This document shows, in pieces, positions 1 to 64,000 of a stretch of DNA of 64,000 bases; positions within the stretch are counted from its first letter, which is position 1, and every line of letters starts with the position of its first letter. Source of the stretch: Albidovulum litorale (GTDB lineage: Bacteria > Pseudomonadota > Alphaproteobacteria > Rhodobacterales > Rhodobacteraceae); NCBI RefSeq assembly GCF_025751495.1, contig NZ_JAOWKZ010000002.1:62001-126000 (forward strand), in the 5' to 3' direction. The notes beneath the pieces were generated by a model. That model did not search any database and was not told the origin of the DNA. It saw only the letters and a list, made by a program, of their open reading frames with translations. The position numbers were made by a program, and so were the translations under genes.

Positions 1-1042
1 TTTCGAGACCCATCAGAAGTCCCGCCTTCATCTGGGCGCGTGCGCGGGCAAGTTCCGCCTCGCTCATATCCTCGGCCGCGCGCTTCAATTCGTCCATCGT
101 CAGGGTGCAAAGATCGCCGATCTCCTCGGCCGAGGTGCCGGCATAGATCGTGATCATGCCGGTATCTTCATAGGCACCGGCCTGCGCATAGATCGAATAA
201 CAGAGCCCCCGCTCCTCGCGGATCTTCTGGAACAGGCGCGAGGACATTCCGCCGCCGAGCGCCGTCGCATAAACCTGTCCGGTGAAAAAATCGGCGTCGG
301 TGACGGAAGGCGCCTCGAAGCCCATCGCGAAATGGACCTGTTCCAGATCCTTGACCTCGCGCCGCTCCCCCCCGGCCCAGGTGGCCCGCTGAAGGGGTCG
401 CGCGCCGACGGGTTTCAGGCCGCCGAAGATGCCCTCTGCCGCTTTCACGATGGCGTCGTGATCGACCGCCCCCGCCGCCGAGAGGATCATCTGATCCGGC
501 CCATAATGTTCGCCAACAAAGCCCGTCAGATCGCTGCGCCCGAAGCTCGACACCCGCTCGGCCGGGCCAAGGATCGTGCGGCCCAAGGCCTGATCCGGAA
601 AGGCCGCTTCCTGCAACCAGTCGAAGATGATGTCGTCGGGCGTATCGAGCGCCTGCCCAATCTCCTGCAGGATCACATGACGCTCGGTCTCGATCTCTTT
701 CTCGTCAAAGACCGGGTTCAACACGATGTCGGAAATGACGTCCAAAGCCAGCGGCACGTCGGCCTCCAGCACCCGGGCGTAATAGGCGGTCATCTCGCGG
801 CTTGTATAGGCGTTGATATAGCCGCCCACATCCTCGATTTCCTCGGCGATCTGAAGGGCGGTGCGCCGCGCCGTGCCCTTGAACGCCATGTGCTCAAGGA
901 AATGCGCAATGCCGTTCTGTTCCAGCCGCTCGTGCCGCCCGCCCGCCGTCAGCCAGACACCGATGGAGGCCGAGGCAAGGCCGGGCATCCGTTCGGTCGC
1001 GATGCGCAACCCGTTCGGCACGGTGGTCAGTCTGATCGTCAA
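1..1042 (-). CDS. M16 family zinc metallopeptidase (processing-peptidase-like), 3' end cut by window
   Basis: Reading leftwards from a TTG at 1042 gives 347 codons that run off the window edge; the M16 family is usually about 420 residues, so the C-terminal fifth is missing. The inverted zinc motif HFLEH is visible (H47, E50, H51), followed by the family-typical GGYINAYTSRE stretch and further on a glycine-rich GGGMSSRLFQ segment. No ATG lies near the natural N terminus, and the TTG overlaps the thrC stop (TTGA), so TTG is the likely start and translation is probably coupled to thrC. It should cleave peptides or signal sequences in the cytoplasm or periplasm; the exact substrate cannot be told. 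Confidence 0.9.
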   Translation of the reverse strand, partial: MTIRLTTVPNGLRIATERMPGLASASIGVWLTAGGRHERLEQNGIAHFLEHMAFKGTARRTALQIAEEIEDVGGYINAYTSREMTAYYARVLEADVPLALDVISDIVLNPVFDEKEIETERHVILQEIGQALDTPDDIIFDWLQEAAFPDQALGRTILGPAERVSSFGRSDLTGFVGEHYGPDQMILSAAGAVDHDAIVKAAEGIFGGLKPVGARPLQRATWAGGERREVKDLEQVHFAMGFEAPSVTDADFFTGQVYATALGGGMSSRLFQKIREERGLCYSIYAQAGAYEDTGMITIYAGTSAEEIGDLCTLTMDELKRAAEDMSEAELARARAQMKAGLLMGLE

Positions 1043-2430
1043 GCCTTCCGCCTTTCATGGACCAGCGCCTCAAGGGCTGCCAGGTCATTCGGCACAGATG
1101 TAACACGTTCGGGGCGGGAGAAAAGATCACCCATGCGTTCGGGCAGGCCCGGGCGCTGACCCGTGGCTTTTTCGACCGCATCAGGGAATTTCGCCGGATG
1201 CGCGGTGGCGAGCGTGATCATCGGCACGTTCCGATCACGGTTCACATCCGCAACGGCGACACCCACCGCCGTGTGCGGGCAGAGCAGTTCACCCGTCGCC
1301 TTGTGCATGGCCGTGATGGTGGCGAGCGTCTCTTCCTCCGACACCCGGCCCGAGGCGAAGAGATCGCGCAAAGCCTGAATCGCGCCCTGGCTGACGGTGA
1401 AGCCGCCCGTCTCCTTCATCTCGGCCATGAGGGCCGACACCGCCTTGCCGTCGCGCCCGTAGGCGTCGAACAGCGCGCGTTCGAAGTTGGAGGATATCTG
1501 GATATCCATCGAGGGCGAAATCGAGGGTTTGACCCCGTCCATCTGATACCGCCCGCGTGTCAGGCAGCGGTGCAGGATGTCGTTCTGGTTCGTCGCGATC
1601 ACCAGGTTGTCGATGGGCAGGCCCATGCGTTTGGCGATGTAGCCCGCGAAGATGTCGCCGAAATTGCCGGTGGGAACAGTGAAGCTGACCGTACGATCCG
1701 GCGCGCCCAGCGACACGGCGGAGGTGAAGTAATAGACGACCTGCGCCAGCACTCGCGCCCAATTGATCGAGTTCACACCGGCCAGCCCCACCGCATCGCG
1801 GAACTCGAAATGGTTGAACATGTCCTTCAGCCGAGCCTGGCAATCGTCGAAATCGCCCTTGAGGGCCAGCGCGTGCACATTGGCCTCAGACGGCGTCGTC
1901 ATCTGACGGCGCTGCACCTCGGACACTCGGCCCTCGGGGAAGAGGATGAAGACATCAACGTTGTCCAATCCCCGGAACGCCTCGATCGCCGCCGATCCGG
2001 TATCGCCCGAGGTTGCGCCGACGATGGTGACGCGCCGCCCCTCGCGCTTCAACGCGATCTGGAAAAGCTGGCCGATGAGCTGCATCGCAAAATCCTTGAA
2101 CGCGAGCGTGGGCCCGTGGAACAGCTCCAGAAGGAAATGGTTGGGCGCAAGCTGCACCAGCGGCGCGCGGGCGGTGTGGCCGAAACCCTGATAGGCCTTC
2201 GCGATCGCCGTGCGGAACTCGTCGTCGCTGAACGCATCGCCGACGAAAGGCCGCATCACACGAAAGGCGGTCTCTTCATAGGACAGCCCACCAAGCGCCC
2301 GGATCTCGTCCACCAAAAGGGTCGGGATCGTCTCAGGCACATAGAGCCCGCCATCGCGGGCAAGGCCGGTCAGCATCGCCTCGCCGAAACCCAGAACCGG
2401 GGCCTCGCCCCGCGTCGAGATATAGCGCAT
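1039..2430 (-). CDS. thrC: threonine synthase
   Basis: 463 residues, full length for the longer bacterial/fungal-type threonine synthase. It converts O-phosphohomoserine to threonine using PLP; the Schiff-base lysine is K112 in the GPTLAFKDFAMQ motif, and the glycine-rich phosphate cup GATSGDTGSAA follows. It starts 9 bp after the SURF1 gene and overlaps the downstream M16 peptidase by 4 bp, so it sits at the distal part of the oxidase-assembly transcription unit, though a hairpin after ctaE may reduce read-through into it. Confidence 0.97.
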   Translation of the reverse strand: MRYISTRGEAPVLGFGEAMLTGLARDGGLYVPETIPTLLVDEIRALGGLSYEETAFRVMRPFVGDAFSDDEFRTAIAKAYQGFGHTARAPLVQLAPNHFLLELFHGPTLAFKDFAMQLIGQLFQIALKREGRRVTIVGATSGDTGSAAIEAFRGLDNVDVFILFPEGRVSEVQRRQMTTPSEANVHALALKGDFDDCQARLKDMFNHFEFRDAVGLAGVNSINWARVLAQVVYYFTSAVSLGAPDRTVSFTVPTGNFGDIFAGYIAKRMGLPIDNLVIATNQNDILHRCLTRGRYQMDGVKPSISPSMDIQISSNFERALFDAYGRDGKAVSALMAEMKETGGFTVSQGAIQALRDLFASGRVSEEETLATITAMHKATGELLCPHTAVGVAVADVNRDRNVPMITLATAHPAKFPDAVEKATGQRPGLPERMGDLFSRPERVTSVPNDLAALEALVHERRKA

Positions 2431-2439
2431 GTCAGTTCC

Positions 2440-3120
2440 TCAATTCTTCCGCTGCCTGATACGCCAGAGCAGAAACGCTGTCATCCCCGCCCAGACCCCA
2501 GCCAGCGAAAACCAGGTGATCGCATAGCCGCGGTGGTCGTTCGGGATGGCGGACGTATCGACCGGCACCGGGACGATACCTTGGTCATCGCCCTCTTCCG
2601 TCCGGACCACGACAAGAACCGGCAGGGTTTTGACGCTTTCAGACATCGCGGCCACGTCACGGGCGAACCAGAGGCCGGTCTTTTGATCTGGCGGCGGGGT
2701 GAAGCTGTCGGAATCGTCGGGCCACAAGAGGTTACCGGTGACGTTCAACGCCACACCTGGGCGCGGCATGGCGCGGCCGGATTCGGGGATGAAGCCGCGA
2801 TCCAGAAGGATGCGCCGCCCGTCCCCGGCCTCAAAGACCGCGACGACCCGGAAACCGGGACCAAGTTCCTTTTGGCCGGACAGGACCAGAAGTTCCACAC
2901 CCGTGGTGCGCCCGGCGACTGTGACGGGGCGGTAAAGGTCCGCTACCGGATCGGGTTCTGCGATGGACGAAAGGGCCACGGGCTCCGCCCCGATCCGCGC
3001 CTCGATCCCGGCGATCACGCCCTCTTTCCATGCCAACCGCCGGACCTGCCAGAACCCGAGCGACATCAGGATGGCGATGCCACCGGCACCGAGGATCAGG
3101 GCAGAGAGATAGCGACGCAT
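2440..3120 (-). CDS. SURF1 family cytochrome oxidase biogenesis protein
   Basis: 226 residues from the ATG at 3120 (MRRYLSALILGAG). A hydrophobic N-terminal segment (about residues 4-22) and a second one near the C terminus frame a soluble domain, the SURF1 topology. The frame stays open upstream, but that part overlaps the end of ctaE and is unlikely to be translated. SURF1 helps heme a insertion into subunit I of aa3-type oxidases, matching its place right after ctaE. No subunit I (ctaD) gene is in the window; in relatives it is usually encoded elsewhere. Confidence 0.9.
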   Translation of the reverse strand: MRRYLSALILGAGGIAILMSLGFWQVRRLAWKEGVIAGIEARIGAEPVALSSIAEPDPVADLYRPVTVAGRTTGVELLVLSGQKELGPGFRVVAVFEAGDGRRILLDRGFIPESGRAMPRPGVALNVTGNLLWPDDSDSFTPPPDQKTGLWFARDVAAMSESVKTLPVLVVVRTEEGDDQGIVPVPVDTSAIPNDHRGYAITWFSLAGVWAGMTAFLLWRIRQRKN

Positions 3121-3135
3121 GGAACCCTCAAAGTG

Positions 3136-3162
3136 AAAACGCGGGGGTCGCCCCCCGCGTTT
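3136..3162 (-). terminator. strong hairpin after ctaE
   Basis: An 11-bp perfect stem (arms AAACGCGGGGG and CCCCCGCGTTT, loop of 4) lies 25 bp after the ctaE stop and 16 bp before the SURF1 start. On the minus strand it is followed by TCACTTTGA, so the U-run is short. It could be a partial terminator or an RNA-stabilising processing site that keeps ctaE mRNA more abundant than SURF1-thrC mRNA. Confidence 0.55.
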
Positions 3163-3187
3163 CGCATGTCCGTCAGGGGGGTGCCGA

Positions 3188-3988
3188 TCAGGCGCCCCAG
3201 ATGTAGATCGCGGCGAAGAGGAAGAGCCAGACCACGTCAACGAAGTGCCAGTACCAGGCTGCGGCCTCGAACCCGACATGCTGCTCGGGCGTGAAATGGC
3301 CCTTCATCGCGCGGAACATGCAGACCAGAAGGAAGATCGTCCCGATGATCACATGCGCGCCGTGGAAGCCCGTCGCCATGAAGAACGAGGCGCCATAGAT
3401 GTTACCGGCAAAGCCGAAAGCAGCGTGGCTGTATTCGAAGGCTTGGAAGAAGGTGAAGAGCGCGCCGAGGGCAACCGCCAGCGCCAGCCCGTTCACCATG
3501 TCCTTACGGTTGTTTTCATGGGCGATGGCATGGTGCGCCCAGGTCGCTGCGGCACCCGAGCACAGAAGGATCAGCGTGTTGATCAGCGGCAGGTGCCAGG
3601 GGTCGAAGGTCTCGATCCCCGCCGGCGGCCAGACACCGTCAATCGCCGGGCTTTCCGGCCCCATCGGATAAAGCGCGTGCTTGAAGAAGGTCCAGAACCA
3701 GGCCGAGAAGAACATCACCTCGGACATGATAAACAGGATGAAGCCATAGCGCAGGCCGATCCGCACCACCGGCGTGTGATCGCCGGTCTGGCCTTCATGA
3801 ACCACATCGGCCCACCAGCCGTACATGACGTAGAGAACGAGTGCGAGGCCCGCGAGGAAGACGAAGGGCGTAACGCCCTTCATCCACATCACGGCGCCGA
3901 ACAGCATGACGAAACCGCCAACGGCACCGAGGAACGGCCAAAGCGAGGGCTTGAGGATATGGTAGTCGTGGTTCTTTGCGTGCGCCAT
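3188..3988 (-). CDS. ctaE: cytochrome c oxidase subunit III
   Basis: 266 residues, the usual size of bacterial subunit III, with seven hydrophobic segments. The N terminus ([18 protein letters not shown]) and the interior [14 protein letters not shown] and [13 protein letters not shown] segments are hallmark subunit III sequences. It forms part of the membrane aa3 oxidase core and supports proton uptake. It lies 21 bp after ctaG in the same direction. Confidence 0.98.
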
Positions 3989-4009
3989 GTCGGTTTCCCT
4001 GATTTGGCC

Positions 4010-4588
4010 TCAGTTATAGTCAGAGCCTTCGGCGGGCGAAAGGCTCGCCTGCTCTTCAGGCAGTTCGGTTTGGTAGAACGTATAGGAAAGTGTGATATTG
4101 CGGATACGGCCCGCGTCGCGGTCCTTCACAAGTTCCGGATCGACGAAGAAGACAACAGGCATCTCCACCCGCTCACCCGGCTGCAACACCTGTTCGGTGA
4201 AGCAGAAGCACTGGATCTTGTTGAAGTAATAGCCCGCAATGTCAGGCGAGACGTTGTAACTTGCCGTGCCCGCAACCGGTTTGTCGGTCGGATTATAGGC
4301 CTCGTAGAAAGCCATGCCGCTTTCGCCGATCTTCAGCTTCATCTCGGTCTGCTTGGCGCGAAATTCCCACGGCATTCCGGACGCGGTGTTGGCGTCGAAG
4401 CGAACCGTCACGATCTCATCCAGAACCTCGTCGGACGCCGCTGTGGCGACATTCGTCGTGCCCCCATAACCCGTAACCCGGCAGAACCAGTCATAGAACG
4501 GCACCGCCGCCCATGCGAGCGCACCCATGGTCACGACGACGCCCACAAGCATCGCGGCAACGCGGGAATTGCCATCAAGCCGCTTCAT
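4010..4588 (-). CDS. ctaG: cytochrome c oxidase assembly protein (Cox11, copper delivery to CuB)
   Basis: 192 residues from the ATG at 4588. One N-terminal membrane segment (about residues 11-29) anchors a periplasmic beta domain carrying the copper motif CFCF (C127, C129). Cox11 delivers copper to the CuB site of subunit I. The start codon overlaps the stop of the small upstream gene (ATGA), indicating coupled translation. A longer upstream reading frame exists but has no family similarity. Confidence 0.96.
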
Positions 4589-4749
4589 TGCGCGACCTCC
4601 TCTTCCGGCAACTTCCCCTCGACCAGATGCGAGATCTTCACGACCGACAGGCCAAAGATCAGCGCGACCAGCGCACCGAGCACGAGGCCCAGGCCAAGAT
4701 TGCGCCCCTTGCGGCGGGTATGAATCTCGTGGTCCTGCCGGATCGCCAT
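4585..4749 (-). CDS. small membrane protein of the cta operon (CtaF-like)
   Basis: A 54-residue gene ([20 protein letters not shown]...) in the position where Rhodobacterales cta operons carry a tiny protein between ctaB and ctaG. It has a basic, charged N terminus, one membrane segment at about residues 18-37, and an acidic tail. Its ATG overlaps the ctaB stop (TGATG) and its own stop overlaps the ctaG start (ATGA), strong evidence that it is translated. Its role in oxidase assembly is inferred from context only. Confidence 0.85.
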
Positions 4750-5681
4750 CACCATCCCCCGAACCCGAAGGGCTGAAGGCTCGCTTCAACCAGAAGCGCA
4801 CCGAAATGCAGGAAGAGATATGCGAGCGAGAATTTGAAGAAGGCTTTCTCGGCCTTGTAGCCATCGGCCTCGGCCACGGCCTCGTCACGCCGGACGATGC
4901 GGACCGCACCCCGGATGAACAGCGCGTTCAGCACCAGCGCCGCCACCAGCGTCACCGGCCCGCCGATCGAGCTTGCGGCCAGAGCGAAGGCAAAGGGGGC
5001 CAGAAGGATCGTGTAGACAAGGATATGCTTGCGCGTCGCCTTGCGGCCATGCGTGACCGTCAGCATCGGCACGCCGGCCTTGGAATAGTCGTCCTTCATG
5101 AAGAGGCAGAGCGCCCAGAAATGCGGCGGCGTCCACATGAAGATCAGGGCAAACATCAAAAGCGATTCGATGGATACGCCGCCCGTCACCACAGCCCAGC
5201 CGATCATCGGCGGAAAAGCCCCCGCCGCGCCACCGATGACGATGTTCTGCGGCGTCAGGCGCTTCAGCCACATCGTGTAGATGACGACATAGAAGAAGAT
5301 GGTGAAGGCGAGGAACAACCCCGCGAACCAGTTCGCGGCCAGCCCGAGCATCAGGCAGGACAGCCCCGACAGCGCGAGCCCAAGGCCCAGCGCCTCGCCT
5401 TCGCCGACCTTGCCCGAGGGGATCGGGCGAGACGCGGTACGGCGCATCACCCGGTCGATATCGGCGTCATACCACATGTTCAGCGCACCCGAGGCGCCGC
5501 CGCCAAGGGCAATGAACAGGATCGCGGTGAAGGCGACGAAGGGATGGACACCGCCCGGGGCCACGATCAGCCCGACCATCGCGGTGAACACGACAAGCGA
5601 CATGACACGCGGCTTCAGGAGTTGGACGTAATCGCCGAACCCTGCTTCCTGCCCGTGGTCAATGGCACTGTAATCGCTCAT
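4749..5681 (-). CDS. ctaB: protoheme IX farnesyltransferase (heme O synthase)
   Basis: 310 residues, with multiple membrane segments and the UbiA-family signature [15 protein letters not shown] (polyprenyl diphosphate/Mg binding aspartates). It farnesylates heme b to heme o, the first step to heme a for the oxidase. It lies 47 bp after ctaC and overlaps the following small gene by one base. Confidence 0.97.
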
Positions 5682-5728
5682 TCATTCCCCCGAATGGATG
5701 GGGCGCGGCCTGCCGCACCCCGTCCGGT

Positions 5729-6592
5729 TCATTCCGCCGCAGCGACCTGAACGGCTGCCGACGAACCGGCGTCGGCGGTCTTGGTCCGCGCCACCCAGTC
5801 GTCATAGACCTCCTGGCTGACGACCTTGACGGTGATCGGCATATAGGCGTGGTCCTTGCCGCAAAGCTCCGAGCACTGTCCGAAATAGATGCCCTCACGT
5901 TCGGCATTGAACCACAGCTCGGCGATCCGGCCCGGCACGCCGTCCTGCTTTACCGCGAAGGCCGGGATCGTCCAGGAGTGGATCACGTCCGCCGCCGTGA
6001 CCTGCACCACGACCGTCTTGTTCACGGGCACCACAACGGCGGTATCGGTCGCCAACAGGTATTCGTCCTGGCTGTAGCCCGCCGCCTCAAGTCCCTCTCG
6101 GCCCAGCATGAAGCTGTCGAAGGCGATGCCCTCATCGGGGTATTCGTAGGACCAGTACCACTGGTTGCCGGTCGCCTTGATCACCACGTCGCCTTCCGGG
6201 ATCTCCTGCTGCTTGAAGAGGATCGGCAGCGAGAAGGAGCCGAGCACGACAAGAATCAGGACCGGGATCAGGGTCCAGACGATCTCAAGAGGCGTGTTGT
6301 GCGTGAACTTCGCGGGCGTCGGGTTTGCGCGGCTGTTGAAGCGCAGGATGACGATGGCCAGCAACAGCACCACGAAACCGGCGACCGCGATGCACAGCCA
6401 AAGCAGCATGTGATCAAGCCACTGCTGGTCGCGGGCCAGTTCCGTCGCCGCCGGCTGGAAGCCGGTACCATCCGCATGGGGCGCACCGACGATTTCAAGC
6501 CCGGTGATTCCGTCCTGGGCCATCACGGCACCGGCCACCATGGTGGAGGTGAGGGCGGCCCCGAGGCCGGAAAGAAGTCTCGCAAAGCGCAT
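5729..6592 (-). CDS. ctaC: cytochrome c oxidase subunit II
   Basis: 287 residues: signal peptide (about 1-25), two membrane segments (about 62-83 and 105-126) and a periplasmic cupredoxin domain. The CuA ligands are all present: H205, C240, C244, H248 and M251 ([15 protein letters not shown]). It accepts electrons from cytochrome c. It is the first gene of the minus-strand cta run, and the 180 bp before it should hold the operon promoter. Confidence 0.98.
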
Positions 6593-6770
6593 ATCGTGTT
6601 CCCGTTCCTGCCGCGGCCGTCCCGCCGCTTCCAGTTCCGTCTCCGGGCAAGATGCCCGCAGCCGGTTGTATCCGGCGTTTCTAAAATCATATTAGAGACA
6701 TTGCGACAAGCGAAACCATCGCGGCAAAGCGCCGCTTTTGACCGAAATCAAGGACGGCGACGGCTCCCCG
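6593..6770. promoter_or_regulatory. divergent control region between ctaC and tldD
   Basis: 178 bp between divergent genes. An AT-rich patch at 6678-6700 contains TCTAA-N7-TTAGA (6680-6696), and on the minus strand TATGAT inside it could be a -10 element for ctaC. No convincing -35 or known operator was identified; the assignment rests on position and composition. Confidence 0.4.
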
Positions 6771-8192
<1,422 letters not shown>

Positions 8193-8340
8193 AAGCGTTC
8201 GCCTGTCCCGATCGTGGTCGTTGCGGGTTAATGCGTCAAAGTTCAATTGACAGTCGGTTGTGGCCGGAAGCCTGCGCGAAGCGTGCCGGAAAATAATTTT
8301 TGCGGCCAATAAATCAAAGCGCGAATCGTAACCATTGATT

Positions 8341-8352
8341 AACCTTAAGGTT
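8341..8352. promoter_or_regulatory. palindrome AACCTTAAGGTT upstream of dprA
   Basis: A perfect 12-bp palindrome within an AT-rich patch (8290-8355) about 50 bp before the dprA start. It includes TTAACC on its left edge, which resembles a CtrA half-site, but the full CtrA spacing (TTAA-N7-TTAA) is absent. It is a candidate operator only. Confidence 0.3.
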
Positions 8353-8401
8353 GCAATGTCGGTCTTGCGAACGAGGCGGAGGCACGAGGGAAAAAGGTTT
8401 G

Positions 8402-9586
8402 TTGTCTTACCCCACCCCCTTCACCCCACCCACCACGGAAGAAAACAGACTGTCGTGGCTCCGCCTCATTCGCTCCCGCAGGGTCGGCACCGTCACCTTC
8501 TGGCGGCTTCTCGACGACTACGGCTCGGCCAAGGCGGCGCTTTTGGCACTGCCGGAGGTCGCGAAGGCCGCAGGTGTAGCAACCTATGAGCCCTGCCCGG
8601 AACCCATCGCCTTAAAGGAACTTAAGGCGGGCCAAGCCGCCGGGGCGCGGCTGATCTGCCTGGGCGAGCCCGCCTATCCGAAAGCGCTCGCCGATCTTGC
8701 CGACGCGCCGCCCATCCTCTGGGTCCTCGGCGATCCCGCCCTTCTGAACCGCCCGATGGTGGCACTTGTCGGCGCCCGCAATGCCTCATCGCTCGGCACC
8801 CGCATGGCCCGCAAACTGGCCGAGGGGCTGGGTGCGGCCGGCATTACCGTCGTTTCCGGCCTTGCCCGCGGCATCGACGCCGCCGCCCATCTTGCGGCCC
8901 TGCCCACCGGCACAGTTGCGGTGATGGCGGGCGGGGTGGATGCGATCTACCCGGTGGAGAATCTGAAGCTCGCCGATGAGATCGCCGCGAAGGGTGTCCG
9001 AATTTCCGAGCAACCCATGGGGCTCGACCCGGTCGCGCGCCACTTCCCTCTGCGCAACCGCATCGTCTCGGGCCTCGCCCGCGCGGTGATCGTGGTGGAG
9101 GCGGCGGCGCGTTCCGGTAGCCTCATCACCGCCCGCAACGCGCTCGATCAGGGGCGCGAGGTGCTGGCGGTGCCGGGTCACCCGCTGGATGGCCGCGCGG
9201 CAGGCTGCAACATGCTCATCCGCGATGGGGCCACTTTGGTGCGCAGCGCCGACGACGTGCTGGAGGCACTCATGGACGCGCCCGTAGGCCGCACAAGCGA
9301 ACCGGCAGAAGAGCGCCCGGAACTGTCACTCTCGATACCTGCCGCCAAACCCGGCCGCGACTGGCGCGACATGGCCGCGCTTCACCGCCAGATCCTCGCC
9401 CGGCTCGGCCCCAGCCCCGTGGCTGAGGACCAGCTCATCCGCGACATCGCCCTGCCAGCCGCCGCCATTACCCCAGAACTCGTCACGCTGGAGCTTGAGG
9501 GCCGGATATTGCGCCACCCCGGCGGGCTGTTGTCACGACAAAACGACGAAGAGGAAACCGAAGCCAGCCGGTCGCGCGCGCAGTGA
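8402..9586 (+). CDS. dprA: DNA-processing protein DprA
   Basis: About 394 residues. DprA loads RecA onto incoming single-stranded DNA in transformation and gene-transfer-agent uptake. The Rossmann-like core is clear (VALVGARNASSLGTRMARKL, VSGLARGIDAAAH, GGVDAIYPVEN), with an N-terminal helical domain and a C-terminal winged-helix part. No ATG fits the N terminus; TTG at 8399 or 8402 follows a purine-rich stretch (gaggga), and the frame continues up to a TTG at 8351, so the start is uncertain by up to 17 codons. Confidence 0.93.
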   Translation: MSYPTPFTPPTTEENRLSWLRLIRSRRVGTVTFWRLLDDYGSAKAALLALPEVAKAAGVATYEPCPEPIALKELKAGQAAGARLICLGEPAYPKALADLADAPPILWVLGDPALLNRPMVALVGARNASSLGTRMARKLAEGLGAAGITVVSGLARGIDAAAHLAALPTGTVAVMAGGVDAIYPVENLKLADEIAAKGVRISEQPMGLDPVARHFPLRNRIVSGLARAVIVVEAAARSGSLITARNALDQGREVLAVPGHPLDGRAAGCNMLIRDGATLVRSADDVLEALMDAPVGRTSEPAEERPELSLSIPAAKPGRDWRDMAALHRQILARLGPSPVAEDQLIRDIALPAAAITPELVTLELEGRILRHPGGLLSRQNDEEETEASRSRAQ

Positions 9587-9651
9587 TTCCAGCGGCAATG
9601 CCAGAGCGCCTCCCGACCGGAAAATATTGTGCAACAGCTTCCGGTTAAGTC

Positions 9652-10485
9652 TTAAGTCGCCAAGCCCTGCACTGCACCCTTCAACACGTTTCTCAGGAAA
9701 CCACTGAACGTGAACCTTTCGCTCACCAGACCCGCGAAATTCTCGAAAATGTCGCGAGCCCGAAACGCGGCATCCGACCCGATCAGATGGTAATGTGTTC
9801 CGGCGACAAATTCCGAACCAAGCCGTTCGGACACAACCGGTTTTCCGCAAAGGTAACTGGCCAGAAGCCGCGGCGCCTCGGTATAGACGCCATCCTCGAA
9901 ATGCAGGTTCAATACGCCAAGATGGGGGCGGATCTGGTCCCTCAGCTTGTCCGCATAGGTGCCGGTTTCGACCCGATCTACCGCAAACTCGGACAGGTTC
10001 GCGATCAGATCTTCCCGCCGGCTGCCTTCGACATGGCCGAAAAAGATCAGGCTTTCCCGATTCGGCGAAACGTAGGAAATCCGACGCGTTGGAAAAATGT
10101 GCGGCCCATAGATGACCTTGCCTGGCGCCTTCGCCGTCAACCCCGCCTCATCGTAAAAACGTCTGTTCGCGGCGCTGAGGTCGAGGGTGCAGTCTGCCCA
10201 TTGAAGCGCCGAGCGGATGTTCTTTCGGTTGCGCTCACTGCGCGCGCCCCACAAAGCCCGCCCATTCTCGTCGTACATCTGCTCGGTCTGGATGGCGATC
10301 TTGTAGCCGCGACGAAGCCAGCTCATCCCAAACCGCTTGTGAACGCCGCAATAGATCAGCACGGGACGGCGAGTCGTCAGGCTCGCCGGAAGGCCCGCGA
10401 TTATGTCGCTGGCCACCTGATCGAGAACCTCTGACCGCGACAGAAAAAGCAAATTCCCGTGCCGCCGTTGAAATAGTCCGCCCAT
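9652..10485 (-). CDS. putative glycosyltransferase (GT-B-like fold)
   Basis: 277 residues, starting at an ATG with CAGGAC just before it. I do not recognise a named family. The C-terminal half looks like the donor-binding half of a GT-B enzyme: a FFGHVEGSRREDLI segment, then GVLNLHFEDGVYTEAPRLL and SYLCGKPVVSERLG, the kind of acidic/EAPR region that contacts the nucleotide sugar. There is no signal peptide, so it is probably cytoplasmic. It is convergent with dprA and divergent from topA, with no cell-envelope gene cluster around it. A role in surface polysaccharide is a guess. Confidence 0.6.
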   Translation of the reverse strand: MGGLFQRRHGNLLFLSRSEVLDQVASDIIAGLPASLTTRRPVLIYCGVHKRFGMSWLRRGYKIAIQTEQMYDENGRALWGARSERNRKNIRSALQWADCTLDLSAANRRFYDEAGLTAKAPGKVIYGPHIFPTRRISYVSPNRESLIFFGHVEGSRREDLIANLSEFAVDRVETGTYADKLRDQIRPHLGVLNLHFEDGVYTEAPRLLASYLCGKPVVSERLGSEFVAGTHYHLIGSDAAFRARDIFENFAGLVSERFTFSGFLRNVLKGAVQGLAT

Positions 10486-10728
10486 CGTCCTGCACCTGCC
10501 TTGTGCCCGCCCCCGGGCATGTCCCGCCGCCCACCACGGTCACCAGCCAAACTTGCCGGTCCCGACGGGCATCCGCGTCATAGACCGATTGGCGGGGCCG
10601 GACAACTCAGCCCGGACTTGCGCGGGCACCCCTGTGCACAAGCAGTTTTCGACCGGTCATTGACAAGCCCCGCCCTTGCCGCCCATGTAACGCGGTCAGA
10701 GCAGAAGAACCGTTTTCAAGAGGAAGTC

Positions 10729-13269
10729 ATGGCCGTAGTCGTCGTCGAATCTCCCGCCAAGGCCAAGACAATAAACAAATATCTCGGTTCTGATTATACG
10801 GTCCTTGCCTCTTACGGCCATGTCCGCGACCTGCCGCCAAAGGATGGTTCCGTCGATCCCGACGCTGGATTCGACATGAAATGGGAGGTGGCGAGCGACA
10901 GCAAGAAACATGTCCGCGCCATCGCCGAAGCACTGAAATCCGACGATACGCTCATTCTGGCCACCGACCCCGACCGCGAGGGCGAGGCGATTTCCTGGCA
11001 CCTGAAAGAGGCACTGGCCTCCTCGCTCAAAAAGGGCAAGACCGTCCGCCGGGTCACCTTCAACGCCATCACCAAATCCGCCGTGTCCGAGGCGATGGCC
11101 CATCCCCGCGACGTGGACGGCCCGCTGGTCGAGGCCTATCTGGCGCGCCGCGCGCTCGATTACCTCGTGGGCTTCAACCTCTCCCCGGTGCTCTGGCGCA
11201 AACTGCCCGGCGCCAAATCTGCGGGCCGGGTCCAGTCGGTCTGCCTGCGCCTCATCGTCGAGCGCGAGATGGAGATCGAGGCCTTCCGCGCGCGCGAATA
11301 CTGGTCGGTCACCGCAACCCTCGCCACCCCGCGCGGGCAGGAATATCAGGCACGCCTTACGGTGCTTGGCGGCAAGAAGCTCGACAAATACGACCTTGCC
11401 AACGAAACCGCCGCCGAACTGGCGGTGCAGGCGATCACCTCACGCGATCTGACCGTGAAATCGGTCGAGGCGAAGCCCGCCAACCGCAACCCCTACGCGC
11501 CCTTCATGACCTCGACCCTGCAGCAGGAGGCCAGCCGCAAGTTCGGCATGGGCGCCAAGGCCTGCATGTCCGCCGCCCAACGACTCTACGAGGCCGGTCA
11601 CATCACCTATATGCGGACCGACGGCATCGACATGGCGCCCGAGGCGGTGATGGCCGCGCGCGACGAAATCAAGCGCCGCTTCGGGGCAGATTACGTTCCC
11701 GACAGTCCCCGGATGTACAAGAACAAGGCCAAGAACGCGCAGGAAGCGCATGAATGCATCCGGCCGACCGACATGGGTATGTCGCCCGACAAGCTGAAAC
11801 TCGCGGATGATCAGCGCAAGCTCTACGATCTGATCTGGAAGCGCACGCTGGCAAGCCAGATGGCGGCCGCGCGGCTGGAACGCACCACCGTCGATGTAGG
11901 CAGCGCCGATGGTCAGGTCGTCCTGCGCGCCACGGGGCAGGTCGTGATGTTCGACGGCTTCCTCAAGGTTTATGACGAGGGTCGCGACGATGCGGTCATC
12001 GACGAGGACGATGACAACCGCCTGCCGCAGATCATGGAAGGCGAGAAAGCGGACAAGCGCAAGATCGCGCCCGAGCAGCATTTCACACAGCCGCCCCCGC
12101 GCTATACCGAGGCGACTTTGGTGAAGCGGATGGAAGAGCTCGGCATCGGCCGCCCCTCCACCTATGCATCGATCGTCACAACGATCCAGGACCGCGACTA
12201 TGTGCGCAAGGACAAGAACCGGCTGATCCCCGAGGACAAGGGGCGGCTGGTGACGGCGTTCCTGACGAACTTCTTCCGCCGCTATGTCGAATACGATTTC
12301 ACCGCAGATCTGGAAAATGAGCTGGATGAAATTTCGGCGGGCGACCGCAATTACAAGGAAGTGCTGGCGCGCTTCTGGCGCGATTTCACCGCTGCGATTG
12401 CCGAAACCGCCGACCTTCGGATCGGCGAGGTTCTTGAAAAGATCGACGAGTTCCTTGCGCCCCATCTCTACCCTCCGCGCGAAGACGGGTCGGACCCGCG
12501 TATCTGCCCGACCTGCGGCGAGGGGCGGCTGAACCTGAAAACCGCACGCTCCGGCGGGGCCTTCATCGGCTGCTCGAACTATCCCAACTGCCGCTATACA
12601 CGCGCCCTGTCCGGCGCCAATGGCGAAGACAACGGCGCTGCCGAGCGTGTGCTGGGCGAGGATGGCGGGCAGGAGATCTGGCTGAAATCCGGCCGGTTCG
12701 GACCTTACGTCCAGCGCGGCGAGGCGACGGACGAAACCCCGAAACCGCCGCGTGCCAGCCTGCCCAAGGGCTGGTCCCCCGACGATATCGACCTTGAAAA
12801 GGCGCTGACGCTTCTCAGCCTGCCGCGCGAGATCGGCCCTCATCCCGACGATGGCGAGATGATCGAGGCCGGGATCGGTCGCTACGGACCTTACGTCAAG
12901 CACGGCCGTATCTATGCCAACCTGCCCGAGGTCGATGAGGTCTTCACCATCGGCATGAACCGTGCGGTCGAGGTTCTGGCCGAAAAGGCGACCCGCACGG
13001 GCCGCACCGCGCCTGCCGCCTTGCGCGATCTTGGCGAGCACCCCGACGGCGGCCCAATTCAGGTCATGTCGGGCCGCTACGGGCCGTACGTGAAATGGGA
13101 AAAGGTCAATGCGACCCTGCCAAAAGAAATCACGCCCGAAGCGGTGACGCTGGAACAGGCGCTGGAACTGATTGCCGAGAAGGCCGCAAAGAAGGGCGGA
13201 GGACGCAAGAAGGCCGCGCCAAAGAAAACCGCTGCTAAGAAGCCTGCTGCAAAAAAAAGCCCCGACTAA
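10729..13269 (+). CDS. topA: DNA topoisomerase I (frameshifted C-terminal tail)
   Basis: 846 residues from the ATG at 10729 (AGGAAG precedes it). The TOPRIM domain starts at VVVESPAKAKT with DPDREGEAISW downstream; the active-site tyrosine is Y294 in HITYMRTDG; one C4 zinc ribbon begins at C593/C596, followed by repeated GRYGPYVK-type modules. The protein ends KKPAAKKSPD at 13269 right after a run of eight A (13251-13258). Removing one A would continue the frame through lysine/alanine codons to a TAA at 13304-13306, adding the tail expected for alphaproteobacterial TopA. Relaxation activity should not depend on this tail. Confidence 0.96.
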   Translation: MAVVVVESPAKAKTINKYLGSDYTVLASYGHVRDLPPKDGSVDPDAGFDMKWEVASDSKKHVRAIAEALKSDDTLILATDPDREGEAISWHLKEALASSLKKGKTVRRVTFNAITKSAVSEAMAHPRDVDGPLVEAYLARRALDYLVGFNLSPVLWRKLPGAKSAGRVQSVCLRLIVEREMEIEAFRAREYWSVTATLATPRGQEYQARLTVLGGKKLDKYDLANETAAELAVQAITSRDLTVKSVEAKPANRNPYAPFMTSTLQQEASRKFGMGAKACMSAAQRLYEAGHITYMRTDGIDMAPEAVMAARDEIKRRFGADYVPDSPRMYKNKAKNAQEAHECIRPTDMGMSPDKLKLADDQRKLYDLIWKRTLASQMAAARLERTTVDVGSADGQVVLRATGQVVMFDGFLKVYDEGRDDAVIDEDDDNRLPQIMEGEKADKRKIAPEQHFTQPPPRYTEATLVKRMEELGIGRPSTYASIVTTIQDRDYVRKDKNRLIPEDKGRLVTAFLTNFFRRYVEYDFTADLENELDEISAGDRNYKEVLARFWRDFTAAIAETADLRIGEVLEKIDEFLAPHLYPPREDGSDPRICPTCGEGRLNLKTARSGGAFIGCSNYPNCRYTRALSGANGEDNGAAERVLGEDGGQEIWLKSGRFGPYVQRGEATDETPKPPRASLPKGWSPDDIDLEKALTLLSLPREIGPHPDDGEMIEAGIGRYGPYVKHGRIYANLPEVDEVFTIGMNRAVEVLAEKATRTGRTAPAALRDLGEHPDGGPIQVMSGRYGPYVKWEKVNATLPKEITPEAVTLEQALELIAEKAAKKGGGRKKAAPKKTAAKKPAAKKSPD

Positions 13270-13366
13270 GAAAAGTACGGCGAAGAAGGCGGCGGCGAAA
13301 AAGTAACGCCCAAGGCGAAGGCCTGCCGACGATCACAGCCACGCCCAGCGGAAGCCTAAAGCCCGG

Positions 13367-14275
13367 TCAGGACATCCCGCCGCTGACCGGCTCTAGCGCC
13401 GACACCCTTTCCATCAGCCAGCTGCGAAACGCACGCGCCGGGCGACGCAGCGTGCCCGGATCGGGATAGACGAGGTGGTAATATTCCAGCCCCGGTACGG
13501 CGACGCCCGGCAGGCAGGGCACCAGTCCCTGCGCCCGCATGATCGGATCGCTCGCCGGCGCCCGGGCAAGCGCGATACCGGCGCCGTGCCCGGCCAGCGC
13601 CGCCGCCATCACCGTCGAATCGACCATCACCACCCGCGCGCCCGCCCCAAGGAGTTTCAGGCTCTCGAACACATGCGGCCAGCCGGCGCGGTGGGTCGCG
13701 ACCTCCAGCAAAGGATGCGCCAGAAGGTCGGCCGGCGTCTTGATCCGCGCCGCGATCTCCGGCGTCGCCACCGGGTAGAGCATCTCACCCATCAGCTGGT
13801 CATGGGCGCGGCCAAAGGCCGAGGGCGCGCCAAAGATGATCTTCAGGTCCGAAAAGGCATGGGTGAAGTCCTCGACCGCGTTGCCGGTGGTGATATGCAG
13901 CGCGATATCGGGATGACGCGCGGTGAAATCGGTAAAGAGCGGCGCGAGCACGCCCTGTGCGAAGATATGCACCGCCTGCACATAAAGCCGCTCCTCCCGC
14001 GCCCTGCCGAAAAGCCCCGCCGTCGAGGTTTCCAACGAGACAAGAGACATCTGCACCGAGGGCAGATAGGCCCGCCCCGCCTCGGTCAGCCGCACTGCAT
14101 GGGGCTGTCGGGTGAACAAAGCCATGCCGAGATGGCTCTCCAGCGCCTTGACCTGCTGGCTGACCGCCGGGGGTGACATGTTCAGCTCCGCCGCCGCGCG
14201 GGCGAAGCTTTCCGTCCGCGCCGCCGCCTCGAAAACGCGGAGCCAGTTGAGCGAGGGAATGCGGGTGCGGTCCAT
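13367..14275 (-). CDS. LysR family transcriptional regulator (GcvA-like)
   Basis: 302 residues: N-terminal winged helix (about 4-63, LNWLRVFEAAARTESFARAA, SPPAVSQQVKALE) and the LysR effector-binding domain. The N-terminal pattern is that of the GcvA subgroup. It is divergent from the PhyH/HD gene pair, and a perfect T-N11-A palindrome lies 6 bp upstream of its start, so it most likely controls itself and that pair. The effector is unknown. Confidence 0.93.
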   Translation of the reverse strand: MDRTRIPSLNWLRVFEAAARTESFARAAAELNMSPPAVSQQVKALESHLGMALFTRQPHAVRLTEAGRAYLPSVQMSLVSLETSTAGLFGRAREERLYVQAVHIFAQGVLAPLFTDFTARHPDIALHITTGNAVEDFTHAFSDLKIIFGAPSAFGRAHDQLMGEMLYPVATPEIAARIKTPADLLAHPLLEVATHRAGWPHVFESLKLLGAGARVVMVDSTVMAAALAGHGAGIALARAPASDPIMRAQGLVPCLPGVAVPGLEYYHLVYPDPGTLRRPARAFRSWLMERVSALEPVSGGMS

Positions 14276-14281
14276 GAACCG

Positions 14282-14302
14282 AGGATAAGCTCAGCTTATC
14301 CT
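14282..14302. promoter_or_regulatory. LysR-type operator (perfect palindrome)
   Basis: AGGATAAGCT, one central C, then AGCTTATCCT: a perfect 21-bp inverted repeat. Inside it ATAAGCTCAGCTTAT fits the T-N11-A LysR box exactly. It lies 6 bp before the LysR gene and about 80 bp before the divergent oxygenase gene, the usual position for autoregulation plus activation. Confidence 0.75.
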
Positions 14303-14380
14303 GACCGGCAAGAGATACCGTTCTGAACTTTGATGCTTCCGCATTAGCGTTTGCGCAACGCGACGGACAGGAGACCGGCA

Positions 14381-15262
14381 ATGTGTGTGCCCTTGATCGA
14401 CGGCCGCCTCTCTGAGGTGGAAAAGGCTCGATACTGGGAAGATGGCTACCTCTTCCCGATTCAGGCGATCCCGCCCGAAAAGGCCCGCGCCTGGCGGTCG
14501 GAACTGGAAGCTATCGAACATGACTGGCTCGACGCCGGCCTGCCGCTGCCCCTCAACACCTACAAGCGCGTCAACGCCAATTGCGTGCTGCCCTTGGCGC
14601 ACCGGATCGGTACCGACCCCGCGATTCTCGATATCGTCGAGGGCATCCTCGGCCCCGACCTGCTGATCTACGGCGTCGAGTTCTTCATCAAGGAGCCGCG
14701 TAGCAAACATAAGGTCTCCATGCATCAGGACCTGACCTATTGGGGGCTCGGCGCCATCGACGGTATGGTGACGATGTGGCTGGCGCTTTCGCCCGCCACC
14801 CGCGCCTCGGGCTGCATGGAATTCGTTCAGGGAAGCCACCTCAATCCGATCCTTCCGCACGAGGACACCTTCGCCGAGGACAATCTCCTCTCCCGCGGGC
14901 AGGAGGTTAAGGTCAATGTCGCGCCAGAGGACCGCGTGCCTATCGAACTGATGCCCGGCCAGATCAGCCTGCATCACGGGCTGACTATCCACGGTTCCGG
15001 CCCAAACACCACCGACGACCGCCGCATCGGCGCAGTGGTGCGCTATGTCACTCCCGAGATTGCGCAACTGGTCGGTGATAAGGATTATGCGATGCTGGCG
15101 CGCGGCGCCGACCGCGTCGGCAATTTCATTAACTTTGCGCCGCCAACGGCGAACTTCACCCCCGCGAGCCTTGCGCTTTACGAGGAAATCCGCTCCGCTC
15201 AGGCCAAGTTCCTGATGAAGGGCACCAGCAACACCAAGGGTCTGTACGCGGAGGCACGCTAA
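14381..15262 (+). CDS. PhyH-family Fe(II)/2-oxoglutarate dioxygenase
   Basis: 293 residues from the ATG at 14381, preceded by ACAGGAGA. The iron facial triad is visible: H115-x-D117 (SMHQDLTYW) and the distal H204 in HHGLTIHGSGPN, with arginines R214/R215 for 2-oxoglutarate. Family members hydroxylate an unactivated C-H bond. Its stop overlaps the start of an HD-domain gene (TAATG), a pairing known from PhnY (2-aminoethylphosphonate hydroxylase) and PhnZ. The substrate cannot be read from sequence; a phosphonate or a quaternary-amine analogue is a hypothesis. Confidence 0.9.
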   Translation: MCVPLIDGRLSEVEKARYWEDGYLFPIQAIPPEKARAWRSELEAIEHDWLDAGLPLPLNTYKRVNANCVLPLAHRIGTDPAILDIVEGILGPDLLIYGVEFFIKEPRSKHKVSMHQDLTYWGLGAIDGMVTMWLALSPATRASGCMEFVQGSHLNPILPHEDTFAEDNLLSRGQEVKVNVAPEDRVPIELMPGQISLHHGLTIHGSGPNTTDDRRIGAVVRYVTPEIAQLVGDKDYAMLARGADRVGNFINFAPPTANFTPASLALYEEIRSAQAKFLMKGTSNTKGLYAEAR

Positions 15263-15879
15263 TGGAAAAGGTCAGCTTCACCCAGATGAAGGACGGCACG
15301 AAGGAGGAATACGAGTTCCTCACCGCGCACGAGATCGACCACACCAAACACACTGCCGACCGGCTGCTAACGGCCCTTGTCGACCTCGACAAGTCGCTCT
15401 CGGGCTACCAGATCACGCGGCTCGGCCATTCGGTCCAGTCAGCGACACGGGCCTGGCGCGACGGAGCGGACATCGACTGGGTGGTCTCCGCCCTCCTCCA
15501 CGATATCGGCGACATCTACGCGCCCTACAATCACGACGAATACGCGGCGACGATCCTGAAACCCTTCGTGCGCGAGCAATGCACATGGTGCGTCCAGACC
15601 CACGGCGACTTCCAGATGCTCTATTACGGTCATCACCTTGAGGGCTTCGACCAGCACAAGCGCGAACGTCATCGCGGCAATCCCTATTTCGACGACTGTG
15701 CCGAGTTCTGCGAACGCTGGGATCAGGCGAGCTTCGACCCCGACTACGACGACCTGCCGATCGAGTTCTTCGCGCCCATGGTCCGCGAGGTCTTCGCCCG
15801 CACGCCCTATGACCCGCAGGTCATCCGTAAGGGCGAGAGGGTGCCGCTGACAGATGTGGATGTGGCAGCCAAAAGGTGA
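15262..15879 (+). CDS. HD-domain protein, candidate mixed-valent di-iron oxygenase (PhnZ-like)
   Basis: 205 residues. Potential metal ligands are H56, the HD pair H80-D81 (LLHDIGD), H91, H114 and D154. The 24-residue spacing from the first histidine to the HD pair is the one I recall for PhnZ; the tyrosine/glutamate lid residues of PhnZ are not obvious here. HD oxygenases of this type cleave a C-P or C-C bond of a hydroxylated substrate supplied by a partner Fe/2OG enzyme, which is encoded immediately upstream with overlapping stop and start. An ordinary phosphohydrolase role is the alternative. Confidence 0.8.
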   Translation: MEKVSFTQMKDGTKEEYEFLTAHEIDHTKHTADRLLTALVDLDKSLSGYQITRLGHSVQSATRAWRDGADIDWVVSALLHDIGDIYAPYNHDEYAATILKPFVREQCTWCVQTHGDFQMLYYGHHLEGFDQHKRERHRGNPYFDDCAEFCERWDQASFDPDYDDLPIEFFAPMVREVFARTPYDPQVIRKGERVPLTDVDVAAKR

Positions 15880-15999
15880 GGTTCGGTGCAGTGCCTGACC
15901 TCAATCAGCAACACCGATCAGTCGCCCGCAGCACTACCGCGCGGCGAAGGTTTGCCCTCTGCACGGTCTATACATTCCGTTCCGTTCAGATTTTGGCCC

Positions 16000-16026
16000 G
16001 ACAGTTTGCCATACACTTTGCCGACA
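16000..16026 (-). repeat. 27-bp element, one arm of a distant inverted repeat
   Basis: On the minus strand: TGTCGGCAAA, GT, GTATGGCAA, AC, TGTC. It matches 60368-60394 at 23 of 27 positions in the opposite orientation. It lies in the AT-richer gap between the HD gene and rpsO, and it is part of a run of about 11-bp units of the form TGTCGGCAAA, continuing towards TGTCGGGCCAAAA at 15992-16004. Open reading frames through this gap have no recognisable product. Confidence 0.6.
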
Positions 16027-16100
16027 GAACGCCAACGCTGCGTCTATCAGCGCCACAACGACTTAATTACAGTAGAAACAGGTCCCACGTAGTTTTGGCC

Positions 16101-16134
16101 TTGAAAAGAAAAACGCGCCCGGAAAGGGCGCGTT
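16101..16134 (-). terminator. Rho-independent terminator of rpsO
   Basis: On the minus strand, AACGCGCCC, a 5-nt loop and GGGCGCGTT (16112-16134) form a 9-bp perfect stem, followed by TTTCTTTTC. It begins 25 bp after the rpsO stop. Confidence 0.88.
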
Positions 16135-16158
16135 GGTCTTACTCAGCTCTGCTCGCGA

Positions 16159-16428
16159 TCAGCGGCGGATGCCGAGGCGCTTGATCAGGTCCTGATAGCG
16201 CGCGTCATCGTTCTTCTTGAGGTAGTCGAGAAGCTTGCGGCGCTGGGCGACCATCTTCAGAAGGCCACGGCGGCCGTGGTTGTCCTTCTTGTGGGTCTTG
16301 AAATGCTCGGTCAGCGTGGTGATCCGCGAGGTGAGGATGGCGACCTGAACTTCCGGCGAACCGGTATCGCCTTCCTTGGTCGCGAATTCCTTCATGACGC
16401 GGGCTTTTTCTTCAGCAGTGATCGACAT
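16159..16428 (-). CDS. rpsO: 30S ribosomal protein S15
   Basis: 89 residues, exactly the family length, with typical S15 sequence ([43 protein letters not shown]). It binds 16S rRNA in the platform of the small subunit. A purine-rich AGGAGA precedes the start. In many proteobacteria pnp follows directly; here the next feature is a terminator, and pnp lies 45 kb away in the opposite direction. Confidence 0.98.
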
Positions 16429-16571
16429 CGGGATCTCCTTTCGGATTAAGGGTTATGGCGCAAGCCGGGATGTCGTCCAGCAAGGCCCGTGGAGAAGTAG
16501 CCGCCGTTTCAGGCGGATGCGGGCGTATAGGGGAAATTTCCCTGAAAGAAAAGCTCTAATCGACAGGGCGA

Positions 16572-17546
16572 TCAGGCCGCAGGCCCGGAGTCTTCGGCGA
16601 TCAACCGGACCTCGGCGGGGCTGAGCCCGTCAGCCCCCAATACATGGGCCACGACCTCCCCGTCGATCAGGACCTGCATCGCCCCTTCCAGATCCGGGTC
16701 TGGTAGGACGGTCACCACCGGGGCGGGATGCGCGACGGGATCGTAATTCAGCACCAATTTATCTTCCGCCGGGTTGTAGTCGGCGATTACCGCAGGCCCA
16801 GCATCGCCGCTGAGCCAGTCCGAAAGTGAAAAGGTGTCCGCCCCACCCCCGCCCTCGACCCAGTCGTCGTGACCGGCGAAAATCGTGTCGTCGCCCCCGC
16901 CGCCATTGAGAAAGTCTCGGCCATCGGCATCGGGACCGGCACCACCGGAGACGCGGCCGTCCAGCATATCATTGCCGTCCCCGCCCATCAGCGTGTCCTG
17001 CCCCAGTCCGCCGACCAGCAGATCGTCACCGCGCGCGCCCTGAAGCGCATCATCGCCGTCGCCTCCATAAAGGCTGTCCTGCCCGCCTCCGCCGATCAGG
17101 CGATCGCCGCCCGCACCGCCGTCGAGGCGGTCATCGTCCTCATGGCCGGCCAGGTAGTCGTCCCCAGCGTGACCGTAGAGCTCATCCGCCCCGTCGCCAC
17201 CATGGAGGCTGTCATCGCCATCGCCACCGTCCAGCGTGTCATCTCCGCCCAGACCATGCAGGTCGTCATTCCCCGCATTACCATGGATCGCGTCGGTGCC
17301 GTCATAACCACCGATCTGGTCATCACCGCCACCACCGTGGATCTCGTCCGCGCTGTCCGTGCCGGAAATAACCTCGGCCAGCGGCGTGCCCTCAATGGTG
17401 TTTTCAGGCTGTTCCGCCTCGGGCGCGTCGATATCTCCCTCGGTCTCCGGGTCTGACGCATCCTCGTCCCCGGTTTTCAGAACACCGCTGAGTTCGACGG
17501 CGACGCCCGCCGCGAACAGCCCCAGCAACCCGGCCAGCATGAACAT
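16572..17546 (-). CDS. RTX-type calcium-binding repeat protein with N-terminal membrane anchor
   Basis: 324 residues from the ATG at 17546 (MFMLAGLLGLFAAG). A hydrophobic segment (about 3-20) and an acidic linker precede about 15 nonapeptide repeats of the GGxGxDxxx type (roughly residues 60-210), which fold as a calcium-binding beta roll. The C-terminal part (VIADYNPAEDKLVL...) resembles the end domain of RTX proteins. No enzyme domain and no type I secretion genes are seen nearby. An alternative start at 17540 would shorten it by two residues. Confidence 0.82.
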   Translation of the reverse strand: MFMLAGLLGLFAAGVAVELSGVLKTGDEDASDPETEGDIDAPEAEQPENTIEGTPLAEVISGTDSADEIHGGGGDDQIGGYDGTDAIHGNAGNDDLHGLGGDDTLDGGDGDDSLHGGDGADELYGHAGDDYLAGHEDDDRLDGGAGGDRLIGGGGQDSLYGGDGDDALQGARGDDLLVGGLGQDTLMGGDGNDMLDGRVSGGAGPDADGRDFLNGGGGDDTIFAGHDDWVEGGGGADTFSLSDWLSGDAGPAVIADYNPAEDKLVLNYDPVAHPAPVVTVLPDPDLEGAMQVLIDGEVVAHVLGADGLSPAEVRLIAEDSGPAA

Positions 17547-17652
17547 CCCGCACCCCCAGATCTTCGCGACCGGCAATCCCCATCGCCGGCATACCCCGCG
17601 ACCAGTCAAAGCCGGTCACGTTAACATGGTCACAATGGCGGGCGGGATAGAT

Positions 17653-18186
17653 TCAATTTTTGGAACTTTTAGGGCGGGACAACTCAACCCAAAGCTGCAG
17701 ATTCTGCACATAGCCAACATAAAGCGGGTGCCGGGGAAATCCGGCTTTTGTCAGACCGAGATGCCAGAGCGGGAGCCCCGCCCCCTGCAGAAGCTGCGCC
17801 ACCTCGGCCCCGCGCCCATGGTGAGACCCATGCACGCCCCAGCCGCACAGGATGCGCCCGGCCGAAGTTGCGGCCGCCAGAAGCTGTGCGTCGTTGTCGC
17901 GACCGACCGGCGCCTCCGCCTGCTTCAGGTCGCGCGGATCGGTAGCGCGATAGGCAAACAGGTTGGCGACAGCAAAACCGCCAAAGCCCAGCGCCCGCGC
18001 CCGCCTTTCGCAGCGTTCGATCGTCGGGTCATTACGCTCTTCCGTAGCGGTCGAGGGGTTGAGAAGGATATAGACCAACCGCCCGCCCGCGCCCCAATCA
18101 CGGCTGAGCAGATAGCGATACGCACCGCATTCGGAATAGCGCGCCTCAGACCTGGTGCCCGCCGCCTCGTGGAACCGGACGATCAC
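17653..18186 (-). CDS. DUF1643 domain-containing protein
   Basis: 177 residues with the DUF1643 pattern: YLLSRDW, VYILLNPSTATEERNDPTI, VANLFAYRATDP and CGWGVHG. Function is unknown. Its GTG start overlaps the stop of the upstream pseudouridine synthase (GTGA), so the two are co-translated. Confidence 0.88.
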   Translation of the reverse strand: MIVRFHEAAGTRSEARYSECGAYRYLLSRDWGAGGRLVYILLNPSTATEERNDPTIERCERRARALGFGGFAVANLFAYRATDPRDLKQAEAPVGRDNDAQLLAAATSAGRILCGWGVHGSHHGRGAEVAQLLQGAGLPLWHLGLTKAGFPRHPLYVGYVQNLQLWVELSRPKSSKN

Positions 18187-18839
18187 CGGAACGGGACCGG
18201 GGCAGTAAAGGTCATGCCCTTGCCGGTCTCCGGGTGGTTGAAACGCAGGCTTTCGGCATGCAGCATTAGCCGAGGATGGTCGCGGGCAGCGCCTTCTGCA
18301 TAAAGTGGATCGCCAAGGATCGGGTGGCCGAGTTCCATCATATGTACCCGAAGCTGATGGCTGCGCCCGGTCAGCGGGAAAAGCCGAACGCGGGTCGTGC
18401 CGTCCTCGTCATGGCCCAGCACCTTCCAGCCGGTTTGAGCGGGCTTGCCGTTGACGTGATCGACATGCTGGCGCGGCCGGTTCGGCCAGTCGACGATCAG
18501 CGGCAGATCGACCGTTCCCTCTTTCGGTTCCAGATGGCCCCAAAGCCGCGCGCGATAGGCTTTCTTGGTCTTGCGGGATTCGAACTGGGCCGAAAGCTCG
18601 CGCTGCGCATGGCGCGTCAGGGCAAAGACCATGACGCCGGAGGTGTCCCGGTCAAGCCGGTGAACCAGCAGCACCTCGGGATAAAGCGCCTGAATTCGCG
18701 CGATCAGGCAATCGGCAAGATCCTCGCCCTTGCCGGGAACCGACAAGAGCCCGGCCGGCTTGTCGACGACAAGGATTGCGTGATCGGCATGGATCACGGT
18801 GAGGGGCGTGTCGGGCGGGGCATAGGCGGCATCGGTCAT
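18183..18839 (-). CDS. RluA-family pseudouridine synthase
   Basis: 218 residues from the ATG at 18839. The catalytic aspartate is D63 in HRLDRDTSG, followed by the RluA motifs KKAYRARLWG and TGRSHQLRVHM. It isomerises uridine to pseudouridine in rRNA and/or tRNA; the short length and lack of an S4 domain fit RluA itself rather than RluC/D. Longer upstream starts lack similarity. Confidence 0.92.
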   Translation of the reverse strand: MTDAAYAPPDTPLTVIHADHAILVVDKPAGLLSVPGKGEDLADCLIARIQALYPEVLLVHRLDRDTSGVMVFALTRHAQRELSAQFESRKTKKAYRARLWGHLEPKEGTVDLPLIVDWPNRPRQHVDHVNGKPAQTGWKVLGHDEDGTTRVRLFPLTGRSHQLRVHMMELGHPILGDPLYAEGAARDHPRLMLHAESLRFNHPETGKGMTFTAPVPFR

Positions 18840-18878
18840 CTGCGGGCGATAGCACGACGGTAACGACGGAAACCACCC

Positions 18879-18893
18879 CCCGGCTTCGCCGGG
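18879..18893. repeat. short GC hairpin after the methyltransferase gene
   Basis: CCCGGC-TTC-GCCGGG lies one base past the stop at 18895. There is no U-run on either side, so it is probably an mRNA-stabilising or weak termination hairpin. Confidence 0.4.
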
Positions 18894-18894
18894 A

Positions 18895-19791
18895 TCAAAC
18901 CAGCCGGTGTCCTGCCGCCCGGATTCGCCGGGCGATCTCGGCGATATGGGCGGGACCCGTTTCGCAGCAGCCGCCGATGATCGTCGCCCCCATATCGACC
19001 CAGCGCATCGCGAAATCGGCATAGAGTGCTGGCGTCATCTCGGGCCGGGCGTGCAAGGCATCGACGGTCGGGCTGTCTTTCAGGAAATCCTTGGTGATCT
19101 GCTGGAAGCCGTTGGCATAGGCGCCGAAGGGCAGACCGAACGCCCTGAACCCGTCAAGCGCTGCCGCCATCGCCTCGGGGGCAGAGCAATTGGCCAAGAC
19201 GGCCGCCGCGCCGCCCTTCTCCAGCACCGGACCAAGCGCGGCGACCGGCTCACCCGAGCGCAGCCGCGATCCATTCTCGTCATCCACGGTGACCGACAGC
19301 CACACGGGCCTGCCACCGGTCTTCGCGCCCTCAAGCACCGCGCGCGCATGGGCGAGCGATGCGACGGTCTCGGCAATGAAGAAATCGACCGCGGGGGCCA
19401 AGAGCCCGGCAATCTCGGCATATTTCGCCACCGCCTCGTCATGCGGCGGATGGGTCTCGGGCCGGTAGGAGGCGACGAGGGGGCCGAGCGACCCGGCGAT
19501 CCGGCCTGAGCCATGCGCCGCCCGCGCCGCGGCGGCTTCGGCCAGGGCCTGCATGTGAAGGCTCGCAAAACGGTCGTCGATCCCGGCCTTGAGCAACCGG
19601 TCGTGATGGATCGCATAGGTGTTCGTGGTCGCCACCGTCGCTCCGGCCCGGAAGTAATCCTCGTGCACCGCGCGAACGAGGCCGGGATGATCAATCATCA
19701 CCTGAGTCGACCAGAGCGGCGTCGGCGCATCGCCCGACCGCGCCACCAGTTCCTGCCCCATGCCGCCGTCGAGAAGGGTGATATCGGCCAT
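18895..19791 (-). CDS. homocysteine S-methyltransferase family protein
   Basis: 298 residues from the ATG at 19791. The three zinc-binding cysteines are present: C202 in LANCSAP and C275-C276 in GGCCETGP, with the N-terminal LLDGGMGQEL motif. It would transfer a methyl group to homocysteine, from S-methylmethionine, betaine or a related donor. It lacks the cobalamin and folate domains of MetH. The donor is not determined. Confidence 0.9.
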   Translation of the reverse strand: MADITLLDGGMGQELVARSGDAPTPLWSTQVMIDHPGLVRAVHEDYFRAGATVATTNTYAIHHDRLLKAGIDDRFASLHMQALAEAAAARAAHGSGRIAGSLGPLVASYRPETHPPHDEAVAKYAEIAGLLAPAVDFFIAETVASLAHARAVLEGAKTGGRPVWLSVTVDDENGSRLRSGEPVAALGPVLEKGGAAAVLANCSAPEAMAAALDGFRAFGLPFGAYANGFQQITKDFLKDSPTVDALHARPEMTPALYADFAMRWVDMGATIIGGCCETGPAHIAEIARRIRAAGHRLV

Positions 19792-19938
19792 CTGTTCTCT
19801 CCCTTTGCGGACCGTCGTCCGATCTGCCTGCAATCCTGTCGCTTTCAGCGCTGGCGGAAACCGGCGGACGGGTCAAGCTGAGATTGACGGGGGCCGGGTC
19901 GGATGCGAGCCTCCGACCAGCAGCAAGAGGTCGCGGGA

Positions 19939-20361
19939 ATGGATTTCGAAACGGTCAAGGCAGAGGATTTCGGGCGGTCGCTGAAGGGGATCGGGCTCAA
20001 CCTCGTCGTGCGCGATGTGAAACGGCTCGCGGCGTTTCTGGAGGCCGTCTTTGACATGAAGGCGCACCGGCTCACGGCCGATTTTGCGATCATGACCTAT
20101 CACGGCGAGGTCTTTCAGCTGCATTCCGACGGCACCTATTCCGAAAACCCGCTGCTCGGGCTTCTGCCCGAGGCGGGCGCGCGCGGTGCGGGGCTGGAGA
20201 TCCGGCTTTACGAAACCGACCCCGATATAGCGGCGGAACGGGCTGCGGCCATCCCTGACGCGACGCTTCTGCAGGAACCGACAGACAAGCCGCACGGGCT
20301 CAGGGAATGCTATATCCTTTGCGAAAACGGCTATGCTTGGGTGCCGAGCCGACGGCTGTGA
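19939..20361 (+). CDS. VOC (glyoxalase-like) domain protein
   Basis: 140 residues from the ATG at 19939. It has one VOC module: GIGLNLVVRDVKRLAAFLEAVFDM at the first beta-alpha unit, GLEIRLYETDP in the middle and a WVPSRRL end. Short VOC proteins act as lyases, dioxygenases or resistance proteins; the partner and substrate are unknown. Start choice rests on an AGAGG stretch upstream. Confidence 0.75.
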   Translation: MDFETVKAEDFGRSLKGIGLNLVVRDVKRLAAFLEAVFDMKAHRLTADFAIMTYHGEVFQLHSDGTYSENPLLGLLPEAGARGAGLEIRLYETDPDIAAERAAAIPDATLLQEPTDKPHGLRECYILCENGYAWVPSRRL

Positions 20362-20393
20362 TTCCGGGTGCGGACCCGGAAGCCGGTCGGGAC

Positions 20394-20422
20394 GTGAAGG
20401 ATTTTGATACAAAATCCTTCAC
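20394..20422. repeat. perfect inverted repeat 1 between convergent genes
   Basis: Arms GTGAAGGATTTTG and CAAAATCCTTCAC, 13 bp each, loop ATA. It stands with a second palindrome in the 141-bp gap between the convergent VOC and GFA genes. It could terminate transcription from both sides or be a dispersed REP-like palindrome. Confidence 0.7.
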
Positions 20423-20425
20423 GCG

Positions 20426-20461
20426 GGATCGGAAAAGTTCTGAACAAAACTTTTCCGATCC
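20426..20461. repeat. perfect inverted repeat 2 between convergent genes
   Basis: Arms GGATCGGAAAAGTT and AACTTTTCCGATCC, 14 bp each, loop of 8. It lies 3 bp after the first palindrome. A-rich and T-rich halves within the stems would give unusual stem-encoded U-runs on both strands. Confidence 0.7.
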
Positions 20462-20502
20462 GGTGCCCCTAACCGCGCCGGGTGGCCGTAGCCGAGGGAT
20501 TG

Positions 20503-21288
20503 CTACCAACCACCGGATTGTGGCAGCCCGTCGTCGATTTCGTAGTAGTCCCCCTTGCTGTCCACGAAGATATGGTCTGAGAGCCGCCCGCCGGTCGCAC
20601 CCGATACCGATCCGGCCTCGACCGAAAACTCTCCCTTTGCCGAGCGGAACCAGAGGCTCGACCCGCAATGCTTGCAGAACCCGCGCAGACCTCCTCCGGG
20701 CGTCCGGTATTCGGCGAGCCCGTCCCTGCGGTGCCATGTCACTTTGGCCTCATCGGCGTCGAACGAGGCGGAGTAGTGCCCCGACAGCTTGCGGCACTGG
20801 CCGCAATGGCATGCGGTGATGTCGCCCGCAGGGCCCGGCAGGCTGAACGAAACCGCGCCGCAGAGGCAGGAACAATCGAGTTGTTCGCGCAGATTGAGAG
20901 GGGCTTCAGGCGGCGGTCCTTCGCAGGAATAATAGTCGCCCCGATCCTCGGTATGGATGTGCCGGGTCAGCGTCAGTCCCGTCGGCCCGTCGAGAGCACC
21001 CGGCGCAATGGCCATGCGCCCGCCGTCCTTTGGTTCCCAGAAAAGGCTTGCGCCGCAGCGCGAACAGAACCCCCGCCGTGCTGCGGGCGAACTGTCATAC
21101 CAGGCGAGGGTTTCGTCCGATGTGATGGAAAGCCGGTCGAGCGGCACCGAGGTCGCCGCCCAGTAATGCCCGCTGGTCTTGCGGCACTGCCCGCAATGAC
21201 AGGCCCAGACATCGCGCAGGGGGCCCATCGTCTCAAACCGCACGCCGCCGCAGAGGCAGCTTCCCCGGTGATGTTCCGTGTCGCTCAT
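20503..21288 (-). CDS. tandem double GFA-domain protein
   Basis: 261 residues holding two consecutive GFA/CENP-V modules, each with the zinc pattern CxCGxV/A..., CHCGQCRKxSGHY and GFCxxCGxSL. Module 1 spans about residues 9-115 and module 2 about 138-245. The family is named after glutathione-dependent formaldehyde-activating enzyme, but most members have no proven reaction. It looks like an internal duplication of a single-domain ancestor. Confidence 0.88.
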   Translation of the reverse strand: MSDTEHHRGSCLCGGVRFETMGPLRDVWACHCGQCRKTSGHYWAATSVPLDRLSITSDETLAWYDSSPAARRGFCSRCGASLFWEPKDGGRMAIAPGALDGPTGLTLTRHIHTEDRGDYYSCEGPPPEAPLNLREQLDCSCLCGAVSFSLPGPAGDITACHCGQCRKLSGHYSASFDADEAKVTWHRRDGLAEYRTPGGGLRGFCKHCGSSLWFRSAKGEFSVEAGSVSGATGGRLSDHIFVDSKGDYYEIDDGLPQSGGW

Positions 21289-21351
21289 GTGCAGTCTCCG
21301 GCCACAGCTGGAGACTGTTCTGCATGGCGGCTATCTGCCAGCCTGCCCGCG

Positions 21352-21807
21352 TCAGATCCTGCCGAAAACCGACGTCAGGATCGCGCCCAGCCCTTCCGCA
21401 TCCTCACGCGTGAAGGCGTTGGGCTGGTCGCTGTCGATATCGAAGACGCCGATCAGGCGTCCGTCCTTGCCATGGACCGGCAGCACGATCTCGGACCTTG
21501 TGGTCGAGGAACAGGCGATATGGCCGGGAAACGCATCGACATCGGCAACGATCTGAACCGCGCCGGTCGATGCGGCTGCGCCGCAGACGCCCTTGTCGAA
21601 GGGGATCGCCAGACAGCCATGACCACCCTGATAGGGTCCGATCTTCATCATCCCCGGCGCGGTGACGCGGTAGAATCCGGTCCAGTCGAACCGGGCATCG
21701 GAGTGATGCACCTCGCAGGCCACCGTCGCCATCAGCGCGATCTCATCCGTCTCGCCTTCGGCGAGGCTTTCGATGACAGCAGCGAGGGTCGGGTAGTCGA
21801 TATTCAT
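21352..21807 (-). CDS. msrC: free methionine-(R)-sulfoxide reductase (GAF domain)
   Basis: 151 residues, a single GAF domain with the three cysteines of fRMsr: C65 (GGHGCLAIPF), C75 (KGVCGAA) and C99 (GHIACSS). These carry out thiol/disulfide reduction of free methionine sulfoxide in the cytoplasm. The ATG at 21807 gives the family N terminus (MNIDYPTL). It is downstream of valS on the same strand, separated by a repeat element. Confidence 0.92.
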   Translation of the reverse strand: MNIDYPTLAAVIESLAEGETDEIALMATVACEVHHSDARFDWTGFYRVTAPGMMKIGPYQGGHGCLAIPFDKGVCGAAASTGAVQIVADVDAFPGHIACSSTTRSEIVLPVHGKDGRLIGVFDIDSDQPNAFTREDAEGLGAILTSVFGRI

Positions 21808-21827
21808 GCCATGTTTTCCTGCAGTTA

Positions 21828-21877
21828 CGCCGGGGGCGCTGCCCCCGGACCCCCGGAGTGTTTTGGGCAAGATGAAG
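21828..21877 (+). repeat. dispersed intergenic repeat, copy 1
   Basis: It begins with a GC palindrome (CCGGGGGC, GCT, GCCCCCGG), continues as ACCCCCGGAGTGTTTTGGG, and ends CAAGATGAAG. A second, inverted copy of the same layout is at 27425-27481. It sits between valS and msrC and may act as a terminator or REP-like element. Confidence 0.6.
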
Positions 21878-21880
21878 GGG

Positions 21881-24800
21881 TCAGCCGATATCCGCCAATC
21901 TTTTCAGCGCGGCTTTCAACTTTGCCGCTTCCTCTTCGGCCAGCGCCAGTTTTTCGCGGGTTTCCTCGACGATTTCTTCCGGTGCGCTTTCGACGAATTT
22001 GGGGTTGTTGAGACGCCCCTTGAGCCCCCCCATATCCTTTTCCAGTTTTTCCAAGGCCTTGGAAAGACGCGCCTTTTCCTCGGCGATGTCGATGACGCCT
22101 TCAAGCGGAATGGCAAAGGCGCCGCCTTCGACGGCGACGGTGATCGAGCCTTTGGGGGCGGTGCCTTCGGTCATGCCGTCGAGGCGGGCAAGTCTTTGGA
22201 TCAGCTCGATATTGTTGGCCAGAGCCGCGCGGCCCTTTTCGTCCATCGCGGTCATCACGATGGGCAGTTTCAGGCCCGCGGGGACGTGCATTTCGGCGCG
22301 GGCGGAGCGGATGTCGGATATCAGCGTGATCACCCAGTTCATCTCGCGGTCGGCCGCTTCGTCGATCAGTTCCGCCCCGTATTCCGGCCAGTCGGCATGG
22401 ACCAGCATCTTGGCGCGGTCGCCCGTAAGTGCCCATAATTCCTCGGTAATAAAGGGCATGATCGGGTGCATCAGGATGTAGCACTGATCAAGAACCCAGG
22501 CCATCGTGGCCCGTGTTTCGGCCGCATGGTCGCCGTCCATCAGGGGCTTGGAGAACTCGACATACCAGTCGCAGACCTTGCCCCAGACGAAAGCGTAAAG
22601 CGTGTTGGCAGCGTCGTTGAAACGGAACTGACCCAAAGCCTCATCGACGGCGATGCGGGCGCGGGCGGTCTCTCCGATGATCCAGCGGTTTACCGTATGC
22701 TTTGCGTCTGGCACGCGTATGGCATCCGTCCCGACAGCGTCCCGACAGAGGGCGTTGTTCATTTCCGCAAAACGGGTGGCGTTCCAGAGCTTCGTGGTGA
22801 AGTTCCGGTAGCCCGCGATGCGGTCTTTCGAGAGCTTCAGGTCGCGGCCCATCGCGGCCATTGCGGTAAGGGTGAAGCGGACGGCATCGGCGCCGTATTC
22901 GTCGATGAGATCGAGGGGGTCGAGGACGTTGCCCAAACTCTTCGACATCTTCTTGCCCTTCTCGTCGCGGACGAGGGCGTGGACATAGACGGTGTGGAAG
23001 GGGACCTGATCGACGACGGCCAATTGCATCATCATCATCCGGGCGACCCAGAAGAAGATGATGTCGAAGCCGGTGACGAGGACGTCGGTGGGGAAGTACT
23101 TCTTCAGTTCGTCGGTCTTCTCGGGCCAGCCGAGCGTGCCGATGGGCCAGAGACCGGAGGAGAACCAGGTGTCGAGAACGTCGGGGTCGCGCCAGACAGG
23201 GTAGACTAAATCTTGCGTCGATTTGCTGAAGCGATAAGCGCGGAGTCCTTGGAGGAAAGCCTCTTCTGCTTCGGCGCGGTCCTTTACTTCCGTGACTTTG
23301 ATCGGTCGGAACCAGCTAGGAAACTGGAAAGTCTCCTCATTTTCAAATTTGACTATGGCTTCCGCGCATGTTGCGGCGCATTTTCTGACTGTTCCCACTG
23401 TGATGGAACTGCCGATGTCAGCGGACTCGAGAACTTCGGCCTGTAGAGCGGTCGGCGATCCGTTCCCGTCAATGTCTTTCAGGTATTCGAAGTTAAAGCC
23501 ATACCACACCGGAATCTGGTGGCCCCACCAGAGCTGGCGGGAGATGCACCAGGGCTCGATGTTTTCCAGCCAGTGGAAATAGGTCTTGGCGTCACGTTCG
23601 GGAAGGATGCGGGTATAGCCTGCGTCCGGGTCGAAGGTTCCGTCCTCTTGCGCGGCCATGCCGTCGCGGACGGCCTGAAGCGCGGGTTCGACGATCTTCG
23701 CGGTATCGACGAACCACTGGTCGGTCAGCATCGGCTCGATGACCACCTTCGACCGGTCGCCATGCGGCTGCATCATCTTGTTCTGCTCGACCAAGGGAAT
23801 GCGTTCGAGGTGTTCGGCGCCGGTTTCCTTGTCGATGCTCTTGTGAAGGATGGTGACGGCCAGCCCTTCGGAGGTGATCTGGTCGATCACGCGCTTCCTC
23901 GCCTGATACCGATCCAGCCCGCGCAGGTCGTCGGGGACGAGGTTGATCGCGTCCGTCTCGGCCTCGGTCAGCGTCCCTTCGCCCTTGGCGACGGCCATGG
24001 CGATGGTCGCGGCCTCGGCGTAGGGCGCGCCGTCCGACCGCATCGCGGCCTTGGTGTCCATCAGCCGGTAGCAGGGGATATTGCCACGCTTGGCGACGGC
24101 ATAGTCGTTGAAGTCATGCGCGCCGGTGATCTTCACGGCCCCGCTTCCGAAGGTCGGGTCGGGATATTCGTCGGTGATGATCGGGATCAGGCGGCGGTGT
24201 TCCTTGGGCCCGACCGGAATTTCGCAGAGCTTGCCGACGATGGGCGCATAGCGTTCGTCGGAGGGATGGACCGCGACCGCGCCGTCGCCGAGCATGGTCT
24301 CGGGCCGGGTGGTGGCGATGGAGATGTAGTCGCGCGTCTCGCGCAGGATGACGTTGCCGTCCTCATCCTTCTCCACATATTCATAGGTCTCCCCCCCCGC
24401 GAGCGGGTATTTGAAGTGCCACATCTGGCCCTGCACCTCGATCTGCTCGACCTCAAGGTCAGAGATCGCGGTTTCAAAATGCGGGTCCCAGTTGACGAGG
24501 CGCTTGCCGCGATAGATCAGCCCCTTATTGTACATGTCCACGAAGACCTTGATGACGGCATCGTGGAAATTGCCCTCTTCGCCCGCGGGTGCGTTCGGGG
24601 CGCCGGACATGGTGAAGGCATTGCGCGACCAGTCGCAGGAGGCGCCGAGGCGCTTCAGCTGGTCGATGATGGTGTTGCCGGATTTCTGCTTTTGCTCCCA
24701 GACGAGCGCGGTGAAGTCATCGCGGCTCATATCCGTGCGGCGACGATTGGTCTTGGCCAGTTCGCGTTCGACGACCATCTGGGTCGCGATGCCCGCATGG

Positions 24801-25048
24801 TCCTGCCCCGGCTGCCAGAGCGTGTCGAAGCCCCGCATCCGGTGCCAGCGGGTCAGGATGTCCTGCAACGTGTTGTTGAAGGCATGGCCCATATGGAGCG
24901 AACCCGTCACGTTCGGCGGCGGGATCATGATGCAGAAGGTTTCATCGCGCGAGGCATTGGCCCCGGCGCGGAAGGCGCCGGATTTCTCCCACTGCGCATA
25001 GAGGCGGGTTTCCGCCTCGGCGGCGTTGAAGGTCTTTTCCATGGCCAT
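21881..25048 (-). CDS. valS: valine-tRNA ligase
   Basis: 1055 residues, on the long side for ValRS. The class I signatures HMGH (H52-H55) and KMSKS (about 700-704) are intact, with the editing domain between and a C-terminal coiled-coil arm. Between QIPVWYG and [13 protein letters not shown] there is a stretch of about 100 residues encoded by DNA that is visibly poorer in GC (roughly 23210-23510) than the flanking gene; it includes [15 protein letters not shown]. Aminoacylation should be unaffected because all core motifs are present. Confidence 0.98.
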
Positions 25049-25132
25049 TTTGATGTCGTCCCGCTCGGTGGTTTTGGCGTCGCAACGCCTTAGCGAAACT
25101 GCACGAAAAGGGCAACAAGGCAGCGGATCGGG

Positions 25133-25534
25133 CTAGTGCAGACGCCACCAGATCTGACCGTCGCAGATCGTCCCGAGACAGCCGCGCACCCGGAGCTTGT
25201 CGCCCGACAGCTGGGCCTTGGCATTGTATTCGCGGTCAAAGAGCGGCACCCAGACACGACCGCCACCATAATTGCCACCGCCGTAGGACCGAAGCCCCCA
25301 GAAGAGGTCCCGCCCCATCGCCCGGGTCACGACACTTTTTCCGGCCTTGTCATGAACTTTCATCACCCGGCCGCAGAACGCCTCGCCGCAGCGGCGGATG
25401 ACGATCTGCCCGATCTGGCCCTTGTGGTCGGGCTCCACTTGCCATGTGCCGAGAATTGGGTCGGCGGAGGTGGGGCCTGACCAGACCTGAATAACCGCCA
25501 GAAGTGCCGCGAAGAGCAATGGACGAAACGCCAT
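25133..25534 (-). CDS. DUF2147 family secreted protein, copy 1
   Basis: 133 residues from the ATG at 25534, with a signal peptide (about 1-24, cut near TSA-DP). The body has the DUF2147 pattern: GTWQVEPDHKGQ, IRRCGEAFCGRV, a central G/Y-rich loop and the closing LRVRGCLGTICDGQIWWRL, with four cysteines likely paired. Starts at 25546 (ATG) or 25552 (GTG) are possible. Function is unknown. It has a paralogue 111 bp upstream on the same strand. Confidence 0.85.
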   Translation of the reverse strand: MAFRPLLFAALLAVIQVWSGPTSADPILGTWQVEPDHKGQIGQIVIRRCGEAFCGRVMKVHDKAGKSVVTRAMGRDLFWGLRSYGGGNYGGGRVWVPLFDREYNAKAQLSGDKLRVRGCLGTICDGQIWWRLH

Positions 25535-25645
25535 ACCGACCCCCATCCGCACCGGGCGGCCCGCGCCGCCTGTCTGTCCCTGAAGGTAGGAATGAAAACG
25601 CCCGCACTCAAGCGCGGGCGTGACGATTTCATCGGTGCGAGAGGG

Positions 25646-26029
25646 TCACTTCACCCGTTGCCAGCTTTGCTTGGAGCAGAGAAGCCCCCCGGCAATGCAG
25701 CCCGCCAGTTTCAGGTTGTCGCCGTTCAGCTCAATCTTGCCGATATAGATCTTGTCGTTCGACGGCCGCCAGACCTTGCCGGCATAGTTGCCCTCGCCGT
25801 TCGGCACCATGTCGATGACCAGTGTCTTGCCGAGATTGGGAGAGGCGTATTCGCCCTCCGCCTTGAAGGTGCGCGAGATGACGCCGCAATAGGCCGCGCC
25901 GCAGGGCGCGATGGTGATGTGGGCATAGGAACCGTCGTCGGGTTCGGTCTGCCAGACCCCTTCGACCGGGTCGGCCATGGCGGCTCCGGCGACGAGGGAC
26001 AGCAGGGCTGCGATGGCGAGTTTCTTCAT
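25646..26029 (-). CDS. DUF2147 family secreted protein, copy 2
   Basis: 127 residues from the ATG at 26029, with a signal peptide (about 1-19). The motifs parallel those of the neighbouring copy: GVWQTEPDDGS, IAPCGAAYCGVIS, KVWRPSNDKIYIGKI and LAGCIAGGLLCSKQSWQRV. The pair looks like an old tandem duplication. DUF2147 proteins are periplasmic or exported, and no reaction is known. Confidence 0.88.
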   Translation of the reverse strand: MKKLAIAALLSLVAGAAMADPVEGVWQTEPDDGSYAHITIAPCGAAYCGVISRTFKAEGEYASPNLGKTLVIDMVPNGEGNYAGKVWRPSNDKIYIGKIELNGDNLKLAGCIAGGLLCSKQSWQRVK

Positions 26030-26168
26030 GGTGGATGTCCTCCCTGACAGTTGCGCGGGATCATCCGCGAAGCCTTGTTGCCCGTCCAGTGTAACGTGAC
26101 GTTGCAGCGCCTTTGCAATCCCCGGTCGGCTGTGGCAAGAGGCGCCCGCAACGGCCCGGAGACCGCCC
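26030..26168. promoter_or_regulatory. divergent gap between DUF2147 and hisA
   Basis: 139 bp. It contains the small perfect palindrome AACGT-G-ACGTT at 26093-26103, about 65 bp before hisA and 64 bp before the DUF2147 gene, which could be an operator serving either side. No promoter hexamers were clear. Confidence 0.3.
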
Positions 26169-26888
26169 ATGATCCTCTATCCCGCCATCGACCTGAAGGA
26201 CGGCAACTGCGTCCGGCTCCTGCATGGCGAGATGGACAAGGCCACCGTCTTCGGCGACGACCCGGCGGCACAGGCGGCGAAGTTCGAGGCGGCGGGATGC
26301 GAATGGCTGCATCTCGTGGACCTGAACGGCGCCTTTGCCGGCCAGCCGGTCAATGCCGCGGCGGTCGAGGCGATCCTGAAGCGGGTGAAGGTGCCTGCCC
26401 AGCTTGGCGGCGGCATCCGCGACATGGCGACGATCGAGACCTGGCTGTCCAAGGGCCTCGCCCGCGTGATCCTCGGCACCGTGGCGGTCGAAAATCCCGA
26501 TCTGGTGCGAGAAGCCGCCCGCGCTTTCCCGGGCAAGGTCGCCGTCGGGATCGATGCGCGGAACGGGCGCGTCGCGACCAAGGGCTGGGCCGAGGAGACC
26601 GATGTGTTGGTCACCGATCTGGCCAAAAGCTTCGAGGATGCCGGGGTGGCCGCGATCATCTACACCGACATCCTGCGCGACGGCGCGATGCAGGGGCCGA
26701 ACATAGCCGCGACCGAGGCGCTTGCCCGCGCGGTCACGATCCCGGTCATCGCCTCAGGCGGGGTCTCCACCCTTGCCGACCTCACCGCGCTTCGCGATAC
26801 CGGGGTGATCGCCGGGGCAATCTCGGGCCGGGCGCTCTATGATGGCGCGATCGATCTGGGCGAGGCGATTACGGCGCTCCGTGCCTAA
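26169..26888 (+). CDS. hisA: phosphoribosylformimino-AICAR-P isomerase (histidine biosynthesis)
   Basis: 239 residues, a half-barrel-duplicated TIM barrel starting [18 protein letters not shown]8 and the later [12 protein letters not shown] hold the catalytic aspartates. It performs the Amadori isomerisation before HisF. Its stop overlaps the stop of the convergent DUF302 gene by 3 bp; hisF and hisE resume 670 bp downstream. Confidence 0.97.
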
Positions 26889-27328
26889 CCGCCCGCTGCG
26901 GCTGCTGTCAGCTTGGCCAAGGCCCCGGTCATCTTGCCGATGACCTCGGCGTCCTCGGGCACCGCCAGATCGTCGAAGCTTTCGGCGGGCGGCTCATAGA
27001 CCAGCCAGACTCCTTCGGCATCCTCGTAGACCAGCACTTTCAGGGGCAGGTAGAGCCCCGCCAGCGGATCGGCCTGAATGGCCGGGGTGCCGAGTGCGGG
27101 GTTGCCGAAGATCAGAAGCTGCGACACACCGATGGGCATGCCTATCTTCTCCACCCCGGCGCCGTGATCGACCCGGGCGAAGACCGTGGCCCCCGCGCCC
27201 GTCACCGCCGCTTCCAGCCGGTCCGTCACCTCCGCGACACTGCCAACCGCAGCCACCCGCATCACCTCACCTGCCGATGCCGGAAGCCCCGATGCCACAG
27301 CCAAGGCCAAAACTGCAATCCGTCTCAT
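26885..27328 (-). CDS. DUF302 domain secreted protein
   Basis: 147 residues from the ATG at 27328, with a signal peptide (about 1-19, ending ASAG). The DUF302 core is seen in [38 protein letters not shown] and [13 protein letters not shown]. The family is small, often periplasmic, of unknown activity. It is inserted on the opposite strand between hisA and hisF. The frame can be read much further upstream through hisF, but that part is antisense and not a gene. Confidence 0.88.
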
Positions 27329-27424
27329 ACCACGATCCTCCCTGTCAGTTCCGGTTTGGCACCAGTCTCGGGCCCGGCCCCTTAAGCTGCCAAGAAAAGT
27401 TGCCGTGATCGGCAATTCCCCGCC

Positions 27425-27481
27425 TTTTCTTCTTGGCTGAAATACTCCGGAGGGGTCCGGGGAGGCAGCGCCTCCCCGGCG
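27425..27481 (-). repeat. dispersed intergenic repeat, copy 2
   Basis: Reverse of the element at 21828-21877. On the minus strand it shows the GC palindrome (GGGGAGGC, GCT, GCCTCCCC), then CGGACCCCTCCGGAGTATTT and an AAGAAGAA-like end. It lies in the gap before hisF. The shared layout but different bases in the stem suggest compensatory change that preserves a hairpin. Confidence 0.6.
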
Positions 27482-27559
27482 GGTCGGCCCGGCGCAGCCG
27501 GGACGAAAGCCCTTTTCGCGACGCCCCTGCCGCGTTAGGAGGGGCCGAAAGGAACGCCC

Positions 27560-28321
27560 ATGCTCAAGACCCGCATCATCCCCTGCCTCGATGTCGCCGA
27601 TGGCCGCGTGGTCAAGGGCGTCAATTTCGTCGATCTCATCGATGCGGGCGATCCAGTCGAGGCGGCCAAGGCCTATGACGCGGCGGGGGCGGACGAGCTT
27701 TGTTTCCTCGATATCCATGCGACACATGAAAATCGCGGCACGATGTTCGACCTTGTCACCCGAACGGCCGAACAATGTTACATCCCCCTGACCGTGGGCG
27801 GCGGGGTGCGCAGCCATGAGGACGTCCGGGCGCTTCTGCTGGCCGGCGCCGACAAGGTCAGCTTCAACTCCGCTGCTGTCGCCAACCCCGATGTCGTCGC
27901 AGACGCCGCCGACCGCTTCGGCAGCCAGTGCATCGTCGTCGCCATCGACGCCAAGACGGTGGAGCCGGGCCGGTGGGAGATCTTCACCCATGGCGGGCGC
28001 AAATCCACGGGCATCGACGCGGTGGAGTTTGCGAAGTCGGTCGAGGCGAAAGGCGCGGGCGAGATCCTCCTGACCTCGATGGACCGCGACGGCACGCGGG
28101 CGGGCTTCAACCTGCCGCTGACCCGCGCCATTGCCGATGCGGTCGATATACCGGTCATCGCCAGCGGCGGCGTCGGCACCCTCGACCACCTCGTCGAAGG
28201 CGTGACCGAAGGCCATGCGAGCGCGGTCCTCGCCGCCTCGATCTTCCATTTCGGCACCTATACGATCCGCGAGGCCAAGGAACACATGGCCGCAGCGGGC
28301 ATCCCGATGAGGCTCGAATGA
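27560..28321 (+). CDS. hisF: imidazole glycerol phosphate synthase subunit HisF
   Basis: 253 residues, full length, beginning [20 protein letters not shown] with the catalytic D11; [10 protein letters not shown] carries the second aspartate. It is the cyclase subunit that works with HisH (not in the window). Its stop overlaps the hisE start (ATGA). Confidence 0.98.
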
Positions 28322-28626
28322 CCACGCTGGAAAAACTCGCCGCCACGATCGCCGCGCGCAAGGGCGCTGATCCCGACACGTCGTGGACCGCCAAGCTCTT
28401 GTTCAAGGGGCCTGAGAAATGCGCCGAAAAATTCGGCGAAGAGGCCGTTGAGGCGATCATCGAGGCGGTGAAGGGCGACCGCGCGCGGCTGACATCGGAA
28501 GCGGCCGATGTGCTTTACCACCTCCTCGTCATGCTCGCGTCCCGCGACGTCCCGCTCTCCGAGGTTCTGAACGAGCTGGAGCGGCGCGAAGGCACATCTG
28601 GCATCGCCGAAAAGGCCGGACGTTAG
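28318..28626 (+). CDS. hisE: phosphoribosyl-ATP pyrophosphatase
   Basis: 102 residues, [16 protein letters not shown] onward, with the all-alpha NTP-pyrophosphohydrolase motif [13 protein letters not shown] and [13 protein letters not shown]. It hydrolyses PR-ATP to PR-AMP in histidine synthesis. A hairpin (TCCCGGC-AGC-GCCGGGA, 28628-28644) follows the stop within the 3' end of the convergent cupin gene. Confidence 0.97.
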
Positions 28627-29309
28627 GTCCCGGCAGCGCCGGGAACCGAAATCTGGTTCAGATGCCCGGTCTTGATCCAGACCTGCGCCCCGTCGGGGCC
28701 AGCCTTGGCGTCGATCTGACCGCCCGGCGGAATGCGCACCCAGCTTTGCTTGCGCAGGGCATCCCCGTGTTCGGTGGCTGAACCCTCCAGCACCAGAAGT
28801 TCCGCGCCACCCGGCACATCCTGACGAAACGCGGCATGTGCCGACCAGTGTTCCAGCCGCACCGACTCGCCATAGCCGTCGTAAAGCGGCACTGTGGCGG
28901 TTCCGGGCCGGGCCGGATCGGGCACGGGCTTGGCCTTGGTCAGATCGACATGGACCTCTTCCCGGTCGGCAGGGTCGAACTGCCAGAGTTTGACGAAGAT
29001 CGTGCAGCCGGGCGCGGAGGCGGGCGTATGGCGCGAAGTCGGCGGGTTGCGGACGTATGAACCTTTGGGAAAATCCCCTGCCTCGTCCTGAAACACGCCA
29101 TCGAGCACGATATATTCCTCACCCCCGCCATGAGTATGGGCGGAAAAGGCGCTGCCCGGCGCGAAGCGCACGATCGTGGTGGCACGGGCGACCTCATCGC
29201 CGATCCGGTCCAGCGGGCGGCGCTCCACCCCGGCCATGGGCGAGGCGAGCCAGTCGATCTCGTCGGCATGAAGCACGACGCGTTTGGTGAAATCGGCGTT
29301 GATCTTCAT
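28623..29309 (-). CDS. ChrR-like double-cupin protein
   Basis: 228 residues from the ATG at 29309. Two cupin modules: the first with APGSAFSAHTHGGGEEYIVLDG (metal-type HxH...E pattern) and SYVRNPPTSRHTP, the second around RLEHWSAHAAFRQDVPGGAELLVLEG. The layout resembles the C-terminal domain of the anti-sigma factor ChrR, but the N-terminal zinc anti-sigma domain is missing and no ECF sigma gene is adjacent, so an enzyme or binding role is as likely. It ends overlapping hisE. Confidence 0.82.
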   Translation of the reverse strand: MKINADFTKRVVLHADEIDWLASPMAGVERRPLDRIGDEVARATTIVRFAPGSAFSAHTHGGGEEYIVLDGVFQDEAGDFPKGSYVRNPPTSRHTPASAPGCTIFVKLWQFDPADREEVHVDLTKAKPVPDPARPGTATVPLYDGYGESVRLEHWSAHAAFRQDVPGGAELLVLEGSATEHGDALRKQSWVRIPPGGQIDAKAGPDGAQVWIKTGHLNQISVPGAAGT

Positions 29310-29506
29310 CTGGGTCTCCCGTGCGGACTGGTCGCGAAATCGGTGCTTAGGGACGCAGACTAGCACGGCCGGACGCGGGCATGCCATTCACAGAACCTGT
29401 GCGCAGCTTACGAGTTCGGAACCGTCCGGCATTCTGCAAGGCCATGGCAAGGTTGCGCTGCACCGGTCCGAGGCGCATCATTCCCGCGATATTCAGGAGA
29501 TGACAG

Positions 29507-31291
29507 ATGCGCCCGATTGCCGTTTTCCTCGCCGTCGCCGCTTTCGCGACATCAGGTTTCGCCCAGACCGCAACCGACACCGTCGCGCCCGAGAGCGGGA
29601 CTTCCACGACAATCACCGCGACATCGCCGGACATCGCGTCGTCGCTCGCGGCAAAGGCGGCGGGGCTGCCGGTTACCGCCGATAACTGGATGGTCGCCGC
29701 CGCCAATCCCCTGGCGGTCAGCGCCGGGGCGCGGGTTCTGCGCGAGGGCGGCACGGCGGCCGATGCGATGGTCGCGGTTCAGGCGGTGCTGGGGCTGGTG
29801 GAGCCGCAAAGCTCGGGCCTTGGCGGCGGGGCGTTCCTTGTCTGGTACGATGCGGCGAGCGGGAAGCTGACCACGCTCGACGGGCGTGAAACCGCGCCTT
29901 TGGCGGCTACGCCCAAACTCTTCCTCGACGAAACCGGCCAGCCGCTGGAATTCTTCGATGCCGTTGTTGGCGGGCTCTCCGTCGGCACACCCGGCACGCC
30001 GCGCCTGATGGAAGTCGCGCAGAAACGCTGGGGCACGTCCGACTGGCCCGGACTTTTCGCCGAGGCCATCGCTCTGGCAGAGGACGGGTTCGAGGTTTCG
30101 CCCCGGCTTGCGGAACTGGTGGCCGAGGATCCCGAACGGCTCGGCCGTTTTCCCGCGACTGCGGCTTATTTCCTGCCGGACGGCACGCCCGTTGCTGCGG
30201 GCGACAGGCTGACAAATCCGGCCTATGCCGCCACGCTGAAAGCCATCGCATCGGGTGGCGCGGACGCGTTCTATTACGGACCCATTGCCGAGGATATCGT
30301 CGCGACCGTGACGGGGGCCGAGGGCAATCCCGGCAAGCTTGCTCCCATTGACCTTGCCACCTACCGGGTGGTGGAGCGTGACCCGGTCTGCGTCGCGTAC
30401 CGGGCGCATGATGTCTGCGGCATGGGCCCGCCCTCGTCCGGCGCGCTGACGGTCGGGCAGATCGTCGGGCTATTGCGGGATACGGATCTGGCTGCGCTTG
30501 GTCCCACCAGCACCGAGGCATGGCGGCGCATCGGCGATGCCTCGCGCCTCGCCTTCGCCGACCGGAGCCGCTACATGGCCGACAGCGATTTCGTGCCCAT
30601 GCCCGCCGGACTGACCGCCGATGCCTATCTGGCCGAGCGCGCGAAACTTCTCGACACCGGCACGGCGCTGAAAGAGGTCGCGCCGGGCGAGCCCGACTGG
30701 GATCACGCAATGCTCTGGGGTGACGATCAGTCCATCGAGTTCCCCTCCACGAGCCATATCTCCATCGTCGACAGCTATGGCAATGCGCTGTCGATGACGA
30801 CGACCATCGAAAATGGCTTCGGCAGCCGCCTGATGACCGGCGGTGGCTTCCTTCTGAACAACGAGCTGACCGATTTTTCCTTTGCCACGCATGAGGATGG
30901 CCGCCCCATTGCCAATCGGGTGGAGCCGGGCAAAAGGCCCCGATCTTCGATGGCGCCGACCATCCTGTTGAAGGATGGCAAGCCGGTTCTGGTGATCGGA
31001 TCGCCGGGCGGCAGCCGGATCATCGGCTATGTCGCGCAGGCGATCATCGCCCATCTCGACTGGGGCATGGATGTGCAGCAAGCGGTCGCGATGGGCCACG
31101 CCCTCAACCGGTTCGGCACATTTGATCTGGAGGCGGGAACAGGGGCCGAAGCCCTCGGGCCGGAGCTAGAGGCGATGGGATTCGAGGTCAAGACCGGCGA
31201 TCTGAATTCCGGTCTTCACGCCATTGCCATCGGTGACGGCCTGACCGGTGGCGCCGATCCGCGGCGCGAGGGAATCGCGCTGGGCGGTTAG
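29507..31291 (+). CDS. ggt: gamma-glutamyltranspeptidase
   Basis: 594 residues with a signal peptide (about 1-19). The autoprocessing nucleophile is T415 in STSHISIVDSYGN, which splits the chain into large and small subunits; SGLGGGAFLVWYD and GSPGGSRII are substrate-binding segments. It cleaves the gamma-glutamyl bond of glutathione in the periplasm, helping recycle sulfur. AGGAGA lies 7 bp before the ATG. Confidence 0.96.
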   Translation: MRPIAVFLAVAAFATSGFAQTATDTVAPESGTSTTITATSPDIASSLAAKAAGLPVTADNWMVAAANPLAVSAGARVLREGGTAADAMVAVQAVLGLVEPQSSGLGGGAFLVWYDAASGKLTTLDGRETAPLAATPKLFLDETGQPLEFFDAVVGGLSVGTPGTPRLMEVAQKRWGTSDWPGLFAEAIALAEDGFEVSPRLAELVAEDPERLGRFPATAAYFLPDGTPVAAGDRLTNPAYAATLKAIASGGADAFYYGPIAEDIVATVTGAEGNPGKLAPIDLATYRVVERDPVCVAYRAHDVCGMGPPSSGALTVGQIVGLLRDTDLAALGPTSTEAWRRIGDASRLAFADRSRYMADSDFVPMPAGLTADAYLAERAKLLDTGTALKEVAPGEPDWDHAMLWGDDQSIEFPSTSHISIVDSYGNALSMTTTIENGFGSRLMTGGGFLLNNELTDFSFATHEDGRPIANRVEPGKRPRSSMAPTILLKDGKPVLVIGSPGGSRIIGYVAQAIIAHLDWGMDVQQAVAMGHALNRFGTFDLEAGTGAEALGPELEAMGFEVKTGDLNSGLHAIAIGDGLTGGADPRREGIALGG

Positions 31292-31416
31292 ACCGCTGTA
31301 AATGTAAGACAAAAGAAATGTCGCTTTCTGAGCGAGAATCGCGCAAGCTTTGAACGCGACAAACCAACGCGGAGATCAAGAAACATAAGTCCGCCCGTTC
31401 AACCCGGAGGAACGAA

Positions 31417-32814
31417 ATGAATTTGAGACCCGACCCCACCTTTTACCCCTCGGCCAAGCTTGCCATGGAAGGCCCGCCCGAAAAGCTCGCCTTCACGCTG
31501 ATGCTCAGCCCCGACGGATCGCAGCCTGATGGCCTTGCCGTTGTCGATGTCGATCCGAAGTCCAAAACCTACAGCCAGATCGTCCATAAGGTGATCATGC
31601 CCAACAAGGGCGATGAGTTTCACCATTTCGGCTGGAACGCCTGTTCTTCGGCGCTCTCGCCCCTGACCGGCCATGCCTTCCTTGAGCGGCGCTACCTGAT
31701 CATTCCCGGCATCCGTTCATCCCGCATCTATGTCGTCGATGTGAAGGACCCGCTGAAGGCCAAGATCCACAAGATCATTGAGCCCGAAGAGGTCTTTGCC
31801 AAGACCGGCTATTCCCGCCCCCACACGATCCATTGCGGGCCCGAGGGCATCTATGTCTCGACTTTGGGCGGCGGCGGCAAGGACGGGACGGACGGCCCTC
31901 CGGGCATCTTCATCATGGATTGCGAAACCTTCGACGTCATCGGCCGGTACGAGATCGACCGGGGCCCGCAGGACAAGCAATACGATTTTTGGTGGAACCT
32001 GCCGCGCGACTACATGGTCAGTTCCGAATGGGGCCTGCCCCCGCAATTTGAAAACGGCCTCGTACCCGAGGATCTGTTGTCGAACAAATACGGCCACCGC
32101 ATCCATTTCTGGAACCTGCGTGAGCGCAAGAACATCCAGACCATCGACCTTGGCGAGAACCACCAGATGGCGCTGGAGATCAGGCCCGCCCATGACCCGG
32201 TCAAGGAATACGGCTTCTGCGGGGTTGTCGTGGACACGACGAACCTCGAAGGCTCGATCTGGACCTGGTGGCGCGAGAAGGGCAAGTGGCATGCCAAGAA
32301 GACGGTGACGATCCCGCCGCAGCCCGCCGATCCGGACGACCTGCCGGACATGCTGAAGGGCTTTTCGGCCGTGCCGCCCCTTGTGACCGATATCGACCTC
32401 AGCCTCGACGACAAGTATCTCTATGTCGCCTGCTGGGGCACGGGCGAGATGCATCAATACGATGTCTCAGACCCGATGAAGCCCAAACTCGCTGGAAAGG
32501 TCGAGATCGGCGGCATCGTCAAGAAGACCAAGCACCCGAGTGGCAAGGCTTTCGGCTACGGGCCGCAGATGGTGGAGATCAGCCGCGACGGCAAACGCGT
32601 CTATTGGACCAACTCGCTCTATTCGACTTGGGACGAACAGTTCTACCCCGGCGAACGCGGCGGGGCGATGGTCAAGGCCGATGTCGGCGCGAAAGGCGGG
32701 CTGACGCTCGACAAGAAATTCTATGTCGAGTTCCCGAAGGGCTATCGCAGCCACCAGATCCGGCTGGAGGGCGGCGACTGTTCGACCGACAGTTTCTGCT
32801 ATCCCTCGGTCTGA
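31417..32814 (+). CDS. selenium-binding protein 1 / methanethiol oxidase family (SBP56)
   Basis: 465 residues covering the whole SBP56 beta-propeller: GDEFHHFGWNACSSAL with the conserved cysteine C76, SRPHTIHCGPEGIYVSTLG, and the CWGTGEMHQYDVSDP and SHQIRLEGGDCSTDSFCYPS end. Characterised members oxidise methanethiol to formaldehyde, sulfide and H2O2. Unlike the bacterial MtoX described from Hyphomicrobium, no signal peptide is seen here, so it is probably cytoplasmic. AACCCGGAGGAACGAA just upstream contains a strong ribosome-binding site. Confidence 0.93.
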   Translation: MNLRPDPTFYPSAKLAMEGPPEKLAFTLMLSPDGSQPDGLAVVDVDPKSKTYSQIVHKVIMPNKGDEFHHFGWNACSSALSPLTGHAFLERRYLIIPGIRSSRIYVVDVKDPLKAKIHKIIEPEEVFAKTGYSRPHTIHCGPEGIYVSTLGGGGKDGTDGPPGIFIMDCETFDVIGRYEIDRGPQDKQYDFWWNLPRDYMVSSEWGLPPQFENGLVPEDLLSNKYGHRIHFWNLRERKNIQTIDLGENHQMALEIRPAHDPVKEYGFCGVVVDTTNLEGSIWTWWREKGKWHAKKTVTIPPQPADPDDLPDMLKGFSAVPPLVTDIDLSLDDKYLYVACWGTGEMHQYDVSDPMKPKLAGKVEIGGIVKKTKHPSGKAFGYGPQMVEISRDGKRVYWTNSLYSTWDEQFYPGERGGAMVKADVGAKGGLTLDKKFYVEFPKGYRSHQIRLEGGDCSTDSFCYPSV

Positions 32815-32826
32815 TCCTTGGGGGAC

Positions 32827-33477
32827 ATGATCGGCACCACGGCGGGTCTCTGGCTCGCCGTGGTGGCAAGCGGCCTTTATCACGGGGTCAATCCCGGCAT
32901 GGGCTGGCCGCTGGCGGTGTCAGCTGCACTGATGGAGAAACGCCGGGATGCGCTTTGGCGCGCACTCGCGGCCCTCGCGGCCGGGCATCTTCTGGCGATG
33001 GTCGCGATCCTGATGCCCTTTGCGGTGATGACGCTCCTCATCGATTGGCAGCGGGAAATTCGTGTTGCCGCCGGGGTTGCCGTCATCGCGCTCGGCCTCT
33101 GGATCTTCGTCACCAAACGCCATCCGAGGTTCCTCGCCCGGGTGAAACCCACCCGCCTCGCGCTCTGGTCTTTCCTTGTCGCGCTCGCCCACGGGGCTGC
33201 TCTGATGCTGGTGCCGATCTATCTCGGGCTTTGCCGCGCCGAGGACCTCGACACCGCCCACCGCGCCGCCGGGGCGCTGATGTCGCGCAATCTGGCCGTG
33301 GCGCTTGGCGTCGCGCTGATCCATACCGCCGCGATGATCGCGGCGGGTGGGGCGGTGGCATGGGGCGTCTATCGCTGGCTCGGGCTTAAGTTCCTGACCC
33401 GGGGCTGGTTCGACCTTGAACGGGTCTGGGCGGCGAGCCTGATCCTTGTCGGGTTGCTCGCGCTCGCCACCGCATGA
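32827..33477 (+). CDS. polytopic membrane protein linked to the SBP56 gene
   Basis: 216 residues with about six membrane segments, from an ATG preceded by TTGGGGGA, 12 bp after the SBP56 stop. Conserved-looking motifs inside helices are GLYHGVNPGMGW near the N terminus and ALAHGAALMLVP in the middle, with histidine-glycine pairs reminiscent of metal or sulfur exporters (NicO/RcnA-like). I cannot assign it to a named family. Co-transcription suggests export of a product or metal delivery for the SBP56 enzyme. Confidence 0.8.
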   Translation: MIGTTAGLWLAVVASGLYHGVNPGMGWPLAVSAALMEKRRDALWRALAALAAGHLLAMVAILMPFAVMTLLIDWQREIRVAAGVAVIALGLWIFVTKRHPRFLARVKPTRLALWSFLVALAHGAALMLVPIYLGLCRAEDLDTAHRAAGALMSRNLAVALGVALIHTAAMIAAGGAVAWGVYRWLGLKFLTRGWFDLERVWAASLILVGLLALATA

Positions 33478-33481
33478 CCCG

Positions 33482-34144
33482 TCAGGTCAGAAGCGTCGAC
33501 AGATGCGACCCGCGCCGCTTCAGGAAATCCAGAAGACGGGCGGGATAATCCGTCGCCACCGCGCTTCGGACCGAGGCCCGCCCGGCAAGCGCCGACCGCC
33601 AGCGGCTGAGTTTCGGCTGGCCCGCTAGTCCGGCAACATCGCCGATCCGGTCAAGCGTGTCGAAATAGCGAAAGACCGGGGCGAAGACCGCATCGGGCAG
33701 GGAAAGCCCCTTTGGGTCAAAGGTTTCACCGCCCGGCAAGCGTTCCTCGACCCGGGCGAACTTCGACCGCAGGTCCTCGATCTTGGCGGCAAAGGCGCTG
33801 GCGTCCGGCGCGTTATAGAGCCCGGCAATGTCGTTCAGGATCGACGAGCCGTATTCCATCCAGCCGCGATGGTCTGCCCGGTCGAGAACGTCTGAGGGAT
33901 GCAGCGGATTGGGGCCGACTTCTTCCAGATATTCGAGGATCACTGAGGATTCGAAAATCGGCCGCCCGTCCACGACCAGAACCGGGGTCTTGCCCGTGGG
34001 CGAGAGTTTCAGGAACCAGTCGGGCTTGTTGGTGAGGTCGATGTCGATGCGTTCGAAATCCATACCCTTTTCGGCCAGCGCGATCGCGACGCGCTGCACA
34101 TAGGGGCAGAGGTGATGGCTGATCAGCGTCAGTTTCGGGGTCAT
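33482..34144 (-). CDS. glutathione S-transferase (omega-like)
   Basis: 220 residues from the ATG at 34144. The thioredoxin-like half has SHHLCPYVQRVAIAL with C13 in a CPYV motif and the glutathione-binding PTGKTPVLVVDGRPIFESSVI stretch, then an all-helical C-terminal half. The active cysteine suggests thioltransferase rather than classic conjugation activity. It is divergent from a MarR regulator across an operator-rich 91-bp gap. Confidence 0.93.
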   Translation of the reverse strand: MTPKLTLISHHLCPYVQRVAIALAEKGMDFERIDIDLTNKPDWFLKLSPTGKTPVLVVDGRPIFESSVILEYLEEVGPNPLHPSDVLDRADHRGWMEYGSSILNDIAGLYNAPDASAFAAKIEDLRSKFARVEERLPGGETFDPKGLSLPDAVFAPVFRYFDTLDRIGDVAGLAGQPKLSRWRSALAGRASVRSAVATDYPARLLDFLKRRGSHLSTLLT

Positions 34145-34157
34145 GTCGCGTCCTTTC

Positions 34158-34173
34158 GCATGTAGATGCATAT
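34158..34173. promoter_or_regulatory. candidate MarR operator 1
   Basis: GCATGTAGATGCATAT, immediately extended into the perfect palindrome ATGCATATGCAT (34166-34177). It matches 34210-34225 at 15 of 16 positions and lies 14 bp from the glutathione-transferase start. Confidence 0.6.
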
Positions 34174-34209
34174 GCATTTATATGGATTGCGACGGCGCCC
34201 TTTCAATCC

Positions 34210-34225
34210 GCATGCAGATGCATAT
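34210..34225. promoter_or_regulatory. candidate MarR operator 2
   Basis: GCATGCAGATGCATAT, the second copy, 52 bp downstream (about five helical turns) and 10 bp before the MarR start codon. The arrangement fits a dimer pair repressing both divergent genes. Confidence 0.55.
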
Positions 34226-34235
34226 ATGTTCAGCC

Positions 34236-34676
34236 ATGCACAGCACACCTGCCCCGAACCCACATGCCGAAACGGTCTGGACCCGGCTGATCCGGGCCTC
34301 CACCCGCGTTCAGGCCGAGATCGAAGCCGCGCTGAAGGCGGCAGGGCTGCCGCCGCTCGACTGGTATGACGTGCTGTGGGAGATCGAGAAGGCGGAGCCT
34401 GACGGGCTCAGGCAGTTCGCGTTGCAGGAACGGCTACTTTTGCCGCAATACGGGTTGTCCCGCCTCATCGCCCGGATTGCCGGGGCGGGGCTGATCACCC
34501 GCACGCCCTGCCCCGAGGATGGCCGGGGCCAGATCCTGGCCCTGACCGAAGCGGGCGCGGCTGCGCGCAAGGCGATGTGGCCGGTCTATGCGGCGGCGAT
34601 GCAACAGGCCATCGGCACCCGGCTGGCCGGGGACGAGGCGCGCCGCCTCGCCGACCTGCTGGCGCGTCTCGTCTAG
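34236..34676 (+). CDS. MarR family transcriptional regulator
   Basis: 146 residues from the ATG at 34236. It has the winged-helix core LRQFALQERLLLPQYGLSRLIARIAGAGLITRTPCPEDGRG with the wing DGRG, and helices for dimerisation at both ends. It probably represses itself and the divergent transferase until a ligand, perhaps an electrophile, binds. Its stop overlaps the stop of the convergent DUF2339 gene. In-frame ATGs at 34212 and 34218 fall inside the operator and are less likely. Confidence 0.9.
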   Translation: MHSTPAPNPHAETVWTRLIRASTRVQAEIEAALKAAGLPPLDWYDVLWEIEKAEPDGLRQFALQERLLLPQYGLSRLIARIAGAGLITRTPCPEDGRGQILALTEAGAAARKAMWPVYAAAMQQAIGTRLAGDEARRLADLLARLV

Positions 34677-37459
34677 CTGTCGCCGTCTTTCTTTCGTCCA
34701 TCACCCTGCTGCGCCGCCGCCCAGCGGTTCAGTACCGCAAGACCGATCAGCGACAGGCCGAGCGCGAGGAAGGAAAAGACCCGGGTCAGGCCGGAAAGCC
34801 CGGAAATGTCGATCAGGAAGACTTTGGCGATGGTCAGCGCGATCACGCCCATCGCGATCCGGCGCAGGGTCTGCGACCGCCTTGCGATGGCCTGATAGAG
34901 AAGGGCGGCACCCACCGCCATCATCGCGATCGTGTAGCTGTAAAGCTCGGGCTGGGTGACGCCCGGCACCGACAGGTCGTCTCCGCGCCAGAAACGCCGG
35001 ATTTCCAGCACTGCGTAGAGCGCGAGAAGCGCCGCTCCGATGGCGGTTAGCCCCCAGCGCAGGACCGCATGCAGATGGGCAAGCCGGGTCAGGGCGACCA
35101 GCAGCAGCAGACCCGGCAACGCATAAGCGACGAACAGCGTGTCAATGACGAGGGGGCCGTAAACGAGTTCTTCCTTGCCGCCCAGCAGTCCGAAGACCGG
35201 ATTGGCGGGCAGAACGGCCGCCAGCAGCCCGCCAAAGCCGATTAGACCCGCCACGACCGCGATGGCCCAGCGCAGCCAGCGTAGGACGCCGCCCAGTTTC
35301 AGCCGGTAGAACTGCGCCAGCATCAGGATCAGCCATGGCAGTGCGTTCAGCGTCAGCGCCCAGTGCGCGGCGACCCAGTCACCCCCGCTGTCGACCAGTT
35401 GCCTCGTGATCAGCACGTTGACGAAAAGCGCGGCATAGGCCGCCCCTGCGCTTTCGAGGAACACCCGTGCGGCGCGGCGCTCCAGCCCGGCGATCAGCCA
35501 AAGCCCCGCCGCCATCGCCGCGGCCGCGCCGCCGTAGGAGGCGATGACCTCCCACAAGGCCGCATCCTCGACTGCCCAGATCAGGCCCGGGTCGACCACA
35601 AGCCGCCACGAGATCACGAGGACGCCTGCTTGAATGAACCAGCCCATTTCGGGCAGGCGGAAGCGGCGGTCGAGCCCCGCCGCGACGATCACCAGCGCCG
35701 CGAGCGCCAGCGTAAGGGCGCCCTTGGTGGTCAGGAGGAACAGCGCGAGTGCGATCAAGGAGAGGGCCGACAGCGTCGCATAGGCCGCGCGCCGCATGTC
35801 GCCGCCGTCCTGACGCGCGAACATCGCCGCCAGCCCGACCATCAGCGCGGCCAGACCAATGACATGCAGCGCCCAGCCATAGGCGCCGATCACGGCAGAG
35901 GGGTTCCAGAAAAGCTCCAGCACCAATGCGGTCAGGGGCGCGACCAGCGCCGCACCCGCCGCCCAGAAGGGCTTCAGCCGCCCCGCCCCGGTACTGGTGA
36001 CGGCCGCCATCAGCGATATGGCGGTGGCGAGCGCCAGCAGCAAAGCCGCCGTCATCGGCGCGGCGGTTTCGGGTTCGCGCAGGTCTATTGCCTTTGCTGC
36101 GAAGTCGCGCGCCAGTGGCCAACGGTCCATCCCCTCGAATCCCAGCCGCAACAGGAATGCGGCTGCGGGCAGGACGGTCAGATCCGAAAGCGCGGGCGCG
36201 TCCTTGCCCGCCCAGACGGTCAGAAGGAGCGTCAAAGCAGCCAGACAGAGAAAGGCCACCGTGCTTTCGGCGGCATTGTCTGCCGGAAGATAGAGAAGCC
36301 CTACCGAAGAGGCCGCAACCGCCCCGGCGGCCAGCAGGACCGGAAAGATCGGCCTTTCCGCCTTGCGGGAGCGGAGCGCCGTTACAAGCATCGACCCCTT
36401 ATGGTCCGGCATGATCCCCCGCGCGGGAATGCAGATCGCGAAGGCGGCAAGGCCCACGAGCGTGAATGCGAACCATCCCGCCCCACCGGTCCCGGCCAGC
36501 ACCATTCCGGCACCGGCATAACCCAGAACCAATGCCAGGATCGAAACCCAGGCCCAGCGCCGCACGGTGTCGATGAAAAGGCCGGAGGCCGCGATCACCG
36601 CATAATAGGCGTAAAGCCAGTAGGGAGCATCGCTTTCGCCGCCGACGAGGAACGGGGCGGCTGCCGCGCCGATCAGTCCGACCGCGGCCAGGAACGGCCC
36701 GTAGTACCAGCCGAGCACGATGGCGAGAATGGCCGTCGCCACGAGCCCCGCCAGTGCCGTTTCCGGCCCGATCAGGTCATAGAGCTGCCGCCCGGCGATG
36801 ATGCCGCCGAAGATCGACACCAGCCCCGCGCCGGAAAGCGTCGAGGGCAGATAGGCCGTCACCTCGTTTTCATCGTCGCCCCAGCGGCGGCGCACCCATT
36901 CGCCCGCCGCGATCAGGGCAAAGCCGAAGAGGATTGCCGCCATCACCCGCACCGGTGGCGGCAAGAGCCCCTTCTCGATCCCGTACTGGACAAAGAAGAT
37001 CCCCGCGAGCGCCAGCGACACGGCCGAGACCGCATAGACCCAGTTCTGCACCAGCCATTCGCCCAACGCCGACGTGCGGCTTGGACCTGCGGGCGACGGG
37101 GGCGGTACGACGGGGCGGGCGGGTTCGGACCATGGGCCACTCGCGGGCTTGGCCGGTACGGGGCTCTCCGTCACATCGCCCGCGACCGTGACCGGGCTTT
37201 CGGCAACGGCTTCGGGGACCGGTGCCGTAGGTTCCTCGACCGGCGGTGCTTTGCGCGCCGGGGGCTCAGCCGGCTTCGGCTCTGCGCTCGCGCCATTGGC
37301 CAGCCGCCGCAGCGCACCGCCCTGAGACACCAGTTCGCTTTCCAGCCGCGCAACCTTGGCCTTGAGGTTAGAGACCCAAACAAGAAGGACGATCACGGCA
37401 ATCGGCGTTGCGATGACGATCAGGCCAGCGATCACGGCCAGAGTCTCAAGCCCGTACAT
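34673..37459 (-). CDS. DUF2339 multi-pass membrane protein
   Basis: 928 residues. After one N-terminal membrane segment, a coiled stretch (KAKVARLESELVSQGGALRRL) and a proline/valine-rich linker (about 60-125), the rest is a long series of more than twenty hydrophobic helices. This is the DUF2339 layout; function is unknown. It runs in the same direction as YcjX and YcjF upstream, 76 bp away. Confidence 0.88.
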   Translation of the reverse strand: MYGLETLAVIAGLIVIATPIAVIVLLVWVSNLKAKVARLESELVSQGGALRRLANGASAEPKPAEPPARKAPPVEEPTAPVPEAVAESPVTVAGDVTESPVPAKPASGPWSEPARPVVPPPSPAGPSRTSALGEWLVQNWVYAVSAVSLALAGIFFVQYGIEKGLLPPPVRVMAAILFGFALIAAGEWVRRRWGDDENEVTAYLPSTLSGAGLVSIFGGIIAGRQLYDLIGPETALAGLVATAILAIVLGWYYGPFLAAVGLIGAAAAPFLVGGESDAPYWLYAYYAVIAASGLFIDTVRRWAWVSILALVLGYAGAGMVLAGTGGAGWFAFTLVGLAAFAICIPARGIMPDHKGSMLVTALRSRKAERPIFPVLLAAGAVAASSVGLLYLPADNAAESTVAFLCLAALTLLLTVWAGKDAPALSDLTVLPAAAFLLRLGFEGMDRWPLARDFAAKAIDLREPETAAPMTAALLLALATAISLMAAVTSTGAGRLKPFWAAGAALVAPLTALVLELFWNPSAVIGAYGWALHVIGLAALMVGLAAMFARQDGGDMRRAAYATLSALSLIALALFLLTTKGALTLALAALVIVAAGLDRRFRLPEMGWFIQAGVLVISWRLVVDPGLIWAVEDAALWEVIASYGGAAAAMAAGLWLIAGLERRAARVFLESAGAAYAALFVNVLITRQLVDSGGDWVAAHWALTLNALPWLILMLAQFYRLKLGGVLRWLRWAIAVVAGLIGFGGLLAAVLPANPVFGLLGGKEELVYGPLVIDTLFVAYALPGLLLLVALTRLAHLHAVLRWGLTAIGAALLALYAVLEIRRFWRGDDLSVPGVTQPELYSYTIAMMAVGAALLYQAIARRSQTLRRIAMGVIALTIAKVFLIDISGLSGLTRVFSFLALGLSLIGLAVLNRWAAAQQGDGRKKDGDS

Positions 37460-37535
37460 CCGTTACTCCCTCTCTGTCCTGCCCGTCTGCCGGGGCCTTC
37501 AGCCTATTCATAACGCAGGAACGGCGCGGGGCCAG

Positions 37536-38561
37536 TCAGGATTTCCCTTCGGCGTCGTCCCCTTTTGCTGCGCCAAAGAGACCGGCGAGGCCACGGCTGA
37601 CCAGATTTGTGACGCGCGGCTTGGGTAGAGCGGTGAACGGCAAGGGGCGGCAGACCTCGATCGCGGCGACGCCCACGCGGGCCGTGAGTGCGCCGTTGAT
37701 GACCCCCTCACCAAAGCGGCGCGAGAGTTTCGACAGAAGGCCGCCGCCAGCGACGGACTGGATCAGATCGTCGCCCACAGCAACGGCACCGGTCGCGACG
37801 AGATGGGTCAGTACGGTGCGCAACAGCCGCCAGCTGCCGAATGCGCCTGCCCTGCCGCCGTAGATCTCGGCAATCCGTCGGATCATGCGCAGATTGGCGA
37901 TGAGCGCCGCTGCGACATCGGCCAGAGCCAATGGCACGATGGCGGTGACGGTCGCGACCTGCCGCGCCGCGCCTTCGATCTCGGCCCGTGCGGCACGGTC
38001 GAGAGGGATCATGAGTTCGGTTTCGGCCAGTTCCAGAAGCGCGTCGGCGTCGAAGACATCGCCGCGCCGCTCGGCCAGCCGGGACCGGCCCCAGGCGGTC
38101 TCATCTCTACCTGCATAGAGGGCTGCGAGGTTGTCGACGACGCGGCCAGCCGCTGTCATATCCCCCGATCCCGCCGCCCTGACCGCAGCCGCATGGACCC
38201 GGTCGAGCCGCGCCAGCCGCGCATAGGATGCCCATTCGCGCAGGGCGATGAGCAGCGTCGCAAAGACGAAAAGTCCGACAAGCACGGCCGCCGTCCAGCC
38301 CAGCACCGGGTTCGCCGCGAGAAGCCCCTCGACAAAGCGCCAGGCCGCGACCGAGATGATGAAGCCGATAAGGGCCGTCGCCGTCGCCCAGAAGAAGCGG
38401 CCGAGCCGCGATCGCGGGCGCGCGCCGAGCCCGATCACCGCCTGCATCGCCCGCCCCTCGCCCGGCGCGGGGATGACGTCAGGCACCGGCGCCGCGCGGT
38501 CGGGCCCCTCGGCAACCGGCGCGTCCATCTCGATCAGGACCGGCTTTTTCGGTTTCGTCAT
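37536..38561 (-). CDS. YcjF/TIGR01620 family membrane protein (DUF697)
   Basis: 341 residues: a soluble N terminus, two membrane helices (about 56-105), then a helical domain with the DUF697-like GTPase-partner region (VATVTAIVPLALADVAAALIANLRMIRRIAEIYGG). It is encoded 28 bp after YcjX, the same pairing as in E. coli, where both are envelope-stress associated. Molecular role is unknown. Confidence 0.9.
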   Translation of the reverse strand: MTKPKKPVLIEMDAPVAEGPDRAAPVPDVIPAPGEGRAMQAVIGLGARPRSRLGRFFWATATALIGFIISVAAWRFVEGLLAANPVLGWTAAVLVGLFVFATLLIALREWASYARLARLDRVHAAAVRAAGSGDMTAAGRVVDNLAALYAGRDETAWGRSRLAERRGDVFDADALLELAETELMIPLDRAARAEIEGAARQVATVTAIVPLALADVAAALIANLRMIRRIAEIYGGRAGAFGSWRLLRTVLTHLVATGAVAVGDDLIQSVAGGGLLSKLSRRFGEGVINGALTARVGVAAIEVCRPLPFTALPKPRVTNLVSRGLAGLFGAAKGDDAEGKS

Positions 38562-38589
38562 TGCCGGGGCCTCCGTTTCATCTGCATCC

Positions 38590-40002
38590 TCAAAGCCGGT
38601 CCCCGATCAGAAACTCGGCCGCCCGGTCGAGCCGGATATGCGGCGGCCCCTCGCCGGGTTTGAGGCTAAGCCGCGCGGGCGCGAAGCTCATGATCTCGTA
38701 ATCGGCATCAAGCCACCTTTCCGCGCCTTCCCGGGCGGTGGCCAGAAGCGGGCCGGGGGTATCGGGCAACTCGCCGGGATAGAACGCGGCCTCCTTGCCG
38801 GTGATCAGCCGCCCACGCACGCAGTCGAGCGTATCGCCGTTATGGCGCACCGTCTCTTCGACCGTGGCGCGGAGCGCGGCGATCGACATCGCCGCCGTCT
38901 CGGCCCCGGCAAAATCAGCCCGGTCCTTCGCCTCGCGCATGAGCGCGGCGATGATCTGGGTCAGACGCGTGTGCTGCGAATGATGCAGATGATCGGCCTT
39001 CGTTGCGGCAAAGAGGATGCGTTCGACGCGGCGCATACCCAGAAGACCGGTCAGCCAACCAACCCGCCCCGGCCGGAACGCATCGAGAATGGCCGCCATC
39101 GCGCGGCGCATATCCTCGACCGCGCGAGGGCCGGCATGGATCGCGCCCAATGCATCGACCAGGACGACCTGCCGGTCGATCTTGGCGAAATGGTCGCGGA
39201 AGAAGGGTTTCACGACCTTGGCCTTGTAGGCCTCGAACCGCCGTTCCATCTCGCGCCAGAGCGACCCGCGCGGGGTGGTGCCGGGCTTCGGGATCGGCGC
39301 GAAGGTCAGGACGGGCGATCCCGCCAGTTCGCCCGGCAATAGGAACCGGCCCGGCGTGCAGTCGGAATAACCTGCGGCGCGGGCAGCGGTAAGATAGGCG
39401 GCGAAGTGGTCGGCCAAGGCCTTGGCCTGCGGTTCGTCGAGCGGCGCGGCCCCGTCCACATCCGTCAAAGCAGCCAGAAACCCCGCAGCCTCGGCCCGTG
39501 TTCCGATCCGCTCCAGCACCTCCGCCGTCCAGTCCGCGTAGTCGCGGTCCATCAGCGCGAGGTCCAGAAGCCACTCGCCGGGGTAGTCGACGATATCCAG
39601 ATGCAACGTCCTTGGGCCCCGGAAGGTGCCGAACATGCCCCCCTCACGCAGCCGGAACGAGAGGCGCAACTCGCTGACGGCGCGGGTGCTTTCGGGCCAG
39701 CGCGGCTCTGAGCCCGTCAGCGCGGCCAGATGCGCCTCATAGTCAAAGCGCGGCACCGTGTCGTCGGGTTGCGGCTGAAGGAAGGCCGACAGGACACGCC
39801 CCTCCGCCTCCGCTCTCAGCCCCGGCATCCGGCCCCGATCCATGAGATTGGCGACGAGCGAGGTGATAAAGACGGTCTTCCCGGCGCGTGAAAGACCGGT
39901 CACGCCCAGCCGGATCACCGGATCGGAAAACGGCGCGGCCATGCCGCTGCCGATGCCGCCAAGGCCGCGCAACAGGTCATCCGCGATGTCGGTTATGCCC
40001 AA
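38590..40002 (-). CDS. YcjX family P-loop NTPase (DUF463)
   Basis: 470 residues from the TTG at 40002, chosen because it gives the family N terminus (GITDIADDLLRGL) and has a GAGGGG site before it; the frame extends to another TTG at 40068. Walker A is GLSRAGKT (36-43), the G3-like motif is DIVDYPGEWLLDL, and ATKADHLH carries the base-specificity motif. It forms an operon with YcjF and probably DUF2339. It is divergent from truA. Confidence 0.93.
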   Translation of the reverse strand: MGITDIADDLLRGLGGIGSGMAAPFSDPVIRLGVTGLSRAGKTVFITSLVANLMDRGRMPGLRAEAEGRVLSAFLQPQPDDTVPRFDYEAHLAALTGSEPRWPESTRAVSELRLSFRLREGGMFGTFRGPRTLHLDIVDYPGEWLLDLALMDRDYADWTAEVLERIGTRAEAAGFLAALTDVDGAAPLDEPQAKALADHFAAYLTAARAAGYSDCTPGRFLLPGELAGSPVLTFAPIPKPGTTPRGSLWREMERRFEAYKAKVVKPFFRDHFAKIDRQVVLVDALGAIHAGPRAVEDMRRAMAAILDAFRPGRVGWLTGLLGMRRVERILFAATKADHLHHSQHTRLTQIIAALMREAKDRADFAGAETAAMSIAALRATVEETVRHNGDTLDCVRGRLITGKEAAFYPGELPDTPGPLLATAREGAERWLDADYEIMSFAPARLSLKPGEGPPHIRLDRAAEFLIGDRL

Positions 40003-40095
40003 ACTCTGCCCCTCGCTTTCCTCCGAAGATAGGCGCGCGGCGGCGGAGTGTGTAGGGGCGATTGCCAAGGTGCCGCTTGGCAGCTAGGGAAAGCC

Positions 40096-40863
40096 ATGCC
40101 CCGCTACGCGCTGAAAATCGAATACCACGGCGGCCCGTTTGCGGGTTGGCAACGGCAATCTGGCCAGCCGTCCGTACAGGAGGCGGTGGAGACCGCCCTG
40201 CGCAAGCTCGAAGCAGACGCGCCGGGGATTGCGGCGGCGGGGCGGACGGATGCCGGGGTGCATGCGACGGGGCAGGTCGCACATTGCGACCTCGCGAAGG
40301 ACTGGGACCCGTTCCGGCTGTCCGAGGCGCTGAACTGGCACCTGAAGCCCGCACCGGTCTCGATTTTGAAAGCCGCAAGGGTACCGGATGATTTCCACGC
40401 CCGTTTCTCGGCCGTCGAACGGCGCTATCTCTTCCGCCTCATCTCGCGCCGCGCGCCGCTGACGCATGACGCAGGGCTTGCGTGGCGGGTACTCGGCGCA
40501 CTCGATGGGGATGCCATGCGGGCGGGTGCGGCGCATCTGGTTGGTCGGCACGATTTCACGACGTTCCGGTCGACCATGTGCCAGGCGCAAAGCCCGGTGA
40601 AAACGCTGGACGAGATCACGATCACCGAACACGAGATCGCCCACGGGACCGAATACCGCTTTGTCCTTCGCGCCCGGAGCTTCCTGCACAATCAGGTCCG
40701 CTCGATCGTTGGCACATTGGAACGGGTGGGCGCCGGGGCATGGACGCCCGGAGATGTGCGAAGCGCACTCGACGCAAAGGACCGCGCCGCCTGTGGCCCG
40801 GTATGCCCGCCGGACGGGCTCTACCTGACCGGAGTTGGCTATCCGGAAGACCCGTTCGCGTGA
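40096..40863 (+). CDS. truA: tRNA pseudouridine(38-40) synthase
   Basis: 255 residues from the ATG at 40096. The catalytic aspartate is D52 in [24 protein letters not shown] and [13 protein letters not shown] are further TruA signatures. It modifies U38-U40 of the anticodon stem. The start region overlaps the 5' leader of the divergent ycjX gene. Confidence 0.97.
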
Positions 40864-40951
40864 GATGAGTGGACGGGTGTGCGTTCTGGACCGGGGTTCC
40901 GTCGAGGCGTAGATTGCCCGCACGGTTTCGGCAGATCTTGCAGAGGGTCCC

Positions 40952-41411
40952 ATGGAACACCAAGCCACGCATGTTACGGGCGGCTGCCTGTGCGGAAACA
41001 TCCGGTACGAAGCCGATGTCTTTTTGCACGATGGTTATATCTGCCATTGCACCATCTGCCAGCGCAGCACCGGCCAGCCTGCCGAAATCACCGTCCTGAT
41101 CAAGGCCGGAACTCAAGTATCTGAAAGAAGAACCAAAATACTATGTGTCCTCGGATACGGGAAAACGCGGGTTCTGCGCGAATTGCGGCTCTCGCATCGT
41201 ATGGCAGGCATTGGCGGCAGAGGATGACTGGCTGACCAATGTCACCGTCGGCAGTCTGGACCGTCCGGCCGAAGCGCGGGTCACGCGGCACATCTACGCC
41301 GACACGCAGCTGCCCTGGTATCATACCTGCGAGGACCTGCCGAAGTTGACGGAGGACGACGCCGACCGGCTGATCGACCTTTTGCGCGCGGAGCTTCGCC
41401 CGGATTTGTAG
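40952..41411 (+). pseudogene. GFA-family gene broken by a frameshift
   Basis: The first frame (from ATG 40952) reads the zinc half GGCLCGNIRYEAD and CHCTICQRSTGQPAE; the second frame, ending at 41411, reads KYYVSSDTGKRGFCANCG and the expected GFA tail. They join near 41105-41115, where skipping one base (or adding two) restores a single GFA protein of about 152 residues. It is either a decayed gene or a sequencing error. It lies next to the duplicated exonuclease fragment. Confidence 0.8.
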
Positions 41412-41423
41412 CGCTGAGCCTTG

Positions 41424-41504
41424 TCAGGCGTTGAGGTCTTTCCGCACATATCCATGCTTTCTCAGCTCCGTCAGGACATCGTCGAAGGTTTTTACCTTTC
41501 TAAC
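41424..41504 (-). pseudogene. displaced 3' end of the PAS/exonuclease gene
   Basis: The last 27 codons read KTFDDVLTELRKHGYVRKDLNA, against ETFGDVLTEVRKHGRLLKDLNA at the end of the gene at 42629. The DNA is about 80% identical over 75 bp, then similarity stops. The upstream reading frame (to 41666) is unrelated. This is a remnant of a homologous gene end, separated from the intact one by 1.2 kb that carries a hydrolase. Confidence 0.75.
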
Positions 41505-41702
41505 GTTTTCCATAACGGTGACCCGTTTGTGTCGGCACAGCGGAAAGACACGTCTGTTGAGCTTACGGCACGTTGTCCGAACAACGCTGCCATTCGGCAT
41601 TCCCTTCAAATGCGTTAGTCTCGGTTCCGAAAGGACGTCCGCGCGGTCAGTGTGGCCCTCGGACAATTTCGACAGGTTGCCGCGGCATTAAGGGAGCCGA
41701 TC

Positions 41703-42548
41703 ATGAAATCCAAATTCGTCGAACTTGATGGCGTTCGTTTTAACTATGGCGAAGGTCGTCCCAACGGACGCAGGCTCGTCTTTCTGCCGGGTTTCCCAAG
41801 ATACTGGAGCGAATATCGTCCTCTGCTCGACAAGCTTGAACCGCACTACCATCTGTTCGCGCTCAGCATGCGCGGACAGGGGTTGTCGCAGCGCTCGCCA
41901 CCCTACACGATCGCGTCCTACATCACAGATACCATCGCCTTTCTGCGCGATGTCATAGGTGGCGGAGCTCTCGGAATTGGGCATTCAGCCGGCGCGTGGT
42001 TCGGCCTCGCCGCGGCAAACGATTTCCCTGATCTGTTCAGTGCATTCGTGTCGATTGACCAACCCCTCAATCCCGAAGATCACGTCATCGCACATGGAAC
42101 GGACACATCGGCCGTCGGGCAAATGTTGGCAGCTTTGCGGGCGGCCAGAGATGTCGACGAGCTGAAAAAGCGGCTGTCCTGTCTGCTGACTTCCAATGGA
42201 CGCAGTTGGGCTGAGGAAATGGATGACCGTGAGATTCTCGAGCGCGCCCACCAACTTTCGAAAATTGACCCGGAAACTTTTGCGCCTTGGGCCAATGGGC
42301 TCGAAAATTGGATCATGGTTGCCGAGCTTCAGCGCTGGCCGGGACAATATAGGGCACCCTTGCTATTCCTCGACGGCGATCCGGACGCGGGCTCCATGCT
42401 TACCGCTGCCGCAGTTCACTACAACCTCTCGCGGTATCCATGGGCGCAACGCGTCGAACTGAAAGGCCATGATCACATTATGGGTCTTCGCTCCGACCCG
42501 GAGCGATCTGTCGCCGAAATCCGCTCGTTTTTCGGTAGTCTTGTTTAA
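41703..42548 (+). CDS. alpha/beta hydrolase
   Basis: 281 residues from the ATG at 41703 with AAGGGAG before it. The nucleophile elbow is GHSAG (S95), the oxyanion region is LPGFPRYWSEY, and the catalytic histidine is likely in ELKGHDHIMG. It resembles haloalkane dehalogenase/epoxide hydrolase-type enzymes in layout; substrate unknown. Base composition is less GC-rich than that of the neighbours and it sits between two copies of a gene end, so it was probably acquired. Confidence 0.88.
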   Translation: MKSKFVELDGVRFNYGEGRPNGRRLVFLPGFPRYWSEYRPLLDKLEPHYHLFALSMRGQGLSQRSPPYTIASYITDTIAFLRDVIGGGALGIGHSAGAWFGLAAANDFPDLFSAFVSIDQPLNPEDHVIAHGTDTSAVGQMLAALRAARDVDELKKRLSCLLTSNGRSWAEEMDDREILERAHQLSKIDPETFAPWANGLENWIMVAELQRWPGQYRAPLLFLDGDPDAGSMLTAAAVHYNLSRYPWAQRVELKGHDHIMGLRSDPERSVAEIRSFFGSLV

Positions 42549-42628
42549 AGTTTCACATCAGGCTGAGCGCGGAAGAAGACGTTGAATAACACCGCCTTGG
42601 TTCGCGACGGCGCATTACCCACCTTACG

Positions 42629-44674
42629 TCAGGCGTTGAGGTCTTTCAGCAGCCGTCCATGCTTTCTGACCTCGGTCAGGACATCGCCGAATGTCTCCAC
42701 CCCTCGCCCCTTCAGCATCGGCAGCAGCTTCAGGAAAGCCTCGGCCGTTGCGATCGTATCGCCGATCGCCGTGTGGCGGGCCTCTTCCGGGATGGTTATG
42801 CCAAGCCGTGAGGACAGCGCGTCGAGCGAGTGGCTTTCGGTTTGCCCGTAGACCACCGCTGACAGAAGAACGGTGTCGAGGATCGGGTGGTCAAAGACGC
42901 GGCCGGTCTCTTTCTCACGCCGCCTGAGGAACGTCATGTCGAATGGTGCGTTGTGGGCGATCAGAACCGCGCCTTCGGTGAATTTGTGGAACCGGGTCAA
43001 TGCTTCAGCGACGTTCGGGGCCCCGGCGACCATGGTGTCTGAAATCCCGTGAACGGCAGTCGCCTTGGGCGGGATCGTCCGGCCCGGGTCGACCAGCATG
43101 TCGAAGACCTCGCCCGGCACCCGCCGCCCGTTCACGAGCCGCAGCCCGGCGATCTGGACAATCTCGTCGCCTTCCTCGGGCAGAAGGCCCGTCGTCTCGG
43201 TATCGAAGACGACGTAGGTCAGGCGGTCGAGTGATGTATTGGCAAGATCGGCGGGCGCCGCCTTAAGCAGAAGGTCGAAATCATAGACGACATGGCGTGC
43301 GATCGGGGCAACCTTGGCTCCGGCGCGGCGGGCCTCGCGGATCGGCAGGCGGATCGCGGCCCGTCCATCCTGCCATTCCGGCCAGCATTCGGTCGCATGC
43401 GCCGCGAGGACAGAGCGCCCCGTCACCTCGCCCGCAGCCGGGTCGATGGGGTCGGCAAGCCATGCCTCAAGGGTCCCGACTGAAAGAGCCTTCCCTTCCC
43501 AACCCAGCGTGACCATCGCGCCTGGACCGTCCTCATTCACCTCAAGCGTCACGGCAGCCACACCGAGCCGCTTCGCGAGGCCCGCGAGAAGCGCGACGAT
43601 CTCGAACCCGTCGCACCGCACAATCAGATCGGCGGCCTCCGACCTGACGATCAGGCCCGCAGCCTCAACCCGCGCCCGGAACCCGTCCAAGAGATCGGCA
43701 GCGCGGGTGGTTGGAAGGACATTCCAGCTGCCCCGCGCCGCGTCGTAGCGGTCGGCGAGGTCGTTGACCGAACCGGCCAGTGTGCCAACCTCTTCGATAA
43801 GTGCGGCGTTCAGCGCCGCCTTGTCTTCGGCCACGTCCATCACGCCGATCACGGTCTGAAGGTTCGCGGCCGGGCGACGGATGCGGTCGAAGATATCCTC
43901 CAGCAACCGGTCGCGGCCGGCATGGGCGGCGAGGTCACCCGTCACGTCCCGAAGCGTCAGCACGTAGCCAGTCGATCCTCCGCGGTCGAGAAGCCGCATC
44001 CGCCCCGAAAGCACCTTTGCACCGTCGCGTGTCGCGACCATGAGGTCGGCCACGGCCTCGGCATCCCCGGCGGCCACCAGCCGCTCATAGGCATGCAGAA
44101 GCGGCGCTTCGCGGAGATGGTCGAAGACCTTGCGGTCAAGGCCCGGGGTGGCGCCGAGAATGTCGCTGGCTGGACCATTGTAAAAGACGAGTTGATGCGT
44201 CCCCGAACAGAGAAGCACACCGGCCGGTACGTCCGACAAAAGCGCCTCCAGACGCGCCTTTTCCTTTTGCAATCGTCCGGTTTCGCGTTCAACCGCATCG
44301 GCAAGCGCGGCCCGCGTTTCGGACAAAGCGTCGGTCAGTGCGGTCGCGGCCGGGCCGAGATCGCCGAGATAGCGGCCGGGAGCGGCGTCGAATGTACCCG
44401 CACTCTCGGCATGGGCCTGCGCCCGCATTCCCGCCGCCAGCCGGTCAAGCGCGCGGCCCACGTTTTCGTCGAAGAGAAACCAGATACCGGCGACGAGACC
44501 AAGGATTGCGAAGCCCGCAACGGTCCCTGCGGTCACGAAGGCTGAAAGCGCGCCGGGATCACCGAATTGCCGGTATCCGAACCAGAGACCGGCCACGACC
44601 GCGCCGACGCCCCCTGCGGCCATCGCGGCGAAGAACAGGAGCAGGCGCTGGCGCAGGCTCAACCGGTCAAGCAT
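42629..44674 (-). CDS. membrane PAS / degenerate-kinase / DnaQ-type 3'-5' exonuclease fusion
   Basis: 681 residues from the ATG at 44674 (AAGGGGCGGGAGG precedes it). Order: two membrane helices (about 10-34, 42-68), a helical linker, a PAS domain (about 145-240), a histidine-kinase-like section whose phospho-acceptor position reads FDRIRRPAANL instead of SHELRTPL, a weak ATPase-like part, then a DEDDh exonuclease from 487 (FDTETTG, HNAPFD, HTAIGD all intact). It overlaps the receiver gene upstream by 8 bp. It belongs to the acetate cluster; activity on nucleic acid is likely, signalling by phosphorylation unlikely. Confidence 0.88.
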   Translation of the reverse strand: MLDRLSLRQRLLLFFAAMAAGGVGAVVAGLWFGYRQFGDPGALSAFVTAGTVAGFAILGLVAGIWFLFDENVGRALDRLAAGMRAQAHAESAGTFDAAPGRYLGDLGPAATALTDALSETRAALADAVERETGRLQKEKARLEALLSDVPAGVLLCSGTHQLVFYNGPASDILGATPGLDRKVFDHLREAPLLHAYERLVAAGDAEAVADLMVATRDGAKVLSGRMRLLDRGGSTGYVLTLRDVTGDLAAHAGRDRLLEDIFDRIRRPAANLQTVIGVMDVAEDKAALNAALIEEVGTLAGSVNDLADRYDAARGSWNVLPTTRAADLLDGFRARVEAAGLIVRSEAADLIVRCDGFEIVALLAGLAKRLGVAAVTLEVNEDGPGAMVTLGWEGKALSVGTLEAWLADPIDPAAGEVTGRSVLAAHATECWPEWQDGRAAIRLPIREARRAGAKVAPIARHVVYDFDLLLKAAPADLANTSLDRLTYVVFDTETTGLLPEEGDEIVQIAGLRLVNGRRVPGEVFDMLVDPGRTIPPKATAVHGISDTMVAGAPNVAEALTRFHKFTEGAVLIAHNAPFDMTFLRRREKETGRVFDHPILDTVLLSAVVYGQTESHSLDALSSRLGITIPEEARHTAIGDTIATAEAFLKLLPMLKGRGVETFGDVLTEVRKHGRLLKDLNA

Positions 44675-45074
44675 CGCCTCCCGCCCCTTCGGCACCGGGT
44701 TCGAGAAGCTTGCGCACCTCGTCGCGGAGTTCCTTGAGCTCGAATGGCTTGGCGATGAACCCGTCCGCGCCGAGCGCCAATCCCTTGCGGCGTTCCATCG
44801 CCGACCCGCGCGCCGTCATCATCAGGATCTTCACGTCTTTAAGTTTCGGGTCCATGCGGACGTTCTGGCAGATCTCATAACCGGAAACTTCGGGCAGCAT
44901 GACATCGAGAAGCACGAGATCGGGCGCGGTGTCGCGGATCTTCGGCAAGGCCTCGGCCCCGTTGGCGATACGGTCATGGGAATACCCCTCGCGCGTCAGA
45001 ACATAGTCGAGCGCCAGGGCGATATTGTCTTCGTCCTCGACGATCAAAACCCGGTGGCGTTTGCCTTTATCCAT
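44667..45074 (-). CDS. stand-alone response regulator receiver (CheY-like)
   Basis: 135 residues, one REC domain: acidic pocket VEDEDN, phospho-acceptor D57 (LLLDVMLP), T in MMTARG and lysine in AKPFELKEL. There is no output domain. It overlaps the genes on both sides by 8 bp, so it is co-translated with the membrane protein upstream and the pseudokinase-exonuclease downstream, which is its obvious partner. Confidence 0.95.
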   Translation of the reverse strand: MDKGKRHRVLIVEDEDNIALALDYVLTREGYSHDRIANGAEALPKIRDTAPDLVLLDVMLPEVSGYEICQNVRMDPKLKDVKILMMTARGSAMERRKGLALGADGFIAKPFELKELRDEVRKLLEPGAEGAGGDA

Positions 45075-45597
45075 TCACACCTCCCCCACAAGCGGCCATG
45101 AAGGCCGCGTCGTTCCGGTCGATCTCCAGCCAGTTGGCACCGGTCAGGTCCTCGGCCGTAGCACCCTCCACACCGGCGTCCGCCCGCCGTCCCCCCGCAC
45201 AATCGAATACAACCGTCAGGGCGTAGGACGGCTTCCAGCGTTCCAGTAGATGAATGCGCGCAAGGCGGTAGTCGGGTCCGGGATCAGCGGGCAGTTCGGC
45301 CTCCGGGCCGCGATCCAGCATCGCCATCCGTGTGGTGACCGGGGCGAGATAGGTCCAAGGCCGCCAGACCTGGCTTTGCGAATTGCGGAACGTGACCACC
45401 GCAGTTTCGGGATAAAGCGCGGCATAGCGATTGGCCCAGCTGTATTCATTCCAGATGGTGAAGCCCAGCATCGCGACCCCGACCGCAGCCGGCATCGTCC
45501 ATTTCGGTACACGCCGCCCGGTCATGTGATTGACGAGCAGGAGCGAGCCGCCAATCGCAAACCCGATGGCAATCATGGAGATGAAATCGATCAGCAT
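45067..45597 (-). CDS. membrane protein of the acetate cluster, unknown function
   Basis: 176 residues with two N-terminal membrane helices (about 3-24, 34-52) and a C-terminal soluble part ending AAFMAACGGG. I recognise no family. It lies 10 bp after the DUF294 gene and overlaps the receiver gene, so it is an operon member. Confidence 0.8.
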   Translation of the reverse strand: MLIDFISMIAIGFAIGGSLLLVNHMTGRRVPKWTMPAAVGVAMLGFTIWNEYSWANRYAALYPETAVVTFRNSQSQVWRPWTYLAPVTTRMAMLDRGPEAELPADPGPDYRLARIHLLERWKPSYALTVVFDCAGGRRADAGVEGATAEDLTGANWLEIDRNDAAFMAACGGGVNG

Positions 45598-45607
45598 GGT
45601 TCGTCCT

Positions 45608-47434
45608 TCAATTCAGGGCTCCCTTACCGTGGCCAACCGCCGATTGCATCGTCCGGACCACGACGAAGGCATCGCGCAGATGGCTGCGCTCAAAATCGGA
45701 AAGGCTCGCAGGCGTAAGGAAATTGTCGGGCTTTTCACCCGCCTTCACCCGTGCCGCCTGATGGTTGAGCCTTGTTTCGGCAATGAGGTCATAGGCCTCG
45801 ATCAGGTCCCGGCCACCGGAATTCGACACGACGCCGGCGTCGATCGCGGCTTCCAGCCGCGCCCGGGTATTGACCTTCGTCAGACGCCCCTGAAGCGCGT
45901 AGACGCGGGCGAGGTCAGTCACCGGCACGACACCGGAATGTTTCATGTCGATCTGGTTGCGGTGCTCGCCCGAACGGATCGTCGCAAAACCCCGGATGAG
46001 GCCAAGGGGCGGCGTGTGCTTCAGTGAATTACCGATCATATGGGCGACAAAGATCGAGTTCTTTGAGGCGGCGTGAAGCGTCTCGGCCTGAAGGTCGCCG
46101 AAGAGATGCGCAGCCCCGCCGATAGGGCGCAGGTCGAACATCACAGAAGCAAGCATCTGCGCCTCGGGATTGGGTGTCACGATCCAGCCCCGGAAGTAGT
46201 CGCGCCAGACGCGGATCGGCTGGCACCAGCGCGGATTGGTCGCCATCATGTCGCCCGGGCAATAGACATAGCCGCAGGTGTTGAGCCCGTCAGAGACGTA
46301 TTTCGCAAGGGACGCGAAGTAGGTCATGTCAGACTCGGTCACGGCATCGTCCAGCATCAGGCAGTTGTCCTGATCGGAAACGCCGGTCTGTTCCTGCCGC
46401 CCCTGCGACCCGCAGGCAAGCCAGAGATAGGGGACCGGCGGCGGTCCCAGATCTTTTTCGGCCAAGGCAAGCAGGCGGCGCGTGACGGCGTCGGCAATGT
46501 CGGTGATGAGCCGCGTCGTCACCTCATGCGCATTATGGCCGCCGACAAGCTGACGCAGCAGGCCCGGAATTCGGGCGGTTGTCTCGGCCATCTCGGAGGC
46601 GCTGGCCGCAAGCGCGATATCGCGGATGAGGACGGCAGAGCTGACCGCCTGATGCCGGGTGATGTCGGTCTGTGTGATCATGCCGACGAGCCGGCCGCCC
46701 TCGGTCACCGGCACATGACCGATCCGGCGTTCGAGCATCAGGTGCAGGATATCCGTGCCCAGCGCCTGTGGCGCCAGCGTCGCGGGGTTCGCCGTCATGA
46801 TCTCCGCCACGGGGGTATCGGCATCGCGCCCCTCGGCGAGCACCCTGTGCGACAGGTCGCGGGTCGTGACGATGCCCTGTAACTTTCCGTCCGCGCCGGT
46901 GACGCCAAGGCTCGACACATGCGCCTCGCGCATCTTCCGGGCGGCTTCGGCCACCGTGGTATCCAGAGTGCAGGTCACGGGGTCCCGTGCCATCAGATCG
47001 CCGACGCGTCGGGTGGCAAGGTCGCTGCCGCGCGGCTCCGCCCCCCTGCCCCGGCTGAAGAACCTGGCGAAGGCGGGGGCGTCGGAAACCAGACGGCGGA
47101 ACTCCTCCACCGGCAGGACCAGAAGCCGGGACGAACTGGTCGTCCGCGCTGTCGTCGCGGCGCGTCCGTCACGCATCAGGCCGCGTTCCCCGAACGAATT
47201 GCGCGGACCAAGCAGCGAGACCAGCGCGCCGTTCGCATCGAGGATCTCGACACCTCCACGCTCGATCAGGAAGAGGCCCGGCAGGACATCGCCCTGTGCA
47301 TAGATCTCGGCGCCCTGCGCCAGTTCCCTGCGGCCGAAGGAGCCGGCGACCCGCGCCAGCTCGTCCTGCGGCAGAGCATCGTAAGGATGAACCGTCTCGA
47401 GAAAGGCCTGAACGGTTCCGGATATGTCGTTCAC
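45608..47434 (-). CDS. cNMP-binding / CBS / DUF294 nucleotidyltransferase-like protein
   Basis: 608 residues from the GTG at 47434, which has a perfect AGGAGG ahead; longer frames run into actP. Order: cyclic-nucleotide-binding fold (about 15-110), CBS pair (about 140-260), then DUF294 with the nucleotidyltransferase motif CGSQGRQEQTGVSDQDN and a C-terminal helical domain (about 470-600). The family is typically next to actP/acs and is thought to sense adenylate or cyclic nucleotides. Substrate of the transferase domain is unknown. Confidence 0.93.
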   Translation of the reverse strand: MNDISGTVQAFLETVHPYDALPQDELARVAGSFGRRELAQGAEIYAQGDVLPGLFLIERGGVEILDANGALVSLLGPRNSFGERGLMRDGRAATTARTTSSSRLLVLPVEEFRRLVSDAPAFARFFSRGRGAEPRGSDLATRRVGDLMARDPVTCTLDTTVAEAARKMREAHVSSLGVTGADGKLQGIVTTRDLSHRVLAEGRDADTPVAEIMTANPATLAPQALGTDILHLMLERRIGHVPVTEGGRLVGMITQTDITRHQAVSSAVLIRDIALAASASEMAETTARIPGLLRQLVGGHNAHEVTTRLITDIADAVTRRLLALAEKDLGPPPVPYLWLACGSQGRQEQTGVSDQDNCLMLDDAVTESDMTYFASLAKYVSDGLNTCGYVYCPGDMMATNPRWCQPIRVWRDYFRGWIVTPNPEAQMLASVMFDLRPIGGAAHLFGDLQAETLHAASKNSIFVAHMIGNSLKHTPPLGLIRGFATIRSGEHRNQIDMKHSGVVPVTDLARVYALQGRLTKVNTRARLEAAIDAGVVSNSGGRDLIEAYDLIAETRLNHQAARVKAGEKPDNFLTPASLSDFERSHLRDAFVVVRTMQSAVGHGKGALN

Positions 47435-47456
47435 GCAAAACCTCCTGAAGCGGGAT

Positions 47457-47480
47457 GGCGCGCCCCATAAGGGACGCGCC
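47457..47480 (-). terminator. hairpin between actP and the DUF294 gene
   Basis: On the minus strand GGCGCGTCCC, TTAT, GGGGCGCGCC pairs over 10 bp with one G-U. No U-run follows. It lies between the stop of actP and the ribosome-binding site of the next gene, and probably lowers downstream expression or protects the actP 3' end. Confidence 0.5.
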
Positions 47481-47495
47481 GTTATCAGATCAGGC

Positions 47496-49223
47496 TCAGT
47501 GCCCGGTGGCAGCGCCCGCGCCTTTCGGGATGCGGATCGATTCCACCAGTTCCTGGATTTCCTCCGGGGTATCCTCGGTCGCGTTCGACACGACATAGGC
47601 CACCACGAAGTTGATCAGGGCACCGACCGCACCAAACGAGGTCGATTTGATCGAAAGCAGCAGCGGGTCGCTGTCGCTGAACGAGTTGGTGTCCGGAAGG
47701 AAGAACCAGCCCTTGTGCAGGAAGATGTAGACCAGCGTCACGATCAGACCCACGAGCATCCCCGCCACGGCACCCTTGTTGTTGATGCGCTTCGAGAAGA
47801 TGCCCATCATCAGTGCCGGGAAGATCGAACACGCCGCCAGACCGAAGGCCAGGGCCACTGTCTGCGCTGCGAAGCCCGGAGGATTGAGACCGAGATAGGT
47901 CGCCACCGCGATCGCCACCGCCATCGAGATCCGGGCTGCGAGAAGCTCGCCCTTTTCCGAGATGTTCGGGTTCAGCTGCCCCTTGATCAGGTCATGGCTG
48001 ATCGCCGAAGAGATGGCGAGCAACAGACCCGCGGCCGTTGACAGCGCGGCGGCAAGACCACCAGCGGCCACCAGCGCGATAACCCAGCCCGGAAGTTGGG
48101 CAATCTCGGGGTTGGCCAGAACCATGATGTCGTTGTTCACGGTCAGTTCGTTGGCGTCCTTGTCACCGACGTACTGGATGAGGCCGTCGCCGTTCTTGTC
48201 TTCGAACTTCAACAGACCGGTCTTTTCCCAGTTGTCGACCCAATCAGGCACGTCCGCACGGGCAACCGGCTGTTCGGCCACGCCGTTGGGATACATCGTG
48301 TTGATCAGGTTCATGCGCGCCATCGCCGCCACGGCCGGGGCCGTGATGTAGAGGATCGCGATGAAGACGAGCGCCCAGCCAGCCGACCAGCGGGCATCCG
48401 ACACACGCGGCACCGTGAAAAAGCGGATGATAACGTGCGGCAGACCTGCCGTACCGATCATCAGCGACAGCGTGAACAGGAACATGTTCAGCGTGGTGTC
48501 CGACTGGGTCAGATAGGATTTGAAGCCCAGATCGGTCACGAGACCTTCAAGCGTCGACAGGATCGGCTGACCATTGGCCACATCGTTCGAGAAGAGACCA
48601 AGACCCGGGATCGGGTTGCCGGTCAGCTGAAGCGAGATGAACACGGCCGGGATGGTGTAGGCGGTGATCAGAACGACATACTGCGCCACCTGGGTGTAGG
48701 TGATGCCCTTCATGCCGCCGAGAACCGCATACATGAACACGATCGCCGCACCGATCAGAAGACCCGTGGTGCTCGACACTTCAAGGAAGCGCGAGAAGGC
48801 AACGCCAACACCGGTCATCTGGCCGATAACGTAGGTAACCGAGGCAACAATAAGGCAGATGACGGCCACCATGCGCGCGGTCGGCGAATAGAAACGGTCG
48901 CCGATGAATTCCGGCACGGTGAACTTGCCGAACTTGCGCAGATAGGGCGCAAGCAGCATCGCCAGCAGAACGTAACCGCCGGTCCAGCCCATGAGGTAAA
49001 CCGAGGTGTCGTATCCGCCGAAGGCGATCAGACCCGCCATCGAGATGAAGGAGGCCGCCGACATCCAGTCAGCGCCCGTGGCCATGCCGTTCATGACCGG
49101 GTGAACGCCCCGACCGGCGGCATAGAATTCAGCCGTAGAGCCCGCACGGGCCCAGATTGCGATGCCGATGTAAAGCGCAAAGGTCGCGCCCACCACCAGC
49201 AGGTTGAGTGTAAACTGGTCCAT
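47496..49223 (-). CDS. actP: sodium:solute symporter, acetate permease type
   Basis: 575 residues with about 13 membrane segments of the SSS family, VC_2705 subgroup. The family-typical SAASFISMAGLIAFGGYD, GGMKGITYTQVAQYV and AALSTAAGLLLAISSAISHDL are present. A soluble loop (about 325-370) with KFEDKNGDGLIQYVGD is a DxNxDG-type calcium-like motif. It imports acetate or short carboxylates with sodium, and pairs with the DUF4212 protein encoded 15 bp upstream. Confidence 0.94.
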   Translation of the reverse strand: MDQFTLNLLVVGATFALYIGIAIWARAGSTAEFYAAGRGVHPVMNGMATGADWMSAASFISMAGLIAFGGYDTSVYLMGWTGGYVLLAMLLAPYLRKFGKFTVPEFIGDRFYSPTARMVAVICLIVASVTYVIGQMTGVGVAFSRFLEVSSTTGLLIGAAIVFMYAVLGGMKGITYTQVAQYVVLITAYTIPAVFISLQLTGNPIPGLGLFSNDVANGQPILSTLEGLVTDLGFKSYLTQSDTTLNMFLFTLSLMIGTAGLPHVIIRFFTVPRVSDARWSAGWALVFIAILYITAPAVAAMARMNLINTMYPNGVAEQPVARADVPDWVDNWEKTGLLKFEDKNGDGLIQYVGDKDANELTVNNDIMVLANPEIAQLPGWVIALVAAGGLAAALSTAAGLLLAISSAISHDLIKGQLNPNISEKGELLAARISMAVAIAVATYLGLNPPGFAAQTVALAFGLAACSIFPALMMGIFSKRINNKGAVAGMLVGLIVTLVYIFLHKGWFFLPDTNSFSDSDPLLLSIKSTSFGAVGALINFVVAYVVSNATEDTPEEIQELVESIRIPKGAGAATGH

Positions 49224-49238
49224 TGTCCCTGCTCTCCC

Positions 49239-49496
<258 letters not shown>

Positions 49497-49561
49497 TGTC
49501 TTACTCCCTGAGTTCCCTCGTTCTCCCGCGCCCCGGCTCATCCCGGGATGCGGGCCTCCCC

Positions 49562-50242
49562 TCATTCAGTCGCGCGTTTCACTATTGTCCTCAGCGCCGA
49601 GGCGATCGTGTCGATGGAGCCCATCGCATCGACCGTCTGCAACACTCCCAACTGGTCATAGTGCGCGATCAGTGGTGCCGTGTCGGCGTGATAGGCTTTC
49701 AGCCTTTCACGCGCGGTTTCGGCATTGTCGTCGGCCCGGCGTTTGAACTCCGAACCGCCGCATTTGTCACAAACACCCGCCTTGGCGGTCTGCTTGTGGG
49801 TGTCGTGGTATCCTTCGCCGCAATGGGCGCAGGTGAAGCGTCCCGCCACGCGGTCGATCATCGCCTCGTCATCGACCTCAAGGCTGATGGCAGCCGTGAC
49901 CTGCTGGCCGCTGCCGGCCAGCAATCCGTCCAGCGCCGCGGCCTGTCCGGCTGTCCGTGGAAAACCGTCAAGGATGACACCGGCCTGAACGTCCGGCATG
50001 GCCATCCGGTCCTTGAGGATCGCCAGCACGATCTCATCGCTGACAAGGCCACCCGATTCCATGACCGCCTTCGCGGCGAGGCCGGAAGGCGTGCCCTCGG
50101 CCACGGCCGCGCGCAGAAGGTCGCCGGTCGAAAGCTGGATGAGGCCGAAACCTTCTTCCAGCATCCGCGCCTGCGTGCCCTTGCCCGCGCCCGGAGGCCC
50201 GAGAAGGATAAGGACGGCGGGGGTCGTGACAACCTCGCTCAT
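49562..50242 (-). CDS. adk: adenylate kinase (zinc lid type)
   Basis: 226 residues. P-loop GPPGAGKGT (15-23), LDGFPRT, and a lid with four cysteines for zinc (C138, C141, C158, C161). It converts AMP + ATP to 2 ADP. Its position right after acs (4-bp gap) fits disposal of AMP from acetate activation. Rhodobacterales normally have an adk in the ribosomal-protein operon, so this may be a second copy. Confidence 0.95.
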   Translation of the reverse strand: MSEVVTTPAVLILLGPPGAGKGTQARMLEEGFGLIQLSTGDLLRAAVAEGTPSGLAAKAVMESGGLVSDEIVLAILKDRMAMPDVQAGVILDGFPRTAGQAAALDGLLAGSGQQVTAAISLEVDDEAMIDRVAGRFTCAHCGEGYHDTHKQTAKAGVCDKCGGSEFKRRADDNAETARERLKAYHADTAPLIAHYDQLGVLQTVDAMGSIDTIASALRTIVKRATE

Positions 50243-50246
50243 CCCG

Positions 50247-52214
<1,968 letters not shown>

Positions 52215-52735
52215 GGCTGTCCTCCATCCGTCAGGTGCCGACTTTTCCCGGAGCCGCACGCATGACCGCACCGCCCCCTTCAAAGCCCTATTCTGAGCAT
52301 TGTAAACTAATTGTACTTTTTTTTGTAACCTATTTTTTATATTGAATTTTTCTGTTAATTTATTCACAAATACTGGGGTAAGTTTGTAAATATAATGCCT
52401 ATCGGCACATTTTTGCCATGAATTTTCAATTGATTGGTTGTGCACAGCCGCGTGAGCAGACATCGAACCCGGCACCGCTTGCCAGCCAGCGCATTCGAAC
52501 CCCGAATTGTCGGCTTTCTGTGGCTCTTTCACCGTTAACGCTCACATCCCGCCGCGATTCGAATGACCGAAACCAATGACACTGCCGATGTCCGAACCCG
52601 TGATCACGACAGGTTTTTTACATGTAGAAACCAGCAATATCTGAGGCGCTGAGCCCGCGTGACAACACTTGCAAGCCCTGCTTGCCCGATACAGGTCCGG
52701 CTGATACCGCAAAGGAAAGGACCCCGCAGGATACG
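52215..52735. promoter_or_regulatory. acs control region with AT-rich island
   Basis: 521 bp without a gene. The segment 52290-52440 is strikingly AT-rich for this genome and includes T-tracts (52317-52324, 52333-52337) and three TTGTAAA/C copies (52300, 52323, 52384; TTACAA on the acs strand). It should hold the acs promoter and regulator sites, and the promoter of the divergent oxidase-family gene closer to 52700. I could not assign a specific regulator. Confidence 0.5.
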
Positions 52736-53230
52736 ATGACCAATCGCTCCAATCCCTTTACGCAGACGAACGACGAGGCGCGCGCAATTGCCCGCAAGCT
52801 TTTGCGCGATGCAACCACGGCAGCGCTTGCGGTGACCGAGGCCGACACCCGCGCACCATTCGTCAGCCGCATCGGCTTTGGCCTCTCACCTGCGGGCATG
52901 CCAATGACGCTCATCTCCGATCTCGCGCTGCACAGCCGGGCGCTGCGCAACGACGCGCGCGCGGCCCTGCTGATCGGCGAGCCGGGTCAAAAGGGCGATC
53001 CGCTGGCCCATCCACGGCTAACGCTCTGCGTCACGGCGCGGTTTGCCTTGCGGGAAGAAAGTCATCATACGGACCTGCGCGCTGCATGGCTTGGCACCCA
53101 TCCGAAGGCCGCCCTCTATGTCGATTTTGCCGATTTCCACTTCGTCCTGTTCGATATCGTCAGTGGCCACCTGAATGCGGGCTTCGCTAAGGCCTATGCA
53201 CTTGACCAGAAAGACCTTACAGTGCGTTAA
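52736..53230 (+). CDS. pyridoxamine 5'-phosphate oxidase-like flavin/heme-binding protein (HugZ type)
   Basis: 164 residues from the ATG at 52736 with AGGA upstream. A split-barrel flavin-binding pattern is seen: ALAVTEADTRAPFVSRIGFGLSPAGMPMTLISDLALHSRALRND, then LLIGEPGQKGDPLAHPRLTLC. The C-terminal YVDFADFHFVLFDIVSGHLNAGFAKAY fits HugZ-like heme-utilisation proteins. Cofactor and substrate are inferred from the family only. Confidence 0.85.
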   Translation: MTNRSNPFTQTNDEARAIARKLLRDATTAALAVTEADTRAPFVSRIGFGLSPAGMPMTLISDLALHSRALRNDARAALLIGEPGQKGDPLAHPRLTLCVTARFALREESHHTDLRAAWLGTHPKAALYVDFADFHFVLFDIVSGHLNAGFAKAYALDQKDLTVR

Positions 53231-53298
53231 GACTGCGCAGATCCGGTGGCCCCACCCGCCCCGGCCCCTGTCGCAACGGAGAAAACGGGCGGGTGCGC

Positions 53299-54966
53299 AT
53301 GGTTGAGCGGACAACCTCGACGGATGAGATATCGCGCCAAAGGCAGCGGATGGAGGCCGACCTGGTCTCACGCCAGATCGGCGTCGCCCTGAGCTGCATC
53401 CTGTTTTTCTTCTTCCTGCCCTTCTGGCTTGTTTTCTTCGTCTATCTCGCCTGCGTCGGAACTGAGATCGGCCAGCTTCGCATGATGCGGGCTTACGAAG
53501 AAACGCCGCTGCCCCGAATCCGCGCCGCCTTCCTCGCCAATTCCTTCTTCGGTCTTGCCGCGTACTGCGTCCCGGCCCTTGTTCTGTGGACCATGGGGGA
53601 GCCGCTGGTCATGTTCGCGGGCGTGCTGCCTCTTATCGGGGCGCTGCTCAACGTATCCGTCGTGCGCTCGGTACATCTGCCGCTTGGCATACTCAGCGGA
53701 ATACCCCCGGCGCTGACACTTATGTGGCTGCCCGTCCAGCAACTGCTGCAACCCGGCGCGGCGCTTCCGGCCGCAGTTGCGACTGCGGCCGTCATCGCCC
53801 TGATTGGCTATTTCCTGTCAGCTTTGATCCAGAACCACAACGCCCAGTCGCATCTGTTGGAAGCAATCGAACAGTCGGACGCCGCCAGCCGCGCCAAGTC
53901 GCGTTTTCTCGCGGCGATGAGCCATGAAGTGCGCACGCCGCTGAACTCGATTCTCGGTCACAGTCAGCTGCTGCGCGAAGAGAGCGACGGGGCAGTGGCG
54001 GATAATCATGCAGAAATTATCGAGGCATCGGCACGCGCGCTGAAAATGCTGGTCGAGGATGTGATCGATCTGGCCCAAGCGACCGAGGGTAAAATCCGGT
54101 TCCATCCGGTCACCACCGTGATCCACCGCGAATTGGAATACGCGGCGGCGATGAAATTGCCGGTCAAACCAGGGCAGGAACCCGAGATCACGGTTTCGAT
54201 TTCGCCGGAAGTTCCGGAATTCGGGCGGCTGGACCCGATTCTTATGCGGAAATGCCTGAGCCATCTCTGTGCCGTCGTCGCGGCGGATAAAAACGCAGAT
54301 GCCCGGCCACATCTCGAATTGCGCTGCGCGTTGGCCCCCGGACGCCAAGGCCGGATAAGGCTGACAATCGCAGGCGAGCCCTCAAAAAGCGGAAGAGTAG
54401 ATACAGAAACGGTGCCTGCCACCGACGGGTCTCTCGCGCTGGCGCTTGTCCAACAGGTGGCCGGTGTAATCGGCGGCAACACCGATTTGATGAGGTCCCC
54501 CGATGGAAGCCTCGTAGCGAGAATGGAGTTTCCCTTTGTTACCATCCCGGAACCGCCCGCAACCGGGGCGGAAACCGTCTATGGAAGGCTTCGTGCTCTT
54601 GTCGTTGACGATGTTGCCTCGAACCGCTTCGTCGTGTGCCAGATGCTCCGCTCGCTCCGCATCGAGGCCATCGAAGCTGACAGCGGCCGTGAAGCGCTCG
54701 AATGGCTTCGTGCCGAGACGTTCGACCTCGTGCTCTTGGACATGAACATGCCGGATATGGATGGTGAGGCGACCCTCCGCGAGATCCGCGATTCCGGGCA
54801 GGACTGGGCCAGCATTCCGGTCATTGCACTTACCGCCGATGCGGTGACCTATCAACGTGATCACTACATGGCGCTGGGGCTCAACGGCTATCTGACAAAG
54901 CCGGTGGACAAACGCCTGCTCTGGGCCGAGATCCTGACAGCCGCCCCGCCGCCGCCACCGCTTTAA
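53299..54966 (+). CDS. hybrid sensor histidine kinase with degenerate ATPase domain
   Basis: 555 residues from the ATG at 53299 (a GTG two codons earlier is possible). Six membrane helices (about 28-180), then a HisKA domain with H209 in MSHEVRTPLNSILGHS. The ATPase part lacks a recognisable N box (the place reads KCLSHLCAVVAADK) and lacks DxGxG and GLGL motifs. It ends with an intact receiver, D481 in LLDMNMPD, T and K in ALTADA and TKPVD. It may be phosphorylated by another kinase or work as a phosphatase. Confidence 0.87.
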   Translation: MVERTTSTDEISRQRQRMEADLVSRQIGVALSCILFFFFLPFWLVFFVYLACVGTEIGQLRMMRAYEETPLPRIRAAFLANSFFGLAAYCVPALVLWTMGEPLVMFAGVLPLIGALLNVSVVRSVHLPLGILSGIPPALTLMWLPVQQLLQPGAALPAAVATAAVIALIGYFLSALIQNHNAQSHLLEAIEQSDAASRAKSRFLAAMSHEVRTPLNSILGHSQLLREESDGAVADNHAEIIEASARALKMLVEDVIDLAQATEGKIRFHPVTTVIHRELEYAAAMKLPVKPGQEPEITVSISPEVPEFGRLDPILMRKCLSHLCAVVAADKNADARPHLELRCALAPGRQGRIRLTIAGEPSKSGRVDTETVPATDGSLALALVQQVAGVIGGNTDLMRSPDGSLVARMEFPFVTIPEPPATGAETVYGRLRALVVDDVASNRFVVCQMLRSLRIEAIEADSGREALEWLRAETFDLVLLDMNMPDMDGEATLREIRDSGQDWASIPVIALTADAVTYQRDHYMALGLNGYLTKPVDKRLLWAEILTAAPPPPPL

Positions 54967-55019
54967 CTGCATGCAGTTGGGCCGGGTTCCCCCGGCCCCT
55001 TTATCGTCGTCGGCACAGG

Positions 55020-57317
55020 CTAGTTTGGATTGTCCATCCGCACCGTAACATTGACACGCCCCTTGGAAGGCTGGGCCCAGTTCAGCGTGATCTGGTTCTT
55101 CGACGCGCCTTGGGTGACATCGACATAGGGCATATCGGTTCGCCTTACGCTCGAAGGCCCGGTGATCATCCCTTCGGCCACAACCGCATCGACATTTCGG
55201 GCCCAGCCCCCGAAGGGCAGATAAGGGCCCGGATCGATGGTCCAGACCGTCGCCTCGGTGACCTGGTCATGCTGCACCAGAACCGGATTGGCGATGGCCT
55301 GATTGACGCTGGTAAAGGTGTTCTCGCCCACCCAGATATTCCGCATGGAAAAATTGACCAGCGGCGCAAAGGTCGTGTCCACCTTCTCGACCCGATCAAC
55401 CGACCCGTTCAGCGACCGGAATACATTGCCCGACAGGTTAAGCCCGCGGATATAGTGACCCGAACCATAGGGCTTGACGACGATCCAGCTGAACCAAGGC
55501 GCGACATCGGCGACAGTGAACGTATTACCGGTGATCGTCAGACCGCCGAACGAAAACTGGTTGGCGAAATCGGGATCGGATTCATACTCGTTCGTCCATT
55601 CGATGAACGAGTTGTCGACATAGTTGCCGTTGATCGTCGATTTCACATCCGTTCCGGCCAGAACGAGTCCCGCAACGCGCAACCCCGCCGTCTCCTGATC
55701 GCCCTGGAACCAGTGATTGCCCGCGATCAGGTTGCCGTTGCCACCCAGCACGACAAAATGCCGGAAATGGACCGCCCGATTATCCCGGATCTTCACGTCG
55801 TTTGCGTTGGTGTTGATCGCGACCGAAATCCGGTCCTGCGACCGGAGCGGGCTTTCATTCGACACGAACTGGCAGCGGTCTATCAGCATCCCCTGACAGC
55901 CCCGCCCGATCGAGGTGATGCCCCGGTTCTTCGGGCCAAGGACATGGCTGTCGCGCAACTGAAAGATCGACCCGGCCGGCGCCAGCATGATCCCGCTGGC
56001 CTCGCCTCCGCATTCGAACTGCAAATCGTCTAGGATCATGTTCGACAAAGAGGCGAAGCCCGAGAAATCGAGCACGTACTTGTAGCGCGTGAACGTATAG
56101 ACCTGCGTTCCCGCCGCGCCGTAAAGCGGCTGGCTCAGGGTCAGGGTCCCGGCAGCGACATTGACCGAGGTGACATAGACCTCGCGGCCCACGCCGACCC
56201 CCTCCACCAGCGCACCAACCGGGATATTGGCGATATTGGCGACCGCCGACAGAACCAGTTCATTGCCGGCCGAATAGCTCGCCTGCGATGTCACCGTCAC
56301 CGTATCCCATGCCGGTCCGGCGATGACGTTGAACTGCCCGTTGCGGATCGTCCGGCGCGACGAAAAGCTCGTCTTGTTGTTCACCGCCGCCTGCATGTCG
56401 ATCGGCGCGGTGATCTCGATTCGCCGCCCGCACATGTCCAGCGTGTCGTGATCGGCGAAGTTCACCAGCGCCTGATAGGCCTTCTTGAAGCCCAGCTCCT
56501 CGCTCCCGAATGCATCCGCATAGCTTGGCAGATCGAAACTGCGGGTCATCGCGATCCGGCGGTTGACCGGCATCGTCAGCGTGCCTTCGAACCGCGCGGG
56601 AGATTCCAGCGTCACATCAGCGTCGAGGAAATAGGTCCCGGCCGAGAACAAAAGTGTCCGGCCGGTCGCGTCGGCGACGGCATCAGCGGCCTCGACCGCG
56701 ACCGCGTCGTTCGTGACGCCATCGCCAACAGCGCCATAGTCGCGGACATCGACCCAGTCCATCATCGTGCGCAGGAAGGCCGAGGTGATGTCCTCGATCT
56801 CGATATCGTCAACTCGGACGATGCCGCCATTCGCGCCGGTCAGATCAATGCCGAAATGGCCGTAAAGCGCCGATGTGCCCCAGCTCATGTCGACGCCGGT
56901 GCGATTGCCGGTGCCGACGATGGCCTCGACGGTCTCGACCTTGCCATAGGCGGTCAACGCCACACTCGGACCCGTCTCGACCACGCCCGCCACATGCGCA
57001 CCACCTGCGCCACCAGCCCAGGCCGCGATCCGGGCCGAGGGCAGATTGCCGCTCATCGCCTTGACGCGCGCCCGGATGCGCAGATAGCAGCCGGGCAGGA
57101 TCGTCGTCTCACCCATGTAGCGCAACTTGGTAACCGTCGTCGTTTTCTGAAGCTCCAGACACGAGGCAAAATCCTGATCGGCCGTCACGAGCGCCGCGTT
57201 GACCGCACCGTCATAGGTCGGCGATCCGGGCGTGCCATCGCCGCTCGACCACACCGTCAGCCCGTTCTCGAATGCGGGCGGCATGAAGACCAGCCCGTCG
57301 GTAATCGCCTTGTTCAT
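55020..57317 (-). CDS. parallel beta-helix protein, GH28/pectate-lyase-like, possible GTA head spike
   Basis: 765 residues from the ATG at 57317 (AAGGGG 8 bp before). An N-terminal beta-sandwich-like region (about 1-215) is followed by VRDYGAVGDGVTND, the start motif of Pectate_lyase_3 beta helices, then repeated NxI/N...G rungs and a C-terminal cap. No signal peptide is present, which argues against a normal secreted lyase and for a virion or spike protein. Such proteins in Rhodobacterales can be head spikes of gene transfer agents encoded away from the main cluster. No other phage gene lies nearby. Confidence 0.8.
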   Translation of the reverse strand: MNKAITDGLVFMPPAFENGLTVWSSGDGTPGSPTYDGAVNAALVTADQDFASCLELQKTTTVTKLRYMGETTILPGCYLRIRARVKAMSGNLPSARIAAWAGGAGGAHVAGVVETGPSVALTAYGKVETVEAIVGTGNRTGVDMSWGTSALYGHFGIDLTGANGGIVRVDDIEIEDITSAFLRTMMDWVDVRDYGAVGDGVTNDAVAVEAADAVADATGRTLLFSAGTYFLDADVTLESPARFEGTLTMPVNRRIAMTRSFDLPSYADAFGSEELGFKKAYQALVNFADHDTLDMCGRRIEITAPIDMQAAVNNKTSFSSRRTIRNGQFNVIAGPAWDTVTVTSQASYSAGNELVLSAVANIANIPVGALVEGVGVGREVYVTSVNVAAGTLTLSQPLYGAAGTQVYTFTRYKYVLDFSGFASLSNMILDDLQFECGGEASGIMLAPAGSIFQLRDSHVLGPKNRGITSIGRGCQGMLIDRCQFVSNESPLRSQDRISVAINTNANDVKIRDNRAVHFRHFVVLGGNGNLIAGNHWFQGDQETAGLRVAGLVLAGTDVKSTINGNYVDNSFIEWTNEYESDPDFANQFSFGGLTITGNTFTVADVAPWFSWIVVKPYGSGHYIRGLNLSGNVFRSLNGSVDRVEKVDTTFAPLVNFSMRNIWVGENTFTSVNQAIANPVLVQHDQVTEATVWTIDPGPYLPFGGWARNVDAVVAEGMITGPSSVRRTDMPYVDVTQGASKNQITLNWAQPSKGRVNVTVRMDNPN

Positions 57318-57517
57318 CGCGCAGAACCCCTTGTCGTTGTCCACACCCCGTCCGGCGGCGCCCGCGTTGCGCAGCCCCGGACAGGCGGCGCAAACCCGCG
57401 ATGCGGGCGGATGCGGAGACTGCTCATCTTGGGAAATCAACGGGCCACGCCGGGCCCTCGGCGAATAGCTCTACCGGGAAAGGCTTTGGAATTAGTTAGG
57501 TCAGCGCGCGCAAAGAA

Positions 57518-57937
57518 TCAGACCCCTACATCCGCGGGCGGCACCGGATATACCCCGTTGATGCGCCAGCCATCGGGACCTGCGATCATCTCATAATCGA
57601 ACAGATGGAACTGCCCGGACGCATCCCGGAACCCCATGCGTTGCAGGACGTGCCCGTTCTCCTCATGCAGGTCGAGATAACGAACCGCATCGGGCCGCCA
57701 GATCATCGGATACCCGGTCTCCACCATACGCCCGAACGTCTCGGGATCGCGGAAAATACCCTGTATCATCGGCGAGGCGAAATCGAACGCGGCTGAAAGG
57801 TCATCGGCCGCGAAAGCCTCGATCTGCCGACCGATAACCGTCTGAATATCGGATTTGTCGTCAGCTAACGCGACGCCGGAATTACCGACCAAGGCCCCTC
57901 CGGCAATCAGCACGAAAGCCAGTATTGTTCGTGGCAT
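57518..57937 (-). CDS. DUF4864 secreted protein
   Basis: 139 residues with a signal peptide (about 1-25, ending ALA-DD). The NTF2-like pattern IQTVIGRQIEAFAADDLSAAFDFASP and FRDPETFGRMVETGYPMIW identifies DUF4864; the end reads WRINGVYPVPPADVGV. Function is unknown; probably periplasmic. Confidence 0.87.
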   Translation of the reverse strand: MPRTILAFVLIAGGALVGNSGVALADDKSDIQTVIGRQIEAFAADDLSAAFDFASPMIQGIFRDPETFGRMVETGYPMIWRPDAVRYLDLHEENGHVLQRMGFRDASGQFHLFDYEMIAGPDGWRINGVYPVPPADVGV

Positions 57938-58034
57938 CGCTGCCTCCGCAACCGACGCTGTTACTCACTTATAGCGCACAATCCGATCGCAGCCAAACAG
58001 CGGCGGCGAAGCCCCGTAATCAAACTCTTCGACT

Positions 58035-58115
58035 TCAGATGAACGGAACCAGAGGAACGCCGTTGCCGCAACCACCCAGCAAGGCCGTGAGCAGGATCAG
58101 AACAATAAGCCGCAT
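58035..58115 (-). CDS. 26-residue lipoprotein (entericidin-size)
   Basis: A tiny frame, MRLIVLILLTALLGGC followed by ten residues, with a strong GGAAAGGGA ribosome-binding site. The lipobox LLGGC would place a lipid on C16, leaving an 11-residue mature lipopeptide (CGNGVPLVPFI). It is too short for standard gene callers. It lies between DUF4864 and lysK on the same strand. Function is unknown; a structural or stress lipopeptide is possible. Confidence 0.7.
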   Translation of the reverse strand: MRLIVLILLTALLGGCGNGVPLVPFI

Positions 58116-58205
58116 CGCGATTCCCTTTCCGGATACGCAATAGTGTATGGTCCGATCCTAGCTCCGCTGTACGCACCGCACGAGGAGATTCAGCGCCGTT
58201 TTCCC

Positions 58206-59786
58206 CTATGCGGCCAATTGTCCTGCGAGGGCCCGTTCGATCAGCGCAACCGTCTCTTCGACACCGTAGAGCGCGATGAATCCGCCGAAACGCGGCCCTT
58301 GCGATGCGCCCAGCAACACCTCGTAAAGCGCCGTGAACCAGTCGCGCAAAGGCTCGAATTCATGTTCCTTGCCAACGGCAAAGACCATCGACTGCAACGC
58401 CTCGGCATCAAGCCCGCCATCCCAGACCTTGAGGCGCGAAACGAGATCCTCCATCGCCGCCCGTTCCTTGTCGGTCGGTGCGCGGAAGACCCGTGTCGGC
58501 GCAACATGATCGTTGAAGTAACGCACTGCAAAGGCCGCCGCCTGATCGAGCTGCGGGTTGGTCTCGGGCGAGGCGTCGGGCGCATATTTGCGGATGAAGC
58601 CCCAAAGCCCGTCCTTGTCCTTGGCCCCGGCCACCGAAGCGAGGTTCAGGAGCATCGCGAAGGGCACCACCATGTCCGAGGCCGGCGGCTGGCCGTTGTG
58701 GATGTGCCAGACAGGGTTGGCGAGCTTTCCCGTATCGTCCTGATCGGGGAAAGCCCGCAACTGCTGGTGATATTCGTCCACCGCCTTCGGGATCACGTCC
58801 CACCACAGCCGTTTTGCGGTCTTGGGCTTCTGATACATGAAATAGCCCAAGGACTCGGTTGCCGCATAGGTCAGCCATTCGTCGATCGTCAGGCCGTTGC
58901 CCTTCGATTTCGAGATTTTCTGACCCTGCTCGTCGAGAAACAGCTCATATGTGAAGTGCTCGGGCTTCCTGCCGCCCAGAACCTCGCAGATGCCGTCATA
59001 AATCGGCGTATTGGTCGAGTGGTCCTTGCCATACATCTCGAAATCGACATCAAGCGCCGCCCAGCGCGCGCCGAAATCCGGCTTCCACTGCAGCTTTACG
59101 TTGCCGCCCGTCACCGGCAGCACCCATTCGCGGCCCGTCTCATCGTCGAAGGTGACGGTGTGGTCCTTCTTGTCGACGTGCTTGATCGGAACGTAAAGCA
59201 CACGCCCCGTTTCAGGATGGATCGGCAGGAAGCAGGAATAGGTCTGCTGACGCTCCTCGCGCAAGCTGGCCAGCATGATCTCCATGATCTTTTCATACCG
59301 TTCAGCCGCCAGCCGCAACGTGTCGTCGAAGGCGCCCGATTTGTAGAACTCGGTCGCGGAATAGAATTCATACTCAAAGCCGAATGTGTTCAGGAACCGC
59401 CGCAACATCGCGTTGTTGTGGTGCCCAAAGCTTTCATATTCCCCGAACGGGTCGGGCACGGAGGTCAGCGGCTTCTGGATATTGGCCTTCAGAAGCTCCT
59501 GCTGCGGCACGTTCTCGGGAACTTTCCGCATTCCGTCGAGGTCGTCCGAGAAACAGAAAAGCCGCGTCGGGATGTCCGAGATGATCTCGAAGGCCCGGCG
59601 GATCATCGTCGTGCGCTGCACTTCGCCGAAGGTGCCGATATGCGGCAGGCCGGACGGGCCATAGCCGGTCTCGAACAGCACATAGCCCTTTTCGGGGTCC
59701 TTCTTCTCATAGCGTTTCAGCACGCGGCGCGCTTCCTCGAAAGGCCAGGCTTTGGAGTTCATCGCGGCGTCGCGCAGAGAAGACAT
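58206..59786 (-). CDS. lysK: lysine-tRNA ligase, class I
   Basis: 526 residues of the class I (archaeal-type) LysRS used by most alphaproteobacteria. Signatures are [10 protein letters not shown] (H49) and KISKSKGNG near residue 290, with a C-terminal all-helical anticodon-binding domain. It charges tRNA-Lys. No class II lysS is in the window. Confidence 0.98.
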
Positions 59787-59897
59787 GTCAGTAATTCCCG
59801 AAAGAATGGCACCCCGTGTGCCACAAGCCCCGTCTCCTATTGAACGGGGGCGGGATCGTCAATAATTTGCCCTTCAAAGCCCGAAAGGACAGAGCCA

Positions 59898-60320
59898 TTG
59901 CCCCATACCCTTCCCGCCTTCTCCGCCCAGGACGCCCTTGTCGCGATCATGGTCACCGTCTCGGTCTCGGATGAGACGATCCGTACCTCCGAACTCGTCG
60001 CCATCGAACGTCAGGTCAACCACCTGCCGATCTTTGCCGACTACGACATCGACAACGCGAAAGAGGTCGCCGAGACAGTCTACAAGCTAATGGAAGATGA
60101 AGACGGCCTCGACACGCTATTTGCCATGGTCAGGGACGCGTTGCCCGACCGGCTTTGGGAAACCGCCTATGCTTTGGCCTGCGATGTGGCAGCGGCAGAC
60201 GGCACGATCCGGCAGGGGGAGTTGAGGCTTCTGGAGGAAATCCGCCACGAATTGACCATCGATCGACTCCACGCCGCCGCCATAGAACGCGGCGCAAGGG
60301 CACGTCACCTGACGCTCTGA
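59898..60320 (+). CDS. TerB-like tellurite-resistance family protein
   Basis: 140 residues from a TTG at 59898, preceded by AAAGGACAG. The helical TerB fold shows an acidic pattern: ALVAIMVTVSVSDETIRTSELVAIE in the first half and ACDVAAADGTIRQGELRLLEEI in the second. TerB-like proteins bind divalent metal and take part in stress responses; other ter genes are absent here. Confidence 0.82.
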   Translation: MPHTLPAFSAQDALVAIMVTVSVSDETIRTSELVAIERQVNHLPIFADYDIDNAKEVAETVYKLMEDEDGLDTLFAMVRDALPDRLWETAYALACDVAAADGTIRQGELRLLEEIRHELTIDRLHAAAIERGARARHLTL

Positions 60321-60367
60321 GCATCAGTTTGCAGCGGATGAGGCCCGTCGGCACAGCGTCTGCAAAG

Positions 60368-60394
60368 TGTCGGCAAAACGTATGGCAACGTGTC
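60368..60394 (+). repeat. 27-bp element, second arm of the distant inverted repeat
   Basis: TGTCGGCAAA, AC, GTATGGCAA, CG, TGTC. It is the inverted partner of 16000-16026 (23 of 27). Neighbouring bases (GTCTGCAAA before, GTCTGCCGG after) continue the 10-12 bp unit pattern. It lies in the gap between the TerB-like and FGE-fold genes. Confidence 0.6.
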
Positions 60395-60484
60395 TGCCGG
60401 GGTCGCAGATATCGCGTCGGCTTGATCGGTCGCTCGTCCAGAAGGGCGCGGAGACGGCGATATGGTTTCGGAAAGGTCGTTTAG

Positions 60485-61501
60485 GTGAAGTTCACACTCC
60501 ACGCCTTGGCCGCTTGGCTTCTGTTGGCTTTCGCCGCCTATGCCGCGCCGCTGGACATCTTCCGCGACTGCGAGGTCTGCCCGGAGATGATCGAACTGCC
60601 ACTGGGCGAGTTTGTCATGGGCGCGCCCGATGATGAGTTCCGGCGGATCGTCTATTACCGGGATGGCGCCATCCGTATGGCGACAGAGGACAATCCCTAC
60701 ATCCCCGACAATGAAGGCCCGCAACACCGCGTCGTAGTCGACATCCCCATCGCCATGGGGCGTAACGAAGTGACCTATGCCGAATGGATGGCGTGCATCG
60801 AGGACGGTGGGTGCAATGGCTATGTCCCGGACAACCGGATTGGTCGCGTGGGAACGAAGGATGCGATCATCCGGTCACTGACCGACGTACGGTTCTCGCA
60901 TCTTCCGTCGAGCAGCTCGATGCTTGACGCAATTGTCGAGGATCGGTTCCTGAAGATCGGCGGGAACTACCCGGTTCTGAGAGTGTCGTATTCAGATGCG
61001 CAAGCCTATGTCGCATGGCTGAACCGAAAGCTGGGTACCGATGCCTACAGGCTGCCGACCGAAGCGGAATGGGAATATGCAGCGCGTGCCGGTACGACAA
61101 CGCGATTTGCCCAAGGGTTCGAGCCGAGCCCGGATCAGGTGAATACATCAGGTCAGGCGACCGAAATGGTATTGCACAAGGATCGGCCAGACCTGCGCAA
61201 TCTCGGCTACCCGGTGCCGGTGAATGAAATGGACGCCACCAATCGCTGGGACTTGCGGCACATGTCCGGCAACGCAGGCGAGATAACGCTTTCCTGCTAT
61301 ACGATGCGTTACGAGGGTTGGTCGACTACGAGCGAATGGCTGGACAAGAGCTTCAGTGAAAGCTGTGAAGAACGTACGGCGCGTGGCGGCGGGTTTGGAT
61401 CGCCCTTGGATGGCGCGCGCGCAGCCAGTCGGAGGGCGATCGGCCCAAAAATGGAGAGAAGCCAATATCGTGGCTTCCGGATTGTTAAGGAGTTGGACTA
61501 G
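60485..61501 (+). CDS. secreted FGE/SUMF1-fold protein
   Basis: 338 residues from a GTG at 60485, with a signal peptide (about 1-21). The SUMF1 fold is seen in [53 protein letters not shown] and the closing [18 protein letters not shown]. The cysteine pair of true formylglycine-generating enzymes is absent from the closing motif, so sulfatase activation is unlikely. It may be a binding or structural protein. The gene looks less GC-rich than its neighbours. Confidence 0.86.
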
Positions 61502-61642
61502 CTGCCCAGCCCCAGCCCCAACCCGCCCCTTCCCAACCTCTCCGTTTTCCTGTATGGCCCCGCTCCATCTGTGACGTGAGCCCATGCCCCCGGGCGCATG
61601 CGAAGGATTGGGGGCGGCGGCAATGGGGCCGCTATGCAAAAA

Positions 61643-61674
61643 GGAGGACACGGGATACGCCCGTGCGTGCCTCC
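61643..61674 (+). promoter_or_regulatory. hairpin in the pnp leader
   Basis: GGAGG with CACGGG (61643-61654) pairs with CCCGTG and CCTCC (61660-61674); only a small internal bulge separates the two stems. It ends exactly before the AAGAGGAAA ribosome-binding site. In E. coli a pnp leader stem is cut by RNase III and PNPase for autocontrol; this hairpin is placed for a similar role. Confidence 0.5.
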
Positions 61675-61689
61675 AAGAGGAAACGATAT

Positions 61690-63843
61690 ATGTTCAACGT
61701 GACAAAGAAATCCATCCAGTGGGGCCAGGAAGAGCTGACACTGGAAACGGGAAAGGTTGCCCGTCAGGCCGACGGTTCGGTCATCGCCACCCTTGGCGAG
61801 ACATCCGTCATGGCCAACGTGACCTATGCCCGTCAACAGAAGCCGGGGCAGGACTTCTTCCCGCTGACCGTGCATTATCAGGAAAAGACCTATGCCGCTG
61901 GCAAGATCCCGGGCGGCTTTTTCAAGCGTGAAGGGCGTCCTTCGGAAAAGGAAACGCTGACCTCGCGCCTGATCGACCGTCCGATCCGTCCGCTTTTCGT
62001 CGATGGCTTCAAGAACGAAGTTCTGGTGATCTGCACGGTTCTTTCCCACGACCTCGTCAACGATCCCGACATCGTCGCGATGATCGCGGCCTCGGCGGCG
62101 CTGACCATCTCGGGCGTGCCCTTCATGGGCCCGATCGGCGCTGCGCGCGTCGGCTTCTCGAACGGCGAATATGTGCTGAACCCCGAAGTCAGCGACATGG
62201 ACCAGTTGCGCATGAACCCCGAGCAACGGCTCGACCTCGTCGTCGCGGGCACCAAGGACGCGGTGATGATGGTGGAATCGGAGGCCTATGAGCTTTCCGA
62301 GGCCGAGATGCTGGGCGCCGTGAAGTTCGGCCATGAGGCGATGCAGCCGGTGATCGACCTGATCATCGCCTTCGCCGAGGCTTCGGCCAAGGAACCCTTC
62401 GACTTCACTCCGCCGGACTATTCCGAGCTTTACGGCAAGGTGAAATCGGCGGGAGAGACGCAGATGCGCGCGGCCTTCGCGATCCTCGACAAGCAGGAGC
62501 GCACCAACGCCATCGCCGCCGCCCGCGACGCCGTTAAGGCGACGCTCACGGAAGAGGAACTGGACGACGCCAATCTCGGCTCGGCCTTCAAGAAGCTGGA
62601 ATCGTCGATCCTGCGCGGCGATGTCGTTGCCAACGGCAAGCGCATCGACGGCCGCGACACCAAGACGGTTCGCCCGATCGTGTCGGAAGTCGGCATCCTG
62701 CCGCGCACGCATGGTTCGGCGCTCTTCACCCGCGGCGAGACCCAGGGCCTCGTGATCACCACGCTCGGCACCGGCGAGGATGAGCAGATCATCGACGCGC
62801 TGCACGGCAATTTCCGCTCGAACTTCCTTCTGCACTACAACTTCCCGCCCTATTCGGTCGGCGAGGTTGGCCGTTTCGGTCCTCCGGGCCGTCGTGAGAT
62901 CGGCCACGGGAAACTCGCGTGGCGCGCGCTTCAGGCGGTTCTGCCGGCGCCGACCGACTTCCCCTACACGATCCGCGTCGTGTCGGAGATCACGGAATCG
63001 AACGGCTCGTCGTCCATGGCCACGGTCTGCGGCTCGTCGCTGTCGATGATGGATGCGGGCGTACCCCTGAAGGCGCCGGTCGCCGGTGTCGCCATGGGCC
63101 TGATCCTGGAAGATGACGGCAAATACGCGGTCCTGACCGACATTCTTGGCGACGAGGATCACCTCGGCGACATGGACTTCAAGGTCGCGGGTACGGAAAA
63201 CGGCATCACCTCGCTCCAGATGGACATCAAGGTAGCGGGCATCACGCCCGCGATCATGGAACAGGCGCTGGCGCAGGCGAAAGACGGTCGGATGCACATC
63301 CTCGGCGAGATGGCCAAGGCGCTGACCGAAGGCCGGAGCGAGTTCTCCGCCCATGCCCCGCGCATCGAGACGATGACCGTGCCCACCGACAAGATCCGCG
63401 AAGTGATCGGCTCGGGCGGTAAGGTCATCCGCGAGATCGTCGAAGTGTCGGGCGCCAAGGTCGATATCAACGACGACGGCGTGATCAAGATCGCGTCGGC
63501 CAATGCCGAGTCGATCAAGAAGGCCTACGACATGATCTACTCGATCGTGGCCGAGCCGGAAGAGGGCAAGATCTATACCGGCAAGGTCGTGAAGCTGGTC
63601 GATTTCGGCGCTTTCGTGAACTTCTTCGGCAAGCGCGACGGTCTGGTCCATGTGTCCCAGATCGCAAACAAGCGCCTGCAGCACCCGAACGAGGTGCTGA
63701 AAGAAGGTCAGGAAGTGAAGGTCAAGCTTCTCGGATTCGACGACCGCGGCAAGGTGCGCCTTGGCATGAAGATGGTCGATCAGGAAACCGGCGAAGAAAT
63801 CGCGCCGGAGAAAAAGGAAAAGGCCGACGCGGATCAGGAGTGA
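61690..63843 (+). CDS. pnp: polyribonucleotide nucleotidyltransferase (PNPase)
   Basis: 717 residues from the ATG at 61690. Two RNase PH-like halves (about 1-230 and 320-550) with the catalytic [15 protein letters not shown] and [20 protein letters not shown] segments, then KH ([15 protein letters not shown]) and S1 ([15 protein letters not shown]) domains. It degrades RNA 3' to 5' by phosphorolysis as part of the degradosome. A frame antisense to it is open for 800 codons but is a codon-bias shadow. Confidence 0.98.
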
Positions 63844-63863
63844 TCCCGTCCGAAAAAAATTGA

Positions 63864-63886
63864 GGGCCCGGAAACACTCCGGGCCC
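63864..63886 (+). terminator. hairpin after pnp
   Basis: GGGCCCGGA, AACAC, TCCGGGCCC: a 9-bp perfect stem 20 bp after the pnp stop. No U-run follows on the plus strand; an A-run precedes it, so a U-run exists only on the minus strand. It could end transcription from the right or protect the pnp mRNA end. Confidence 0.55.
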
Positions 63887-63968
63887 CTGCATTCGCGATG
63901 TGAGCACCCGTTCCATACCGAACTGAATTGCACTTCTTTGCGACGCACAGAACTTTAGGAATCGCGCC

Positions 63969-64000
63969 ATGAAGGCCTTCAGACGCCGCGCTTATCTTTT
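63969..64000 (+). CDS. start of an unidentified gene, cut by the window edge
   Basis: An ATG preceded by TTAGGA at 8 bp spacing opens MKAFRRRAYL before the sequence ends. The basic start followed by a hydrophobic turn could be a signal peptide. Too little remains for identification. Confidence 0.4.
   Translation, partial: MKAFRRRAYL

Follow-up and report, generated by a model that had tools for sequence, protein, structure and literature searches.

HD-domain proteins of a widespread branch as probable diiron oxygenases with changing hydroxylase partners, and their possible action on trimethylammonium compounds

We found that the HD-domain protein encoded in the window (the whole stretch of 64,000 nucleotides that was analysed) belongs to a real and widespread branch, whose members are probably diiron oxygenases that can exchange their hydroxylase partner. 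The window protein itself is, judging from its sequence and its predicted structure, most likely an HD-domain oxygenase with a mixed-valent diiron site that receives its substrate from a 2-oxoglutarate hydroxylase. We give about even chances to the general proposal that the two enzymes form a two-step oxidative cassette on a hydroxylated trimethylammonium compound. The locus comprises the following features.

13367-14275, minus strand: LysR-type regulator (Pfam HTH_1, 83.9 bits; LysR_substrate, 75.8 bits)
14276-14380, no strand: intergenic stretch between the divergent genes, from the sequence
14381-15262, plus strand: PhyH-type Fe(II)/2-oxoglutarate oxygenase, 293 aa (Pfam PF05721)
15262-15879, plus strand: HD-domain protein, 205 aa (ligands H56, H80, D81, H91, H114 and D154)

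The initial annotation had described a LysR gene divergent from a PhyH-HD pair with a one-base TAATG overlap, and all of these elements are present in the open reading frames and the sequence of the window, the stop codon of the PhyH gene (TAA, 15260-15262) and the ATG of the HD gene (15262-15264) having one base in common. The stretch between the divergent genes at 14276-14380 is the presumed promoter/operator, and a TTG at 14351 is a possible alternative start of the PhyH gene. For the regulator, the nearest NCBIfam model is GcvA, at 206.5 bits and thus under the cut-off of 288. The left-hand neighbour of the cassette is a long open reading frame that we take to be DNA topoisomerase I, the right-hand one a short frame, presumably ribosomal protein S15, so that the cassette appears isolated in the window. 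The named relatives closest to the cassette include Roseovarius strains.

The HD-domain protein scores just under the cut-offs of two Pfam models, HD (20.7 bits, cut-off 22) and MIOX (PF05153; 20.1 bits, gathering cut-off 25), and its aligned family members match HD in 35 of 35 cases and MIOX in 27 of 35 (E at most 0.1). The six potential metal ligands noted earlier are indeed there, and they are invariant in 175 of 175 HD sequences, a set that includes the window and near-duplicates and omits 6 of 181 matches (short fragments or TmpB-like). An AlphaFold model built on 49 sequences (pLDDT 95.1, pTM 0.90) was compared with the PDB by Foldseek, and among the best 50 of 110 matches all ten with E at most 0.001 were PhnZ (7 chains) or TmpB (3). 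PhnZ is the closest fold (E 2.8e-6), with 21-23% identity over the fold alignment; within the same best 50 of 110 there follow a glycyl-tRNA synthetase (E 0.072), a tRNA-processing enzyme (E 0.097) and, weaker still, MIOX 2ibn (E 0.99) and the phosphatase GppA (E at least 1.3). The structural comparison with PhnZ, TmpB and MIOX that the initial annotation had proposed is therefore significant for the first two only, and neither a grouping with phosphohydrolases nor a missing second metal site was found. It is because six conserved ligands coincide with significant fold matches to PhnZ and TmpB alone that we infer the mixed-valent diiron oxygenase class. A 2020 review names MIOX, PhnZ and TmpB as HD-domain oxygenases and expects more; it assigns this ligand motif to all three, and it also describes the mixed-valent mechanism and the YxxE lid (PMC8177086). 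We found no characterised member of the present branch.

Within this class the protein stands apart from the known enzymes. Its NCBIfam scores are 29.1 bits for Phn-HD (cut-off 214.6), 27.4 for TmpB (300) and 24.4 for hydroxymethylphosphonate dioxygenase (300), and an assignment to PhnZ, TmpB or MIOX was dropped, the protein lying under all curated cut-offs. The YxxE lid, of which Y24 and E27 are the PhnZ residues (PMC8177086), is missing: in an alignment anchored on the first ligand His these positions hold L46 and Y49, which bears out the earlier remark that the obvious lid residues are absent. The His that follows HDxG in PhnZ, and also in TmpB, is Asp in 163 of the 175 HD sequences, and Gln replaces, in 174 of 175, the Lys that TmpB has four residues past its fourth ligand His. 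We take these PhnZ His and TmpB Lys positions to bind phosphonate. With PhnY/PhnZ the cassette thus shares the closest fold, the same six-ligand motif and the logic of a hydroxylase followed by an oxygenase, but the low identity over the fold alignment, the 29.1 bits and the replaced lid residues set it apart. It resembles TmpA/TmpB as a tandem of hydroxylase and HD diiron oxygenase in a quaternary-amine setting, some HD relatives being partnered by a TmpA-superfamily hydroxylase, and differs in its 27.4 bits, the lack of a lid, the Gln for Lys and a PhyH in place of TmpA. With MIOX, finally, there is the weak Pfam match of 27 of 35 family members, and a close plasmid relative is named 'inositol oxygenase family protein' by NCBI, whereas the window protein lies under the Pfam cut-off, has a weak fold match and has Asp after HDxG, a position at which MIOX presumably has Lys. 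The NCBI names of plasmid relatives are 'HD domain-containing protein', 'phosphohydrolase' and 'inositol oxygenase family protein'. We judge the earlier guess, that the substrate differs and that the branch may be new, to be right.

Next to it, the PhyH protein matches Pfam PF05721 with 98.9 bits (cut-off 22), and its iron ligands H115, D117 and H204, together with R215, which we assume to be the 2-oxoglutarate-binding Arg, are constant in 15 aligned rows, so that the description of a PhyH-type oxygenase with an intact HxD...H holds. Four NCBIfam models match the protein at E at most 1, and PhnY or TmpA models are not among them. Its structural model (pLDDT 85.6) is closest to ThoJ (6zyl, E 7.4e-24) and then to SyrB2, a predicted fold that leaves the substrate undecided.

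The earlier expectation that PhyH and HD are kept together was only partly confirmed. Among 101 relatives, all 14 genomes with a strong PhyH match (E below 1e-110) also have HD, compared with 26 of the 87 others, and HD-adjacent PhyH proteins are clustered on a quick tree (3 changes, shuffled mean 19.1; 57 rows, 26 adjacent and 31 not). On the other side, PhyH lies directly upstream of HD in 21 of 177 loci, and within the window's genus 16 genomes have HD, and in 7 of them no PhyH was found at E at most 1e-25, two of the seven being less than 85% complete and one (G017) keeping a PhyH fragment beside HD. In genome G013, assembled in 2 contigs and with an HD protein 91% identical, there was neither a PhyH nor a BBOX-superfamily match. 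Because partners vary, yet the genomes with a strong PhyH all carry HD, it looks like the HD protein is the core enzyme and PhyH an optional feeder.

The variety of partners is seen in a survey of 177 HD loci (the window, L060-L179 and L235-L290, near-duplicates such as L063/L101 and L066/L290 included), for which a simple gene caller was used, the partners of L143 and L146 that it missed being found by six-frame search. The operon neighbours, named by eye except for PhyH, BKACE, carnitine dehydrogenase and TmpA/BBOX, include PhyH (22 loci), BKACE-like proteins (16), carnitine dehydrogenase (15), TmpA/BBOX-like oxygenases (8), Rieske-like oxygenases (5) and IPNS-like 2-oxoglutarate oxygenases (3); many of the loci with BKACE or carnitine dehydrogenase are from Mesorhizobium. 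Counted over the 175 unique sequences, a 2-oxoglutarate oxygenase of one of four groups lies at most two genes from HD in 35, and BKACE or carnitine dehydrogenase in 18. Mapped onto the HD tree of rows with a label, seven kinds of neighbour, of which four are hydroxylases, cannot be explained with fewer than 14 changes, so the gene setting appears to have changed often; like the PhyH and BBOX-superfamily trees, this tree comes from a quick search without bootstrap. Thirteen of the loci are named Pelagibacteraceae or Pelagibacter. The neighbours valS, purF and gshA are taken as chromosomal context.

Two readings other than a trimethylammonium oxygenase can be weighed on these data. That the HD protein is no oxygenase at all, but a dinuclear hydrolase of the same pathways with a CoA thioester or phosphate ester as its substrate, we consider very unlikely. 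HD-domain hydrolases can also bind two irons (PMC8177086), and 105 of the 177 HD calls have none of the neighbour labels; against this, the fold matches beyond PhnZ and TmpB begin at E 0.072, with GppA far down the same best 50 of 110, and the 2-oxoglutarate oxygenase is a recurrent partner.

The other is cleavage of an organophosphonate, which the initial annotation had proposed: PhyH would hydroxylate beside the phosphorus and the HD protein would release phosphate, as in PhnY/PhnZ and TmpA/TmpB. One paper counts four versions of the PhnY/PhnZ pathway, with phosphonates in every one (PMC10574752). In favour of the reading, PhnZ and TmpB are the nearest folds of our protein. In addition, one HD relative (L143) adjoins a true TmpA (581 bits) on a contig of 3378 bases on which no TmpB was seen, and another HD-adjacent hydroxylase (L437) is over the TmpA cut-off (427 bits, cut-off 400). 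The claim is nevertheless weak, given model scores of 24-29 bits against cut-offs of 214.6-300, the absent lid, the Gln at the TmpB Lys position, and a true TmpA (600.1 bits, cut-off 400) adjoining a TmpB (344.2 bits, cut-off 300) elsewhere in the window's own genome. Moreover, the neighbours that could be labelled suggest the metabolism of carnitine, gamma-butyrobetaine, choline and betaine, and a by-eye reading of three neighbour lists revealed no transporter for a phosphonate. The phosphonate label is thus probably wrong; because L143 adjoins a true TmpA we keep phosphonate cleavage in the list, as an unlikely reading.

C-C cleavage of a trimethylammonium compound is made likelier by the genes for carnitine, choline and related compounds that some relatives adjoin. 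A recurrent order, found in Mesorhizobium, Hoeflea, Pseudotabrizicola and others, is BKACE, HD, carnitine dehydrogenase, acyl-CoA dehydrogenase, in some cases a CoA ligase, and enoyl-CoA hydratase, the last three names being putative assignments from the sequence. In two carnitine loci the carnitine dehydrogenase is over the cut-off (L066; 770.4 bits, cut-off 592) and under it (L089; 343.8 bits, cut-off 414), respectively, and for the BKACE-like genes of both the nearest model is 3-keto-5-aminohexanoate cleavage enzyme, under its cut-off. A CoA-dependent pathway leads from carnitine to betaine via carnitine dehydrogenase and BKACE. Two plasmids present a choline setting: in P. aeruginosa a LysR gene is followed by a TauD-type dioxygenase, HD and then genes for a choline-binding protein, a choline dehydrogenase and an aldehyde dehydrogenase, and in Rhizobium HD is followed by a regulator-like gene on the opposite strand and by these three last kinds of gene. 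On both, the choline-binding protein (TIGR03414) and the choline dehydrogenase (PRK02106) are over the NCBIfam cut-offs, the choline dehydrogenases are under the cut-off of betA, a stricter model, and no betaine-aldehyde model is passed by either aldehyde dehydrogenase. The window's genome has a carnitine dehydrogenase (778 bits, cut-off 592); the presence of this gene was set aside as support since it does not discriminate, a match occurring in 22 of 22 genomes of the genus (in pieces in G005).

Under the proposed scheme, PhyH would hydroxylate a trimethylammonium substrate, and the HD diiron enzyme, using O2 without an outside reductant, would cleave the bond beside the new hydroxyl to yield a carboxylate. 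The corresponding stoichiometry, R-CH(OH)-R' + O2 -> R-COOH + R'-OH, would fit PhnZ and MIOX chemistry. Our favoured substrate is 3-hydroxy-N6-trimethyllysine, whose cleavage between C2 and C3 would give gamma-butyrobetaine and a carbinolamine that would decay to glyoxylate and ammonia, the gamma-butyrobetaine then feeding the carnitine-to-betaine route. As an exact reaction, 3-hydroxytrimethyllysine to gamma-butyrobetaine, glyoxylate and ammonia is a tentative proposal, well short of even chances. In eukaryotes, the corresponding steps of carnitine synthesis are carried out by an aldolase and a dehydrogenase (PMC7764450), and a further paper states that no prokaryote had been observed to have the carnitine biosynthesis pathway (PMC8085414). 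It is possible, and we suggest it with similar reserve, that an oxygenolytic shortcut replaces the eukaryotic aldolase and aldehyde dehydrogenase, the hydroxylase being PhyH, TmpA-like or a trimethyllysine dioxygenase depending on the lineage. The scheme resembles the trimethyllysine dioxygenase/carnitine pathway in its proposed product, its Asp-type hydroxylase partners and its carnitine-operon neighbours, and differs from it in reading the HD protein as an oxygenase where eukaryotes employ the aldolase and the dehydrogenase. Among the titles and abstract openings listed from one literature collection, we found no link between an HD-domain protein and trimethyllysine or gamma-butyrobetaine.

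3-Hydroxytrimethyllysine is preferred because of the Asp in both the hydroxylase and the HD site and because of the link to trimethyllysine dioxygenase. In BBOX, N191 contacts the carboxylate of gamma-butyrobetaine. Among 142 unique TmpA/BBOX-superfamily rows (five fragmentary matches omitted, two from G131 and three from G321), 24 have Asp at this position, namely 7 with a trimethyllysine-dioxygenase-type motif and 17 others, one of the latter (L325) being a fragment that resembles the trimethyllysine-dioxygenase type. Of the 15 unique rows at most 1.5 kb from an HD gene, 10 have Asp and five have Asn (L078, L143, L168, L255 and the TmpA of L165), compared with Asp in 14 of the other 127 rows; the plasmid partner P0003 has Asp as well. 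Judging by the motif of human TMLH, we take its D231 to occupy the BBOX N191 position. D231 and N334 of human TMLH are needed for trimethyllysine (PMC7764450). When five trimethyllysine-type proteins were scanned, four exceeded the cut-off of 268.3 (295.3-336.1 bits) and one remained under it (248.2). For the scanned Asp-type HD partners, the top model was TmpA, not trimethyllysine dioxygenase (320-427 bits); four of the scanned proteins are over the TmpA model, with Asn in three and Asp in L437. Because Asn is part of the definition of our 'TmpA-type' label (51 of 142 rows), this label is no independent test of the residue.

We also found that HD and these hydroxylases co-occur across genomes, in counts whose overlaps were taken by eye and with p values that ignore relatedness. 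In the class sample of 289 genomes, HD is present in 82, a BBOX-superfamily protein in 47 and both in 36 (p = 4e-14), and in a phylum sample of 299 that overlaps the class sample the numbers are 40, 23 and 17 (p = 3e-12). Class genomes with an Asp-type hydroxylase have HD in 15 of 17 cases, compared with 67 of 272 of the rest (p = 2e-7), and in 10 of 12 when the linked ones are removed (p = 5e-5). Genomes with only other BBOX-superfamily proteins have HD in 21 of 30, leaving an Asp-type excess of p = 0.28. A trimethyllysine-dioxygenase motif is accompanied by HD in 6 of 7 class genomes, compared with 76 of 282 others (p = 0.0025), the seven being typed by motif (four proteins over the cut-off, L321 under it, L317 by motif only and L325 a fragment). 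The idea that co-occurrence alone would identify the whole HD family as a trimethyllysine-pathway enzyme was dropped, the other BBOX-superfamily proteins being nearly as frequent. The trimethylammonium reading is further weakened by the 105 of 177 HD calls that have no labelled neighbour, by the frequent absence of PhyH, by G013 with neither type of hydroxylase, by L143 next to a true TmpA, and by the carnitine-operon genomes described next.

The carnitine operons bear on a different substrate of the same class. The partner would convert gamma-butyrobetaine to carnitine, and the HD protein would cleave carnitine between C2 and C3 to glycine betaine and glycolate. We regard this as rather unlikely, and retain it because carnitine is already hydroxylated, so that such operons would need no hydroxylase. 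Consistent with it, several genera have HD flanked by a BKACE-like gene on one side and carnitine dehydrogenase on the other, some partners are TmpA/BBOX-superfamily hydroxylases, and in 12 carnitine-operon genomes (G020 and G622-G632) PhyH was found in one and BBOX-superfamily matches in seven, with Asp in none of the 10 matches. A further genome (G221) has HD beside BKACE and carnitine dehydrogenase (L089) and also an Asp-type hydroxylase (L310). However, the carnitine operons already hold the CoA-dependent carnitine-to-betaine genes (the L066 dehydrogenase over its cut-off, and BKACE-like proteins), and the Asp at the N191 position in 10 of 15 HD-adjacent hydroxylases argues for 3-hydroxytrimethyllysine instead.

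Equally improbable in our view is another hydroxylated amine or amino acid, such as 2-hydroxy-beta-alanine betaine or a homocholine-type substrate; cleavage of the former to glycine betaine and bicarbonate would mirror the TmpA/TmpB reaction, with a carboxylate in place of the phosphonate. The choline genes near HD on the two plasmids are consistent with such a substrate, as is the PhyH fold nearest ThoJ and then SyrB2, but the carnitine operons would be left unexplained. If the HD branch does act on trimethylammonium compounds, of which 3-hydroxytrimethyllysine is our preferred candidate, an O2-dependent C-C cleavage would be added to carnitine and betaine turnover, and caution would be needed against counting such HD genes as phosphonate genes. 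HD relatives at a greater distance (about 42-47%) have class II aldolases in their vicinity, and their substrates may be different.

Furthermore, we found that the genome carrying the PhyH/HD cassette also encodes a true TmpA/TmpB pair, the known trimethylaminoethylphosphonate hydroxylase and HD oxygenase, with both model-scan scores over the cut-offs (TmpA, 600.1 bits versus 400; TmpB, 344.2 bits versus 300):

Contig C9 of G000, 200800-202442, outside the window: true TmpA/TmpB pair (L289)

At a Halomonas locus (L165:6858-11302), a TmpA-like gene and a member of the window's HD family adjoin a true TmpA (565 bits) and a TmpB-like HD protein, which at 263.5 bits is below the cut-off of 300 in the model scan.

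The trimethyllysine-dioxygenase cut-off was exceeded in the model scan by alphaproteobacterial proteins at L293, L307, L312 and L315, whose genomes also carry the window's HD family. At L313, an Asp-type hydroxylase gene (Asp at the position of BBOX N191) is divergent from a presumably BKACE-like gene, followed by genes that we take to be thioesterase-like and CdhR/GlxA-like.

In G017 (locus L009), the HD gene is 93% identical and is adjoined by a PhyH fragment, and because this remnant persists, PhyH seems to have been lost while HD was kept.

A recurrent order, HD between presumed purF-like and glutamate-cysteine ligase-like genes and then a presumed glutathione synthetase-like gene, was observed in SAR11 (L151, L157, L160 and other Pelagibacteraceae loci). 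Class II aldolase/adducin genes lie near distant HD relatives (L460, L457, L243, L252 and L257), perhaps another substrate branch.

Not far from the cassette, we noted by eye:

16572-17609, minus strand: RTX-like protein rich in GGxGxD-type repeats
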